This document shows, piece after piece, positions 1 through 64,000 of a stretch of DNA of 64,000 nt. A program made the translations under genes and the position numbers. The stretch is from Kosakonia arachidis (GTDB taxonomy: Bacteria; Pseudomonadota; Gammaproteobacteria; Enterobacterales; Enterobacteriaceae), in assembly GCF_900116535.1 (NCBI RefSeq), contig NZ_FPAU01000005.1, forward strand, positions 62,001-126,000, written 5' to 3'. The number at the start of each line of letters is the position of its first letter. Position 1 is the stretch's first letter. The notes beneath the pieces are model-generated. The model was not told where the DNA came from. It worked only from the letters and a program-made list of their open reading frames with translations, and ran no database searches.

Positions 1-233
1 CGGATGATTTGCACCACATCTTCCAGTTTGTCGATCTGGCTTATCATTTGCTCCAGCCGCTGGTCGTTAGCAACCTGTAGCCAGATACGGCTCTGTTCGC
101 CGTTTTGTAGCGGTAAACAGAGAATACCTTCCACGTTGAACGCTCGCCGCGCAAATAACCCGCAAACATGCGTCATGACGCCCGGATGGTTACGCACGGT
201 GAGTTCTAGAATGACGTTATCAGTTGTTTGCAT
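1..233 (-). CDS. ilvN: Acetolactate synthase isozyme I small (regulatory) subunit, partial
   Basis: The first 77 codons of a small ACT-domain protein are visible; the 3' end lies outside the window. It starts [18 protein letters not shown] and continues with a segment typical of IlvN ([20 protein letters not shown]). IlvN binds the catalytic subunit IlvB and gives valine feedback inhibition of the first common step of branched-chain amino acid synthesis. It follows ilvB after 3 bases in the same orientation, as in the ivbL-ilvB-ilvN operon of enterobacteria, so expression should follow the attenuator in front of ilvB. The identification is secure; only the truncation by the window edge limits it. 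Confidence 0.96.
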
Positions 234-236
234 GGC

Positions 237-1925
237 TTATTCCCCCACCATTTCGGTATTTGCCGCACCCGGCGGCACCATCGGATAAACTTTCTCTTGC
301 GGGTCGATACGGACATGGATCAATGCCGGGCCAGGGCGAGAGATGATCCCCAGCAACGCGGCCTGCGGATCGGCGACGGCGTTTAAATCACACGTTTGCA
401 GGCCGAAACCTGCGGCAATCTGCATAAAATTAATCATCCCAGGATAGGTTGCCGCAAACACGCCAGATTTATAGAACAGGCTCTGCTGCTGGTGAACCAG
501 CCCCAACGCTTCGTTGTTCATTAACACGATCTTCACATCGAGGTTATTCTCTGCGGCCGTGGCCATTTCCTGAATATTCATCATCAGGCTGCCGTCGCCA
601 GAGAAGCAGATAACTTTGCGATCCGGGTTCGCCAGCGCAGCGCCAATAGCAGCAGGGAGCCCAAACCCCATGGTGCCCAGACCGCCGGAAGTCAGCCACT
701 GACGCGGACGATTAAGCGGGTAGGCCTGCGCCGTCCACATCTGATGCTGGCCCACATCGGTTGTAATAATGGCGTTATCGTCTACGCAAGCTGCAACGGC
801 GTTGATTAGACCGTAGTGGCTCAGCGGATCACCGCCCTGCGGAATGGCACCCGGAAATTCGTGTTGCAGTTGCTCAACCGTGTTACGCCAGGTGTGGCGG
901 GAGTGCGCCTCAATGTACGGGAGCATCGCGTCAAGCACCTCGCCGACATCACCCTGGATCGCCACATGCGCCTGCTTCACTTTGCCAAGCTCCGCGCGGT
1001 CGATATCAACATGGATAATTTTGGCATTCGGGCAGAACTGCTCTGTTTTCCCAATTGCCCGGTCATCAAAACGCGCCCCCAGCACCACCAGTAAATCCGC
1101 TTCTTGCAGGATAAAGTTGGTGCTGCGTGCGCCGTGCATCCCCAGCATGCCCAGCGACAGCGGGTGTTGCTTCGGCAGCATGCCGAGCGCCATCAGCGTC
1201 ATGGTGGTCGGCAGATTGGCTTTCTCCGCCAGATGACGAATCTGCTGCGGCGCATTGATTACTCCACCGCCGAGATAAAGCACCGGGCGCTGTGCGGCAT
1301 TGATCATCTCCGCGGCTTCGCGCACCGCCTGCGCATTCCAGGCCGGGGCTGGGGTTTTGTAGCCAGGTTCCGGCAGTTCGCTCAGGGTGATTTCTGCCGT
1401 CTGCACATCTTTAGGAATATCTATCCACACCGGGCCAGGGCGGCCAGACTGTGCAATGCGAAACGCATCGCAGATCACCTGCGGCAGTTCGGCGATGTCA
1501 CGCACCAGGTAGTTGTGTTTTGTGATGGGGATAGAGATGCCGTAAGTGTCTACTTCCTGGAACGCATCGGTACCGATCATCGAGGCGGGTACTTGGCCGG
1601 TAATGCAAACCAGCGGGATGGAGTCGAGACGCGCATCGGCGATGGCGGTCACCAGGTTGGTCGCACCCGGCCCGCTACAGGCCAGACAGACCGCCGGCAG
1701 GCCTTGTGTACGCGCCATACCCTGCGCAATAAAACCTGCGCCCTGCTCGTGGCGCGCCAGCACATGGCGAATCTGTTTGCTCTGGCTGAGCGCGTCGTAC
1801 AGTGGCAGAACCGTACCGCCAGGAATACCGGTTACCGTGGTGATGCCCTGTCGTTCCAGTAAATGAACAATCAGTTGCGCGCCAGTGTAGCGCGTGGGTT
1901 GTGATGTGCTGCCCGAACTTGCCAT
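237..1925 (-). CDS. ilvB: Acetolactate synthase isozyme I large (catalytic) subunit
   Basis: A 562-residue thiamine-diphosphate enzyme that condenses two pyruvates to acetolactate, or pyruvate and 2-oxobutyrate to acetohydroxybutyrate, in valine, leucine and isoleucine synthesis. It shows the N-terminal pyrimidine-binding domain (VTGIPGGTVLPLYDAL, and the conserved Glu in LARHEQGAGF), a central domain, and the C-terminal ThDP/Mg motif starting GDGSLMMN. The reading frame is open upstream for 45 more codons, but the start at MASSGSTSQPTRYTG matches the known IlvB N terminus and sits after the attenuator. IlvN follows 3 bases downstream. Length agrees with the E. coli enzyme (562 residues). Confidence 0.97.
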   Translation of the reverse strand: MASSGSTSQPTRYTGAQLIVHLLERQGITTVTGIPGGTVLPLYDALSQSKQIRHVLARHEQGAGFIAQGMARTQGLPAVCLACSGPGATNLVTAIADARLDSIPLVCITGQVPASMIGTDAFQEVDTYGISIPITKHNYLVRDIAELPQVICDAFRIAQSGRPGPVWIDIPKDVQTAEITLSELPEPGYKTPAPAWNAQAVREAAEMINAAQRPVLYLGGGVINAPQQIRHLAEKANLPTTMTLMALGMLPKQHPLSLGMLGMHGARSTNFILQEADLLVVLGARFDDRAIGKTEQFCPNAKIIHVDIDRAELGKVKQAHVAIQGDVGEVLDAMLPYIEAHSRHTWRNTVEQLQHEFPGAIPQGGDPLSHYGLINAVAACVDDNAIITTDVGQHQMWTAQAYPLNRPRQWLTSGGLGTMGFGLPAAIGAALANPDRKVICFSGDGSLMMNIQEMATAAENNLDVKIVLMNNEALGLVHQQQSLFYKSGVFAATYPGMINFMQIAAGFGLQTCDLNAVADPQAALLGIISRPGPALIHVRIDPQEKVYPMVPPGAANTEMVGE

Positions 1926-1972
1926 GCTCCAGTCCTTTTCTTCTGAGCCAGCTTTCCGGAGGGCGTTAAACG

Positions 1973-2005
1973 AAAAACCCCGCCGGTTTGCGCCGGCGGG
2001 GTTTT
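1973..2005 (-). terminator. ilvBN attenuator terminator
   Basis: A GC-rich inverted repeat (CCCCGCCGG pairing with CCGGCGGGG) lies between the leader peptide stop and ilvB and is followed, on the minus strand, by a run of T. The position and the Val/Leu-rich leader show that it is the attenuator of the operon: ribosome stalling in ivbL when valyl- or leucyl-tRNA is short should prevent its formation. Confidence 0.9.
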
Positions 2006-2028
2006 GGAATCGTGTGTTGTTCCGGACC

Positions 2029-2127
2029 CTACGGCGCATTGCCGACGACCACCACCACACGCACGACGACCACCGCGGCGTTATGCGCGGTTTTTAGTAG
2101 GCTCATCGACATTGTGGAAGCGTTCAT
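2029..2127 (-). CDS. ivbL: ilvB operon leader peptide
   Basis: A 32-codon leader ending in AAVVVVRVVVVVGNAP, directly followed by the attenuator hairpin. The long run of Val codons is the sensor: ribosomes stall there when charged tRNA-Val is scarce, which disfavours the terminator and lets transcription enter ilvB. The C-terminal half is identical to the E. coli IvbL pattern as I remember it. I chose the ATG at 2127 (MNASTMSMSLLKTAHN) because it gives the usual 32 residues and has AGG about six bases upstream. An in-frame ATG at 2145 would add six residues (MTDRSL). Confidence 0.93.
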   Translation of the reverse strand: MNASTMSMSLLKTAHNAAVVVVRVVVVVGNAP

Positions 2128-2256
2128 TAGGGACCTGTCTGTCATGTAATTAACAGGATTTATACAAACACAGGATTTCGTCGCCGACAACTGCTTTTTA
2201 CGCACCCGCAGAAAACTGTGCGGTGTATCACGTTTGGTTATGCAGCCGCTGAAAAC

Positions 2257-2331
2257 AAAAAACCTCGCCGGAGCGAGGTTTTCATGCAGTTTTTGCGGTT
2301 GGTGGCCGCAAACACACTACGTTACGTCAAC
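2257..2331 (-). ncRNA. istR: IstR-1 antisense RNA (antitoxin of TisB)
   Basis: A 75-nt RNA is predicted from a promoter with TTGCAC and TATAGT 17 bases apart, a start at the G opposite 2331, and an intrinsic terminator (AACCTCGC/GCGAGGTT followed by T4GT4). Its first bases read GTTGACGTAACGTAGTGTG, close to the 5' end of E. coli IstR-1. The complement of this 5' end recurs in the tisB leader at about 2550-2574 with only wobble differences and one A-C mismatch. That is the known mechanism: IstR-1 pairs with the tisAB leader at the ribosome standby site and blocks toxin synthesis. The location between ilvB and tisB is the E. coli location. Confidence 0.92.
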
Positions 2332-2337
2332 AGGGGA

Positions 2338-2366
2338 ACTATACGCGGAAACAGGCAGTCGTGCAA
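2338..2366 (-). promoter_or_regulatory. Promoter of IstR-1
   Basis: On the minus strand TTGCAC (opposite 2361-2366) and TATAGT (opposite 2338-2343) are separated by exactly 17 bases, with the inferred RNA start 6 bases after the -10 element. This strong constitutive promoter fits a continuously made antitoxin RNA. Confidence 0.82.
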
Positions 2367-2427
2367 TTTTCAGGCGTTTTCTCCCGCATTGAGTATGGAT
2401 CAAGCTCAAAATTTCGTCCAACAAATG

Positions 2428-2457
2428 CTGTATATATAAACAGTATTAATATATACT
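2428..2457 (+). promoter_or_regulatory. LexA operator and SOS promoter of tisB
   Basis: CTGTATATATAAACAG at 2428-2443 differs from the LexA consensus CTGTATATATATACAG at one base. It overlaps the -35 region of a promoter with TATACT at 2452-2457. The SOS response should therefore induce tisB, as in E. coli. Confidence 0.93.
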
Positions 2458-2639
2458 GACCTTGCTAATCAGTGTGCAGGGGCCGCACCTCTACGGCGCA
2501 AACAAGTCCTGGCTGAAACGGGTGGTGCCGTCAGCGCCTTAACCCCTAAGCGAGCACACTGCGTTACGCCAACAACACGGCTGACAACAGGCAGCGGAAA
2601 GGTAAGCCAGCCGGTGCTCCTGAACCAGAGGAGACGCGT

Positions 2640-2729
2640 ATGAGCGGAATGGAACTGTTTATTCTGATCCTGAAACTCATTGTTGCTTTGCTGCAACTGC
2701 TTGAAGCTGTCCTGAAATTCCTGCGTTAA
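2640..2729 (+). CDS. tisB: TisB membrane toxin (type I toxin-antitoxin)
   Basis: A 29-residue hydrophobic peptide, MSGMELFILILKLIVALLQL followed by LEAVLKFLR, with the same length and charge pattern as E. coli TisB (Lys in the membrane helix, acidic residue after the second leucine cluster, basic C terminus). It inserts in the inner membrane, lowers proton motive force and promotes persistence after DNA damage. A good ribosome site (GAGGAG, six bases before ATG) precedes it. The leader carries the IstR-1 target at about 2550-2574, and a LexA box lies 200 bases upstream. No convincing tisA frame is visible in the leader. Confidence 0.95.
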   Translation: MSGMELFILILKLIVALLQLLEAVLKFLR

Positions 2730-2749
2730 TTTAGGTTCAAGCCGCACCA

Positions 2750-2776
2750 AAGAGGGGCGGGCAACCGCCCCTCTTT
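2750..2776 (+). terminator. Intrinsic terminator of tisB
   Basis: A ten-base stem (AGAGGGGCGG with CCGCCCCTCT, loop GCAA) followed by a short T run, 20 bases after the tisB stop codon. Confidence 0.88.
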
Positions 2777-2848
2777 AACATCGTTAATCTGGTATCCGCT
2801 GCGGGAGGCATGTTACATTTTGGTGACAACTCACTCGCCCAGGCCACC

Positions 2849-3682
2849 ATGACACTATCCGTTTTCTGCATTTTGCTGTTTGCAGCTCTGCTTCATGCCA
2901 GCTGGAATGCCATCGTGAAATCCGGCAGTGACAAACTCTATTCGGCGATTGCCGTAAGCGGTTCTGCCGCGCTGATCGCGCTAATTTTATTACCTTTCTC
3001 GCCACAGCCGACGCTCGCCAGCGTGCCTTACCTCGCCGTCTCGTGTGCGTTGCAGGTGGTTTACACGGTGCTGGTGGCGAAAACTTACCAGGTTTCGGAT
3101 ATGAGCCAGACCTATCCGCTGATGCGTGGCACCGCACCGTTGCTGGTGGCGCTTATTAGCGTGTTGATCCTTGGCGATTCACTTTCTGGCGTGGCGTGGG
3201 GCGGTATTGCCGTGATCTGCCTGTCGATACTGGCGATGGCGTTTAACGGACGCATGCAGGCACGCAAAGGGATCTGGCTGGCGCTTATTAATTCAGGGTT
3301 TATCGCGGGTTACACGCTGGTCGATGGCACCGGCGTTCGCCTTGCCGGTTCTGCGCTGGGCTATACATTATGGACTTTTTTCCTTAACGGTTTTTGCCTG
3401 TTGTTCTGGGCGATGCTGGTGCGGCGGCGAGAGGTGACACCTTATCTGCTCGCCAGCTGGAAAAAAGGCATTCCCGGCGGCATTGGCACCATGGGGTCTT
3501 ACGGCCTGGCGCTGTGGGCGATGACGCAAGCGCCGCTGGCGGTCGTCGCTGCGCTGCGCGAAACCTCGATTCTGTTCGGCGCGCTGATTGCGTTTGTTCT
3601 TCTCAAAGAGCAGGTTGCCGGACTACGGATTGTTGCTGCCTGTGGCATTGCCGCTGGCGCGATACTGCTGCGCCTTTCCTGA
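2849..3682 (+). CDS. EamA-family (DMT superfamily) inner-membrane transporter
   Basis: A 277-residue very hydrophobic protein with two repeated EamA units (roughly residues 5-135 and 145-275), together about ten membrane helices. The opening LFAALLHASWNAIVKSG and the segment YPLMRGTAPLLVAL are typical of the family, which exports small metabolites such as amino acids. The substrate cannot be read from the sequence. I took the ATG at 2849, since the open frame from 2810 adds 13 polar residues that overlap the region just after the tisB terminator. It is followed by emrD in the same direction after 177 bases. I do not recall an orthologue at this place in E. coli. Confidence 0.85.
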   Translation: MTLSVFCILLFAALLHASWNAIVKSGSDKLYSAIAVSGSAALIALILLPFSPQPTLASVPYLAVSCALQVVYTVLVAKTYQVSDMSQTYPLMRGTAPLLVALISVLILGDSLSGVAWGGIAVICLSILAMAFNGRMQARKGIWLALINSGFIAGYTLVDGTGVRLAGSALGYTLWTFFLNGFCLLFWAMLVRRREVTPYLLASWKKGIPGGIGTMGSYGLALWAMTQAPLAVVAALRETSILFGALIAFVLLKEQVAGLRIVAACGIAAGAILLRLS

Positions 3683-3859
3683 AGTTCGCTGGCAACAAAA
3701 GTTGCCGAATGTTGTCTATAAAACCTGCCTGTCACCTTCCTGCTTTTGCACCGGGTCATTGTGGTTCTGTCATCTGGTTGTGCTAGATTTCTCCGGCATT
3801 AAGGCTCTATTGCAGCCATATATTCTTTAATTCTTCATTTTTTAAAAGTAATCATCGAC

Positions 3860-5044
3860 ATGAAAAGGCAGAGAAACGTCAATTTGTTATTGATGCTGGT
3901 ACTTCTGGTGACTGTCGGGCAGATGGCGCAAACCATCTATATCCCGGCGATAGCGGATATGGCGCTCACCCTGAATGTTCGCGAAGGCGCGGTGCAAAGC
4001 GTCATGGCAGCATATCTGCTGACTTACGGCGTATCCCAACTCTTCTATGGCCCGCTGGCGGACAGAGTCGGTCGCCGCCCGGTGATCCTTGCCGGGATGG
4101 GCATCTTTTTGCTGGCGACGCTGATCGCTATTACCACGCACAACCTGTCGATGTTAATTCTGGCCAGCGCCTTACAGGGCATCGGCACTGGCGTGGGTGG
4201 CGTGATGGCGCGAACGCTGCCGCGCGATCTGTATGCCGGAACGGAACTGCGTCACGCCAACAGTTTGTTGAATATGGGGATTTTGGTTAGTCCGCTGCTT
4301 GCACCGCTGATTGGTGGCGTGCTGAATACGCTGTTTAACTGGCGCGCCTGTTTTATTTTTCTGCTGGTGCTGTGCCTGGTCGTCACCTGGAGTATGGCGC
4401 GCTGGATGCCGGAAACCCGGCCAAAAGACGCGCCGCGCCTCCGCCTGCTGGCCAGCTATAAAACCCTGTTCGGCAATGGCGCATTTAATTGTTACCTGCT
4501 GATGTTGATTGGCGGTCTGTCCGGGATTGCAGTCTTTGAAGCCAGCTCGGGTGTGTTGATGGGCGGCGTGCTGGGTCTGAACAGCATGATGGTCAGTGTC
4601 CTGTTTATTCTGCCGGTGCCAGCGGCCTTTTTCGGTGCCTGGTTTGCCGGGCGGCAAAACAAGCGCTTTACATCGTTGATGTGGCAGGCAGTGATCTGCT
4701 GCGTGACGGCCGGTCTGATGATGTGGATCCCGGGTATTGTCGGGGTGATGAATATCTGGACACTGGTCGTGCCCGCTGCGCTGTTTTTCTTCGGCGCCGG
4801 GATGCTGTTCCCGCTGGCGACCAGCGGTGCGATGGAGCCATTCCCGTTTCTGGCGGGCACTGCGGGCGCGTTGGTTGGCGGGTTGCAGAACATCGGCTCC
4901 GGCGGCCTGGCATGGCTCTCTTCACAACTGCCGCAGAACGGCCAGTTTAGCCTTGGGATGCTGATGACGCTGGCCGGGCTTTTAATTCTGTTGTGCTGGC
5001 TGCCGCTGGCGACGCGCTTTTCTCGCCATGAACCGGTGATTTAA
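3860..5044 (+). CDS. emrD: Multidrug efflux MFS transporter EmrD
   Basis: A 394-residue protein, the normal length for EmrD, with twelve predicted membrane helices of the major facilitator superfamily. The loop 2-3 signature GPLADRVGRRPVILAGM is present, and the N terminus (MKRQRNVNLLLMLVLLVTVGQMAQ, cytoplasmic basic start, then helix 1) agrees with EmrD. It exports amphipathic compounds and uncouplers by drug/proton antiport. Its last 98 bases are overlapped on the other strand by the 3' end of the hydrolase gene ending at 4947. Confidence 0.94.
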   Translation: MKRQRNVNLLLMLVLLVTVGQMAQTIYIPAIADMALTLNVREGAVQSVMAAYLLTYGVSQLFYGPLADRVGRRPVILAGMGIFLLATLIAITTHNLSMLILASALQGIGTGVGGVMARTLPRDLYAGTELRHANSLLNMGILVSPLLAPLIGGVLNTLFNWRACFIFLLVLCLVVTWSMARWMPETRPKDAPRLRLLASYKTLFGNGAFNCYLLMLIGGLSGIAVFEASSGVLMGGVLGLNSMMVSVLFILPVPAAFFGAWFAGRQNKRFTSLMWQAVICCVTAGLMMWIPGIVGVMNIWTLVVPAALFFFGAGMLFPLATSGAMEPFPFLAGTAGALVGGLQNIGSGGLAWLSSQLPQNGQFSLGMLMTLAGLLILLCWLPLATRFSRHEPVI

Positions 5045-6035
5045 CTTCATGATGGCCCGGCTTTGCATCGGGCTTATCGCACTCCGGCGCAATCATCATT
5101 TTCAGTAACGGCTCCGGCCCTGGTCGCCATGCGCCTTCTTCCCCATCATAAAATTGCGTATCGGTATTGATCGCATAGGGAATTTTCACCTTACTGAGTT
5201 CGCAAGCCATAAAATGGGCAAAAGCCATTTGCGATTCGGTGGGTGCATTTTTAATGGATTCGCCTACCGCCCAGCCGCCAACCCAACTGGCATGCCCGGA
5301 TTTCTGCTGCCAGCGCACCGCTGTATTGATCCGCGCGCGGATGGCGGCTTTTTCCGCCGCCGTGCCCGATGTCCACGGATATTTACCGCTATTTTTCTGT
5401 GGCCCCCACGGGAAAATGTGCCACTCGGCTAACAGATAGTTCTGGCTGTGCGGCGGCAGCTTCAGCGAGGAGAGATCTTCTGGCGCGGCGCGCAGACGCG
5501 GGGCAATAAAAATCATGCGTTGAGCGTCGATATCATGCAGGGTGCGCACGACATTTTCATAGGCGCGATTTAATGCGGGTAAATCACGGTTAAGTTTCTC
5601 AGCCGGTTCATAAATCACATCAAAACCGAGCGTCGGGTGCCCGGTACCGAAAAAGTTCGCTACCGTTGACCACCATGCCACCAGCTGCGCTTCGTTTTTG
5701 GCGTCAGGATCGGCTTTGAAGCTGTCTGCCTGATAGGCAATCACCGGGATCATCCCATACTGTTCGCAGGCCTCCACCAGTTTACGCAGGTGGATCAGGC
5801 GCGCCTCCGTCATGTTATCTGCAACGCGAATGCGCACATGACGGATACCGGCGTCGTAGAAATCACGCACGATCAGCGGGTCGAACTCGCGGATACCACG
5901 ATCGGTACGCGCCCAGTCGACATCCATCCCCACCCCCAGCTTTTGCGCATATTGCGCCGCCGTCAGCGGAGTATCAGCGGCAAACACAGCGGTTCCCGCC
6001 AACAGCATAACAACTGCAATCAGTGGCTTTAACAC
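4947..6035 (-). CDS. Secreted cellulase-like glycoside hydrolase (GH5-type)
   Basis: A protein of about 362 residues with a cleavable signal peptide (LKPLIAVVMLLAGTAVFA, then ADTP) and a TIM-barrel-like body. VIYEPAE resembles the beta-4 acid/base motif of GH5 cellulases (usually NEP, here YEP). AEWHIFPWG resembles the strand with the conserved His, and GGWAVGES could hold the nucleophile. The C-terminal 45 residues are low-complexity (Ala, Ser, Lys, Pro). I prefer the GTG start at 6035, which has AAGG six bases upstream and gives a compact signal peptide. The ATG at 6068 has no visible ribosome site. The 3' end runs 98 bases into emrD on the other strand. Hydrolase fold is likely; the exact substrate is unknown. 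Confidence 0.72.
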   Translation of the reverse strand: MLKPLIAVVMLLAGTAVFAADTPLTAAQYAQKLGVGMDVDWARTDRGIREFDPLIVRDFYDAGIRHVRIRVADNMTEARLIHLRKLVEACEQYGMIPVIAYQADSFKADPDAKNEAQLVAWWSTVANFFGTGHPTLGFDVIYEPAEKLNRDLPALNRAYENVVRTLHDIDAQRMIFIAPRLRAAPEDLSSLKLPPHSQNYLLAEWHIFPWGPQKNSGKYPWTSGTAAEKAAIRARINTAVRWQQKSGHASWVGGWAVGESIKNAPTESQMAFAHFMACELSKVKIPYAINTDTQFYDGEEGAWRPGPEPLLKMMIAPECDKPDAKPGHHEVKSPVHGEKSASPAAASTTELKARPASSASQG

Positions 6036-6195
6036 AGTTGACCTTGTGAAAATCAGGGATGAATACATGTATTTAGCATGCTTGCGTTTACACGTGTAGC
6101 AGCAAAACGTAATAAATTCTCAAAACTGCGGCCCACTTGCGCCGCTGACCAATTCCTGTTTTCTTTAACGCTCCGATTTTTACGAAAACGAACCG

Positions 6196-7512
6196 ATGAA
6201 AAACGCCGACATTCAGAAACTCATCCAGCAGTTTCCGCTTATAGAGCAGTTGATCGCGCTGAAAGAAACGCAGTGGTTTAATCCTAATAGTACCTCTGTT
6301 GCACGGGCTTTGCCGCATGTTGGCCTGACACAACAGGATGTTAACGATGCCCACGCGCGGCTTGCCCGTTTTGCGCCGTTTATCGCTCAGGCTTTCCCGG
6401 AAACGGCGGCAAGCCGCGGCATGATTGAATCTGACGTGGTTCCGATCCCGACAATGCAGCGCCGCCTCGGTCCGGATATTACCGGCGAGCTGTGGCTGAA
6501 AAAAGACAGCCATTTGCCGATTTCCGGTTCCATTAAAGCGCGCGGTGGCATTTATGAAGTGCTAACCCACGCGGAAAAACTGGCTTTCACCGCCGGATTA
6601 CTGGCGACGGATGACAATTACAGCAAACTGCTGTCGCCTGAGTTTGCCCGTTTCTTCAGTCAGTACAGCATCGCTGTTGGCTCGACGGGAAATCTTGGGT
6701 TATCGATCGGGATTATCAGCGCGCGACTCGGTTTTCGCGTCACGGTGCATATGTCAGCCGATGCCCGCGTATGGAAAAAAGCGTTGCTGCGCCGCCACGG
6801 CGTGAATGTGGTGGAGTATGCCGAAGATTACGGCGTAGCCGTCGAGCAGGGGCGCAAAGCGGCGGCGGCGGATGCGAGCTGCTTTTTTATTGATGATGAG
6901 AACTCCCGAACCCTCTTTCTGGGCTATGCCGTCGCCGGACAGCGTCTGAAAGATCAGTTCACACGGCTTGGCAAAGTGGTGGATAACGCGCATCCGCTGT
7001 TTGTCTATCTGCCGTGCGGCGTGGGTGGCGGGCCTGGCGGCGTCGCCTTTGGTCTGAAGCTGGCGTTCGGCGATGCGGTACACTGCATTTTTGCCGAACC
7101 CACGCATTCTCCTTGTATGTTGCTGGGCGTGTATACCGGGCTACATGACGGCATTGCGGTGCAGGATTTGGGGATTGATAACCAGACAGCGGCCGATGGC
7201 CTGGCGGTCGGGCGTGCTTCCGGCTTTGTCGGACGGGCAATGGAGCGCCTGCTGGACGGCTTCTACACCGTTGATGACAACACGCTTTACCAGCAACTCG
7301 GCTGGCTGGCGCAGGAAGAGGGCGTTCAACTGGAGCCATCGGCGCTGGCAGGAATGTCCGGGCCGCAGCGAATTTGCAACGACAGTGGCTATCATCAGCT
7401 GCACGGCTTTAGCCCGCAACAACTGATGCAGGCCACCCACCTGGTGTGGGCCACCGGCGGTGGCATGGTACCCGCCGATGAGATGGCGCACTATCTGGCG
7501 AAAGCCCGCTAA
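6196..7512 (+). CDS. dsdA: D-serine dehydratase (D-serine ammonia-lyase)
   Basis: A 438-residue PLP enzyme that converts D-serine to pyruvate and ammonia. The PLP lysine lies in SGSIKARGG (Lys114) and the glycine-rich phosphate loop is [10 protein letters not shown]. The N terminus ([19 protein letters not shown]) and length match DsdA. In E. coli dsdA follows the D-serine permease dsdX and is activated by the divergent dsdC. Neither is present here, and the divergent neighbour is the secreted hydrolase gene instead. The ribosome site is weak (AACGAACCG before ATG). It is therefore detoxification of D-serine with regulation that cannot be read locally. Confidence 0.95.
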
Positions 7513-7513
7513 A

Positions 7514-8635
7514 TCAGCCGCTCCGGCGCAGCCAGGCCATCAGTTCGACAGGGGAGCGCCGTTGGCGCAGCAGATCTCGCATCACGCGCATATGCGGCGC
7601 GCTGTGGCTAAAGAAGTGGTAATAGCCGTGACACAGCGCGCTTCTTCCCTCGACGATGCGGTGCTTCGGGCAATCACCCTGGCAAAAACGCAGCACGTCA
7701 CAACGCAGGCAAACTTCGCTGAGGCAGGTTTTTTTACTCTGCCCGAAAGCGGCTGCTTCTTCGCTGGCGTTGAGTGTTTTAATCGGAATCTGATGCAGAT
7801 TACCCAGCCGGTAATCCGGCGAGACATAGTGATCGCACTGGTAGAGATCGCCGTTCGCCTCCAGCGCAAAATCGTGGCCGCAGGTCTCGCCAAAGCTGCA
7901 CATTTGCGCCGGATAGCCGCTCCAGACGCCGAGCGTGGAGTCAAATAACTGCACGTAAACGCGGCCAATATCTTGACGCGCCCACAAGTCAAATACTGCG
8001 GTAAGAAAGTTTCCCCAGGCTTCGCCCTTGACCGATTCGGCAGACAAGCGCCCCTGCGCATCCAGTTCCACCAGCGGAATAAACTGCAAAAACGGTGTAC
8101 CGAGCGCGCGTAAATAGCGATACAGGCGCTGCGGCTGCTGACTATTGAGATGATTGACGACGCACAGCAGGTTGTATTTGACCTGGTGTTTCGCCAGCGT
8201 CGCAATGGCATTAAGCACTTTCGCATGTGATGGTTTATCGCTGCGGTTCACTCGGTAAGCATCATGCAGATCCGCCGGACCATCGATGGAAATCCTCACC
8301 AGCCAGCCGTTGTCGTGAAAAAAACGGCACCAGTCCTCATCCAGCAAAATGCTGTTCGTCTGGAAGGCATTTTCGATATGTTTGCCATTGGCGTGCTTTT
8401 TTTGCAGTGCGATAACGCGCTGGAAGAACGCCAGCCCGCAGAGCGTTGGATCGCCTCCCTGCCAGGCAAACTGCACGCTTTCGCTCGGCTGGGCGGCGAT
8501 TTGCTGGCGAATAAACGCCTCCAGCGTGGTGTCATCCATAACATTTTGCTGCGGTTTTTCGAGGTAAAAACAGTAGCGGCAGTTAAGGTTGCAGCGTGAA
8601 CTGGCGGGCTTAGCCATAACGTAGCAGCCTGGCAT
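7514..8635 (-). CDS. yidF: Radical SAM/SPASM anaerobic sulfatase-maturase-like protein
   Basis: A 373-residue radical SAM protein. CxxxCxxC lies at Cys15, Cys19 and Cys22 (SRCNLNCRYCFYLEKP) and holds the SAM-cleaving iron-sulfur cluster. The C-terminal third has the Cys-rich SPASM region (CSFGETCGHD, QCDHY, CLSEVCLRCDVLRFCQGDC) for two further clusters. These are features of anaerobic sulfatase-maturing enzymes that make formylglycine from Cys or Ser. No sulfatase gene is in the window. It sits downstream of yidH-yidG in the same direction with GAGG eight bases before ATG, the yidF place in E. coli, hence the symbol. The in vivo substrate is unknown. Confidence 0.85.
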   Translation of the reverse strand: MPGCYVMAKPASSRCNLNCRYCFYLEKPQQNVMDDTTLEAFIRQQIAAQPSESVQFAWQGGDPTLCGLAFFQRVIALQKKHANGKHIENAFQTNSILLDEDWCRFFHDNGWLVRISIDGPADLHDAYRVNRSDKPSHAKVLNAIATLAKHQVKYNLLCVVNHLNSQQPQRLYRYLRALGTPFLQFIPLVELDAQGRLSAESVKGEAWGNFLTAVFDLWARQDIGRVYVQLFDSTLGVWSGYPAQMCSFGETCGHDFALEANGDLYQCDHYVSPDYRLGNLHQIPIKTLNASEEAAAFGQSKKTCLSEVCLRCDVLRFCQGDCPKHRIVEGRSALCHGYYHFFSHSAPHMRVMRDLLRQRRSPVELMAWLRRSG

Positions 8636-8645
8636 GCAAACATCC

Positions 8646-8996
8646 TCACAAGATAAGAATAAGCTGACGGATATGCGTTACAGCAAACAGTAATGCGAGG
8701 GAAAGCACTGCGAGGGAGATCAATAATTTGTCACGTGTTGCGCCGGGCAAGGCGAAATCGCTTTTATTGACATCCATTAAGATACGTTTATGGGTATAGC
8801 GCCAGAGCAGTAACGCTGCCAGTGCCAGAATGATGAGCGAGATCCAGAAAGGCATGCCCGAATGTTGCCAATTATGCCTGACGGCCAACGCCATCAGCGC
8901 ACCGTAACCGAACAGCGTGCGTAACCATGCCAGTGATGTCCGTTCTGGTTGCAGACCAGGATCTGTTTCCCGCCGGGCTTTGCGGTTATCCGGCAT
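8646..8996 (-). CDS. yidG: Inner-membrane protein YidG (DUF202)
   Basis: A 116-residue membrane protein with three hydrophobic segments and the DUF202 signature QPERTSLAWLRTLFGYGAL near the N terminus. Its start overlaps the end of yidH by 11 bases, so the two are translationally coupled. YidG and YidH are paired small membrane proteins of unknown function in E. coli, found in the same order. Nothing in the sequence shows a catalytic role. Confidence 0.9.
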   Translation of the reverse strand: MPDNRKARRETDPGLQPERTSLAWLRTLFGYGALMALAVRHNWQHSGMPFWISLIILALAALLLWRYTHKRILMDVNKSDFALPGATRDKLLISLAVLSLALLFAVTHIRQLILIL

Positions 8997-9333
8997 AAAA
9001 CACCAGCACCATTACTACCACTGCAACCGCCAGCAGTGACACGCTTATCGCCATCAACATGCGTGTATAAGGCAGATCTTCTTTCAGGCGCATTGCTTTT
9101 TCATTGCGCAGCCAGCGCAGATAGCCATAGAGTGCCAGCGCGCCGGAGAAGAGACACAGCAGCAGCGCCAGCACTTCACGGATCAGCGGCGTGGCGAACT
9201 GCGGCGCCAACTGGTCCAGCCCGACGCCCGCTGCGAGAAACCCCAGTGCGGTGCGGATCCACGCAAGAAAAGTGCGCTCATTCGCCAGCGAGAAGCGGTA
9301 GTCTGGCGCTTCACCGACGCGGGAAATTTTCAT
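8986..9333 (-). CDS. yidH: Inner-membrane protein YidH (DUF202)
   Basis: A 115-residue DUF202 protein beginning MKISRVGEAPDYRFSLANER, with the family motif ERTFLAWIRTALGFLAAGVG and three membrane helices. The ATG at 9333 follows GGAGAACAG, a good ribosome site, and agrees with the E. coli start; the frame is open five codons further. It is the first gene of the yidH-yidG-yidF transcription unit. Function unknown. Confidence 0.92.
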   Translation of the reverse strand: MKISRVGEAPDYRFSLANERTFLAWIRTALGFLAAGVGLDQLAPQFATPLIREVLALLLCLFSGALALYGYLRWLRNEKAMRLKEDLPYTRMLMAISVSLLAVAVVVMVLVFYAG

Positions 9334-9494
9334 CTGTTCTCCTTCCACGTTGATAATCCTGCCAGTGTTGTGCCCTCTTGCCGCGGTAAAGGGAAAACTG
9401 AACCGGCCAGGTCTTCAAAGTAGCGGATAAACTGACGCTTTTCGACTCTTTCGCGCAACGGAAAACCGGCACCCTGACGGAGGAGAATTAATGC

Positions 9495-9644
9495 AGCGGC
9501 GGCGAATTTCTTAACTACTCAGTCATGTTCCGCAACGCCAGCGAGTATCAGGTGGATCACTATCTGTGTCGTATTCATACCGGGACGCTATTAACCCATC
9601 CCCCAGAACAGCACCGCCAGAAGCTGTGGGGTGATAATACGTAA
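9495..9644 (+). pseudogene. yidP: Remnant of GntR-type regulator gene yidP (C-terminal end only)
   Basis: In one frame this stretch encodes GEFLNYSVMFRNASEYQV followed by [13 protein letters not shown] and a stop at 9642. The first part matches the C-terminal end of E. coli YidP, an HTH regulator of the GntR/UTRA type, as I remember it. A stop codon at 9489 closes the frame upstream, and no DNA-binding or UTRA domain is found nearby. The rest of the gene has been deleted. The remnant lies convergent to yidE and overlaps its 3' end by about 54 bases, the same arrangement as the E. coli yidP-yidE pair. Expression as a 40-residue peptide is unlikely. Confidence 0.75.
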
Positions 9645-11252
9645 AAACATTACCAACGGATAAACCGTCGCATACGAGAGCGCCGCTGCGCCGCTGGTGG
9701 CATGCAGGCTGTTGGCAAACGCCAGCGCCGGCGGATCGGTCATCGACCCGGCCAGCATGCCGCAGAGGGTCAGATAATTCATCTTCGTCAGCATTCGCGC
9801 CAGCAAACCGACGGTGATCAGCGGAATGGCGGTGATAAAGATGCCATACCACATCCATTTCACCCCATCGCCCTGGGTCAGCGTGGCGATAAAGTCGCCG
9901 CCGGATTTCAGCCCCACCACCGACAGGAACAGCACAATTCCCAGCTCACGCAGCGCCAGGTTCGCGCTGGGCGGCATAAACCAGTACAACTTGCCGATCG
10001 TGCCAATTCGCCCAAGGATCAGTGCCATAATCAGCGGCCCGCCCGCAAGACCCAGCTTCAGTGCCGCCGGAAACCCCGGTATATACAACGGCACCGATCC
10101 CAGCAGAACACCAAGCCCAATGCCAATAAACACCGGCAGCATTTGTACCTGCTGCAACTTGTGCTGCGCATTGCCGACCTCGTTAGCCACCGCCTCAATA
10201 GCTGCCGGACGCCCGACAAGATTAAGGATATCGCCAAATTGCAGGCTGGCATCGCTACTGGCTACCAGCTCCACACCGGCGCGGTTCAGGCGTGAAATCA
10301 CGACGTCGTAGCTCTCCTTGAAGTGCAGATCGCGGATTTTTTTTCCCAGTACTTTTTCGTTGGTCACCACTACGCGTTCGACGCGCAAATCTGTGCCGCG
10401 CGTCGACAAAGAGGTATCAACTTCTTTGCCTATCACCAACTGAGCGTTATGCAGATCGTGCGGTAGCCCCACCAGATGCAACAAATCTCCGGACTGAATC
10501 AGCGTGACCGGAGAAGGCACCATCAGTAAATCATTCCGTTTGAGACGCGAGCAGATGATTTTATCGCTGCTAAGAATGGGAACGTCCTGAATCGCCATAT
10601 TATTGAGATTAGGGTTTTCCACGCGGATATTGATTGTACGGATCGGCGAAGTGCCATGGCTGAGCGTTGCGTCGTGCTGTAGTGCCTCTTCATCGACATT
10701 AACGCGAAACAACACGCGCAGCAGCCACATAGTGAACAAAATACCGCAAATACCAAATGGATACGCCATGGCGTAGCTCATCCCCATCTGGTCGAGTTGC
10801 GGGCCTGGAATGCCTAAATCACGCAGGATTTGCTGCCCCGCGCCAAGCGCTGGCGTATTGGTAACCGCACCGGAAAAAATCCCCAGCACCACCGGCAGTG
10901 GAATAGCAAACAGTTTATACAGAATAGTGGTGACAAGACCGCCGAGAACAACGATTAAAACAGCGAACAGATTCAGACGCAGGCCAGAAACGCGTAAAGA
11001 AGCGAAGAACCCCGGCCCCACCTGGATGCCGATGGTATAAACAAACAGGATCAGGCCAAATTCCTGCACAAAAAGCAGTATCTGACCGCTTATAGTGATA
11101 CCCAGTTTATCCAAAATGTGGCCGACAATTATCCCGCCAAACAGCACACCGCCAATACCTAAACCCACGCCACGAATCTTCACGTTGCCGATCCACAACC
11201 CGACAACGGCTACCAGCGCCAGTACGCTTACTGTTAATGCGATATCACTCAT
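9591..11252 (-). CDS. yidE: Putative transporter YidE (AspT/YidE/YbjL family)
   Basis: A 553-residue membrane protein, the exact length of E. coli YidE. Five to six N-terminal helices are followed by two cytosolic RCK_C/TrkA-C-like domains (around residues 190-360, with [17 protein letters not shown]-like strands) and a second membrane half. Related AspT is an aspartate/alanine exchanger, so anion or dicarboxylate transport is possible but unproven. I used the start [18 protein letters not shown] at 11252. Upstream it faces the MFS gene at 11523 across a 270-base divergent region. Confidence 0.93.
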
Positions 11253-11522
11253 GATCTTTTCCCTGTACATGATGACTGCAAGGAGTTTGGCAGAACCCGT
11301 AATCACTTTATGGGTTATACCCTACATAATGTACGGAATTTCTTTGCCTCAGAATGTGGCGAAGATTGCACCAGCAGAAAACCGTTGCCCTGAACGAACC
11401 CCCCCTTTTAAAGGTACAAGCAGGAAAAAACGTGCGCTTGCTAAGCATTCCGGGGATGTCAGGTACAACAGGTTATGGCATGGTTAATGCAAAAGCCCAC
11501 TTTTGTTAAAAAAGGGGGCAGC

Positions 11523-12785
11523 ATGACGAATACAACACTAACTCACGTAGTGGTTACCCGTCAGAAAAAGTGGACCCAGTTAGCGCTGGGCTTGCTGTGT
11601 ATGATCTCCATCTCCAGCCCGCAATATGTCTGGGCGCTGTTTACGCGCCCCTTTATGGCAAAGCTGAACGTTCCGCTGGCTGAAATTCAGCTCACCTTTT
11701 CCCTGTTGATCATTTTGCAAACCTTCTTCTCGCCTTTTCAGGGTCGATTGATCGATAAGTTTGGCCCACGCCGGTTAATTGCGATTGGTACCGTGCTGAG
11801 CGGCACAAGCTGGATGCTGACCTCAACCATCAGCAGCCTGAGCGAACTTTATCTCTATTACGGCGTGCTGGGCGGCCTTGGCACCGGGATTGTTTATGTC
11901 GGCGTGGTGGGGTTGATGGTGCGCTGGTTCCCGGAAAAACGCGGATTTGCCACAGGGATGGTGGCGGCGGGCTATGGCATGGGCGCGATTCTGACCACCT
12001 TTCCGGTCACTCAATCGCTGGCCACGAAAGGACTGGAAAACACGCTCTGGCAGTTCGGGCTGGTAATGGCGGTCATTGGTTTTATTGCCAGCCAGGGACT
12101 ACGTGCGCCGCAAACGCTCAACACGCAAGAGATCAACAGCAGCCTGGCGATGAGTGATAAGAGTTTTTCTCCTGGAGAGATGCTACGCAAACCGCTGTTC
12201 TGGCTGATGTTTGTGATGATGACCATGCTGTCCACATCCGGGCTGATGGTCACGTCCCAGATGGCGATTTTCGCCGAAGATTTTGGTATTACCGCGGTGA
12301 CCGTAATGGGCGTGGCGGCACTGCCGCTGGCGATGACCATCGACCGCTTTATGAACGGGCTGACACGCCCGGTGTGCGGTTATATTTCTGATCGCATTGG
12401 TCGAGAAAATATGATGTTTATCGCTTTTGGCCTGGAAGGCTGTGCGATGGCGCTGTGGTTGTTGTGCAAAGACGATCCGCTACTGTTTGTTCTGCTCTCC
12501 GGGGTGGTTTTTTTCGGCTGGGGCGAAATTTTTTCACTTTTCCCCGCCACGCTCACCGATACCTTCGGCACGCAGCATGCGACGGCGAACTACGGTTGGC
12601 TCTATATTTCGCAAGGGATTGGTTCAATCTTTGGCGGGCCGCTGGCAGCGCTGATGTATCAGCAAACGGGGAGCTGGAATCTGGTGTTTGGCTGTGCCAT
12701 CACGCTTGATATTCTCTGCGCGTTGCTGGCCTTTTTTGTGCTCAAACCCTTGCGGCAACGCTTTTTGCAACGCGTTCGCGCATAA
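11523..12785 (+). CDS. MFS transporter, oxalate/formate antiporter (OxlT-like) family
   Basis: A 420-residue protein with twelve predicted membrane helices. The MFS signature GRLIDKFGPRRLIAIG lies in loop 2-3 and its second-half counterpart GYISDRIGRENMM in loop 8-9. Family features (SPQYVWALFTRPF in helix 1, GTGIVYVGVVGLMVRWFPEKR in helices 4-5) fit the OxlT/YhjX branch of monocarboxylate carriers. No oxalate-degrading genes (frc, oxc) are nearby, so the substrate is open. The start at 11523 (MTNTTLTHVV) was preferred over the longer frame because GGGGGC lies just upstream. It is transcribed away from yidE. Confidence 0.85.
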   Translation: MTNTTLTHVVVTRQKKWTQLALGLLCMISISSPQYVWALFTRPFMAKLNVPLAEIQLTFSLLIILQTFFSPFQGRLIDKFGPRRLIAIGTVLSGTSWMLTSTISSLSELYLYYGVLGGLGTGIVYVGVVGLMVRWFPEKRGFATGMVAAGYGMGAILTTFPVTQSLATKGLENTLWQFGLVMAVIGFIASQGLRAPQTLNTQEINSSLAMSDKSFSPGEMLRKPLFWLMFVMMTMLSTSGLMVTSQMAIFAEDFGITAVTVMGVAALPLAMTIDRFMNGLTRPVCGYISDRIGRENMMFIAFGLEGCAMALWLLCKDDPLLFVLLSGVVFFGWGEIFSLFPATLTDTFGTQHATANYGWLYISQGIGSIFGGPLAALMYQQTGSWNLVFGCAITLDILCALLAFFVLKPLRQRFLQRVRA

Positions 12786-12790
12786 CAATA

Positions 12791-12814
12791 AAGGCTCCGC
12801 GTGCGGAGCCTTTT
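12791..12814 (+). terminator. Intrinsic terminator between the MFS gene and ibpB
   Basis: A perfect ten-base stem (AAGGCTCCGC with GCGGAGCCTT) followed by TTTTGT on the plus strand and preceded by A residues. It can also serve ibpB on the minus strand. Confidence 0.9.
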
Positions 12815-12826
12815 GTTCTGCCGCCG

Positions 12827-13255
12827 TTAGCTATTTAACGCCGGGCGATTGCTGATGGCAATCCGCTGCGGCGCCGCGCTTTCCGGTACATTGCGCAGAA
12901 GATCGATATGCAACAAACCGTTGGCAAAGGTCGCGCCAGAGACTTCCATAAAGTCTGCCAGCGTAAAGCTCAGGCTGAACGGCTGTATTACCAGCCCCTG
13001 ATGCAACCATTTCGGCTCGTTGGCCGGTTTTTCCGGCGTGCCTTTAATGGTCAGGCGGCTATTTTCCAGCTGAATATCCAGTTCTTCCTGGCGGAAACCG
13101 GCCAGCGCAAGGGTGATGCGGTAGTGGTTATCGTCGCCTTTCTCAATGTTGTAAGGAGGGAAAGACTGCTGTTCAGTGGTGCTTTGCAGGGCGTTAGCCA
13201 GTTTGTCGAAGCCAATCCACTGACGAAAAATCGGGGATAAATCATAGTTACGCAT
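12827..13255 (-). CDS. ibpB: Small heat-shock protein IbpB
   Basis: A 142-residue alpha-crystallin-type chaperone, the normal IbpB length. It starts [20 protein letters not shown] and has the crystallin core ([20 protein letters not shown] to about residue 125) and a C-terminal IxI-like tail (RIAIS). It binds aggregated proteins together with IbpA and hands them to ClpB and DnaK. It is the second gene of ibpAB, 111 bases after ibpA. Its ribosome site is sequestered in a hairpin of its own (13264-13281). The open frame extends upstream through that hairpin, but the ATG at 13255 is the family start. Confidence 0.97.
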
Positions 13256-13263
13256 GAGTGTTT

Positions 13264-13281
13264 CTCCTTCTAAGAAGCGAG
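13264..13281 (-). promoter_or_regulatory. ROSE-like RNA thermometer hairpin before ibpB
   Basis: On the minus strand CUCGCUUC, loop UUA and GAAGGAG form a stem in which GAG pairs with CUC, GAAG pairs with CUUC and one G is bulged opposite the Shine-Dalgarno sequence. This is the geometry of ROSE elements (UYGCU with a looped G). Heat should melt it and free the ribosome site eight bases before the ibpB ATG. Confidence 0.75.
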
Positions 13282-13366
13282 TGAATACCTGCGAGCGCAA
13301 TGGCTCACATATGCCCCCTGTCGGCGGGCATGTCGGAACCGGGCCGCCAGCGGCGGCCTGGAGCAA

Positions 13367-13780
13367 TTAGTTAATTTCGATGCGACGCGGTTTTTTCTCT
13401 TCCGGGATCACGCGTTCCAGATCGATATAGAGCAGGCCGTTTACCAGGTTGGCACCATTGATGTGAATATTTTCCGCCAGCTGGAATTTGCGTTCGAAGT
13501 TGCGCTCGGCAATGCCCTGATAGAGATAAGTCCGCTCTTTTTGCTCGTCACTGTGGGAGCCTTTCACCACCAGCAGGTTGTCCTGTGCGGTAATGTCCAG
13601 TTCGCTCTCAGCGAAACCGGCCACAGCAATGGCGATGCGGTAGTGGTTTTCATCCACTAATTCAACGTTGTACGGAGGGTAACCGCCATTGCTCTGGTTC
13701 TGGTTGTTTTCCAGCAGATTAAAAAGACGGTCAAAACCAATAGCCGAACGATAAAGCGGGGAGAGATCGAAATTACGCAT
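13367..13780 (-). CDS. ibpA: Small heat-shock protein IbpA
   Basis: A 137-residue alpha-crystallin chaperone identical in length to E. coli IbpA. The start [20 protein letters not shown], the crystallin domain ([20 protein letters not shown] onward) and the C-terminal RRIEIN (IxI motif) are all present. IbpA binds unfolding proteins, sets aggregate size and, in E. coli, also represses translation of ibp mRNAs. Control is visible at two levels: a sigma-32 promoter at 13887-13914 and a thermometer hairpin covering the ribosome site at 13789-13795. Confidence 0.98.
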
Positions 13781-13788
13781 ACTTAAAA

Positions 13789-13806
13789 GCTCCTGAAATC
13801 AGCGAG
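13789..13806 (-). promoter_or_regulatory. ROSE-type RNA thermometer hairpin before ibpA
   Basis: On the minus strand CUCGCUG, loop AUUU and CAGGAGC pair over six base pairs with one bulged G, masking the AGGAGC ribosome site eight bases before the ibpA ATG. UCGCU is the UYGCU signature of ROSE elements. The 5' untranslated region from about 13880 can form the further upstream hairpins usual in this class. Confidence 0.85.
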
Positions 13807-13886
13807 ATTTTTCCATGCCTTCCTCAAGGGACAGGCCGTTACCGTAGACCAACACCCTTCCGGCGTGTTTTGTGGTTACATTCCTA

Positions 13887-13914
13887 AAATGTGGCTGACG
13901 GGGCTGATTTCAAG
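13887..13914 (-). promoter_or_regulatory. Sigma-32 (heat-shock) promoter of ibpAB
   Basis: The minus strand shows CTTGAAA and, after 13 bases, CCACATTT, close to the sigma-32 consensus CTTGAAA and CCCCATNT. It lies about 110 bases upstream of the ibpA start codon, leaving room for the thermometer leader. Confidence 0.75.
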
Positions 13915-14090
13915 GGCAAAATACCGACTTTTTTTGCACTTTCTGACACAATGCATAGACTGGGATCACAGCACAAAAGGACAAAGTGCGAGTACCGCCA
14001 CAGAGCGGAACCCGAATGCTATCTCTTTCCCAAAAGGGAGGCTATAACCGCCTGAGTAGCATTCAAACTACAAACAACGATGATTAATCG

Positions 14091-14420
14091 ATGATGAAAA
14101 CAACGCTTATAGTTTCTGCTTTGCTCTACGGAATGATGTTGTCAGGTTGCTCAAGTGTTATGTCGCATACAGGCGGCAAAGAAGGGGTTTATCCTGGAAC
14201 GCGCGCCAGTTCGGCCATGCTTGCTGATGATGACACCGGCATTGGTACCAAGTCGCTGGTGGTGCTGGATATGCCTTTTACCGCCATCATGGACACCTTG
14301 CTGCTGCCGTGGGATCTCTTCCGCAAGGATGATTCCATCAAATCGCGGGTTGAAAAGAGCGAACAGGCAAGCCTGGCGACCGACTCGGCGATCCCGCCAG
14401 CGTCCATGCCGGCGCCCTGA
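14091..14420 (+). CDS. yidQ: YidQ-family outer lipoprotein (DUF1375)
   Basis: A 109-residue lipoprotein. The signal peptide ends in the lipobox LSGC, with the modified cysteine at position 20, followed by SSVMSHTGGKEGVYPGTRAS. The motif LDMPFTAIMDTLLLPWDLF is the core of the YidQ/DUF1375 family and looks like an amphipathic membrane-contacting segment. It is divergent from ibpA and convergent with yidR, as in E. coli. A second ATG follows the first directly, and either may be used. Function unknown. Confidence 0.92.
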   Translation: MMKTTLIVSALLYGMMLSGCSSVMSHTGGKEGVYPGTRASSAMLADDDTGIGTKSLVVLDMPFTAIMDTLLLPWDLFRKDDSIKSRVEKSEQASLATDSAIPPASMPAP

Positions 14421-14421
14421 T

Positions 14422-15648
14422 TTACAGTCTGGTTTCCGTCATCCATAGCTGGCGGAAACCTTCTACTTCTTCCATCCAGGCGATCAGCTTCCCGTCTGGT
14501 GAAAACACCACGGCATCGGCAGAAGGAGGGTTTTCGCGATCGGGTGTCAAAAAGGTGATATCGCCGCGCCCGGCATCGCATAGCGCAATGCGGTTTTCCA
14601 GTACAAATCCCAGCGCATTGCCAGAGGGATGCCAGTTAAACGCCGACTGGATACCAGCTGCGGTAAAGGTTAACTGCCGCGGTTCACCGCCGTCCGGGCT
14701 TATTAACCACAACTGCACAATACCGTGCTCATCACGCATCAAAAACGCAATCTGTGTGGCCTGTGGATTGCTGCGCACCCAGTGACGCGGCATGTTCACT
14801 AAGCCCGGATAACGGCGTTGGTGAGTGAATGTCAGACGTTTTTGCACCACGCCTTTTGGCGGTGCGGGCAGGGTTTGTTCGCTACCCATCAGTGGCGCAT
14901 CACCTGCGGTTTTCCAGCCTTGTTCATCGCCAGGCAGCACGACGATAAACAGCTCCGGCACTTTTTCACCGCCAGTGGAAAGCGTATCGCCGATAAACGC
15001 CAGCCTGTCGCTGCCGACCCACCCCTCTTCGTAAGCACGATTGATATCGTCGCTGCCTGGAACCGGTGTAGATGTTGTGCGGCTGATCAGTACACACCAG
15101 TGGCTGCCGCCATATTCACGTGGATGCGTGCAGGGCGGCGTTACCGGGCCAAACGGCACCGCAACGCCGACATTGCGCAGATCTTTTGCCGGAGAAAGCG
15201 CATGCATAACGTGGTCGTTATAGGTAAAGCTGACGTTTTCACCGTTCGGGCTGAACACATGCACGTGTGTGCCACCGCGCAGCGCGCCCGGTGTGTAAGG
15301 TGCGGTGATATCCATCGCATCCAGATTCCATGTCACGCCTTTTTCCGTAATAACGCCCCGGCGATGATGAAAATCATACTGCCAGTTGCCGTCAGGGTTT
15401 TCCGGGCCATGGATAAAAACATATTTTTCCGCCTGCGGGCTGACGGTTACCACGCCGACATGCGCGCCTTCCCTTGCGGTGTAGAGCACTTCAACCTCAC
15501 CGCTGTATACGTTAACACGCTCAATGGTTTTCCCGGTAAACGACGCGCCGGAAGGTCTGACATCGAAAACCAGCCACTGGCTATCTGGTGTCCAGCTATG
15601 AATATTGGTCAGTTGATGGTGACGCGCAGCGAAGGTGAGTTGTTTCAT
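14422..15648 (-). CDS. yidR: YidR, TolB-like beta-propeller protein (DUF3748)
   Basis: A 408-residue protein without signal peptide, composed of repeated blocks of the form SPDxxWLVFDVR, SPNGENVSFTYNDH, NPQATQIAFLMRD and SPDGKLIAWMEE. These are WD40/TolB-like propeller blades. The family is DUF3748, and E. coli YidR has nearly the same length. It lies tail to tail with yidQ, one base apart. A binding or scaffold role fits the fold; no catalytic residues are recognisable and the function is unknown. Confidence 0.9.
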   Translation of the reverse strand: MKQLTFAARHHQLTNIHSWTPDSQWLVFDVRPSGASFTGKTIERVNVYSGEVEVLYTAREGAHVGVVTVSPQAEKYVFIHGPENPDGNWQYDFHHRRGVITEKGVTWNLDAMDITAPYTPGALRGGTHVHVFSPNGENVSFTYNDHVMHALSPAKDLRNVGVAVPFGPVTPPCTHPREYGGSHWCVLISRTTSTPVPGSDDINRAYEEGWVGSDRLAFIGDTLSTGGEKVPELFIVVLPGDEQGWKTAGDAPLMGSEQTLPAPPKGVVQKRLTFTHQRRYPGLVNMPRHWVRSNPQATQIAFLMRDEHGIVQLWLISPDGGEPRQLTFTAAGIQSAFNWHPSGNALGFVLENRIALCDAGRGDITFLTPDRENPPSADAVVFSPDGKLIAWMEEVEGFRQLWMTETRL

Positions 15649-15765
15649 TAGCGGATAAACCCGAAAGCGGAGTAAGCGCTTCAGAGTAATGGATCGGTGA
15701 GGAAATGACTACGATTCCGGGAGACACACAGGCAAGGGCATGGTTTCCCCGCCTGCGAGAATCGC

Positions 15766-16578
15766 TTAGTTTAGGGCAAACTTCTCAATGACATAAGCCA
15801 CGCCGTCTTCAAGGTTGGATTTGGTGACAAAGTTCGCGATCGCTTTCACCGACGGAATGGCGTTATCCATCGCCACACCCATTCCGGCATACTCGATCAT
15901 CGCGATGTCGTTTTCCTGATCGCCAATCGCCATAATCTCGTCCTGCTTGATATTCAGCGCCTCGGCAAGAGATTTCACACCGGTGCCTTTATTGACACGT
16001 TTGTCCAGAATTTCGAGGTAGTACGGCGCACTTTTCAGCACGGTATACTTCTCTTTCACTTCCTGCGGGATACGGGCAATCGCCTGATCGAGGATCACTG
16101 GCTCATCAATCATCATGACTTTGAGAAACTGCGTTGCGGGATCCATCTTTTCCGCCTCGCAGAACACCAACGGAATCGTTGCTACGTAAGATTCGTGTAC
16201 CGTGTAGGAGCTGATGTCCCGGTTTGCGGTGTAAAGCGTATTGCGATCAAGGGCGTGGAAATGGGAACCGACTTCGCGGGAGAGTTTCTCCAGATAGCGG
16301 TAATCATCATAACTCAATGTCGTTTGTGCCACTGCGCTGCCATCACTGGCGTTCTGTACCAAAGCGCCATTGTAGGTGATGCAATAATCACCTTCCCGCT
16401 CCATATGCAGTTCTTTCATGTAACTGTGAACGCCTGCATAAGGTCGGCCTGTTGTCAGCACCACATTAATACCGCGCTGGCGCGCAGCGGCGATAGCATT
16501 TTTAACGGCGGGAGAAATGGTGTGATTCGGCAGCAGCAGTGTGCCGTCCATATCGATTGCAATAAGTTTTATAGCCAT
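15766..16578 (-). CDS. yidA: HAD-superfamily sugar-phosphate phosphatase YidA
   Basis: A 270-residue HAD phosphatase of the Cof type, identical in length to E. coli YidA. Motif I is DMDGTLL with the nucleophile Asp, motif II TTGRPY, and motif IV GDQENDIAMIEYAGMGVAM. The cap domain spans roughly residues 85-190. E. coli YidA hydrolyses sugar phosphates and other small phosphoesters. In E. coli the dgo genes and yidB flank it; here yidR lies on one side and gyrB on the other, so both groups are absent from this place. Confidence 0.95.
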   Translation of the reverse strand: MAIKLIAIDMDGTLLLPNHTISPAVKNAIAAARQRGINVVLTTGRPYAGVHSYMKELHMEREGDYCITYNGALVQNASDGSAVAQTTLSYDDYRYLEKLSREVGSHFHALDRNTLYTANRDISSYTVHESYVATIPLVFCEAEKMDPATQFLKVMMIDEPVILDQAIARIPQEVKEKYTVLKSAPYYLEILDKRVNKGTGVKSLAEALNIKQDEIMAIGDQENDIAMIEYAGMGVAMDNAIPSVKAIANFVTKSNLEDGVAYVIEKFALN

Positions 16579-16707
16579 GAGATCCCCTGATGAGATTTTT
16601 CAGGACTCATGCTAACGCGATTCCGCTCAAAAAACAGCAGATGGGCGGGAGAAAAGGGGGATAGAAAGGGGGACCTGGATTCCCCTTTTGAGTTTTAAAA
16701 CGGAGAA

Positions 16708-16795
16708 TTTGGCCTGTAGGCCTGATAAGCGAAGTGCCATCATCAGGCGCTTTGCCGGGTGGCACTGCGTTCACCCGGCCTACAATTCGGCCTGT
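16708..16795. repeat. REP/BIME-type palindromic elements between yidA and gyrB
   Basis: Two inverted units are visible: GCCTGATAAGCGAAGTGCC with a matching ATCAGGC arm, and GCCGGGTGGCACTGCG with TTCACCCGGC. This alternation of GCCTGATAAGCG-like and GCCGGGTGGC-like arms is the hallmark of enterobacterial REP clusters. It lies downstream of gyrB and probably protects or ends its transcript. Confidence 0.85.
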
Positions 16796-16801
16796 GAGCC
16801 G

Positions 16802-20318
<3,517 letters not shown>

Positions 20319-20334
20319 AGTTCAGTACTTCAGT

Positions 20335-20458
20335 CCAGGGGCGTGAGTGTCGCAGCCAGTTCGTCTACCGCCAGCGCGCAGAAAGCGGAGCGTACACGAA
20401 GTACGTGAGCATTTCGAGCACTGCCGGGAGGCGAAATGGCAAGTAAACCAGCCCCTTT
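20335..20458. repeat. Hairpin-rich intergenic element inserted between dnaN and recF
   Basis: This block is bounded by an inverted pair AGGGGC (20337-20342) and GCCCCT (20451-20456). Inside are CGTACACGAAGTACG, a small palindrome, and ATTTCG paired with CGAAAT at 20411-20437. The core around CGTACACGAAGTACGTGAGC resembles ACGTACATAAGTACGTGAGC in the repeat upstream of rpmB. It looks like a mobile, non-coding enterobacterial repeat that landed inside an otherwise tightly packed operon. No open frame is present. Confidence 0.65.
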
Positions 20459-20470
20459 ACTCATTACTCA

Positions 20471-21571
20471 CTACAAGCGCATTGGCATAACCACATAGGC
20501 TGCACTTTGACTGGCCGCATCTTCAATCTGCACACTGGAAACTGAATCCGTCAGCAGAATACGCACATTCTCACACTTCAGCGCATTCAATACGTCCAGC
20601 ACATAGCTGACGTTAAAACCGATTTCCATTTCGCTGCCAGCGTAGGTGACGTCGAGAAACTCTTCGGCTTCTTCCTGCTCCGGGTTGTTGGCGGTGATTT
20701 TGATCTGGTTCTCACTCACATACAGACGCACACCACGGAACTTCTCGTTGGAGAGGATCGCCGCGCGGGCAAACGCCTGCTTGAGCGAATCGCAACCCGC
20801 TTCCAGCGTTTTGTCCGGGTTCTTCGGCAATACGCGACGATAATCCGGAAAACGCCCGTCAACCAGTTTGGAAGTGAAGATGAAATCACCGACGTGCGCG
20901 CGAATATTATTGCTGCCAATCTGTACACGCAGCGGCGTATCGCCACCATCAAGCATACGCATCAACTCAATCACGCCTTTACGCGGCACGATCACCGAAT
21001 GGTTCGGCAGCGATTCACCAATCGGCATCGAACAGACCGCCAGACGGTGGCCGTCAGTGGCCACGGTACGCAGCTCTTCGCCTTCGGTTTCAAACAGCAT
21101 GCCGTTTAAATAGTAACGTACGTCCTGATGCGCCATAGAGAACTGTGTCGCCTCTATCAGACGCTTCATCGTGGCCTGCGGCAGCGTGAACTCCACTTCG
21201 CTTTGCCAGTCGTCCAAATTCGGGAAGTCCGCAGCGGGTAATGTGGACAGCGAGAAACGGCTGCGCCCGGAACGGATCAGCATACGCTCACCTTCCAGCT
21301 GCACGGCGATTTCCGCACCCTCCGGCAGACCGCGACAGATGTCGAAGAATTTACGCGCCGGCACTGTGGTTGCGCCCTGTTCATGCGGCTGAACCAGCAC
21401 AACGCGGGCTACCATCTCCATTTCAAGATCGGTGCCAGTCAGCGACAATGCGCCTTCAGTAACCTGAAGCAGCAGATTACCGAGAATAGGTAACGTCGGG
21501 CGACCGCCCAATGGGCCGCTAACCTGTTGCAGCGGCTTTAATAAATGTTCACGTTCAACGGTAAATTTCAT
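20471..21571 (-). CDS. dnaN: DNA polymerase III beta sliding clamp
   Basis: A 366-residue clamp, as in E. coli, made of three similar domains of about 120 residues. It starts MKFTVEREHLLKPLQQVSGP and ends AAYVVMPMRL. The C-terminal hydrophobic cleft residues around VVMPMRL bind clamp-binding motifs of polymerases and MutS/MutL. It encircles DNA as a dimer and gives the replicase its processivity. It begins 4 bases after dnaA, consistent with co-transcription. Confidence 0.99.
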   Translation of the reverse strand: MKFTVEREHLLKPLQQVSGPLGGRPTLPILGNLLLQVTEGALSLTGTDLEMEMVARVVLVQPHEQGATTVPARKFFDICRGLPEGAEIAVQLEGERMLIRSGRSRFSLSTLPAADFPNLDDWQSEVEFTLPQATMKRLIEATQFSMAHQDVRYYLNGMLFETEGEELRTVATDGHRLAVCSMPIGESLPNHSVIVPRKGVIELMRMLDGGDTPLRVQIGSNNIRAHVGDFIFTSKLVDGRFPDYRRVLPKNPDKTLEAGCDSLKQAFARAAILSNEKFRGVRLYVSENQIKITANNPEQEEAEEFLDVTYAGSEMEIGFNVSYVLDVLNALKCENVRILLTDSVSSVQIEDAASQSAAYVVMPMRL

Positions 21572-21575
21572 AGCG

Positions 21576-22973
21576 TCACGAAGATAATGTTCTGATTAAA
21601 TTGGAAAAATCTTCTTTGATATCATGGCTTTCTTCACGCAACTGCTCAATCTTACGGCAGGCATGCAACACGGTAGTATGGTCGCGACCCCCAAAAGCAT
21701 CACCGATTTCCGGCAGGCTATGGTTAGTCAGCTCCTTTGCCAGCGCCATCGCCATCTGGCGCGGACGGGCTACCGAACGGGATCGACGCTTGGAGAGAAG
21801 ATCCGCAACCTTGATCTTATAGTACTCGGCCACTGTCTTTTGAATATTATCGATGGTGACCAGCTTTTCCTGTAGCGCCAGCAGATCGCGCAACGCTTCA
21901 CGGACAAAATCGATGGTGATCGCGCGGCCAGTGAAGTTGGCATTGGCAATCACGCGGTTCAGCGCTCCTTCCAGCTCACGCACGTTCGAGCGCAGTCGCT
22001 TGGCAATAAAGAAGGCCACTTCGCCAGGCAGACGAATGTCGTTTTCATCTGCTTTTTTCATCAGGATCGCGACGCGGGTTTCCAGTTCCGGCGGCTCGAT
22101 CGCTACCGTTAAGCCCCAGCCAAAGCGAGACTTTAAACGATCCTCGACGCCATTGATCTCTTTCGGATAGCGATCCGATGTGAGGATGATCTGCTGATTG
22201 CCTTCCAGCAGTGCGTTAAAGGTGTGGAAAAACTCTTCCTGGGATCGTTCTTTATTGGCAAAGAATTGAATATCGTCAATCAGCAGGGCATCAACAGAGC
22301 GGTAGTAACGTTTAAACTCTTCGATCGCATTGTTTTGCAGGGCTTTTACCATATCCTGGACAAAGCGCTCGGAGTGCATATACACCACTTTGGCATTCGG
22401 CTTTCGCGCCACAATGCCGTTACCCACTGCATGCAGCAGATGCGTTTTACCCAGACCTGTACCGCCATATAAAAACAGCGGGTTATAGGCGCCACCGGGG
22501 TTATCCGCAACCTGGCGAGCCGCCGCGCGAGCAAGCTGGTTGGATTTACCTTCGACGAAGTTATCAAAGGTATGTTTCACATTAACGTTAGAACGGTAGG
22601 TTGGCTCTGCCGGCGCAGGAACATTGTCCCAGCCTTGACGCACCGCTGGCGCTGCGCGTTGGACAATAACCTGGGCCGCCTGTGCGGGCGCCGAAATGGT
22701 TGCAGGCTCTCTCAACGACTGAGTGACCGGACGGGAACCCACCTCAAAACGCAGTTGCGGGGCATCCGCACCGCAGAATTCATTGAGCAGCCCGTTGATA
22801 TTATTAAGATATTTATCTCTTACCCAATCGAGCACAAAACGGTTTGGCGCGTACAGTGCCAGCGTGTTATCGCTCAGTTCCGCCTGCAACGGGCGTATCC
22901 ACATACTAAATTCTGTGGCTGGTAACTCATCCTGCAATCGGGCAAGACATTGCTGCCAAAGCGAAAGTGACAC
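21576..22973 (-). CDS. dnaA: Chromosomal replication initiator DnaA
   Basis: A 465-residue AAA+ initiator. Domain I ([20 protein letters not shown]) binds DnaB and DiaA; domain II (about residues 85-130) is a variable Ala/Pro/Gln linker. Domain III carries Walker [16 protein letters not shown] and Walker [10 protein letters not shown]. Domain IV carries the DnaA-box helix-turn-helix with [17 protein letters not shown]. It uses a GTG start at 22973, as in E. coli. The frame is open upstream for 27 codons, but those residues have no family counterpart. A DnaA box upstream fits autoregulation. Confidence 0.98.
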
Positions 22974-23180
22974 GGCGGACTCCACTCGAACGAAAATCGA
23001 TAAATAAAAAGACAGAAACATTAAAGTTTTTTGACGCACATCGATAAGACCCAATCGGGTGACGTGCGAACCGCTATCTACGGTTTGTGCCCTAAGAACG
23101 ATCCTGGATCGCGATCGGGACCGCGGATCATAGCGTAAACCGCCGCAGAGATCTTCTGTTTCTCACAGATTCTTTATGAT

Positions 23181-23189
23181 TTATCCACA
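23181..23189 (+). promoter_or_regulatory. DnaA box in the dnaA upstream region
   Basis: TTATCCACA is a perfect high-affinity DnaA box, about 210 bases upstream of the dnaA start. GATC sites are frequent nearby (around 23100-23135). Both fit autorepression of dnaA and SeqA/Dam control. The origin of replication itself is not in this window. Confidence 0.85.
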
Positions 23190-23321
23190 GGGCAATTTGG
23201 AATCGGCTAAGTGTAATCGATCCTCGCAGGCGTGCGGGACGTTTTAGTCCGCATATTGGAAAATTTAATGAGTAATGATGATTTATTGCTTAAACGATCT
23301 AATGAAGATCCTTGAGGATCC

Positions 23322-23349
23322 TTGCGCTTTGCCGTTTGCCCCGTATAAT
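23322..23349 (+). promoter_or_regulatory. Distal promoter of rpmH
   Basis: TTGCGC and TATAAT are separated by 16 bases and point toward rpmH. It is one of two well-formed sigma-70 promoters in the 604-base dnaA-rpmH region, which otherwise contains no gene. Confidence 0.75.
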
Positions 23350-23446
23350 TCTGCCTCCGGCGCGTCTTGCTCGTTTTCAGTCGTCGAATACAGCTTATTT
23401 TTTGCGCTATGATGTGCAAAAATACGTGCGCTATAAGGAAAGAGAA

Positions 23447-23475
23447 TTGACTCTGGAGTGTACAATTATTACAAT
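23447..23475 (+). promoter_or_regulatory. Proximal promoter of rpmH
   Basis: TTGACT and TACAAT are separated by 17 bases, about 100 bases upstream of the rpmH ATG. Tandem promoters suit a strongly expressed ribosomal protein operon. Confidence 0.78.
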
Positions 23476-23565
23476 CCGGCCTCTTTAATTACCCATGGCT
23501 TACGCGCCTGTCGTTCGATATCCGTTCAGGCATACGCAAAAGTCAATGAATTTATTCAAGTTTAG

Positions 23566-23718
<153 letters not shown>

Positions 23719-23732
23719 AAGCTAACCCCTGA

Positions 23733-24092
23733 GTGGTTAAGCTCGCTTTTCCCAGGGAGTTACGTTTGTTAACTCCCACTCATTTCACTTTCGTCTTCCA
23801 GCAGCCACAACGGGCTGGCACGCCGCAAATCACCATCCTCGGCCGCCTGAATTCGCTGGGGCATCCCCGTATCGGTCTGACCGTCGCCAAGAAAAATGTT
23901 AAACGCGCCCATGAACGCAATCGGATTAAACGTCTGACGCGTGAAAGTTTCCGTTTACGCCAGCATGAATTGCCAGCAATGGATTTCGTGGTGGTGGCGA
24001 AGAAGGGGGTTGCCGACCTCGATAACCGTGCTCTCTCGGAAGCGTTGGAAAAATTATGGCGCCGCCATTGTCGCCTGGCTCACGGGTCCTGA
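23733..24092 (+). CDS. rnpA: Ribonuclease P protein component
   Basis: A 119-residue basic protein, nearly identical to E. coli RnpA. The RNR motif lies in [17 protein letters not shown] and binds RNase P RNA and the tRNA precursor leader. It uses a GTG start, as in E. coli. The enzyme matures the 5' ends of tRNAs. The end overlaps the start of yidD by 37 bases in another frame, the conserved arrangement of this cluster. Confidence 0.98.
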
Positions 24093-24313
24093 TAGCCCTG
24101 ATTAGGGTCTATCAACGCCTGATTAGTCCGCTACTTGGGCCGCACTGCCGTTTCACCCCCACCTGTTCGCAATATGGAATTGAGGCATTGCGCAGGTTTG
24201 GTATGTTAAAAGGCAGTTGGTTGACAATGAAACGCGTATTAAAATGCCACCCTTTACACCCGGGTGGCGACGATCCCGTCCCGCCAGGACCTTCTAAAAC
24301 CAGAGAACACTAA
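24056..24313 (+). CDS. yidD: Membrane protein insertion efficiency factor YidD
   Basis: An 85-residue protein with an amphipathic N-terminal helix ([18 protein letters not shown]) and the family Cys motif [15 protein letters not shown], plus CHPLHPGG. It sits at the cytoplasmic face of the inner membrane and assists YidC-dependent insertion. It starts inside rnpA and ends 2 bases before yidC, so it is likely translated by coupling with rnpA. Confidence 0.97.
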
Positions 24314-24315
24314 CG

Positions 24316-25962
24316 ATGGATTCGCAACGCAATCTTTTTGTCATCGCTTTGTTGTTCGTGTCTTTCATGATCTGGCAAACGTGGGAGAAGGATAAAAATC
24401 CTCCTCCAGCGCAACAGCAGACCACGCAGACTACGACCACCGCAGCGGGTAGCGCAGCCGACCAGGGCGTACCAGCCAGTGGCCAGGGGAAACTGATCAC
24501 GGTGAAAACCGATGTGCTTGAGCTGACCATCAACACCCGTGGTGGTGATGTTGAACAGGCACTGCTTCCGACATACCCGAAAGAGTTGGGCTCCAATGAG
24601 CCGTTCCAGTTACTGGAAACTACGCCGCAGTTTATTTATCAGGCGCAAAGCGGCCTGACCGGTCGTGACGGCCCGGATAACCCGGTTAACGGCCCGCGTC
24701 CCCTGTATAACGTAGAAAAAGATGCGTTTGTGCTGGCTGATGGCCAGAATGAACTGGCGATTCCGCTGACTTACACCGACGCGGCTGGCAATACCTTCAC
24801 CAAAACCTTCACGCTGAAACGCGGCGAATATTCGGTGAACGTAGGCTATAGCGTACAAAACGCCGGTACTAAACCGTTAGAAGTGGCAACGTTTGGTCAG
24901 TTGAAACAATCCATCAATCTGCCTTCTCACCGCGATACTGGCAGCAGCAACTTTGCGCTGCATACCTTCCGCGGTGCGGCGTATTCCACACCTGACGCGA
25001 AGTATGAGAAATACAAATTCGACAACATCGCCGATAACGAAAACCTGAATGTCAGCTCCAATGGCGGCTGGGTTGCGATGCTGCAACAGTATTTCGCTAC
25101 CGCGTGGATCCCGCGTAGTGAAGGCGCCAATAACTTCTATACCAGCAATCTGGGCAATGGCGTAGCCGCTATCGGTTATAAATCCCAGCCGGTACTGGTG
25201 CAGCCGGGTCAAACTACTGCGCTGAACAGCACCCTGTGGGTTGGTCCAGAAATTCAGGACAAAATGGCTGCTGTGGCACCGCACCTGGATCTGACTGTGG
25301 ATTACGGTTGGTTGTGGTTTATTTCTCAGCCGCTGTTCAAACTGCTGAAGTGGATCCACAGCTTCCTGGGTAACTGGGGCTTCTCCATCATCGCAATCAC
25401 CTTTATCGTTCGTGGCATCATGTACCCGCTGACCAAAGCGCAGTACACCTCCATGGCGAAAATGCGCATGCTGCAACCGAAGATTCAGGCCATGCGCGAG
25501 CGTCTGGGTGACGACAAGCAGCGTATGAGTCAGGAGATGATGGCGCTGTACAAAGCGGAGAAAGTGAACCCGCTGGGCGGTTGCTTCCCGCTGGTTATTC
25601 AGATGCCTATCTTCCTGGCGCTGTATTACATGCTGATGGGTTCCATTGAACTGCGTCATGCGCCGTTCGCACTGTGGATCCATGACCTGTCTGCACAGGA
25701 CCCGTACTACATCCTGCCGATCCTGATGGGCGTAACGATGTTCTTCATCCAGAAGATGTCGCCGACCACTGTGACCGATCCGATGCAGCAGAAGATCATG
25801 ACCTTTATGCCGGTCATCTTCACGGTGTTCTTCCTGTGGTTCCCGTCAGGTCTGGTGCTGTACTATATTGTCAGCAACCTGGTGACCATCATTCAGCAGC
25901 AGCTGATTTATCGTGGTCTGGAGAAGCGCGGTCTGCATAGCCGCCAGAAGAAAAGCTCCTGA
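24316..25962 (+). CDS. yidC: Membrane protein insertase YidC
   Basis: A 548-residue insertase of normal length. An N-terminal membrane anchor ([18 protein letters not shown]) is followed by the large periplasmic P1 domain (about residues 45-340). Then come the five conserved helices, including the positively charged groove segment [18 protein letters not shown] and [19 protein letters not shown]. The C terminus is basic ([12 protein letters not shown]) and contacts ribosomes. It acts with or without SecYEG on inner-membrane proteins. Confidence 0.99.
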
Positions 25963-25966
25963 TACA

Positions 25967-26039
25967 CTGGCCGGGTAAGCGAAGCGCCACCCGGCAAAAG
26001 GAACAACAAACAAAGGGCGGTCAGTTGACCGCCTTTTTT
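25967..26039 (+). terminator. REP-like palindrome and intrinsic terminator after yidC
   Basis: A REP-like unit (GCCGGGTAAGCGAAGCGCC with CACCCGGC) is followed by a strong terminator at 26013-26039, in which GGCGGTCA pairs with TGACCGCC and is followed by TTTTTTT. It separates yidC from mnmE. Confidence 0.85.
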
Positions 26040-26064
26040 ATTTTGAGATTTCGGAAAACATACC

Positions 26065-27429
26065 ATGAGCCATAACGACACTATCGTCGCACAGGCAACC
26101 CCACCGGGACGCGGCGGCGTGGGCATCCTTCGCATTTCGGGCGTAAAAGCACGAGACGTTGCGCAGGCGGTGCTGGGCAAGCTACCTAAACCGCGTTATG
26201 CCGACTATCTACCGTTCCAGGACGTCGATGGCAGCGCGCTGGATCAAGGCATTGCGCTGTGGTTCCCTGGCCCGAACTCCTTTACCGGTGAAGATGTACT
26301 GGAGCTACAGGGGCACGGTGGCCCGGTTATTCTCGACCTGCTGTTAAAACGCATACTGACCTTACCTGGGCTGCGAATTGCCCGGCCTGGTGAGTTCTCC
26401 GAGCGTGCATTCCTTAACGATAAGCTCGATCTTGCGCAGGCTGAAGCGATTGCCGATTTAATTGATGCCAGTTCTGAGCAGGCTGCGCGCTCTGCGCTGA
26501 ACTCGTTGCAGGGGGCTTTCTCCGCCCGTGTTAACCACCTTGTGGAAGCACTTACTCACCTGCGCATCTATGTAGAAGCGGCTATCGACTTCCCGGATGA
26601 AGAGATCGACTTCCTTTCAGACGGCAAAATTGAAGCGCAGTTGAACGACGTTATTGCCGATCTGGACGCGGTACGCGCTGAAGCGCATCAGGGAAGCCTG
26701 CTGCGTGAAGGGATGAAGGTGGTCATTGCTGGTCGCCCAAACGCCGGGAAATCGAGCCTGTTGAACGCGCTGGCCGGACGTGAAGCTGCTATTGTGACTG
26801 ATATTGCAGGTACCACGCGCGACGTATTGCGCGAGCACATACATATCGACGGTATGCCGCTGCACATTATCGATACCGCCGGTTTGCGCGAAGCTAGCGA
26901 CGAAGTGGAGCGTATCGGTATCGAACGCGCCTGGCAGGAGATCGAGCAGGCCGACCGCGTGCTGTTTATGGTTGATGGCACCACCACTAATGCGGTTGAT
27001 CCGGCAGAAATCTGGCCGGACTTTATTGCCCGTTTACCCGCAAGATTACCTATTACCGTGGTCCGCAATAAAGCGGATGTTACCGGCGAACCGCTGGGTA
27101 TCAGCGATGTGAACAATCACTCACTTGTGCGTCTCTCCGCGCGCACCGGCGAAGGCGTTGACGTGCTGCGTCAGCATCTCAAGCAAAGTATGGGGTTTGA
27201 TACCAGTATGGAAGGCGGTTTCCTGGCGCGTCGCCGGCACTTACAGGCGCTCGAAGCCGCCGCAGAGCACCTGCAACAGGGTAAAGCACAACTACTGGGA
27301 GCCTGGGCTGGTGAGTTGCTGGCCGAAGAGCTGCGCCTCGCCCAGCAGAACCTGAGCGAGATCACCGGTGAGTTTACCTCCGATGATTTGCTGGGCCGCA
27401 TCTTCTCCAGCTTTTGTATTGGTAAGTAA
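26065..27429 (+). CDS. mnmE: tRNA uridine-34 modification GTPase MnmE
   Basis: A 454-residue protein of normal length. The N-terminal tetrahydrofolate-binding domain starts [18 protein letters not shown] helical domain and an inserted G domain follow, with [14 protein letters not shown] (G1), DTAG in IIDTAGLRE (G3) and NKAD (G4). The C-terminal CIGK carries the conserved Cys. With MnmG it installs carboxymethylaminomethyl on U34 of tRNAs reading NNA/NNG codons. Downstream of mnmE, E. coli has tnaCAB-mdtL-yidZ; here yieE follows at once. Confidence 0.99.
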
Positions 27430-27585
27430 TCGTACAGAACGGCCTAAAAATGGCCGCTTCTGTTATAACGACGACTTCTCGTAACGTGCTGGATTCAGCA
27501 AACAAAGTGTAAATATCTCCATCAGGACTTTTCAGATGCCCATTTACACATTAAAACCTATAAACCATGGGCGATAATATTCACT

Positions 27586-27620
27586 ATCGATTCGATTCGA
27601 TTCGATTCGATTCGATTCAG
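27586..27620 (+). repeat. Pentanucleotide tandem repeat (TTCGA) before yieE
   Basis: Five perfect copies of TTCGA occupy 27591-27615, flanked by degenerate units ATCGA and TTCAG, giving seven units in all. The tract ends 21 bases before the yieE start codon and just upstream of its ribosome site (GGAGAG). Such short tandem repeats can gain or lose units by slippage and thereby alter a leader or promoter. Confidence 0.9.
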
Positions 27621-27641
27621 ACCATTATCACGGAGAGAAAA

Positions 27642-28382
27642 ATGGCTACGCATTTTGCACGAGGGATAATTTCCGATGGGCATCTTGTCTCCACCCGACT
27701 ACCGCTGTCCTATCACGATACGGCTCGCCAGCTCCCTGAGTATCGCCGCACACGTTTTCTTGCTTCCCGTGCATTACTCGCTGAAATGATGTTTATGTTG
27801 TATGGCACCAGCGAGCTGCCAGAGATAGTCATTGAATCCAGTGGCAAGCCGACGTTTGCCGACGTTAGTCTGCCGCACTTTTCGCTGGCCTATGCCGGGA
27901 ATTTGGTGGGCGTCGCCATTACGACGGAAGGCGTTTGCGGTCTGGATATGGAGTTGCAACGCGCGCGCAGTTTTCACAGTATGCGCGCGCAGAAGCCCCC
28001 TTTCAGCAATAATGAGCTACTGTGGATCAATAACCAAAACGATCCTAATGAAGCACAAACTCAACTTGTGACGCTGCGCCAGAGTGCAATGAAATTGATC
28101 CATCAAATGCATGACGATCAAGGTCTGTTGCAACTGTTGCCGGGATCCGGACGTCTGCGCCTGATGCCGCTAACGCGTGTTGAAGTGATGTGTGATGCAG
28201 AAGATGTGCTGATCTGGTCTGTAGCGGTATCACCTGCCATCGAAAGCCTGAAAATATGGGAATTCGATAGCCGTACAGGGTGGCGTTATCTCTCCGATGT
28301 ACAAACGCGCGCCAACGATCCCGCTTCCAGGTTAATGCGTTTCACCAGCTTGCCCGCAGAGAAAACCCTGATCCTAAATTAA
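27642..28382 (+). CDS. yieE: YieE, 4'-phosphopantetheinyl transferase superfamily protein
   Basis: A 246-residue protein of the Sfp/AcpT fold. FSLAYAGNLVGVAITTEGVCGLDMELQRAR corresponds in its parts (FSLAYAG, GLDMELQRAR) to the substrate-binding and GxDxE metal-binding motif. The second active-site motif, WxxKExxxK in active enzymes, is degenerate here (TLRQSAMKLIHQM). E. coli YieE shows a similarly degenerate motif as I remember it, so transfer activity is doubtful. The ATG at 27642 has GGAGAG seven bases before it; an ATG at 27567 would read through the TTCGA repeat. chrR follows after 20 bases. Confidence 0.85.
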   Translation: MATHFARGIISDGHLVSTRLPLSYHDTARQLPEYRRTRFLASRALLAEMMFMLYGTSELPEIVIESSGKPTFADVSLPHFSLAYAGNLVGVAITTEGVCGLDMELQRARSFHSMRAQKPPFSNNELLWINNQNDPNEAQTQLVTLRQSAMKLIHQMHDDQGLLQLLPGSGRLRLMPLTRVEVMCDAEDVLIWSVAVSPAIESLKIWEFDSRTGWRYLSDVQTRANDPASRLMRFTSLPAEKTLILN

Positions 28383-28402
28383 TTCCATGATAAGGAGTCA
28401 TC

Positions 28403-28969
28403 ATGTCTGTTGAACTTAAGGTTGTTACCCTGCTCGGTAGCCTGCGTAAAGGCTCTTTTAATGCCATGGTCGCACGCACATTGCCCAAGCTTGCGCCAGC
28501 GGGCATGGACATTACGCCGCTACCTTCGATTGCCAATATCCCGCTGTACGATGCCGATATTCAACAAGAAGAAGGTTTCCCGGAAAGTGTGCGGGAGCTT
28601 GCCGAACACATCCGTGCGGCTGACGGCGTGGTGATTGTGACGCCGGAATATAACTACTCGGTACCGGGCGGCCTGAAGAATGCAATTGACTGGCTGTCCC
28701 GCGTACCAGAACAGCCGCTGGCGGGTAAGCCGGTGCTGATTCAGACCAGCTCAATGGGCGTGATTGGCGGTGCGCGTTGCCAGTATCATTTGCGCCAGAT
28801 CCTGGTGTTTCTTGATGCAATGGTCATGAACAAACCGGAGTTTATGGGCGGGGTGATTCAAAGCAAGGTTGATCAGCAGACGGGAGAAGTGGTTGATCAA
28901 AGCACGCTTGACCATCTGACTGGCCAGCTTACGGCTTTCGGCGAGTATATTCAGCGCGTTAAGCCGTAA
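28403..28969 (+). CDS. chrR: NAD(P)H-dependent quinone/chromate reductase
   Basis: A 188-residue flavodoxin-like FMN reductase. The FMN phosphate loop is LGSLRKGSFN, and the second FMN contact motif is PEYNYSVPGGLKNAIDWLS, both diagnostic of the NADPH-dependent FMN reductase family. E. coli ChrR (YieF) has the same length and reduces quinones, chromate and other electrophiles by obligate two-electron transfer, which limits redox cycling. GGAG lies eight bases before the ATG. It is probably co-transcribed with yieE and convergent with adeP. Confidence 0.95.
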   Translation: MSVELKVVTLLGSLRKGSFNAMVARTLPKLAPAGMDITPLPSIANIPLYDADIQQEEGFPESVRELAEHIRAADGVVIVTPEYNYSVPGGLKNAIDWLSRVPEQPLAGKPVLIQTSSMGVIGGARCQYHLRQILVFLDAMVMNKPEFMGGVIQSKVDQQTGEVVDQSTLDHLTGQLTAFGEYIQRVKP

Positions 28970-28975
28970 TGGAAA

Positions 28976-28998
28976 CCCCTCCCGCAGCGCGAGAGGGG
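28976..28998. terminator. Stem-loop between convergent chrR and adeP
   Basis: CCCCTC pairs with GAGGGG around a nine-to-eleven-base loop in the 36-base gap between the two convergent genes. The T tracts are short on both strands, so termination strength is uncertain. Confidence 0.5.
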
Positions 28999-29005
28999 AA
29001 AAGCA

Positions 29006-30343
29006 TTAGTGCGCGTCGATAAAGACGATTTTCAGCAGGAACAGCACCGCAACCACAATCACGCACGGGCTGAGATCGCGCAGGCGACCAGTACCGATTT
29101 TCATCACGCAGTAAGAGATAAAGCCCAGCGCGATACCTTCGGTAATCGAGAAGCTGAACGGCATCATTACCGCAGTGATAAACGCTGGCACGGCTTCTGT
29201 CAGATCATGCCAGTTCACACGCGCCAGGCTGGACGTCATCAGCACGCCCACATAGATCAGCGCACCCGCCGCAGCATAGCCCGGAACCATACCCGCTAAT
29301 GGCGACAGGAAGATCACCAACAGGAACAGCAGGCCAACCACAACCGCCGTCAAACCGGTACGGCCGCCAACAGAAACACCGGAAGAAGACTCGATATACG
29401 CGGTAACAGAAGAGGTGCCGATAAAAGCGCCAGCCACCGAAGAGATACTGTCGACAAACAGCGCCTGCTTCATGCGCGGGAACTTACCACTTTCATCCAC
29501 CAGGCCAGCTTTATCGGTCACGCCAATCAGCGTACCGGAGGAGTCAAACAGGTTCACCAGCATAAATGAGAAGATCACACCCGCCAGGCCAATATTAAAG
29601 GAACCGGCCAGATCCACATTACCAACAACGCTTGTCACACTCGGCGGCGCAGAAACAATACCGTGATACTGTACATCACCCAGCAGCCAACCCAGCAGAG
29701 TGGTGACAACAATCGACACCAGCACAGCGGCGTGAATGTTGCGTGACGCCAGAATAGCGATGATGAAGAAACCAAGAACGCCCAGCAGAACGCTGTGGGA
29801 AGTCAGGTTACCGATGCTCACCAGCGTCTCTTTGTTCGGCACAATTACACCGGCATTTTTCAGCCCCATCATGCCAATAAATAGCCCGATACCGCTGGTG
29901 ATACCCACACGCAGACTGACCGGAATATTGGCGATCATCCAGTAACGGACACGGAACAAAGTCAGCAGCAGCAGGCCCACCGCTCCCCAGAAGATTGCGC
30001 CCATGCCGATCTGCCAGGAAAGCCCCATAGCACCAACAACCACAAACGCAAAGAAGGCGTTCAGACCCATTGCTGGTGCCAGCGCAACCGGAAGGTTAGC
30101 TACCAGCCCCATCAGGATGCTGCCGAATGCAGCGATCAGGCAAGTGGTCACAAATACTGCGCTGGTATCCATTCCGGCGACGCCCAGAATCTGGGGGTTA
30201 ACAAAAACGATATACACCATCGTCAAAAACGTCGTGAAACCGGCGATCACTTCGGTGCGCGCCGATGTGCCGTGCTCGCGTAGTTTAAACACGCGGTCAA
30301 GCAACCCCTGGTTTGAGGCCTGAGTAGTGTGTTGTTGGCTCAT
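29006..30343 (-). CDS. adeP: High-affinity adenine permease
   Basis: A 445-residue transporter of the AzgA-like NCS2 branch with 12-14 membrane segments. It shows GLNAFFAFVVV, the helix with LFDSSGTLIGVTDKAGL, and TSSVTAYIESSSGVSVGGRTG, all conserved in E. coli AdeP (YieG). It imports adenine with protons for purine salvage. I used the ATG at 30343 (MSQQHTTQASNQG). It is divergent from yieH across a 168-base region; no purine riboswitch is recognisable there. Confidence 0.96.
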   Translation of the reverse strand: MSQQHTTQASNQGLLDRVFKLREHGTSARTEVIAGFTTFLTMVYIVFVNPQILGVAGMDTSAVFVTTCLIAAFGSILMGLVANLPVALAPAMGLNAFFAFVVVGAMGLSWQIGMGAIFWGAVGLLLLTLFRVRYWMIANIPVSLRVGITSGIGLFIGMMGLKNAGVIVPNKETLVSIGNLTSHSVLLGVLGFFIIAILASRNIHAAVLVSIVVTTLLGWLLGDVQYHGIVSAPPSVTSVVGNVDLAGSFNIGLAGVIFSFMLVNLFDSSGTLIGVTDKAGLVDESGKFPRMKQALFVDSISSVAGAFIGTSSVTAYIESSSGVSVGGRTGLTAVVVGLLFLLVIFLSPLAGMVPGYAAAGALIYVGVLMTSSLARVNWHDLTEAVPAFITAVMMPFSFSITEGIALGFISYCVMKIGTGRLRDLSPCVIVVAVLFLLKIVFIDAH

Positions 30344-30511
30344 TATCAATTTCCGGAATTAGGAGGGAAAAATCGTCGCTATCCTATACCAAAATGAGAC
30401 AATATTGACGGTTATCACACATTTTTTTTCATTGAATTTACTTATACGGCAACGATTGCGTTTCGCTATCTGCGTTAAGTAAACGTTAAACTCGCAATAA
30501 CAGGAAATGGC

Positions 30512-31177
30512 ATGTCCCACATTGATGCAATATTTTTCGACTGTGACGGCACCCTGGTCGATAGTGAAGTGATTTGTTCCCGCGCCTATGTGCATATGTT
30601 TAAAGCGTTTGGCATCACGCTGGATCTGGAAGAGGTCTTCAAACGCTTTAAAGGTATGAAATTATACGAAATTATCGATGTCATCGCCGAGGAGCGAGGT
30701 GTAAGCCTGGCGAAAGAGGAGCTTGAGCCCATTTATCGTGGGGAAGTGGCGCGCCTGTTCGACAGTGAACTGGAGGTGATTGCCGGGGCGAACGCATTGC
30801 TGGACGTCGTGAGTGTACCGATGTGTGTGGTTTCTAATGGCCCGGTCAGCAAAATGCAACACTCATTGGGTAAATTAGGCATGCTACATCACTTTCCTGA
30901 AAAACTGTTTAGCGGTTATGACATCCAGCGCTGGAAGCCCGATCCGGCGTTAATGTACCATGCAGCCAGAGCGCTGAATGTTGATCCTGCGAACTGTATT
31001 CTGGTGGACGATTCCTCTGCTGGGGCACAATCAGGGATCGCTGCAGGGATGGAAGTCTATTACTTCTGTGCCGATCCGCATAACAAACCCATTGATCACC
31101 CTAAAGTGACGATGTTCACTGATTTAGCGCAACTGCCGGAACTCTGGCGTGCGCGTGGGTGGCATGTTACGCGTTAA
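30512..31177 (+). CDS. yieH: HAD phosphatase YieH (6-phosphogluconate phosphatase)
   Basis: A 221-residue HAD protein of the beta-phosphoglucomutase-like type, same length as E. coli YieH. Motif I is FDCDGTLVDSE with the nucleophile Asp, motif II is VSNGP, and motif IV is ILVDDSSAGAQSGIAAGM. E. coli YieH hydrolyses 6-phosphogluconate and purine-nucleotide-related phosphates in vitro. The start lies within a weak ribosome site (CAGGAAATGGC). Directly after the stop codon begins a 272-base hairpin repeat. Confidence 0.94.
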   Translation: MSHIDAIFFDCDGTLVDSEVICSRAYVHMFKAFGITLDLEEVFKRFKGMKLYEIIDVIAEERGVSLAKEELEPIYRGEVARLFDSELEVIAGANALLDVVSVPMCVVSNGPVSKMQHSLGKLGMLHHFPEKLFSGYDIQRWKPDPALMYHAARALNVDPANCILVDDSSAGAQSGIAAGMEVYYFCADPHNKPIDHPKVTMFTDLAQLPELWRARGWHVTR

Positions 31178-31179
31178 TC

Positions 31180-31451
31180 TATACCCTAAATAATTCGAGT
31201 TGCAGGAAGGCGGCGACGCAGCGACAAATTCGTCGGGAACGAATTTGCCCAACCGAAGGTTGGCCTCCGGTGAGAGACAGGATGTCTCTCAGTAATCCCC
31301 AGGAGCTTACTTCAGTAAGTGACGGGGGTGAGCGACAAATCTGCCGGGAGCAGATTTGAACGCTGTAAGCAGCGGCCCCGAAGGGGTAAGGCTCAGGGAT
31401 GAGCCGAATAAAAAAGCCAACGCACATGCAACTTGAAGTATGACGGGTATA
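31180..31451 (+). repeat. MITE-like intergenic repeat made of serial hairpins with GGA loops
   Basis: The element has imperfect terminal inverted repeats: TATACCCTAAATAATTCGAG at the left, and the reverse of its counterpart ending GACGGGTATA at the right, each joined to GTTGCA/TGCAAC. Inside are at least four strong hairpins. These are CAAATTCGT/ACGAATTTG with loop CGGGA (31225-31247), GAGAGACA/TGTCTCTC with loop GGA (31272-31290), CAAATCTGC/GCAGATTTG with loop CGGGA (31336-31358), and GGCTCA/TGAGCC with loop GGGA (31390-31405). No protein is encoded. It fills the yieH-cbrC gap where E. coli has cbrB. Confidence 0.85.
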
Positions 31452-31452
31452 A

Positions 31453-32061
<609 letters not shown>

Positions 32062-32178
32062 GCAACGCCATGGAATAAGGAACAACAGAGATCGGAATGA
32101 CTCGAACGCTAACACGATAAATTCACCTGCGGAAATGGGGTTAAGCGTTCATTTGCCGTTCTGATTGCTGAATAAGCG

Positions 32179-32207
32179 ATGCAGTATGCCTGATACTCAT
32201 ACTGCAT
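32179..32207. terminator. Stem-loop between cbrC and symE
   Basis: ATGCAGTATG pairs perfectly with CATACTGCAT around a nine-base loop, in the 185-base gap between convergent cbrC and symE. It is followed by TTTCATT on the plus strand. It may end both transcripts. I see nothing else in this gap. Confidence 0.65.
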
Positions 32208-32246
32208 TTCATTAGCGCAGCCACCATGAAGAGAGTGAAAGGGCGC

Positions 32247-32555
32247 TCAGTTAGGCTTTGATTGCAGATAGGCGTTTTTCATAACGCTTTTCACTTCCCT
32301 GAGCTGTCTGCGGGTTTTATCCAGTTCGCTTGCCAGCCACTCTTCCTTCTCGCTGTGTTTGATTAATACGATGCAGCCCTGCATCACCTTCACCAGCAAA
32401 TGTTGCCCGGTATCAAACCCGGCATCGCGAAGCCATTTGCCGGAAAGAGTAATGCACGGTGTACTGGTGTCGCCCTGATTCGGGCGATAGCGCACAATTA
32501 CACTGTGCTCGGTTCCGGTGGGCGTGAAGTCTGGGGTAGAATGCGGATCAGCCAT
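32247..32555 (-). CDS. symE: SymE-family toxin (AbrB-fold)
   Basis: A 102-residue protein of the SymE family. The core TPCITLSGKWLRDAGFDTGQ continues into HLLVKVMQGCIVLI, an AbrB/SpoVT-like swapped-hairpin fold also seen in antitoxins. E. coli SymE is an SOS-induced RNA-cleaving or nucleoid-condensing toxin held down by the antisense RNA SymR. The ATG at 32555 has a strong ribosome site (AAGGAG, six bases upstream). No LexA box is visible upstream, unlike E. coli symE. An antisense RNA cannot be assigned with certainty. It is divergent from the ribbon-helix-helix gene. Confidence 0.82.
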   Translation of the reverse strand: MADPHSTPDFTPTGTEHSVIVRYRPNQGDTSTPCITLSGKWLRDAGFDTGQHLLVKVMQGCIVLIKHSEKEEWLASELDKTRRQLREVKSVMKNAYLQSKPN

Positions 32556-32589
32556 TATCAACTCCTTGATAGTTGGGGATGGTTAGACG

Positions 32590-32625
32590 CTCCGGTTGTG
32601 TTCCTGCACTTTCGGGGCGTCGCAA
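32590..32625. other. Stem-loop in the symE leader region
   Basis: GACGCTCCG and CGGGGCGTC form a nine-base stem (one G-T pair) with a long loop, upstream of symE on its coding strand. It could shape the symE leader RNA or an opposing antisense RNA. Neither strand shows a T tract after it. Confidence 0.45.
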
Positions 32626-32645
32626 TGATAGGAAGGATTGCTTTT

Positions 32646-32688
32646 AGGTGGCCTCCTATAAGGTGAGAATAGTTAAATAGGTGGCCCC
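32646..32688 (+). promoter_or_regulatory. Possible operator repeats before the ribbon-helix-helix gene
   Basis: AGGTGGCCTCCT at 32646-32657 is a near-palindrome, and AGGTGGCC recurs at 32679-32686, where it also serves as the ribosome site of the gene at 32689. Short palindromes of this kind are typical binding sites of ribbon-helix-helix autorepressors. The assignment is inferred from position and symmetry only. Confidence 0.35.
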
Positions 32689-32880
32689 ATGTCAACCATA
32701 TCACGCGAGAAAAAACCGAAAGGCGGTGGTCAGTCACCCCAGTTCAAAATGCGTATTGATCCGGCGTTGAAGGAACAGCTCGATGCTGTAGCAGCAGAAG
32801 AAGGGGTAAGCCTCGCCAGTTGGTTAAAAGAGCTGGCGAGGGAGGCTTTGCGGGCTAAGGGGATATCTCCAAAAGGGTGA
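32689..32880 (+). CDS. Small ribbon-helix-helix DNA-binding protein (antitoxin-like)
   Basis: A 63-residue protein with a basic, disordered N terminus (MSTISREKKPKGGGQSP) and a compact ribbon-helix-helix. The strand is QFKMRIDP, helix A ALKEQLDAVAAEEG, and helix B SLASWLKELAREALRAKG. The fold is that of Arc/MetJ-like repressors and of HicB- or ParD-type antitoxins. Base composition is like the core genome, unlike the next gene. It precedes the TIR gene by 32 bases in the same direction and is divergent from symE. It could be the local repressor or an antitoxin; no classical toxin partner is adjacent. Confidence 0.75.
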   Translation: MSTISREKKPKGGGQSPQFKMRIDPALKEQLDAVAAEEGVSLASWLKELAREALRAKGISPKG

Positions 32881-32912
32881 CTTAATTAGTTAAAATATTT
32901 AGTGGAGTATTT

Positions 32913-33695
32913 ATGGTAATTGGAGAAGGCGATTATGGTGTTGTGAAAATAACAGGTGGTCAATTTAAAGGAAAGATTGTTTATTATGATGATGATGCAT
33001 TTGTAGAAAAAGAATATGATGATGTTGAAGAAGACGGATATTATGCAATAGTCTATTTTGGTAATTTCTTTGTTTCTCCAACCCACTGTTATATTCCACA
33101 TTATTTTTTAGAGCATGTGACGATAAATGATTTAATGAGTCGAAAAGATGAGCTTTATCGCCTTTGCGCACTATTTGAATTAAGACAATCTGTGCAAGGG
33201 GATTTAACAGAGTATTTGTCTGAGTTACATTTAGTAGAGACATATCTTTTAGAAAAACTTGTCGAACAACGATATGAGAGAAAACAAACTGGTTCCAAGA
33301 TTTTCATTTCACATTCATCTTTTGATAAGCCTTTTGCTAAAAAACTATGTATGGATCTAGAAGCGAATGGATTTGTCCCATGGTTAGATGAATGGGAAAT
33401 TAGTGTTGGAGAATCTATTCCTGAAAAAATCTCCTCAGGTTTGCATGATGCCGATTTTATTATCGTGATTTTATCTGAGAATTCTGTAAATTCAAAATGG
33501 GTAGAACGCGAATGGCAGATAAAATATTGGTCTGAAATAGAAAGTGGTAATGTAAATGTTCTTCCTCTTTTATACCAAGATTGTGTTATTCCTGACCTTT
33601 TAAAAACAAGAAAATATGCCGATTTTAGAACTGATTTTAATCAAGGATTGCATGACTTGATAAATGCATTGAGATATCTATCAAATAAAAAATGA
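32913..33695 (+). CDS. TIR-domain protein with N-terminal KOW/SH3-like domain
   Basis: A 260-residue protein. Residues 1-75 look like a small beta-barrel ([23 protein letters not shown]-like), 76-125 are helical, and about 128-225 form a TIR domain. The TIR motifs are [16 protein letters not shown] (box 1), [17 protein letters not shown] (BB-loop region) and SKWVEREW. Glu200 in the last motif is at the place of the catalytic Glu of NAD-cleaving TIR domains. Bacterial TIR proteins of this type act in antiphage immunity or as NADases. The gene is very AT-rich compared with both sides and ends 31 bases before the 3' end of selC, which indicates transfer. GGAG lies six bases before the ATG. Partner and trigger are unknown. 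Confidence 0.85.
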
Positions 33696-33726
33696 CCTGC
33701 ATTCAACGATATGGTTTAGGCAACTT

Positions 33727-33821
33727 TGGCGGAAGATCACAGGAGTCGAACCTGCCCGGGACCGCTGGCGGCCCCAACTGGATTTGAAGTCCAGCCACCT
33801 CACCGGAGATGACGATCTTCC
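33727..33821 (-). tRNA. selC: Selenocysteine tRNA (anticodon UCA)
   Basis: A 95-nt tRNA with the long acceptor/T stem and large extra arm typical of tRNA-Sec. The 5' end reads GGAAGATCGTCATCTCCGGT, the anticodon loop CTTCAAA contains TCA, and the gene encodes the terminal CCA. It differs from E. coli selC at very few positions. It carries selenocysteine to UGA codons with SelB. Its 3' end faces the TIR/RHH/symE segment, and selC 3' ends are frequent integration sites of genomic islands. Confidence 0.98.
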
Positions 33822-33841
33822 GCGCCTGCATTGCTACATGG

Positions 33842-33858
33842 AGGCGGGGCGCATTATA
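33842..33858 (-). promoter_or_regulatory. selC promoter core with GC-rich discriminator
   Basis: On the minus strand TATAAT (opposite 33853-33858) is followed by GCGCCCCGCC before the tRNA. A GC-rich discriminator is typical of stringently controlled stable-RNA promoters. The -35 element is not obvious. Confidence 0.65.
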
Positions 33859-34110
33859 GCTACTTTCAGTCATTTACCACATACCCTCATCAGAATTTTT
33901 CTCATTGTGCTGCCAGTAAAATCGGCTGTTTAAGATAAATCCTTATCTTTTCCATCGCTTAGCCGCTTCGCTCCGGCGAAAAGGGGTGCGATCACAGAAA
34001 AGAATAAACGTAAATTGATAACAAGAAATCGCAATACCCGGCTGAAAACCAATCGTTTACAACGTGTGAAACCGCTCTCTGTGCACTTTTCACGCGTAAA
34101 GGAAACATAA

Positions 34111-35502
34111 ATGGACAGTCAGATTATTTCCGTGAAAGAAAAAATTGGCTACGGGATGGGCGATGCCGCCAGCCATATCGTCTTCGATAACGTGATGTTG
34201 TACATGATGTTTTTCTATACCGATATCTTCGGTATTCCCGCCGGGTTTGTCGGCACCATGTTCCTGCTGGCGCGCGCGTTAGATGCCATTTCTGACCCGT
34301 GTATGGGGCTGCTTGCCGATCGCACGCGCAGCCGTTGGGGGAAATTCCGCCCGTGGATCATCTTCGGCGCACTGCCGTTTGGCGTGGTCTGCGTGTTGGC
34401 CTACAGCACGCCGGATCTCAGTATGAGCGGCAAAATGATTTATGCCGCTGTAACTTATACGTTACTCACCCTGCTTTACACCGTGGTTAATATCCCTTAT
34501 TGCGCGCTCGGCGGCGTTATCACCAATGACCCAACACAGCGCATCTCGCTGCAATCCTGGCGCTTCGTGCTGGCCACCGCAGGCGGAATGCTCTCCACAG
34601 TGCTGATGATGCCGCTGGTGAAATTAATGGGCGGCGAAGATAAAGTCGCCGGTTTCCAGGGCGGGATTGCGGTGCTCTCGGTGGTTGCCTTTATGATGCT
34701 GGCATTCTGTTTCTTCACCACCAAAGAGCGTATCCAGGCACCGCCGAGCACCACCTCAATGCGTGAAGATCTGCGTGACATCTGGCAGAACGACCAGTGG
34801 CGCATCGTCGGTTTGCTGACCATTCTCAATATCCTCGCCGTCTGCGTGCGCGGTGGCGCGATGATGTATTACGTCACCTGGATAATGGGCGATGCCACCA
34901 TCTTTACCGTGTTTCTCACCACCTACTGCGTCGGCAATCTGATTGGCAGCGCGCTGGCGAAACCGCTGACCGACTGGAAATGCAAAGTCACTATCTTCTG
35001 GTGGGCCAATGCCGCGCTCACCGTGCTCAGCATCGCTATGTTTTTCGTGCCAATCCAGGCCAGTGTCACTATGTTTATCTTTATTTTTGTCATCGGCGTG
35101 CTGCACCAACTGGTGACACCAATCCAGTGGGTGATGATGTCCGACACCGTCGATTACGGAGAATGGTGCAACGGCAAGCGCCTTACCGGCATCAGCTTTG
35201 CCGGTACGCTGTTTGTGCTGAAGCTCGGCCTCGCATTAGGCGGTGCGTTGATTGGCTGGGCGCTGGCCGGTGGTGGTTACAATGCCGCAGCACAGAGCCA
35301 GAACAGCACCACCATCAGTATCATTATTGCCCTGTTCACGCTGGTTCCGGCGCTCTGTTATCTGCTCAGCGCCGTGATCGCCAAACGTTTTTACACGCTG
35401 AAAACCCCGTTCCTGAAATCGATCATGGCGCAACTGGCGCGTGGCGAGCATCGCGGCGATCAGGTTGTGGGTCATGTTTCTGCCCGGGAAGAATTACTGT
35501 AA
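34111..35502 (+). CDS. yicJ: YicJ, GPH-family glycoside/proton symporter
   Basis: A 463-residue, twelve-helix sugar symporter of the glycoside-pentoside-hexuronide family. Family signatures are KIGYGMGDAASHIVFDNVML in helix 1, DAISDPCMGLLADRTRSRWG in helix 2 and its loop, and SDTVDYGEWCNGKRLTG in the second half. It is followed after 10 bases by the alpha-xylosidase gene yicI, with AAGGAG as ribosome site, so the pair probably imports and cleaves xylosides such as isoprimeverose. Same order as E. coli next to selC. Confidence 0.95.
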   Translation: MDSQIISVKEKIGYGMGDAASHIVFDNVMLYMMFFYTDIFGIPAGFVGTMFLLARALDAISDPCMGLLADRTRSRWGKFRPWIIFGALPFGVVCVLAYSTPDLSMSGKMIYAAVTYTLLTLLYTVVNIPYCALGGVITNDPTQRISLQSWRFVLATAGGMLSTVLMMPLVKLMGGEDKVAGFQGGIAVLSVVAFMMLAFCFFTTKERIQAPPSTTSMREDLRDIWQNDQWRIVGLLTILNILAVCVRGGAMMYYVTWIMGDATIFTVFLTTYCVGNLIGSALAKPLTDWKCKVTIFWWANAALTVLSIAMFFVPIQASVTMFIFIFVIGVLHQLVTPIQWVMMSDTVDYGEWCNGKRLTGISFAGTLFVLKLGLALGGALIGWALAGGGYNAAAQSQNSTTISIIIALFTLVPALCYLLSAVIAKRFYTLKTPFLKSIMAQLARGEHRGDQVVGHVSAREELL

Positions 35503-35512
35503 GGAGTGACAG

Positions 35513-37831
35513 ATGAAAATTAGTGATGGCAACTGGCTTATCCAGCCGGGGTTGACGGTAATTCAACCGGTTCAGGTATTTGAGGTTGAACAGCAGGGCA
35601 ATGAGATGGTGGTCTATGCCGCCCCGCGTGACGTGCGTGAACGCACCTGGCAACTGGATACGCCTTTATTTACGCTGCGCTTTTTCTCGCCGCAGGAAGG
35701 GATTATCGGCGTACGCATTGAGCACTTTCAGGGCGCGCTGGATAACGGCCCGCACTTCCCACTTAACGTTGAGCAAAACGTTAATGTGGAGATAAACAAC
35801 ACGGAAGCCTTTGCCGAGTTGCAAAGCGGCTCGCTTCGCGTTCGCGTGGGAAAAGGCGATAACTGGGCGATCGATTTTCTGCGCGACGGTGAGCGCATCA
35901 CCGGCAGCCAGTTGAAAAATAACGGCTATGTGCAGGATAGCAACCGTGGGCGCAACTACCTGTTCGAGCGTCTGGATCTCGGCGTAGGCGAAACGGTATA
36001 TGGTCTCGGTGAGCGCTTTACCGCGCTGGTGCGCAACGGCCAGATGGTGGAAACCTGGAACCGTGATGGTGGCACCAGCACCGAGCAGTCGTACAAAAAT
36101 ATCCCCTTCTACCTGACCAATCGCGGTTATGGCGTGCTGGTTAATCACCCGGAAGCCGTGGAGTTTGAAATCGGTTCAGAGAAGGTCTCCAAAGTACAGT
36201 TCAGCGTTGAGGGCGAATACCTGGAGTATTTCGTTATCGACGGTCCGACGCCGCAGGCGGTACTGGATCGCTATACCCGCTTCACCGGTCGCCCGGCGCT
36301 GCCACCTGCATGGTCATTTGGCCTGTGGCTGACCACCTCGTTCACCACCAATTACGACGAAACGACGGTGAACAGCTTTATCGATGGCATGGCCGAACGC
36401 CAGTTGCCGCTGCATGTGTTCCATTTTGACTGCTTCTGGATGAAGGCCTTCCAGTGGTGCGATTTCGAATGGGACCCGCTAACCTTCCCGGATCCGGCGG
36501 GCATGATGAAGCGGCTAAAAGCGCGCGGGCTGAAAATCTGTGTCTGGATCAACCCCTACATCGGGCAGAAATCACCGGTCTTCCACGAATTGAAAGAGAA
36601 GGGCTACCTGCTGAAACGCCCGGATGGCTCGCTGTGGCAGTGGGACAAATGGCAGCCGGGGCTGGCGATTTATGACTTTACCAACCCGCAAGCCTGCCAG
36701 TGGTATGCCAATAAGCTCAAAGATCTGGTGGCGATGGGCGTGGACTGCTTCAAAACTGACTTCGGCGAACGCATTCCGACCGATGTGGCGTGGCATAACG
36801 GCGCGAGCCCGCAGAAGATGCACAACCATTATGCGTACATCTACAACGAACTGGTGTGGAACGTCCTGAAAGAGACAGTCGGCGAGCAGGAAGCGGTGCT
36901 GTTTGCCCGCTCGGCTTCCGTGGGTGCGCAACAGTTTCCGGTTCATTGGGGCGGCGACTGCTACGCCAACTACGAATCGATGGCCGAAAGCCTGCGCGGT
37001 GGGTTATCCATTGGACTTTCTGGTTTTGGGTTCTGGAGCCACGATATTGGCGGCTTCGAAAATACTGCGCCAGCGCATGTCTACAAACGCTGGTGCGCGT
37101 TCGGGTTATTCTCGAGCCACAGCCGTCTGCACGGTAGCAAATCCTACCGCGTGCCGTGGGCGTACGATGAAGAGTCCTGCGATGTGGTGCGCCATTTCAC
37201 ACAGTTGAAATGTCGCCTGATGCCGTACCTTTATCGCCAGGCTGCGCAGGCACATGAATCTGGCGTGCCGATGATGCGTGCCATGGTGCTGGCCTTCCCG
37301 GAGGATCCAGCCTGCGACTATCTCGACAGGCAGTATATGCTCGGTGATGCATTGCTCATTGCGCCAGTGTTCAGCGAAGCGGGTGATGTACAATTTTACC
37401 TGCCGGAAGGTCGCTGGACGCACTTGTGGCATAACGACGAGCTGGTAGGCAACCGCTGGCATAAACAGCGCCACGGCTTTATGAGCCTGCCGGTTTACGT
37501 GCGCGACAACACACTGCTGGCGCTGGGCAATAACGATCAGCGCCCGGATTATGCCTGGCATGAGGGCACAGTATTCCAGCTTTTCGCTCTGGATGACGGG
37601 CACGAAGCATTGTGCGAAGTACCGGATGCCAGCGGCATAGTGATTTTCCGTCTGCAGGCGAAACGTGCAAATGGTGTGATTACGCTGCTGGCTGACGGTA
37701 CAGGATGTAACTGGACACTGTGCCTGCGCAATATCGCGCAGATTGCTGGTGTACAGGGTGCAGCGCAGTCCGGCAGTGAACTGGGCGTGGTAATTACACC
37801 ACAGGGTAATGAAGTGCATATTACGCTTTGA
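35513..37831 (+). CDS. yicI: Alpha-xylosidase (GH31)
   Basis: A 772-residue GH31 enzyme, exactly the length of E. coli YicI. An N-terminal beta-sandwich is followed by the TIM barrel with the nucleophile in [13 protein letters not shown] and the acid/base Asp in [13 protein letters not shown], then C-terminal beta domains. It removes alpha-1,6-linked xylose from the non-reducing end of xyloglucan fragments in the cytosol. It is translationally close to yicJ. A REP-like palindrome (GCCGGGCGGCAGCCCGGC) follows at about 37840-37857. Confidence 0.97.
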
Positions 37832-37895
37832 AGGACGTTGCCGGGCGGCAGCCCGGCATGCAATTCCCCCGAGGGATGTTGTTGCTGGCCAGGCC

Positions 37896-39608
37896 TTAGG
37901 GTGCTGGTTCAGCCGGTGGTGCAACCACACCGCCCGAAACCACACCGCCGTGCATGATCTGTTTTACCTGCTGTTTCTGTTCGTTCACCGCAGATAACTC
38001 CCCGTTGACGCTGGGCTTCAGCGGCGCATCGGCACGTACACTGCCGCTGGCGGTCAGTTGCAGGTTTCCATCGCCGCTAATGGGTAACGCTGGCCAGCCC
38101 CACTCCTGGAGCATATTCAGCGGTACGCCGCGTCCGTTCAGGCTGACATTGACGCTGCGATCCGGCGTTTGTGAGACCACGGCTTTAGCCTCCAGCAACC
38201 CCTTGTCGGTGAAAGCACTCAGCTCGGTAATATTGACCATGTTGCTGTTGGCATTCAGCGCTAGCGACGGGCGGCGCACGTCGACGCGGTTGAATGTTGC
38301 CGCAGCGGCATTCAGTTTAGCGCTACCGCCCCATATACCCCATTTTCCTTCGCGCACCAGTTGCAGGTTGTCGCCATAACCATCCAGTGCGGTGAGCTGC
38401 CACGGGAACATCGGATCGATATCAATCACCAGGTTGCGGCTGGCGCTGAATTTTTTCAGCGTGACCGTGTTCAGCCACGGCGGCAGATCGTCCATCCACA
38501 GTTGTTTCCAGTTTTCCGGCAGCGTGTACTCCAGCCCGGCGAACGCGGCGTCGTCGAGCACCAGCGCATGACCTGTGCGATACCAGTTACCGGAGGTTCG
38601 CACCATGCCGTTTTCCCAGCGCGAGGTGAACTGTTGTAGTGCAATTCCCTGCGCAGAGAAGTTGGCATTCAGGATCGGGTCGAACAGGTGCAGAGAACCG
38701 TAAATAAATTCGCTGGCGTTCATCGACAACCTGCCATCGTCGCTTTGCCAGTCGCCTTTAATCAGCGTTAAATTGCTCAGGCTCAGATCGAGATCGGTAA
38801 CCGCCCAGCCCGGCCCCTGTAAACGCGCGTCCGTCACATCGACACGGCCAATCTGTAATGATGGCAGCGTGGTTAGCGGGTTGAAGAAATCGAGCAGGGT
38901 TTTATCACTTTGCAGGCGAATATCGTTCAGGCGCAGGTTATTCACCACCCAGCCGCCATCGGCAGTGCGCTTCGCATCGCCAGTCAGTGAGCCGCGCGCC
39001 ATGTCCGCGCCGATAGTTGTCAGGGTAACAACATCTTTGTCGATACTGCCCTGAATAAGCACGTTGCTGGCCGGGACGCCGTTTAGCGTCAGCGAACCGG
39101 CGCTCATCTGGATTTGTGTTTTACTACCCAACACATTGCCGGCTACCGGCTGCCAGGGCGAGACGCCGCCCATCACCCGTTGCGCGCTCAGATCCCAGCC
39201 CGTGGTCGGGCTATTGAACGCCATATTATTGAGTTGCAGGCGATCGGCCTGGAAGGGAAGCGGCGCGGCAGAAGGGGAGAAATTGAGCGTGCCATCCTGC
39301 AACAAAATAGTGTCAGCGTGCAGCGGATCGGTCAACTGGCGGCTGCTCAGGCCAATATCCACCGTTTTTGCAACCAGCGTCGCCGGGTTGCCTTTGCGAC
39401 CGAAACTGACGTTTTTCAGTAACACATGGGAAGGTGAGGAGAAGCGATGTTCTATCACGTCAAAGGTGAGGTGATAGTCGCTGTTGTTATTCACCCAGTT
39501 GCTGACCTGAGTCGCGCCCCAGCGCGTTTGCAGCAGGAACCAGGCGGCCACTATCGCCAGTAGCAGGGCGATAACGACAACGAATAGCAGCTTTCCAAGA
39601 AATTTCAT
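37896..39608 (-). CDS. yicH: AsmA-family inner-membrane protein YicH
   Basis: A 570-residue protein with one N-terminal membrane helix (KLLFVVVIALLLAIVAAWFLL) and a long beta-rich periplasmic body typical of the AsmA family. Members form hydrophobic-groove bridges and are implicated in phospholipid transport to the outer membrane. The role of YicH itself is not settled. The C-terminal end is Gly/Val/Ala/Pro-rich. I used the ATG at 39608 (MKFLGKLLF) as family start. It follows xanP in the same direction. Confidence 0.92.
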   Translation of the reverse strand: MKFLGKLLFVVVIALLLAIVAAWFLLQTRWGATQVSNWVNNNSDYHLTFDVIEHRFSSPSHVLLKNVSFGRKGNPATLVAKTVDIGLSSRQLTDPLHADTILLQDGTLNFSPSAAPLPFQADRLQLNNMAFNSPTTGWDLSAQRVMGGVSPWQPVAGNVLGSKTQIQMSAGSLTLNGVPASNVLIQGSIDKDVVTLTTIGADMARGSLTGDAKRTADGGWVVNNLRLNDIRLQSDKTLLDFFNPLTTLPSLQIGRVDVTDARLQGPGWAVTDLDLSLSNLTLIKGDWQSDDGRLSMNASEFIYGSLHLFDPILNANFSAQGIALQQFTSRWENGMVRTSGNWYRTGHALVLDDAAFAGLEYTLPENWKQLWMDDLPPWLNTVTLKKFSASRNLVIDIDPMFPWQLTALDGYGDNLQLVREGKWGIWGGSAKLNAAAATFNRVDVRRPSLALNANSNMVNITELSAFTDKGLLEAKAVVSQTPDRSVNVSLNGRGVPLNMLQEWGWPALPISGDGNLQLTASGSVRADAPLKPSVNGELSAVNEQKQQVKQIMHGGVVSGGVVAPPAEPAP

Positions 39609-39696
39609 GATCTTCCATCCCCGAAGTGTCAATCAGGCAGTTATGCACGATTTATGCGCAATGCTCAAGGGCGGAATGATGAAAGGAGATGACAGC

Positions 39697-39719
39697 GGCA
39701 GCCGGTAAGCCCGGCTGCC
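39697..39719 (-). terminator. Stem-loop between xanP and yicH
   Basis: GGCAGCCGG and CCGGCTGCC form a nine-base stem just after the xanP stop codon. There is no T tract on the minus strand, so it may act as an mRNA-stabilising structure rather than a terminator. Confidence 0.5.
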
Positions 39720-39728
39720 GTGGCGCGA

Positions 39729-41114
39729 TCAGTTTTTCTCTGACGGAAAAATCAGATTCAATACAATTGCGGTGATACCACCTGCGGCGATACCGGAGGA
39801 GAGCAGATTTTTCAGCCAGTCCGGCGCGAATTGCAGGATCTGCGGCTGCTGGGAAACGCCAAGGCCCACGGCCAGCGACAGTGCAATAATCATAATTGCG
39901 CGGCGGTTCAGGGGCTCGCGGGAGACAATACGCACGCCGGAAGCGGCTATTGTACCGAACATCACCAGCGTTGCGCCGCCCAGCACTGGCTCAGGTAACT
40001 GCTGAACGAAAGCGCTGACTGCAGGGAACAGGCCCAGCACAACCAGCATCAGCGCCACGAAGAAACCGATATAGCGGCTGGCAACGCCAGTCAACTGAAT
40101 GACGCCGTTGTTCTGGCCAAAGCAGGAATTAGGGAACGTGTTGAATACCGCCGAAACAAACGAGTTGATGCCGTTCGCCAGTACACCGCCTTTCAGGCGT
40201 TTCATGTACAGCGGGCCGGCGACGGGCTGTTCGGAAACGTCAGAGGTAGCGGTGATATCGCCGATGGTTTCCAGTGAGGTGATCATAAACACCAGCATCA
40301 GCGGCAGCAGCAGGTTCCAGTCAATGCTCAGGCCGTAATAAAGTGGTGTTGGCACCATAAAGGCATTCGCGGGTGCGCTATATTCCGGCAGCATGCCCAT
40401 AAACAGCGCCAGCACATAACCGACCGCCATGGCGATCACCAGAGAAGCAATACGCAAGTACGGGTTACGCTGACGGTTGAGCAGAATAATAATTGCCAGC
40501 ACCACGCCCGCCAGCAGCAGGTTTTTTGGCGCGCCGAAAGTGTGGTTGCCCATCGCGGCAAAACCACCGCCGACGGAAGTCAGGCCAACCTGGATCAGCG
40601 AGAGGCCGATAATCATCACCACCACACCGGAGACCAGCGGGGTAATAATGCGACGTGCCAGCGGCAGAATGCGCGAGATAACCATTTCGGTACAGCTTGC
40701 CAGCATCAGGGTGCCGAACAGCGCAGCCATCATGGTTGGCACATCCGCACCGCCGGTTTTCAGCGCCGTGCCGCCCATAATCAACGGCGCAACGAAGTTG
40801 AAACTGGTGCCCTGAATTGACAGCAGACCGGAACCCACCGGACCCCAGGCTTTAATCTGAATGATGGAAGCGACGCCAGAGGCGAACAGCGACATGCTGA
40901 TGATGTGCTGAGTGTCCTGAGCCGGTAACCCCAGAGCCTGGCAGATCAGCAGACCGGGCGTAATCACGCCAACAAACATCGCCAGCAGGTGTTGCAGCGC
41001 GGCAAACAGGGTTTGCGCCAGCGGCGGTCGGTCTTCAAGGCGATAGATCAGCTCGCTGGGTTGAGTCTGCGCAACCGGTTGCGCACTTTCGGACTCGATG
41101 GTATTTAAGGACAT
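39729..41114 (-). CDS. xanP: Xanthine/proton symporter
   Basis: A 461-residue NCS2 (NAT) permease. The NAT motif region [17 protein letters not shown], the helix-8 segment [19 protein letters not shown] and the conserved EMVIS match E. coli XanP (YicE), which imports xanthine. I chose the ATG at 41114 ([16 protein letters not shown]), with AGGGG ten bases upstream. The longer frame begins with a TTG that overlaps that ribosome site. In E. coli gltS lies between xanP and recG; it is missing here. Confidence 0.95.
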
Positions 41115-41238
41115 CTCAGACAATCCCCTGATGGAAAAGCGCTGATTTTATCGGACTGTTTGGTAAAAGCAAACGGTTGCCATGTTAAAATCACACTTTT
41201 ATAAGGGATGTTCTGTCTATCGACTAAGGTCCTGAAAC

Positions 41239-43320
41239 TCAGGCGTTGGAGTAGCGTTCTGTTTCCGGCATCCAGCGTTCGATCAATGCCTCTGCAAGCT
41301 GCGGATAACGCTCGTGAATATGGCGGGCGACGCGCTGAACTTCTGGGATCATCGCCTGGTCGCGCAGCAGGTCAGCGACTTTGAATTCCGCATTACCGGT
41401 CTGGCGGGTTCCGAGCAGCTCGCCGGGGCCGCGAATTTCCAGATCCTTTTGCGCAATAACAAAACCGTCGTTGCTGTCGCGCAGCACCTGTAAGCGTTTT
41501 TGCGCTGTCTTTGAAAGTGGGGATTTGTAGAGCAAAACGCAGTGCGACGCTACCGCGCCACGCCCCACGCGCCCACGTAGCTGGTGGAGTTGCGCGAGAC
41601 CGAGACGCTCCGGGTTTTCGATAATCATCAGGCTGGAGTTGGGTACATCCACACCGACTTCAATGACCGTGGTGGCGATAAGCAGATGCAACTCACCCTG
41701 TTTGAACGCCTGCATGACTGCCTGCTTTTCCGCTGGCTTCATGCGTCCATGCACCAGCCCGACATTCAGCTCTGGCAGCGCGAGCTTCAGCTCTTCCCAG
41801 GTGGCTTCCGCCGCCTGCGCTTCCAGTAAATCGGACTCTTCAATCAGTGTGCACACCCAGTATGCCTGGCGGCCTTCGTCGATGCAGGCGTTGCGCACGC
41901 GATCGATAATATCATTGCGGCGCGTATCCGGGATGGCGACGGTGGTTACCGGTGTGCGGCCCGGTGGCAGCTCGTCGATAACCGACGTATCAAGGTCGGC
42001 GTAGGCAGTCATCGCCAGCGTGCGCGGAATCGGGGTGGCGGTCATGATTAACTGGTGCGGATGGAAACCCTGCTGCTGGCCTTTCTCCCACAGCGCCAGA
42101 CGCTGGTGCACGCCGAAGCGGTGTTGCTCATCAATAATCACCAACGCGAGGCCGTTAAACTGCACCTGCTCCTGGAAAATAGCGTGCGTGCCGACCACCA
42201 TTTGCACTTCGCCATTAGCAATAGCATCCTGCTGTGCCTGCCGCGCTTTCCCTTTTTGTTTTCCCGCCAGCCAGCCTACTTCGATACCGAGTGGCGCAAA
42301 CCAGTTGCGGAAATTGTTGGCGTGCTGCTCAGCCAGCAGTTCGGTCGGAGCCATCATTGCCACCTGTTTACCGTTGGCAATTGCCCGTAACGCGGCCAGT
42401 GCGGCAACCAGCGTTTTACCGGAGCCGACATCCCCCTGTACCAGGCGCATCATCGGGATATCCAGCGTCATATCGCGCTCGATCTCTGCCACGACCCGCG
42501 CCTGTGCGCCGGTTGGTTTAAACGGTAGCAATGCCAGCAGGCCATGCTTCAGTTCATCTTTGGCAACGAGCGGCTGCGCATGATAGCGCTGAGCCCCGGC
42601 GCGCAATGCCAGCATACTCAGGTTATGCGCCAGTAATTCTTCAAGGATCAAACGACGCTGCGCTGGATGTGTACCCGCTTCAAGTTCGGCCAGCTGCAAT
42701 GACGGCGGCGGGCGATGCAGCGTGTGCAGCGCTTCCGGCAGGCTCATCATGCCCTGTGCCAGCTCAGGCGGCAGCAGTTCGCTGATGGCGCAGGTCGCCA
42801 GCAGTTCCAGCGCCTGGTCGGTCAGTTTGCGCAATGTCGCCTGCTTAATCCCTTCGGTTGTGGGGTAAACCGGCGTAAGCGTTTCTTGCAATGCGGGAGT
42901 GCTGAGATCGCCCTGTAGGCGGTATTCCGGATGGATCATCTCCGCACCATACTTCCCGCGCTTTGCTTCGCCGTAGGCCAGTACACGGCGGCCTGCGGTG
43001 AGGCTGTTTTTCATCGCCGCGTTGAAGTTGAAAAAGCGCATAGTGAGGATGCCGGAACCGTCGCTGATCTGGCAGGTCATCATCCGACGGCCGCCGAAAG
43101 TGATATTGCAGTTCAGCACTTCGCCTTCCACCGTGGCGTAGATGCCCGGCAGCAGGTCAGCAATGGGGTAAAGCTGGGTGCGATCTTCGTAACGCAGCGG
43201 CAGATGAAGCAGCAGATCCTGCACAGTGTGCAAGCCGATTTTCGCCAGTTTGCTGCTCTGTGCCGCGCCGACGCCGGTCAGCGAACTTAAGGGCACCGTG
43301 TCGAGCAGCTTACCTTTCAT
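41239..43320 (-). CDS. recG: ATP-dependent DNA helicase RecG
   Basis: A 693-residue helicase of normal length. The N-terminal wedge domain (OB fold, about residues 60-160) recognises forks. The helicase domains have Walker A GDVGSGKTLVAALAAL, the DEQHRFG box (motif II), TATPIPRTLA (motif III) and QLRGRVGRG (motif VI). It remodels stalled forks and Holliday junctions. It lies 3 bases after trmH in the gmk-rpoZ-spoT-trmH-recG unit. Confidence 0.98.
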   Translation of the reverse strand: MKGKLLDTVPLSSLTGVGAAQSSKLAKIGLHTVQDLLLHLPLRYEDRTQLYPIADLLPGIYATVEGEVLNCNITFGGRRMMTCQISDGSGILTMRFFNFNAAMKNSLTAGRRVLAYGEAKRGKYGAEMIHPEYRLQGDLSTPALQETLTPVYPTTEGIKQATLRKLTDQALELLATCAISELLPPELAQGMMSLPEALHTLHRPPPSLQLAELEAGTHPAQRRLILEELLAHNLSMLALRAGAQRYHAQPLVAKDELKHGLLALLPFKPTGAQARVVAEIERDMTLDIPMMRLVQGDVGSGKTLVAALAALRAIANGKQVAMMAPTELLAEQHANNFRNWFAPLGIEVGWLAGKQKGKARQAQQDAIANGEVQMVVGTHAIFQEQVQFNGLALVIIDEQHRFGVHQRLALWEKGQQQGFHPHQLIMTATPIPRTLAMTAYADLDTSVIDELPPGRTPVTTVAIPDTRRNDIIDRVRNACIDEGRQAYWVCTLIEESDLLEAQAAEATWEELKLALPELNVGLVHGRMKPAEKQAVMQAFKQGELHLLIATTVIEVGVDVPNSSLMIIENPERLGLAQLHQLRGRVGRGAVASHCVLLYKSPLSKTAQKRLQVLRDSNDGFVIAQKDLEIRGPGELLGTRQTGNAEFKVADLLRDQAMIPEVQRVARHIHERYPQLAEALIERWMPETERYSNA

Positions 43321-43323
43321 CGG

Positions 43324-44013
43324 TTACCCTGCCGCCTGCATAGTGGCCCACCACGTGGGGTCTGCTTCGATTTGACCTTCCGAATTGACGTGCGGGTAAG
43401 GCAGCCCTTTGCGTTTTGCGACTTTCGCCAGTACCGGGTAGCCCCCTTCAAACAGCAGGCGCTGCTGCTCTTCATCCGGCAGCATGCTGTTTTCGCGTTG
43501 GTACATACCGGCGTTTTGCCTCTGACGCTGCGCTTCATACAGAATTAATGCTGAGGCCACGGAAACGTTGAGTGATTGCACCATGCCGATCATCGGAATG
43601 ATGATGTCCTGATCCGCCAGATCCAAGGCTTCCTGGGTGATCCCGGTTTTCTCCTGGCCCATCAGAATGCAGGTCGGGCGCGTGTAGTCGATCTCACGAA
43701 AGTCGACCGCTTTGTCCGACAGATGCGTGGCAAGCACCTGCATGCCGCGCGCTTTCAGCACACCGACAACATCGCCAATAGTACGGTGTGTTTTCACTTC
43801 CACCCAGCTATTACTGCCAGCGGCGGCGGAGGCCATGGTGCGCATGCGGTTGCCCGGCCAGACTGCGTGGACTTCATGCACACCGACCGCGTCTGCGGTG
43901 CGGATAATGGCAGAGACGTTATGAGGCTTGTGAACCTGCTCCATGCAAACTGTCAGATCGGGCTGACGTCTGGCGAGCATTTCGCGAATACGCGCATAAC
44001 GTTGAGAATTCAT
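43324..44013 (-). CDS. trmH: tRNA (guanosine-18-2'-O)-methyltransferase TrmH
   Basis: A 229-residue SPOUT methyltransferase, the former SpoU. The SAM-binding trefoil knot is formed by ILMGQEKTGIT, IPMIGMVQSLNVSVASAL and the catalytic Arg near NVSAIIRTADA. It methylates the ribose of G18 in the D-loop of tRNAs. It starts 4 bases after the spoT stop and ends 3 bases before recG, and is therefore translated in the same operon. Confidence 0.98.
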   Translation of the reverse strand: MNSQRYARIREMLARRQPDLTVCMEQVHKPHNVSAIIRTADAVGVHEVHAVWPGNRMRTMASAAAGSNSWVEVKTHRTIGDVVGVLKARGMQVLATHLSDKAVDFREIDYTRPTCILMGQEKTGITQEALDLADQDIIIPMIGMVQSLNVSVASALILYEAQRQRQNAGMYQRENSMLPDEEQQRLLFEGGYPVLAKVAKRKGLPYPHVNSEGQIEADPTWWATMQAAG

Positions 44014-44017
44014 ACAA

Positions 44018-46138
44018 TTAGTTTCGGTTGCGGGTGACTTTTATCACATCCGGCATCACGCGGATTTTACGCATGATATTCGCCAGATGGACGCGATCGC
44101 GCGCCGTCAGTCGGATGAAAGCACTGTACACGCGGCCATCTTTCTCTTCCGTATTCAGGCTCTGAATGTTGGATGAGGCCGTGTTAATTGCCGCCGTGAG
44201 GTTGGCCAGCGCTCCTTGATGGTTGAACATATCCACCTTGATTTCGGTAATAAATTCCTGCGCGGTCTCTTTATCCCACTCCACAGCCATAAACTTCTCG
44301 GGCTCTTTCTGGTAGCTACGGATATTACGACAGGACTCATGGTGGATAACCAGCCCTTTCCCCGGACTGACGTGGGCGACAATCGGGTCGCCAGGGATTG
44401 GACGGCAACATTTGGCAAAGGTGATCAGCACGCCATCTGCGCCTTTAATCGGCAAATGACCGTTGCTGCTGGAACTGGACGGCGTTGGCGCGGCTTGCAC
44501 CGCTTCCCCTTGTTGCAGGTTTTTCGCGACCACGACGCTCATGGCGTTACCAAGGCCGATTTCAGCCAAAAGATCGTCAAGCGTCGCCAGCTTCATCCGC
44601 TCAAGCTCACGCTGAATATGTTCCTGCGGGATTTCGGCCAGCTTGCGACTACCGCCCAGCGCATGATTTAGCAGGCGGCGACCGAGGCTTACCGAGTCGT
44701 CACGCTTGAGGTTTTTCAGCATCTGACGGATTTTCGCGCGGGCTTTTGAACTGACGACAAAGTTCAGCCAGGCGGCATTCGGGCGGGCGCCTGGCGCGGT
44801 AATAATCTCTACCGTCTGGCCACTGGCGAGTGATTGCGACAGCGGATACGGCTGGCGGTCAACGCGTGCGCCGACGCAGGCATGGCCGATATCTGTGTGT
44901 ACCGCATAGGCAAAATCCACCGGCGTCGCACCCGCAGGCAACTCGACAATGCGGCCTTCCGGGGTGAAAACATAAATCTCATCGGGGAAGAGATCAGATT
45001 TAACGCTCTCGATAAATTCAAATGAGCTACCGGCGCTTTGTTGCAGCTCCAGCAGACTTTGCATCCAGCGCTGGGCGCGGATTTGCGCGGTAGTGCTGCT
45101 CTCACCGTGCTCTTTATAGGCCCAGTGCGCTGCAACCCCCATTTCCGCCATTTGATCCATATCTTCAGTACGGATCTGCACCTCTACTGGTACACCATGC
45201 GGACCAATCATCGAGGTGTGCAGGGATTGATAGCCGTTCGCCTTCGGAATGGCGATGTAATCTTTCACGCGGCCGGGACGCGGTTTGTACAGGCTGTGCA
45301 TCTGGCCCAGTACGCGGTAGCAGGTATCCAGGTCATGAACGATAACGCGGAAAGCGTAAATATCCATGATGGAGTGAAAGCGTTGCTCCTTCATCACCAT
45401 CTTGCAATAGATGGAATAGAGGTGCTTTTCACGTCCGCTGACACGGCAGGGAATGCCCGCTTCCTGTAAACGCCCTTCGATTTCCGAGAGGATTTTTTGG
45501 ATCATCTCTTTGCGGTTGCCGCGCGCGGCTTTCACCACTTCTTTAATCACGCGATAACGGTTCGGGTATAACGCTTCGAAACCCAGCTCTTCCAGCTCGG
45601 TTTTGATGTGGTGAATACCTAAACGGTGTGCCAGTGGGCTATAGATTTCGAGGGTTTCACGGGCGATGCGACGGCGCTTGTCCGGGCGAAGCGATCCCAG
45701 TGTACGCATGTTATGTGTGCGGTCGGCCAGTTTGATCAGAATGACGCGGATATCCTGCACCATCGCCATGATCATCTTGCGAAAGTTTTCGGCCTGCGCT
45801 TCTTTTTTGTCCTGAAACTTGAGCTTATCAAGTTTGGATACCCCTTCCACCAGCTCGGCAACAGTTTTGCCAAACAGTTGTTCCATATCCTGGTAAGTGG
45901 CCGGGGTATCTTCAATCACGTCATGCAGCAGCGCAGCCATCAACGTTTCGTAGTCGAGTTTCATCTCGGCCAGAATACAGGCCACCGCTACCGGGTGCGT
46001 GATATAGGGTTCACCGCTTGAACGTGTCTGGCCCTCGTGAGCGTCACGTGCAACGAGATACGCCTGCCTGAGACGTTTGATTTGATCTTCAGGCAGATAG
46101 TTTTGAATCAGTTGATTCAGGCTTTCAAACAGATACAA
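44018..46138 (-). CDS. spoT: Bifunctional (p)ppGpp synthetase/hydrolase SpoT
   Basis: A 706-residue RelA/SpoT homologue. The hydrolase domain has the HD pair His72-Asp73 in LLHDVIEDT, and the synthetase domain starts near KMVMKEQRFHSIMDIYAFRV. TGS (IYVFTPEGRIVELPAGATP), helical, zinc-finger-like (CCRPIPGD) and ACT domains follow. It degrades ppGpp and makes it on carbon, iron or fatty-acid limitation. It uses a TTG start, as E. coli spoT does. The linker after residue 570 (TPSSSSSN) is slightly longer than in E. coli. It follows rpoZ after 18 bases. Confidence 0.98.
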   Translation of the reverse strand: MYLFESLNQLIQNYLPEDQIKRLRQAYLVARDAHEGQTRSSGEPYITHPVAVACILAEMKLDYETLMAALLHDVIEDTPATYQDMEQLFGKTVAELVEGVSKLDKLKFQDKKEAQAENFRKMIMAMVQDIRVILIKLADRTHNMRTLGSLRPDKRRRIARETLEIYSPLAHRLGIHHIKTELEELGFEALYPNRYRVIKEVVKAARGNRKEMIQKILSEIEGRLQEAGIPCRVSGREKHLYSIYCKMVMKEQRFHSIMDIYAFRVIVHDLDTCYRVLGQMHSLYKPRPGRVKDYIAIPKANGYQSLHTSMIGPHGVPVEVQIRTEDMDQMAEMGVAAHWAYKEHGESSTTAQIRAQRWMQSLLELQQSAGSSFEFIESVKSDLFPDEIYVFTPEGRIVELPAGATPVDFAYAVHTDIGHACVGARVDRQPYPLSQSLASGQTVEIITAPGARPNAAWLNFVVSSKARAKIRQMLKNLKRDDSVSLGRRLLNHALGGSRKLAEIPQEHIQRELERMKLATLDDLLAEIGLGNAMSVVVAKNLQQGEAVQAAPTPSSSSSNGHLPIKGADGVLITFAKCCRPIPGDPIVAHVSPGKGLVIHHESCRNIRSYQKEPEKFMAVEWDKETAQEFITEIKVDMFNHQGALANLTAAINTASSNIQSLNTEEKDGRVYSAFIRLTARDRVHLANIMRKIRVMPDVIKVTRNRN

Positions 46139-46156
46139 GGGTGACCTGCAGGTTAA

Positions 46157-46432
46157 TTAACGACGACCTTCAGCAATGGCGGTAACGGCCTGCAGTTCTG
46201 CGGCTTCCTGCTCTTGCTGCTCCTGCCGCTCACGCACGTCGAGGATCTGGTTGTTGATCAGACCTTCTTCGATTTCGCGCAGCGCGATAACGGTGGTTTT
46301 ATCGTTTTCTTCCGGTACTAACGGATCTTTACCGCCAACCTGCATCTGACGAGCGCGACGCGCGGCGACCAGCACCAGGTCAAAACGGTTACCTACTTTC
46401 TCTACAGCGTCCTGAACAGTTACGCGTGCCAT
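46157..46432 (-). CDS. rpoZ: RNA polymerase omega subunit
   Basis: A 91-residue protein, [20 protein letters not shown], with the MxxR...A RRARQ segment that clamps the beta' C terminus. Identical in length to E. coli omega. It helps assembly of RNA polymerase and forms ppGpp site 1 together with beta'. It lies between gmk and spoT, in line with the link to the stringent response. Confidence 0.99.
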
Positions 46433-46486
46433 ACTTAAAATGCTCCACAGGTGAAGAAATGACTGGGCATGATACTGAAACCAGGC

Positions 46487-47209
<723 letters not shown>

Positions 47210-47338
47210 TCAGTATGGCATTTTGCGGCCCGCTTTCCTGTTTTGTTTGCAAATTTTCACCGCCGTAGCGAATCTCCGGAACCCGCCTCGCAACCGTTCT
47301 GTTTATTGATCGAAAGCGGTTCCTTTCTGGCGTTATAA

Positions 47339-49096
<1,758 letters not shown>

Positions 49097-49179
49097 TCAG
49101 TATGTCGGAAGATTTCTGAAAATGAATGGTCCGGTTAAGCGGGATACTTACAGGCACACTTCAAAGATTATTTTTACTA

Positions 49180-49206
49180 AAACGCCCGTTTTTCAGGGCG
49201 TTATTA
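49180..49206 (-). terminator. Intrinsic terminator between ligB and yicC
   Basis: AACGCCC pairs with GGGCGTT around GTTTTTCA, flanked by A residues on the left (T run on the minus strand) and TATT on the right. It can end transcription of convergent ligB and yicC. Confidence 0.75.
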
Positions 49207-49229
49207 AATATATCAAACAGCTGAGTTCT

Positions 49230-50093
49230 CTACTCGATATTCTGAATCTGCTCGCGCATCTGCTCAATCAACACTTTCAGCTCGATAGCGGAATTGGTGA
49301 CTTCAGCATTAATCGATTTGGATGCCAGTGTATTCGACTCACGATTGAACTCCTGCATCATAAAGTCGAGGCGACGACCCACGGCCTCTTTTTTCTTCAA
49401 AATATTGTAGGTCTCTTTTACATGCGCTTCGAGCCGATCCAGCTCTTCGGCCACATCGATACGCTGCGCCATCATCACCAGTTCCTGCTCAAGGCGATTA
49501 TTCTCCAGTTGCACCTGCGCCTCTTCGAGCTTAGCAACCAGCCGCTCGCGCTGCCATTGCAGGATTTCTGGCATATGGGCGCGCACTTTGGCGACTTCGG
49601 TACTCACGCCTTCCAGACGCTGCTCAATGAGCACTTTCAGTGCCTGGCCTTCGGTTTCACGGGCGACGATAAAGTCATCCAGCGCACCGTCAAGCGCTGC
49701 GAGAACTTGTGCCGCAATGGCATCCAAATCCTGTTCTTGCGCGGCCATCACGCCAGGCCAGCGCAGGATATCGACCGGATTAATTTCCCCTTCGTCACTC
49801 TGCAATTTGACCCAGTTGGCGGCAGATACCAGCTGTTTAGCCAGTTTCTCGTTGAGGATCAGTTCCGCTTGTGCGCTGGAATCGGGTTCAAAACGCAGGT
49901 TGCATTCCACTTTGCCGCGAGTCAGACGGGTACGAAGACGTTCACGGACAACTGGTTCAAGGCTGCGGAATTGTTCCGGCAGGCGGAAGTAAGTTTCCAG
50001 ATAACGCTGGTTTACCGAGCGCAGTTCCCAGGAGGCAGAGCCCCATTCACCCTTGATTTCACGCCGGGCGTAGGCGGTCATACTGCGGATCAT
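49230..50093 (-). CDS. yicC: YicC, endoribonuclease-type stress protein
   Basis: A 287-residue protein of the YicC/YloC family, MIRSMTAYARREIKGEWGSA to IEQMREQIQNIE, the length of E. coli YicC. Both domains are present: the N-terminal YicC-like part (about 1-155) and the C-terminal DUF1732 (about 205-287) with VGRRLDFMMQEFNRESNTLA. E. coli YicC forms hexamers and is implicated in RNA cleavage and in degradation of the small RNA RyhB. It is divergent from rph across 122 bases. Confidence 0.96.
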   Translation of the reverse strand: MIRSMTAYARREIKGEWGSASWELRSVNQRYLETYFRLPEQFRSLEPVVRERLRTRLTRGKVECNLRFEPDSSAQAELILNEKLAKQLVSAANWVKLQSDEGEINPVDILRWPGVMAAQEQDLDAIAAQVLAALDGALDDFIVARETEGQALKVLIEQRLEGVSTEVAKVRAHMPEILQWQRERLVAKLEEAQVQLENNRLEQELVMMAQRIDVAEELDRLEAHVKETYNILKKKEAVGRRLDFMMQEFNRESNTLASKSINAEVTNSAIELKVLIEQMREQIQNIE

Positions 50094-50215
50094 AGACGTT
50101 CCCGTTTTTAAAGAGAGATGCGGGGATTATAGCTTTCGTGGACTTATCAGGATAGGAATAACCACGGTAAGCCAGTATAATGCGCAGCCACATTCGAATA
50201 GCCGGAGAAATCATC

Positions 50216-50932
50216 ATGCGTCCAGCAGGCCGTAGCGCCACTCAGGTACGTCCCGTCACCCTGACCCGTAACTATACAAAACACGCTGAAGGTTCCGTGC
50301 TGGTTGAATTTGGTGATACCAAAGTGCTGTGCACCGCCTCTATTGAAGAAGGCGTACCGCGTTTCCTGAAAGGCCAGGGACAGGGTTGGATCACCGCTGA
50401 ATATGGCATGCTGCCGCGTTCCACCCATACTCGCAACGCGCGTGAAGCCGCAAAAGGCAAACAGGGTGGTCGCACCATGGAAATCCAGCGCCTGATTGCC
50501 CGTGCGCTGCGTGCAGCGGTTGATCTGAACGCGTTGGGTGAATTCACTATTACGCTCGACTGCGACGTACTCCAGGCCGATGGCGGCACCCGTACCGCTT
50601 CTATTACCGGTGCTTGTGTGGCGCTTGCGGATGCGCTGAACAAACTGGTTGCGGCAGGGAAATTGAAAACCAACCCGATGAAAGGCATGGTTGCCGCCGT
50701 ATCCGTGGGTATCGTTAACGGCGAGGCCGTGTGCGATCTTGAGTATGTGGAAGATTCCGCCGCCGGGACCGACATGAACGTGGTGATGACCGAAGATGGC
50801 CGCATGATTGAAGTTCAGGGCACGGCGGAAGGCGAACCGTTCTCCCATGAAGAGTTACTGACCCTGCTGGCGCTGGCCAGAGGGGGAATCGAATCGATTA
50901 TTGCGACGCAGAAAGCGTCGCTGGCGAATTAA
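50216..50932 (+). CDS. rph: Ribonuclease PH
   Basis: A 238-residue phosphorolytic exoribonuclease, full length and intact, unlike the frameshifted allele of E. coli K-12. It begins [20 protein letters not shown] and has the phosphate-binding [20 protein letters not shown] region in the usual place. It trims the 3' ends of tRNA precursors and degrades structured RNA. Translation of rph up to its end is needed for pyrE attenuation downstream. GGAGAAATC precedes the ATG. Confidence 0.98.
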
Positions 50933-50940
50933 TTATTAAG

Positions 50941-50965
50941 GGCGACTGAGAGTCGCCTTTTTTTT
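50941..50965 (+). terminator. UTP-sensitive attenuator between rph and pyrE
   Basis: GGCGACT pairs with AGTCGCC and is followed by eight T residues, 8 bases after the rph stop codon. In E. coli the same hairpin attenuates pyrE: when UTP is low, polymerase pauses, the coupled ribosome of rph reaches the hairpin, and termination is relieved. Confidence 0.9.
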
Positions 50966-51081
50966 GCGCGTCATACTTCACGCAGCCTCTTTGTTGGCCG
51001 CAGTCTCTGGTTGCCTTCGCGATGCTACGCGAACTATTTTGCGTAATCTGTAAATTGAAAAGTGAGATGAGGAGCGAATCC

Positions 51082-51723
51082 ATGAAAGCGTATCAGCGTC
51101 AGTTTATTGAATTTGCGCTTAATAAGCAGGTACTGAAGTTTGGCGAATTCACGCTGAAATCCGGGCGTAAAAGCCCCTATTTCTTCAACGCCGGGCTGTT
51201 TAATACCGGGCGTGATCTGGCTCTGTTAGGCCGTTTTTACGCCGAAGCGTTGGTGGATTCCGGGATTGATTTCGACCTGCTGTTTGGCCCGGCTTATAAG
51301 GGTATTCCGATTGCAACTACCACCGCAGTGGCGCTTGCGGAGCATCATGAACGCGATGTGCCGTACTGCTTTAACCGTAAAGAAGCGAAAGATCACGGTG
51401 AAGGCGGCAATCTGGTCGGCAGCGTGTTACAGGGCCGTGTGATGCTGGTGGATGACGTCATCACAGCGGGCACTGCTATCCGCGAGTCGATGGAAATTAT
51501 CCAGGCCAACGGCGCGACGCTAGCTGGCGTGCTGATTTCGCTGGATCGTCAGGAGCGCGGCCGCGCTGATATCTCCGCGATTCAGGAAGTGGAACGTGAT
51601 TACGGCTGCAAAGTGATTTCAATTATCACACTGAAAGATTTGATTGCATATCTGGAAGAGAAGCCGGAGATGGCCGATCACCTGGCTGCGGTTCGCGCAT
51701 ATCGCGAACAGTACGGCGTGTAA
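51082..51723 (+). CDS. pyrE: Orotate phosphoribosyltransferase
   Basis: A 213-residue type I phosphoribosyltransferase of normal length that makes orotidine 5'-phosphate from orotate and PRPP. The PRPP-binding motif is [13 protein letters not shown], and the flexible catalytic loop is [12 protein letters not shown]. It starts at [16 protein letters not shown], with GAGGAG ten bases upstream. Expression is set by the attenuator at 50941-50965. Confidence 0.98.
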
Positions 51724-51730
51724 CCTTAAT

Positions 51731-51756
51731 GCCCGGCAGGAAACGCCCTGCCGGGC
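51731..51756 (+). terminator. Stem-loop after pyrE
   Basis: A perfect ten-base stem (GCCCGGCAGG with CCTGCCGGGC) with loop AAACG, 7 bases after pyrE. There is no T tract, so it may be a REP-like mRNA stabiliser rather than a classical terminator. The remaining 170 bases before slmA hold a second small stem (TGCAGCC/GGCTGCA at 51899-51919) and no gene. Confidence 0.6.
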
Positions 51757-51927
51757 GTGGGTCATCACCGTTTTGTGCTCTGCGTGTTCACATAGAGTGA
51801 ATAAACTGAAGTGCTAAAGGCCATAAACAGGCGAGTTCAGCGGTTTTTCGTCAATGCTGTCGGTTATCGCCGTTTCACAGATTGCCGGAAAGTGAGAATG
51901 CAGCCACAAAGGCTGCATAAAAAGAGA

Positions 51928-52524
51928 TTATTGCAATTGTGCGGCAAGCAGTGGCCAGCGAGCGTCAAAATCGTCGGTTGGGCTGTATTTAAATTCACTG
52001 CGCACATAGCGCGACAACATCCCTTCACAAAACGCCAGCAGCTGGCTTGCCAGCAGCGTTTCGTCAGTGGCATAGGCCTCGCCTTCACGCATTTTGCGTT
52101 CGCGCAGGACTTGGCGCAGTTGCGCTTCAATACGTTCGAATAGCTGGTTAATGCGCCCTTGCAGGCGATCCTGCTCAAACATCAGCGCGTGGCCAGTTAT
52201 AATGCGCGTTAAGCCAGGGTTACGCTCGCCGAAGCCGAGGATTAGCTGCACAATCAGGCGCAGGCGTGTGGTAGTGTCTTTCTCATCCTTTAAAATCAGG
52301 TTGATGCGGCTGATCAGGCTATCCTCGATAAACTCTATCAGGCTATCAAACATGCGCGTTTTACTGGGGAAATGACGGTACAGTGCGGCTTCGGAAACGC
52401 CAACGGAAGCAGCCAGTTTCGCGGTAGTAATACGCTGGCTTCCATCGCTGGATTCCAGCATCAGCGCCAGAGACTGAAGTATTTCCTCGCGACGATTCCT
52501 TTTCGCAGTTTGTTTTTCTGCCAT
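51928..52524 (-). CDS. slmA: Nucleoid occlusion factor SlmA
   Basis: A 198-residue TetR-family protein, [20 protein letters not shown], of normal length. The helix-turn-helix is [20 protein letters not shown] followed by [14 protein letters not shown]. When bound to its chromosomal sites SlmA breaks up FtsZ polymers and stops septation over the nucleoid. It lies between pyrE and dut, in the E. coli order. The start is preceded by AGGGG about ten bases upstream. Confidence 0.98.
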
Positions 52525-52648
52525 GTTCTAAAATACCCCTGAAAATAAACACTTGTCAGGCGAGCGACCACACGGCGACCGCAAACAATGTGCGTTTGCG
52601 GTGATGTTATCGCGTTATTTCGCCGTGTGATGCGTTAAATAGAGCGGT

Positions 52649-53107
52649 TTACTGACGCCCGGAATGGCCAAAGCCGCCTTCGCCGCGTTCAGTCGCGTCG
52701 AACTCTTCCACCAGATTAAATTCTGCCTGAACAACCGGCACAAACACCATTTGCGCGATGCGCTCGCCCGGAACAATAGTGAAGCGGTCTTGGCCGCGGT
52801 TCCAGACGGAAACCATTAGTTGCCCCTGATAATCCGAGTCAATCAGACCAACCAGATTACCCAGCACCACGCCATGCTTATGCCCCAGTCCTGAACGCGG
52901 CAGGATAACCGCAGCGAGCGACGGATCGGCAATATGGATTGCCAGACCGGTTGGCAGCAACGTTGTTGCGCCTGGCGCCAGCTCTACGGCGTCGTCGAGA
53001 CAGGCGCGCAGGTCAAGTCCGGCGGAGCCGGAGGTGGCATAAGTCGGTAGCGGAAATTGCTTGCCGACACGCGGGTCCAGAATCTTAACGTCGATTTTTT
53101 TCATCAT
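52649..53107 (-). CDS. dut: Deoxyuridine triphosphate nucleotidohydrolase (dUTPase)
   Basis: A 152-residue trimeric dUTPase with all five motifs: [10 protein letters not shown] (1), [10 protein letters not shown] (2), [11 protein letters not shown] (3), [10 protein letters not shown] (4) and [10 protein letters not shown] (5). It hydrolyses dUTP to dUMP, keeping uracil out of DNA and feeding thymidylate synthesis. Two adjacent ATG codons (53107 and 53104) are possible starts. The first 23 bases overlap the end of coaBC, so the two are translationally coupled. Confidence 0.98.
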
Positions 53108-54299
53108 AAAGGGTAACGATCTCGTCCAGTAATTGGTGTCCCAGAAGTTCTTTGCGTTCCAGCGGCAGACGTTTGTCGCCCTCCTGCCAGAAAAGATGTA
53201 GTGCATTGTTGTCGCTATTAAACCCTTGATCTAAATGAGAAACATCGTTAGCACAAATCAGATCAAGGTTTTTACGGGCGCGTTTCTGCCGGGCATATTC
53301 TTCCACATTATTTGTTTCGGCGGCAAATCCCACGACAAAGGGGCGATGGGCAGAAAGTGCGGCAACGCCAGCGATGATATCCGGGTTTTTTACCATTTTT
53401 ATCGTGATTTCATCGCCTTGTTTTTTAATTTTCTCTTCCGCCACGCTGGCCGCGCGGTAATCAGCGACGGCGGCGCAGCCGATAAAAATGTGCTGTTGCT
53501 GTGCGCTACGCTGCACGGCTGCTTCCATCTCCAGCGCGGTGGTGACATTGATGCGTTGCACCAGCGCTGGCGTTGGCAATGTGACCGGACCTGCAACCAG
53601 CGTGACGTTTGCACCGCGGCTGGCGGCGGCGGCTGCAATGGCGAAGCCCATCTTACCGGAACTGAGATTAGTAATGTAACGCACCGGATCCAACGGCTCT
53701 CGGGTTGGGCCGGCGGTAATCATGATGTTCAGATGTTGCAGATCTTTGACAGGCGAAAAATACGCGGCTGCCATATCGACGATCGTCAGCGGATCCAGCA
53801 TGCGGCCAGGGCCAACATCGCCACAGGCCTGACTGCCGCTGTCCGGTCCCCACAGCAGCAGACCGCGTGAGGCCAGCACCTGCAAATTATGCTGGGTTGC
53901 TGCAGCTCTATACATTTGCTGGTTCATTGCTGGCACTACCGCGACAGGTGAAGGAGTGGCGAGGCAAATCGTGGAAACCAGGTCGTTAGCCATTCCGGCG
54001 ACGACGCGGGCAATCAAATCGGCAGTGGCGGGTGCCAGAATCACCAGATCGGCCCATTTACCGAGTTCAATATGGCCCATTGCCGCTTCGGCTGCTGGAT
54101 CGAGCAGGCTGTCGGAAACCGGATTCCCGGAAACGGCTTGCAGGCTAAGCGGGGTAATGAAGGCTTTGGCACCTTCAGTCATTACCACGCGAACTTCTGC
54201 GCCGCGATCGCGCAAACGGCGCACCAGCTCAGGCGCTTTGTAAGCCGCAATGCCGCCGCTTACGCCGAGGACAATTTTTTTACCCGCCAGACTGATCAT
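53085..54299 (-). CDS. coaBC: Bifunctional phosphopantothenoylcysteine decarboxylase/synthetase
   Basis: A 404-residue fusion. The N-terminal CoaC flavoprotein domain (about 1-190) begins [20 protein letters not shown] and has PAMNQQMY and the Cys motif [11 protein letters not shown]. The C-terminal CoaB domain has [16 protein letters not shown], the NLSSGKMG loop and the dinucleotide contacts near [10 protein letters not shown]. It performs steps two and three of coenzyme A synthesis from phosphopantothenate. E. coli's Dfp is 406 residues. I used the ATG at 54299; the upstream open frame of about 165 codons has no family similarity and overlaps the radC promoter and start on the other strand. 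Confidence 0.98.
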
Positions 54300-54469
54300 G
54301 ATTCTTTCCTGTTGGATTTCACCAGAAGTTGGGCATTTTATCACAATCCTGATGTTGTCGTGCTTTTGCCCGCAGAGCACTTTGCGAGGTGCTACGCAGG
54401 CTTTGACATTGGCTATCGAAGGAGGGAGCGTGGAATGGCAACATAAACGTGGGATCGGGAGGAGGAAAT

Positions 54470-55138
54470 ATGGACATTGTTTTGACACCCCAGAAGCCGC
54501 GCGAAAAGATGATGCAGTATGGCATTGAGACATTATCAGATGTGGAGTTATTGGCGCTTTTTCTGCGCACCGGAACGCGAGGAAAGTGTGTAATAACCCT
54601 TGCCCGCGAACTGCTGAAGCAATTTGGTTCGCTTTATACCTTGCTCTCTTCCGAGCTGGAAGATTTTCGGGATGTGCACGGAATCGGCGTGGCGAAATAT
54701 GCACAGTTAAGAGGCATCGGCGAGCTGGCCCGCCGTTACTATAATGCGCGCCTGCTGGAAGAGAGCTCGCTGCTAAATCCTGATATGACACGCGAATTCC
54801 TGCAGAGTCAGTTAGCGGGAGAAGATCGCGAGATCTTTATGGTGATCCTGATGGACAACCAGAACCGGATACTGAAGCACTGCCGGTTGTTTAGCGGCAC
54901 CATTAACCATGTCGAAGTGCATCCGCGGGAAATTCTGCGTGAAGCGTTAAAAGTGAATGCAGCCGCCGTGATCCTCGCGCATAATCACCCTTCAGGTAAC
55001 GCTGAGCCAAGCAAGGCGGATAAGCAAATCACTGAGCGAGTGATAAAATGCTGCCAGTTCATGGACATCCGTGTGCTTGATCACCTGGTCGTTGGTCGCG
55101 GAGAATGCGTTTCGTTTGCAGAACGCGGCTGGATTTAA
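54470..55138 (+). CDS. radC: RadC-family JAB/MPN protein
   Basis: A 222-residue UPF0758 protein. A helix-hairpin-helix segment ([19 protein letters not shown]) is followed by an MPN domain with the metal motif [15 protein letters not shown] (HxH...S...D). The name comes from a mutation later shown to lie elsewhere, and the function is unknown. The N terminus ([18 protein letters not shown]) has GGAGG eight bases before the ATG. It is divergent from coaBC, and the rpmB promoter follows it. Confidence 0.94.
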
Positions 55139-55180
55139 GTCATTTTAGGCGATCCACGGGGATCTTTGTCTGTTCGGGAC

Positions 55181-55209
55181 TTGAGCACACCGCCGACTCA
55201 GCGTATACT
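55181..55209 (+). promoter_or_regulatory. Promoter of rpmBG
   Basis: TTGAGC and TATACT are separated by 17 bases, followed by a GC-containing discriminator (ACGCC). The 339-base radC-rpmB gap holds this promoter, a long leader, and the dispersed repeat at 55272-55393. Confidence 0.78.
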
Positions 55210-55271
55210 ACGCCACCTTTGAGAATCTCGGGTTTGGCATTTGGGCCTGGCAATCGAGAGTTCACTTAGAC

Positions 55272-55393
55272 ACTAAATCCTTCAAGTTGCGTCAGGGCGG
55301 CAAGAGAGTGAATCCCTGTGAACGTACATAAGTACGTGAGCTGGATAAGCGAGCGCAGCCAACGCAGAGGCAGCCGGAAGGATGACGTGTAGA
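55272..55393 (+). repeat. Dispersed intergenic repeat in the rpmB leader
   Basis: CTAAATCCTTCAAGTTGCG at the left and GCAGCCGGAAGGATGACGTG at the right form an imperfect inverted pair. The left end and the following GGCGGCAAG-AGTGAATCCC resemble the left end of the 31180 repeat (CTAAATAATTCGAGTTGCAG, GGCGGC, AGTAATCCCC). Both also contain AGCCAACGCA. The core ACGTACATAAGTACGTGAGC is palindromic and resembles the dnaN-recF insert. It lies inside the transcribed leader of rpmB. Confidence 0.7.
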
Positions 55394-55456
55394 ACTGCGA
55401 TGACCGGGCTGTAAAGCCTGACGAGGCGCCGATACCCCATACGAAGCTCGAGCTAA

Positions 55457-55714
<258 letters not shown>

Positions 55715-55731
55715 GTACTTAGAGGATATAA

Positions 55732-55902
<171 letters not shown>

Positions 55903-55919
55903 TTTTAGTCTTCTTCCAC

Positions 55920-55945
55920 AAAAACCCCGCACTGTCGGGGTTTTT
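55920..55945 (+). terminator. Intrinsic terminator of rpmBG
   Basis: AAAACCCCG pairs with CGGGGTTTT around CACTGT, followed by a T run. It separates the ribosomal genes from mutM, with possible read-through. Confidence 0.92.
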
Positions 55946-55976
55946 GCATTTCTGATAACCCGCAAGCGGAGATGAG

Positions 55977-56786
55977 ATGCCTGAATTACCCGAAGTAGAA
56001 ACCAGCCGCCGGGGTATCGAACCACACCTGGTTGGCGAAACCATTCTTCATGCAGTGGTACGCAACGGGCGATTACGCTGGCCGGTTTCCGATGAGATCC
56101 ACGCCCTGAGCGATAAACCGGTGCTGAGTGTTCAGCGTCGCGCGAAATACCTGCTGTTGGAGTTGCCTGATGGCTGGATCATCATCCATTTGGGTATGTC
56201 CGGCAGCTTACGCATCCTTCCTCATGAGCTTCCTGCTGAAAAGCATGACCATGTTGATCTGGTGATGAGCAACGGCAAAGTGCTGCGCTACACCGATCCT
56301 CGTCGCTTTGGTGCATGGCTGTGGACCAAAGAGCTGGAAGGCCACAATGTGCTGGCCCACCTTGGTCCTGAACCGTTAAGCGAAGCCTTTAATGCCGATT
56401 ATTTGCAGCAGAAGTGCGCAAAGAAAAAAACGTCCATCAAGCCCTGGTTAATGGATAACAAGCTGGTGGTTGGTGTAGGAAACATCTATGCCAGCGAATC
56501 GCTGTTCGCCGCCGGGATCCATCCGGATCGCCTGGCCTCTTCGCTTTCACATCAGGAATGTGAAATTCTGGTGCGGGTGATCAAAGCTGTGCTGCTGCGT
56601 TCCATTGAACAGGGTGGAACTACGCTAAAAGATTTTCTGCAAAGCGACGGGAAACCTGGCTATTTTGCGCAGGAGCTACAGGTGTACGGGCGGGAAGGGG
56701 AACCTTGTCGCGTTTGCGGTACACCGGTTGTGGCCGCCAGGCACGCACAGCGCTCAACGTTTTACTGTCGCCGCTGCCAGAAATAA
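55977..56786 (+). CDS. mutM: Formamidopyrimidine-DNA glycosylase (Fpg)
   Basis: A 269-residue glycosylase/AP lyase that removes 8-oxoguanine and formamidopyrimidines. The N-terminal catalytic Pro2-Glu3 is in MPELPEVE, the conserved Lys is in [10 protein letters not shown], and the helix-two-turn-helix has [17 protein letters not shown]. The C-terminal zinc finger is [24 protein letters not shown] in its four Cys (CxxC...CxxC). Length is normal. It is convergent with coaD across a REP element. Confidence 0.98.
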
Positions 56787-56828
56787 GCCGGATAGCGGCT
56801 CTGGTTTTCCGCCATACCGGTGTTGCCA

Positions 56829-57335
<507 letters not shown>

Positions 57336-58106
57336 TTATTCTTTCTCTGAATAACCGTGGTTCAGCGCCCACAGCTCGGTGTATTTATTAAACGTATACT
57401 GTGCATTAACCACCGCCAGCAACCAGCCTTGTTTGCCGTCTAGCACGCCGCCACGCAGTAGCAACGTTTTTGTGAATGCGCCCAAAGTATGAGCGAAAAT
57501 ACCCGGTAGTGAGGTTTTTTTCCCGCGCTGATGGCGTTCCTGCGCCCACGCCGTGGCGTAATTGAGCTGCTTGCGCTGGAAGCTGGCGAAATCACGGCAG
57601 GTCAGATGCAGTAAATCACCGCTCAGGGCGATTATCTGCGCCTGTGGCGCATCGAGTGACTCATGAACGCGGTTAGCGTTGTACTGGTAACGTTCACGTT
57701 CGTACAGGCGCGTGACGCGATCCGGATACCAGCCACTGTGGCGCATAAAACGCCCGAGAAAATAATTGCGACGCGCAATGCTGTAAACTGCACCGGGCTG
57801 CGGCGCAGCCAGCGCCTGACGCAGTTGTTCTGCCAGCTCAGGGGTTACGCGCTCGTCGGTGTCAATCATCAGAATATAGTCACCACTGGCATAACGCTGG
57901 GCAATTTGACGCTGAATGCCATAGCCCTGCCAGTCGGTATGGCTGAAGACTTTAGCGCCAGCGCGGCTGGCAATGCCGGGGGTGTCGTCGCGGCTGCCCG
58001 AATCCAGCAGCACGATTTCATCCGCCCAGGCCACGGACGCAAGGCAATCGGGCAGCAGATCCGCCGCATCTTTGGCGATCATCACCACCGACAAACGTCT
58101 GGACAT
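57336..58106 (-). CDS. waaE: LPS core glycosyltransferase WaaE (GT2)
   Basis: A 256-residue GT2 enzyme with the nucleotide-sugar motifs [19 protein letters not shown] and [13 protein letters not shown] (DxD-like), ending [17 protein letters not shown]. The gene between waaA and coaD is waaE (kdtX) in Klebsiella, Serratia and Enterobacter. There it adds beta-1,4-glucose to heptose I of the inner core. E. coli K-12 lacks it. Its start overlaps the waaA stop by one base. Assignment by position and sequence type is firm; the sugar specificity is by analogy. Confidence 0.9.
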
Positions 58107-59380
58107 TAATGGCTCCGCTGAGGCAAATACGGTTGCAGGAGTTGTAGCAGACGCGCCAGCGCGCCCTGGTTCTGGTGCAGAACCTCAACGGCATGGCGAC
58201 CGTACCATAAGCGGTAGTCTTCATCCGTCAGCAGTGTGGAAACTTCTTTCACCAGCGAATCCACACCTGTCACAGTGATCAGCCCTTCCGCTTCCTGCAG
58301 ACGTGCACAAATGTCTTTGAAGTTAAAGGTATGTGGCCCCATCAATACCGGAATGGCATGGGCCGCGGGTTCCAGAGGATTATGACCACCGCGCTCAACC
58401 AGGCTACCGCCGACGAAAGCAATATCGGCAATACCGTACAGCAGCATCAGTTCGCCCATGGTATCGCCAATAACCACCTGGGTGCTGCCGGATGGGATCT
58501 CGCCTGAGCTGCGCAGGGTATAGCTGAACCCGGCTTTTTGCGTCATGTTGCGCGCATCCGGGAAACGCTCAGGATGGCGAGGTACCAGGATCAGCAGCAA
58601 ATCGGGGAACGTTTCCAACAGCTTGCGGTGTACCTGTAAAATGACTGCTTCTTCACCTTCGTGCGTACTAGTGGCAATCCATACTTGACGGCGCGGTGCC
58701 CATTGGCGGCGCAGCGTCACGGCGCGCGCGGCAAGCTCAGGTGTAACAGAAATATCGAACTTCAGGCTGCCGGTAACGCTCAACTGGTTGCGTTTGAGCC
58801 CAAGTTGCAGGAAACGGTCACCATCTTCCTGGTTTTGTGCGGCAATCAAGGTGATTTTGCTGAGCAAACGACGCATCGCTTTACCCAACCGGGCATAGCC
58901 TTTCGCCGAGCGCCCGGAAAGGCGCGCGTTAGCAATCACCAGTGGAATTTGCCGGGCATGAAGGGCAGAAATCATATTCGGCCATAGCTCGGTTTCCATT
59001 ACGATCACCAGCTTCGGGCGCACGGTATTCAGGAAACGCTTCATGGCGCACGGCAGATCGTAGGGCAAATAAACGTGATGAACGTCTTTACCAAAGGCGG
59101 ACATCACGCGTTCCGAACCAGTTGGCGTCATGGTGGTGACGGTGATCGGTAATGCGGGGTAGCGATGACGCAGCGCGCGCACCAGGGGGATGGCCGCCAG
59201 GGTTTCGCCTACGGAGACGGAATGCAACAAAATACCGTCCGGCTTCACTTTGTTACGACAAAATCCATAACGTTCAGCCCAGCGTTTACGGTAAGCAGGG
59301 GCTTTGCGGCTGCGAATTAATAATCGCAACCACACCAGAGGCTGTATTAAGTAAAGCAGGGTGGTATACAACAATTCCAA
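58106..59380 (-). CDS. waaA: Kdo transferase WaaA (GT30)
   Basis: A 424-residue inner-membrane GT30 enzyme that transfers two Kdo residues to lipid IVA. An N-terminal membrane helix ([20 protein letters not shown]) is followed by the two Rossmann domains with [38 protein letters not shown] and [18 protein letters not shown]. The family start corresponds to the TTG at 59380, since no ATG lies there. The ATG at 59425 would add 15 residues but has no ribosome site. It is followed by waaE with one-base overlap. Confidence 0.96.
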
Positions 59381-59447
59381 GCGACTATCCGTTTTTTTAA
59401 GATTCGGCGGGCAAATTCTAAGCATTTAGGACAGCTAAAGCTATACC

Positions 59448-60437
59448 TTATGCCAGATACCTTTTGAGACGGAAGTAGCGGCGGCCAAGGCGCCAGCGCA
59501 AACGTGGACTTTTTGCGCTTTTCCAGATGAGCTTCCAGATACCTTTCTCGAAAAACTCGCGAATGATCATCGCCTTCTTGCTTTCATCCTTCATGGTATC
59601 AAAGGTATGGATGATGCCGAGCCCTTCTTTGGCTATCTGCCAGTAACATGCCGGTATATCTTTAACTTTATCCGCATAGCGCTGATTAATTGCATCCAGC
59701 ATTTGCAGGATTTTCATGTAGTGACGCGCCGAGCGAATCAGCGTGTCGTCCGTGTCCGGCATGTGCGAAACGGACGCTGAGTGGATGTAGTAATCGTAAA
59801 ATTGTTCACTGGTATATTGCACACGCCCAGCAGCGAGCAGGACTTCCGTTGTCCAGGGAATATCCTGGTGGCGAAGACCCGGTTCGAAATGAAAGTTATG
59901 CTGACGGATGAAATCGTGTCGATAGATATTCAGCCAGGTAACATGCAGGAATTTACGCGAATCCAGAGCCTGTTTAAGCCATGCCGGGCCAGCCTGAACC
60001 CCCGTTGATTGTAACTTTTCAGGCGGAAAAATCGGACGGGTAGGTTTTTTGTCGTTTTCCCAGACATAGTTACCGTTACAGGTCGCAACATCCAGATTTC
60101 CCGTGTTGGCCATATCAAGCAGGCGCTGATACATACCGGGTTTGAAAACGTCATCAATATCCGGAAAAGAAAGATATTTTCCCTTTGCGCAGGCCAGCCC
60201 GGAATTGCGGGCAACCGAAACACCCTGATTTTCTTGCTCAATAACCTGCAACTGCGGTAGTCGATCGCGCCATTGCTCCACGATCTGCATCGATCTGTCC
60301 GTGGAACCATCATTGACAATGATCACTTCCATGCTGTCGATTTTTTGTGCGACGAGGCAAGTGAAAAACTGGTCGAGGAACGCTTCGCCGTTATAGACGG
60401 CAACCACTACGCTTAACATAGGCGCTGAAATTTGCAT
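59448..60437 (-). CDS. GT2 glycosyltransferase of the LPS core cluster
   Basis: A 329-residue GT-A enzyme. LSVVVAVYNGEAFLDQFF and VIIVNDGSTDRSMQIVEQW bind the nucleotide, and FPDIDDVFKPGMY carries the DxD-type metal motif (DIDD). GLRHQDIPWTTEVLLAAG is the likely acceptor/catalytic region. The C terminus is strongly basic (RLRWRLGRRYFRLKRYLA), suggesting membrane association. It lies between a GT4 gene and waaA in the same direction, so it most probably adds a core or outer-core hexose. I do not recognise the exact orthologue. Confidence 0.82.
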   Translation of the reverse strand: MQISAPMLSVVVAVYNGEAFLDQFFTCLVAQKIDSMEVIIVNDGSTDRSMQIVEQWRDRLPQLQVIEQENQGVSVARNSGLACAKGKYLSFPDIDDVFKPGMYQRLLDMANTGNLDVATCNGNYVWENDKKPTRPIFPPEKLQSTGVQAGPAWLKQALDSRKFLHVTWLNIYRHDFIRQHNFHFEPGLRHQDIPWTTEVLLAAGRVQYTSEQFYDYYIHSASVSHMPDTDDTLIRSARHYMKILQMLDAINQRYADKVKDIPACYWQIAKEGLGIIHTFDTMKDESKKAMIIREFFEKGIWKLIWKSAKSPRLRWRLGRRYFRLKRYLA

Positions 60438-60448
60438 AAGAAACCTGA

Positions 60449-61552
60449 TTACTTATTATTTTCCGCCAGCGCAAGATACTGCTGGCAAATCGCATGGATA
60501 CCGTAGGATGAAATTGTCTCGCCATCTATTCCCTGGGAATGATTGGCATACATATCGGATAACGTTTTTGCCAGCGACTCGTCGGTCAGGTCGCTAAGGC
60601 CGCGAGCAAGTGGCCCCGTCAGAATCTCTGCTGGCCCACCTGGGCAGTTAGTGCTAACCGGTGGCGTCTGGCAGATAATCGCCTCGACCAGAACATTACC
60701 AAATCCTTCGCAGTCCGAGCTTAACACTAAGAGGCGGGCACCTTTGATCCAGGGATAGGGATTCGCTACAAATGGATGAAACACAACCCTGTTAGCGATT
60801 CCAAGACTTTCTGCAAGCGCCTTTAACTGCGCGATTTTTGCTTCTGAGCCGTTACCCATCATCACTAAAGGCACCTCGATTTTGCTAAGCGCATAAGCGC
60901 GCAGCAAGCGGTCGTGCCTTTTCTGTTCGTGGAAGCGCCCAACGTGAATCAGGTAGTCCTGCCCCTGCATTTCAAATGGCTGCCCGGCCAGTTCCTGGAT
61001 AGCCTTGACATCGAAGGGGTTATGGATGACTGCACTGCGACGCAGAGGAATTGCCAGCGTATCGGAAAGATCGTGCAGCACGGCTGACGAGACCGCCACT
61101 ATATTGCGGTTTTCGTAGATGTGCCGCATCTTCAGATGCTTAAACCAGCGGGAAAATCCACGGCGGTGGCAAAGATAGGAAAATGAGAACATGCCGTGAA
61201 TACAAAACCAGACTTTGTCGCGATCAAGCACGCGGCTGTGGGCGACAATACGGTCGGTTTTATGCAGATGGGAAAAAACGATATCAAATTTTCCACTACG
61301 TTCTGCCGTAATAATCGCTTCATCTAACAGTTTTGCCCGACGCGTGATCTCTGTAAGCTTGCGCCAGGGCTTTTTGCATTTATCCTGGATTACCTGGAAC
61401 TCCACACCTTCAGGAATGGGGTAATCGCACTCTTTACGCAGTGAGAAAAGCGAGACCTGGTGTCCCATTTCCACCAGGCCGCTGGAGAGCGTGAGGACGG
61501 TTTTTTCCGCGCCTCCACCGGGTAAGCCATCAATAATCATCAGGATACGCAT
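60449..61552 (-). CDS. GT4 glycosyltransferase, WabH-like
   Basis: A 367-residue GT-B enzyme. The N-terminal glycine-rich loop is IIDGLPGGGAEKTVLTLS, and the donor-binding C-terminal half has LIHVGRFHEQKRHDRLLRAY and the E-x7-E motif SSDCEGFGNVLVEAI. The position after wabG and the sequence type resemble Klebsiella WabH, which transfers N-acetylglucosamine to the core galacturonic acid. That specificity is an inference. It starts one base before the wabG stop ends, so the genes are coupled. Confidence 0.82.
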   Translation of the reverse strand: MRILMIIDGLPGGGAEKTVLTLSSGLVEMGHQVSLFSLRKECDYPIPEGVEFQVIQDKCKKPWRKLTEITRRAKLLDEAIITAERSGKFDIVFSHLHKTDRIVAHSRVLDRDKVWFCIHGMFSFSYLCHRRGFSRWFKHLKMRHIYENRNIVAVSSAVLHDLSDTLAIPLRRSAVIHNPFDVKAIQELAGQPFEMQGQDYLIHVGRFHEQKRHDRLLRAYALSKIEVPLVMMGNGSEAKIAQLKALAESLGIANRVVFHPFVANPYPWIKGARLLVLSSDCEGFGNVLVEAIICQTPPVSTNCPGGPAEILTGPLARGLSDLTDESLAKTLSDMYANHSQGIDGETISSYGIHAICQQYLALAENNK

Positions 61553-61553
61553 A

Positions 61554-62681
61554 TTAATCCAGAATATTTTGATAAAGCGAAATTAGCTGGCTTGACAGCT
61601 TTCCTGGGGTTGAATCCTTAACCTTATCGCGGGCTTTCATGCCCATGTCATTGCTCTTTTCCAGTGATGGAATGGCCATCACAGCCTCTCTTAACCTGCC
61701 GATATCAAGGGCATCACAAAAGAAACCATTACTTCCTTGTTCTATAAATTCCGCGCCACCGCAGCTATCTGACGTGATGACGGGTAAACCACATGCCATC
61801 GCTTCCAGAATGACGTTTGGGAAAGGATCATACAACGTTGGTAGCAACAGACCATCGGAAAGTTGATAAAAAGGCAACGTCTCTTTTTGCATACCCATGA
61901 ACCGGATCTGTTCTTTACAGCCCAGTGACTGTGCAAGCGCCTGATAACGTTTTTCTGCTTTATCCTGGCCTATGACTATCAGATAAGCCGGTGTACCCGC
62001 TATCGACTCGATCGCTGCAGCGAGGCCTTTTCGTTCAAAGCCCGAGCCCACAAAACAAAAAACAGTGGCACTAGCAGGAAGCCCATACTGCTGGCGCAAC
62101 GCTGCACGCTGCGCGTTCTCCGCCGGAATGAAACGGCTGGAATCTATTGAATTATAAATGACGTGTATCTTTTTTGCGTCAACGGCAAAGTCTTCGACGA
62201 TTTCTCGCTTAATCATTTCCGCATTGCAGATAACCGCTTTCAGCTCTGGCGATTGATACATCTCGCGTTCGGCGCTCATGACATAGCGGTGATAGCGGTC
62301 ATGCATCAGCATTTTTGCACGCCAATTGGGAAGAATACGCGAACGCTGCTGCAGCCACCGCTGATGCACGCCGTCGCCGGCGCGATAAATATCGCAACCC
62401 GCGATACGTTCGTGACTCTGAACAATATCAAATTGCTGCTCCTGCCAGAGCGCACGCGCAGCGTTAGCAAAGCCTCTTTCCCGGCTAATTCGTCCCCATT
62501 TGGCGGGATTGCAAATATGGATGTGCCAGTCATCCTGACGCTCTCCTTGCCACTCTCGGGTGATGACGTTTAGCTCCAGATTTTGATTACCAAGAGCCAT
62601 CAGCGCACGGGAGACAAAGCGCTCCGCACCACCATCAGGGCGATATTTTTGACGAACAATAGCCAGACGGTGGCGCTTCAT
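61554..62681 (-). CDS. wabG: LPS core GT4 glycosyltransferase WabG
   Basis: A 375-residue GT-B enzyme starting MKRHRLAIVRQKYRPDGGAE, which I recognise as the WabG type of Klebsiella and relatives, with GCDIYRAGDGVHQRWLQQR and the E-x7-E region YDPFPNVILEAMACG. WabG transfers galacturonic acid from UDP-GalA to heptose II and is needed for outer core and, in Klebsiella, for capsule retention. It overlaps the waaQ stop by four bases (ATGA). E. coli WaaG occupies the analogous step but is more distant. Confidence 0.85.
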   Translation of the reverse strand: MKRHRLAIVRQKYRPDGGAERFVSRALMALGNQNLELNVITREWQGERQDDWHIHICNPAKWGRISRERGFANAARALWQEQQFDIVQSHERIAGCDIYRAGDGVHQRWLQQRSRILPNWRAKMLMHDRYHRYVMSAEREMYQSPELKAVICNAEMIKREIVEDFAVDAKKIHVIYNSIDSSRFIPAENAQRAALRQQYGLPASATVFCFVGSGFERKGLAAAIESIAGTPAYLIVIGQDKAEKRYQALAQSLGCKEQIRFMGMQKETLPFYQLSDGLLLPTLYDPFPNVILEAMACGLPVITSDSCGGAEFIEQGSNGFFCDALDIGRLREAVMAIPSLEKSNDMGMKARDKVKDSTPGKLSSQLISLYQNILD

Positions 62682-63745
62682 GCCAGATACCTCTTCGCTG
62701 CATCGACAACTGCATCAACGGGGATGGCGTCGAGATAACGTTCACTGGTTTTGGTATCAACGGCGTCAGGGTCGGGAAGCGGTCCAAAATTACCTGCCCA
62801 GATCACTTCGCCATTGACCTGCCAGGGCGACCAGAAAGTGAGTTTTGACGGGCCGAAAAGCGCAACGCAGGGCGTTTGCAACGCAGCAGCCATATGCATG
62901 GGAACAGAATCGACACCGATAAACAGGTCGGCATGGTCAATAAGCGACGCAAGCTGGCGCAACGAGAGCTCGCCTGCAAGTGAGATAACACCGGTCTGCG
63001 GCGATGCGCGGAGGATCCTGTCAACCATCGACAACTCTTTTTTATCCGGTCCAGCGGTCAACACAATGGTATGGCCTTCCTGCTGCAACGCTGTGATAGT
63101 TTGCGCCATTTTGTTTTCATCCCAACATTTGAAGAACCAGCGCGATGTCGGCTGAATGACGATATAGCGATCGCCAATGCCTTGTGCTGTCAGCTTTTGT
63201 CGGGCGAAATTCCAGTCATCCGCGCTGTAACTCATCGTCACTGTTGAGACGGGAGGAACCGATAAGGGAGAAAGAATGGATAAATTCTGTTCAACGGTAT
63301 GCAACACATTGTGGTTTGCAACGGAAACCAGTCCGGTATGACAAAAGCGCCAGAAGGCATTTTTACGTTTATTGAAGCCGAAGCCAAGACGAACCGGGGC
63401 GCCGGTAAAGCGAGTCACAATGGCGCTGCGCCATTGATCGGCAAGGTTTATCACCAGATGATATTGGCGGGCTCTGAGCGCGCGCAGTAACTGCCACTCT
63501 TTTTGCAAATGTTTGAGCGTACCAAGTTGCTTCCATTTGCGATCAATACCATAAATCGTATTAATCGCCGGGTGCGCTGCCAGCATGTCGCGTGTTTCTT
63601 CGTACAGTAGGACATCAATTTGTGCATCCGGTAAGCTCTGGCGAAGCGAGTTTATCACTGGAGTCGTCAGCAACATGTCGCCATGATGACGAAGTTTAAT
63701 CAATAAAATGCGTAAATCAGGCGTATTAAGTATGTTATTCATCAT
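62678..63745 (-). CDS. waaQ: Heptosyltransferase III WaaQ (GT9)
   Basis: A 355-residue GT9 heptosyltransferase. The N-terminal motif is RILLIKLRHHGDMLLTTPVI, and the ADP-heptose site has QPTSRWFFKCWDENKMA and FIGVDSVPMHMAAAL with the conserved D-S-x-x-M-H. It adds the third heptose to heptose II of the inner core. It is the first gene of the unit waaQ-wabG-GT4-GT2-waaA-waaE-coaD reading leftward. Two consecutive ATG codons (63745, 63742) are possible starts. A 153-base region separates it from the divergent deacetylase gene. Confidence 0.93.
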   Translation of the reverse strand: MMNNILNTPDLRILLIKLRHHGDMLLTTPVINSLRQSLPDAQIDVLLYEETRDMLAAHPAINTIYGIDRKWKQLGTLKHLQKEWQLLRALRARQYHLVINLADQWRSAIVTRFTGAPVRLGFGFNKRKNAFWRFCHTGLVSVANHNVLHTVEQNLSILSPLSVPPVSTVTMSYSADDWNFARQKLTAQGIGDRYIVIQPTSRWFFKCWDENKMAQTITALQQEGHTIVLTAGPDKKELSMVDRILRASPQTGVISLAGELSLRQLASLIDHADLFIGVDSVPMHMAAALQTPCVALFGPSKLTFWSPWQVNGEVIWAGNFGPLPDPDAVDTKTSERYLDAIPVDAVVDAAKRYLA

Positions 63746-63898
63746 CGTCTTATTGGCAACAACCTTCCTGTAATTCTAATAGACCTGATGTTGTCTTGCA
63801 CTCTTTCTCCATGCCGTCAGGATTTTATCTCTAAGTGTTTACTCATCGTGATGAGAGTGCGTAACATAGCACTGACTTTTATTTTACCTGGGCTAAAT

Positions 63899-64000
63899 AT
63901 GGATAAACCGGCATTTATCATCACGATTGATACAGAGGGGGATAACCTCTGGCAAAATCGCCGTGAGATCAAAACGGAGAATGCGCGGTATCTGGCACGT
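63899..64000 (+). CDS. Polysaccharide deacetylase-like protein (WabN type), partial
   Basis: The first 34 codons are visible before the window ends: MDKPAFIITIDTEGDNLWQN, then RREIKTENARYLAR. TIDTEGDN is the first metal-binding (DxE-type) motif of NodB-like deacetylases. The start resembles Klebsiella WabN, which removes the acetyl group from core N-acetylglucosamine. This would complement the WabH-like enzyme nearby. It is transcribed away from waaQ. The full length and other motifs are outside the window. Confidence 0.7.
   Translation, partial: MDKPAFIITIDTEGDNLWQNRREIKTENARYLAR

Follow-up and report, generated by a model that had tools for sequence, protein, structure and literature searches.

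The window analysed here, a stretch of 64,000 nucleotides of Kosakonia arachidis DNA, carries a TIR-domain gene squeezed between a small ribbon-helix-helix (RHH) gene and the 3' end of selC. Does this TIR gene belong to the RHH gene next to it, as partner of a dedicated unit, or to the place in which both stand? We established directly the anatomy of the locus, its conservation, the edges of the slot occupied by the TIR gene, the diversity of the cargo found in that slot and the existence of TIR genes elsewhere with no RHH match nearby. The explanation that we favour, and consider reasonably probable, makes the TIR gene a single-gene TIR-NADase for abortive infection, carried as cargo in a swappable slot that is bounded by a phage- or satellite-type head on one side and by the selC 3' end on the other.

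The locus at selC and its TIR protein

From left to right, the locus is made of a SymE-like gene on the reverse strand (104 residues, 32247-32561), the RHH gene on the forward strand (63 residues, 32689-32880), the TIR gene on the forward strand (260 residues with an ATG start, 32913-33695) and selC on the reverse strand (33727-33821, located by ARAGORN). The SymE-like gene and the RHH gene are divergent and form the head. The RHH and TIR genes are separated by 32 bases and the TIR stop codon lies 31 bases from the selC 3' end; the coordinates, both gaps and the domain reading given in the earlier note were all confirmed. The SymE-like gene was absent from the finding of that note and proved important. 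The GC content of the TIR gene is 0.32 in a surrounding region of about 0.5, and the two 1-kb windows covering most of the gene are at 0.38 and 0.40, all others ranging from 0.46 to 0.60. By eye, a GGAG resembling a ribosome-binding site precedes the gene.

Pfam TIR_2 covers residues 130-249 of the protein with a score above cut-off (3.6e-31), and residues 1-100 matched zero Pfam families at E <= 1. The full-length AlphaFold2 model (pLDDT 76.9, pTM 0.50) exhibits strands within residues 9-68, helices at 71-91 and 95-122 and a TIR fold at 129-259, residues 162-169 being below pLDDT 50. Identical elements were obtained when residues 1-127 were modelled alone (pLDDT 79.1, pTM 0.73). The protein can accordingly be divided into a predicted KOW/SH3-like five-stranded barrel (codons 9-68, 32937-33116; AlphaFold2, Foldseek and VIA-align), a predicted two-helix hairpin (codons 71-122, 33123-33278) and a TIR domain (codons 129-259, 33297-33689), all on the forward strand, which upholds the previously claimed succession of an N-terminal part, a linker and a TIR domain.

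Residue 200, encoded at 33510-33512, is a Glu within the motif WVEREW and aligns with the catalytic Glu in the solved structure of the TIR domain of AbTir. It is invariant in 11/11 aligned sequences (window included), as are residues such as S133, S136, D138, W157, D159, E160, W196, E198 and W201. With this invariance and the TIR_2 match, the earlier claim of a TIR domain with a candidate catalytic Glu200 stands. Residues 128-260 were also found similar to the TIR domains of SPARTA (Z 15.9, 131 residues, 3.0 Å) and Cat1 (Z 13.8, 118 residues, 2.1 Å). Because of this family membership and of the conserved Glu, the protein is most likely a single-gene NAD+-degrading abortive-infection effector, by analogy with its relatives; the gene is compact and probably defensive.

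The likeness of the N-terminal barrel to KOW domains (DSIF, Spt5, NusG) is weak (lowest Foldseek E-value 0.092, to DSIF; VIA-align Z of 6.3-6.8 for KOW chains, equal to or below that of some unrelated chains), and we therefore treat KOW as a lead, not as a result. Searching the N-terminal part against PDB sequences returned a single match up to E 1, at 0.79, and against PDB folds none below E 0.092. In a viral fold library two matches were found at E <= 0.001, one of which is a Toll-like receptor.

We compared the protein with known TIR systems. Its best PADLOC match is PDC-S66 (1.1e-19, a profile of 282 positions), which is confined to residues 118-219 and does not extend over the full length. 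With the PADLOC spbK model the similarity is limited to residues 97-146 (4.5e-5); SpbK of B. subtilis ICEBs1 (PMC8880864, PMC11984713) is likewise said to be a TIR protein on a mobile element, and the title of the second paper makes it part of an NAD-degrading anti-phage system. Retron-TIR (type XII) shares the TIR domain (NCBIfam, 1.9e-17 over residues 119-235), but the match reaches 63 bits against a cut-off of 600 and the window protein has no reverse transcriptase part. For TIR-STING, TIR-SAVED and TIR-pAgo (SPARTA), the Pfam and PADLOC matches touch the TIR part of the window protein only, residues 1-127 forming the predicted barrel and hairpin. Unlike in Thoeris, the neighbours of the TIR gene are the RHH gene, the SymE-like gene and selC, with no ThsA effector gene adjacent. 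Pfam, PADLOC and AlphaFold2 agree here with the earlier view that the N-terminal part is unlike those of Thoeris, TIR-SAVED, TIR-STING and TIR-pAgo. According to excerpts of PMC9122126, the TIR-NLR of P4-like satellites is similarly a single-gene TIR defence in a satellite hotspot, but it is equipped with STAND and TPR parts where the window protein has the KOW-like barrel and hairpin. The main text of PMC13092281 contains no TIR, SH3 or KOW, and no published account of the KOW-hairpin-TIR architecture was found among the matches listed from the open-licence literature.

Distribution of the RHH and TIR genes and the control head

The RHH protein matches Pfam HicB (PF05534) with 22.8 bits for a cut-off of 21, and the Arc repressor in the PDB at 0.034. 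No HicA toxin gene is adjacent to it, its two neighbours being SymE-like and TIR according to Pfam. Homologues were detected in 102/392 genomes of the family (E <= 1e-3), 18 of them with at least 70% identity. Many of the weaker matches lie in prophage- or satellite-like settings. Within the genus, 8 of the 15 genomes contain an RHH match, 5 of them at 94% identity or more, and in E. coli the RHH region was matched in 11/5426 genomes with 60-80% identity. The locus as a whole gave matches in 5374/5426 E. coli genomes, those listed being to selC, and a match spanning 80% of the locus in 0/5426.

The TIR gene is far rarer, with a full-length copy in 3/392 family genomes and any TIR match in 17/392. 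In three Enterobacteriaceae slots it stands between RHH and selC, co-oriented with RHH and separated from it by 32 (window), 24 (G179) and 37 bases (G422). The G179 protein is 60% identical to that of the window, both frames being intact; the G422 copy is split over two frames. Two other Enterobacterales found among 394 genomes (G561 and G674, 49-50% identity) have a TIR gene with neither an RHH match nor a tRNA gene within about 4 kb. Scanning genome contigs yielded nine distant loci (L023-L030, L032) with full-length or nearly full-length relatives, from Neptuniibacter, Achromobacter, Rhodoferax, Denitromonas, a betaproteobacterial bin, two Saccharopolyspora species, Nocardia and a planctomycete bin. 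Such genes consequently range over Enterobacterales, other Proteobacteria, Actinobacteria and a planctomycete bin. In the Neptuniibacter copy the N-terminal part is in a different frame, and one Saccharopolyspora copy contains an in-frame stop. Zero RHH matches were detected at E 0.01 in the fetched stretches of the nine loci, some of which include no more than a few hundred bases of upstream DNA, and by eye the neighbours of these copies appear unrelated.

Plasmids, phages and viral contigs were discarded as homes of the full-length gene: 34 plasmid records and 4 phage records match the TIR query, none over 80% of its length, and a pattern scan of viral contigs retrieved no relative. The longest plasmid match, 65% of the query, is a Rhodococcus protein annotated DUF1883 with 29.5% identity, reaching back to residue 55.

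The earlier note had proposed the RHH protein as a partner of TIR, possibly its sensor or antitoxin, and had counted among its refuting conditions an RHH gene kept without TIR in nearly all relatives. For the pair this is what the comparison shows, and genes other than TIR follow RHH in most of the heads read. With RHH so much more widespread than full-length TIR, and no RHH match in the stretches fetched around TIR genes elsewhere, a dedicated partner, sensor or antitoxin of TIR is not supported, and we rejected the conserved RHH-TIR pair.

What, then, would the RHH protein control? The SymE-like protein matches Pfam SymE_toxin (PF08845) with 55.9 bits (cut-off 29, 4.5e-15) and scores below the PRK13605 cut-off (54.9 vs 132). 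A candidate SymR-like antisense RNA on the forward strand (32550-32624) spans the SymE start, at the expected place; it aligns with positions 1-77/77 of the Rfam symR model with 30.9 bits (E 9.2e-4), under the gathering score of 61, and a hairpin is visible by eye at this stretch in 20 aligned heads. The window head resembles SymE/SymR of E. coli by its SymE domain and by the position of the candidate RNA, but falls below the Rfam symR and PRK13605 cut-offs. SymE/SymR of E. coli carries a LexA box. In the window, by contrast, no LexA-like site with at most 1 mismatch was found in 32550-32700, and the SymE promoter is overlaid with proposed RHH operators.

Two copies of a TAGGTGGCC motif, about 33 bases apart, precede the RHH gene. 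The proposed operator 1, TAGGTGGCCTCCTA (32645-32658), is immediately 5' of a TATAAG element, and the proposed operator 2, TAGGTGGCCCC (32678-32688), abuts the RHH start codon. The motif varies along with the RHH subgroup, being for instance GGTACGTACCTA or GTGACCACCTA, a behaviour expected of an autorepressor and its operator; the upstream copy recurs in many heads and is absent or poor in some loci, including L088. Searched with at most 1 mismatch, the 14-base operator site occurs nowhere else in its own genome (6 and 9 occurrences for the reversed-pattern control), and a regulon was discarded since the local site is the only one.

A predicted SymE promoter (32666-32695, reverse strand) combines a -35 TTGACA (32695-32690) and a -10 TATTCT (32671-32666) separated by 18 bases, with 10/12 matches to the consensus. 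It faces SymE, its -10 lying between the operators and its -35 over the RHH start codon. As the promoter scan found 5 promoter-like sites for 3.8 expected, this match is weak by itself. The -35 is present at the corresponding place in relatives. Of 41 loci, L106 and L114 were dropped because their start was unassigned, and TGTCAA follows the first base of the RHH start codon in 35 of the remaining 39 (all but L090, L096, L105 and L121), whether the start is ATG, GTG or TTG. The Ser2 codon of RHH is TCA in 35/35 cases, against 34/146 for its other serines. Together, these two biases point to a constraint on the DNA rather than on the protein. No forward promoter for RHH-TIR was found by the scan in 32200-32912.

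Homologous heads adjoin an ogr gene in P2-like surroundings (L154, L093). Another one (L156) stands beside AlpA, KilAC and Icd-like genes; its 16-kb record, which also carries genes for integrase, capsid and terminase, is read here as a satellite. Judging from these P2-like and satellite-like settings, the head most likely originated as a control module of a phage or satellite. The place of SymE is taken in some loci by a 169-182-residue gene with no Pfam match or by an annotated Icd-like gene; PMC10111431 concerns a different gene named icd. The earlier suggestion of RHH as a repressor fits as far as its own gene and the divergent SymE promoter are concerned; a specific repressor of TIR is not supported. 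On the layout and conservation of the head, repression of its own gene and of SymE fits the RHH protein better than partnership with TIR, and RHH may influence TIR solely via read-through from the RHH promoter. Taking the first low-GC ORF of at least 120 residues behind each head, cargo is co-oriented with RHH in 11/17 heads and opposite in 6/17; it is also opposite in four congeners (G004, G008, G009, G012). With cargo in the opposite orientation in so many slots, control of the cargo by RHH cannot be general.

The slot between the head and selC

The slot edges were obtained by comparing the DNA of the window to that of 15 further heads. For 14 of these, homology on the left side stops at 32828-32884, near the RHH stop codon; the exception is L097, which bears the same TIR cargo as the window. 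A right homology block was recognised in nine loci whose cargo differs from that of the window, and in all nine it starts at 33722-33727, where the 3' end of selC lies, the block of L085 being a core copy only; no right block was found in the fetched stretches of L086, L089, L090 and L095. Together with the genus comparison and the clustering, these breakpoints delimit a slot at 32881-33726, from the 3' end of RHH to that of selC. Among 20 heads with at least 71% RHH identity (window included), ARAGORN detected selC in the stretch for 11, and selC of L085 is further off.

We read the cargo side of selC in the genus, selC being present in 15/15 genomes. A SymE match was found there in 11/15, one of them partial (G010), and for 2 of the 4 genomes with none (G006, G007) no more than about 1.5 kb was readable. 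Among the SymE-bearing slots, an RHH match was detected in G000, G003, G005, G011, G013 and G014, and an RHH-like ORF without match in G004 and G009; G008 and G012 have a SymE match and no RHH match. Leaving out G010, the ten slots exhibit seven different contents and one is empty. The contents are TIR; DUF6680; a 191/196-residue protein in two genomes; Schlafen with other genes; a GmrSD/NsnA-like protein; an AAA ATPase with insertion-sequence-like genes; and a 130/160-residue protein in two genomes. In the empty slot (G011), 112 bases with no ORF of at least 70 residues separate the RHH-like gene from selC. Clustering 53 slot and nearby proteins, a set that takes in some genes left of the heads, resulted in 44 groups, the TIR group having three members.

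The 20 bases at the selC 3' end (33727-33746) form a core that resembles an attachment site and is duplicated in some relatives: a second copy is exact in L083 and L085 and imperfect in L090 and L092, and L091 (G179) contains two selC-like copies. These duplications fit integration at selC and, with the variable cargo at selC across the genus, favour the earlier proposal of the selC 3' end as an insertion site. The window contains a single core copy and its slot no integrase, so that recombination between the head and selC is equally possible for the TIR cargo.

The cargo was compared with PADLOC for 17 loci, L083, L090, L091 and L097 being left out. In 9/17, cargo genes match at <= 1e-10. Besides the window TIR, these are PDC-S19 in L087 (3e-69), a type II-A retron in L095 (reverse transcriptase 3.9e-102, NDT 6.1e-56, with an effector above the NCBIfam St85-family cut-off), a ThsA-like SIR2 protein in L098 (2.9e-17), PDC-S31 in L100 (1.3e-42), Avs5 in L115 (1462.6 bits over 1-769), NsnA in L138 (4.4e-71), PDC-M29A in L140 (2.4e-32) and a CHAT protein in L089 matching part of PDC-S66 (5.5e-14, profile positions 3-137). 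The slot genes of L082, L084, L085, L086, L088, L093, L094 and L118 gave no PADLOC match at 1e-10; a dCTPase match in L094 was excluded from the count, its gene being located beyond selC. In L089 and L115 further genes separate RHH from the matching genes, which start 2.1 and 2.3 kb behind it, and the L115 RHH is diverged (61% identical). The clearest known systems are not all located at selC, since the stretches fetched for L095 and L100 contain none. Against the 9/17 loci with a match stands 1 of 10 for control genes left of the heads (a RhuM-type fragment, PDC-S05); for cargo starting within 120 bases of RHH, a PADLOC match was found in 5 of the 10 loci tested. The sample is small, and cargo and control genes were both hand-picked, low GC and position guiding the choice of the former; the defence-rich cargo is for this reason an indication, not a measured enrichment, that the slot cargo may often be defensive.

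Defence hotspots linked to tRNA genes or satellites are already known, as the excerpts of the following papers describe for P2/P4 elements (PMC9122126), E. coli (PMC10121019) and P. aeruginosa cDHS1 (PMC10250203). In these excerpts they share fixed edges, variable defence cargo and, often, tRNA sites with the slot described here, and the symE toxin is common in cDHS1 (PMC10250203). No RHH-SymE head was found in these excerpts, and selC is mentioned nowhere in the three texts. No published account of an RHH-SymE head with a selC slot was found among the matches listed from the open-licence literature.

Proposed working of the locus and competing explanations

The explanation of the TIR gene as swappable cargo would work as follows. 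The head would be a phage- or satellite-type module in which two operators cover the promoters of an RHH repressor gene and of a SymE-like toxin gene divergent from it. From its layout and conservation, we infer that RHH represses both its own gene and SymE by binding these operators, the TIR gene probably being transcribed by read-through from the RHH promoter. The TIR protein would work alone, with no partner. As suggested by what is known of the family, its KOW-like barrel and hairpin would respond to a phage component or to transcription or translation disturbed by a phage, the TIR domains would then assemble, Glu200 would catalyse NAD+ cleavage and growth of the infected cell would stop. 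The cargo would be swapped through integration at the selC 3' end or through recombination between the conserved flanks.

A variant of this explanation gives the head a larger role. The head would be a captured phage or satellite repressor with which RHH silences SymE and co-oriented cargo, until an incoming P2-like phage or satellite with the same operators titrates or inactivates RHH and thereby switches on the toxin and the slot defence gene; the slot would be a regulated docking site in which cargo is exchanged and the trigger kept. We regard this as rather doubtful. That a single satellite or P2-like prophage at selC has decayed to leave only this end, with TIR a leftover under no particular selection, would account for the satellite- and prophage-like settings of homologous heads, the lack of an integrase in the window slot and the split TIR copy of G422. 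Identical edges however recur with unrelated cargo in other species, and the window and G179 frames have both stayed intact at 60% identity, which makes such decay unlikely.

A dedicated two-gene unit, in which RHH is a specific repressor or antitoxin that releases TIR upon infection, could explain the closely spaced, co-oriented TIR genes of the three Enterobacteriaceae slots and the operators in front of RHH. We find it decidedly unlikely given that other genes lie behind RHH in most heads read, that around TIR genes elsewhere the fetched stretches, some of them short, contain no RHH match, and that the sequence conserved over the RHH start agrees with a divergent SymE promoter. It is very improbable that the TIR protein is a Thoeris-like signal maker paired with a distant ThsA-type effector: against its weak ThsB-like matches and two proteins of its own genome that partly match the ThsA model stand a slot with no effector gene, the partial nature of the two matches (profile positions 86-260 and 21-199 of 478) and their location on other contigs, and the seemingly unrelated genes, by eye, around the distant TIR copies. 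Lastly, some bacterial TIR proteins act outside the cell, which would suit a protein that, instead of being an NADase immune effector, serves as an adaptor or acts on other organisms; with the candidate catalytic Glu conserved and the slot frequently housing defence genes, this seems extremely improbable.

If the reading of the TIR gene as slot cargo holds, the stretch behind the RHH head, at selC and elsewhere, would be a hunting ground for new defence genes of Enterobacteriaceae. Several occupants of the slot match known or candidate systems, and the slot genes with no match at all are therefore good defence candidates. The conserved head also suggests how a phage-type control module may persist while the genes behind it change. 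Finally, the TIR family would bring a KOW-like input part to single-gene TIR defence, making a trigger related to transcription or translation testable.

The symR region and SymE-like proteins

Positions 32548-32622 of the window, on the minus strand, gave a sub-threshold match (30.0 bits for a threshold of 55) to an R1162-like plasmid antisense RNA family. This match lies on the strand opposite to the SymR-like match, the below-gathering match to the Rfam symR model over the SymE start. The SymE-like protein has nine matches in a single draft genome (G026).

selC copies and the TIR gene in relatives

In one of the relatives carrying the TIR gene behind RHH (L091, genome G179), two selC-like copies were detected, one at +839 and one at +1364, counting from the stop codon of RHH in the RHH-forward orientation. 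Identity to selC of the window is 97% for the first copy and 79% for the second, and both copies exceed the Rfam tRNA-Sec threshold. In the other one (L097 / L005, genome G422), the TIR gene is broken across two reading frames where the N-terminal part joins the TIR domain, corresponding either to a decayed copy or to a sequencing fault. At L088 (G309), a 51-base match to window positions 32108-32157 spans +4520 to +4570, counted from the stop codon of RHH; the matched segment lies left of SymE in the window and immediately precedes selC in L088.

Defence genes and genomic settings of the heads

The heads consist of the divergent SymE-like and RHH genes with the operators between them. Immediately behind RHH at L095 (G343, 2240-4085) are the genes for the reverse transcriptase and the effector of a type II-A retron, and selC is absent from the fetched stretch. 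L115 (G298) carries a full-length Avs5 gene (3376-5685), 2.3 kb behind a diverged RHH, and selC is situated beyond it. At L094 (G274), a dCTP deaminase defence gene (4097-5605, PADLOC 3e-173) lies on the opposite side of selC.

Genes or fragments of the RhuM type, a PADLOC candidate (PDC-S05), adjoin the heads of L084 (G003) and L092 (G094), left of SymE or behind RHH, and ORFs resembling them in appearance were observed in three congeners (G004, G009 and G011). Finally, RHH heads were found in a satellite-like setting, adjoining AlpA, KilAC and Icd-like genes (L156, record NZ_CP069874.1), and in a P2-like setting, adjoining ogr (L154, record NZ_CP045250.1).
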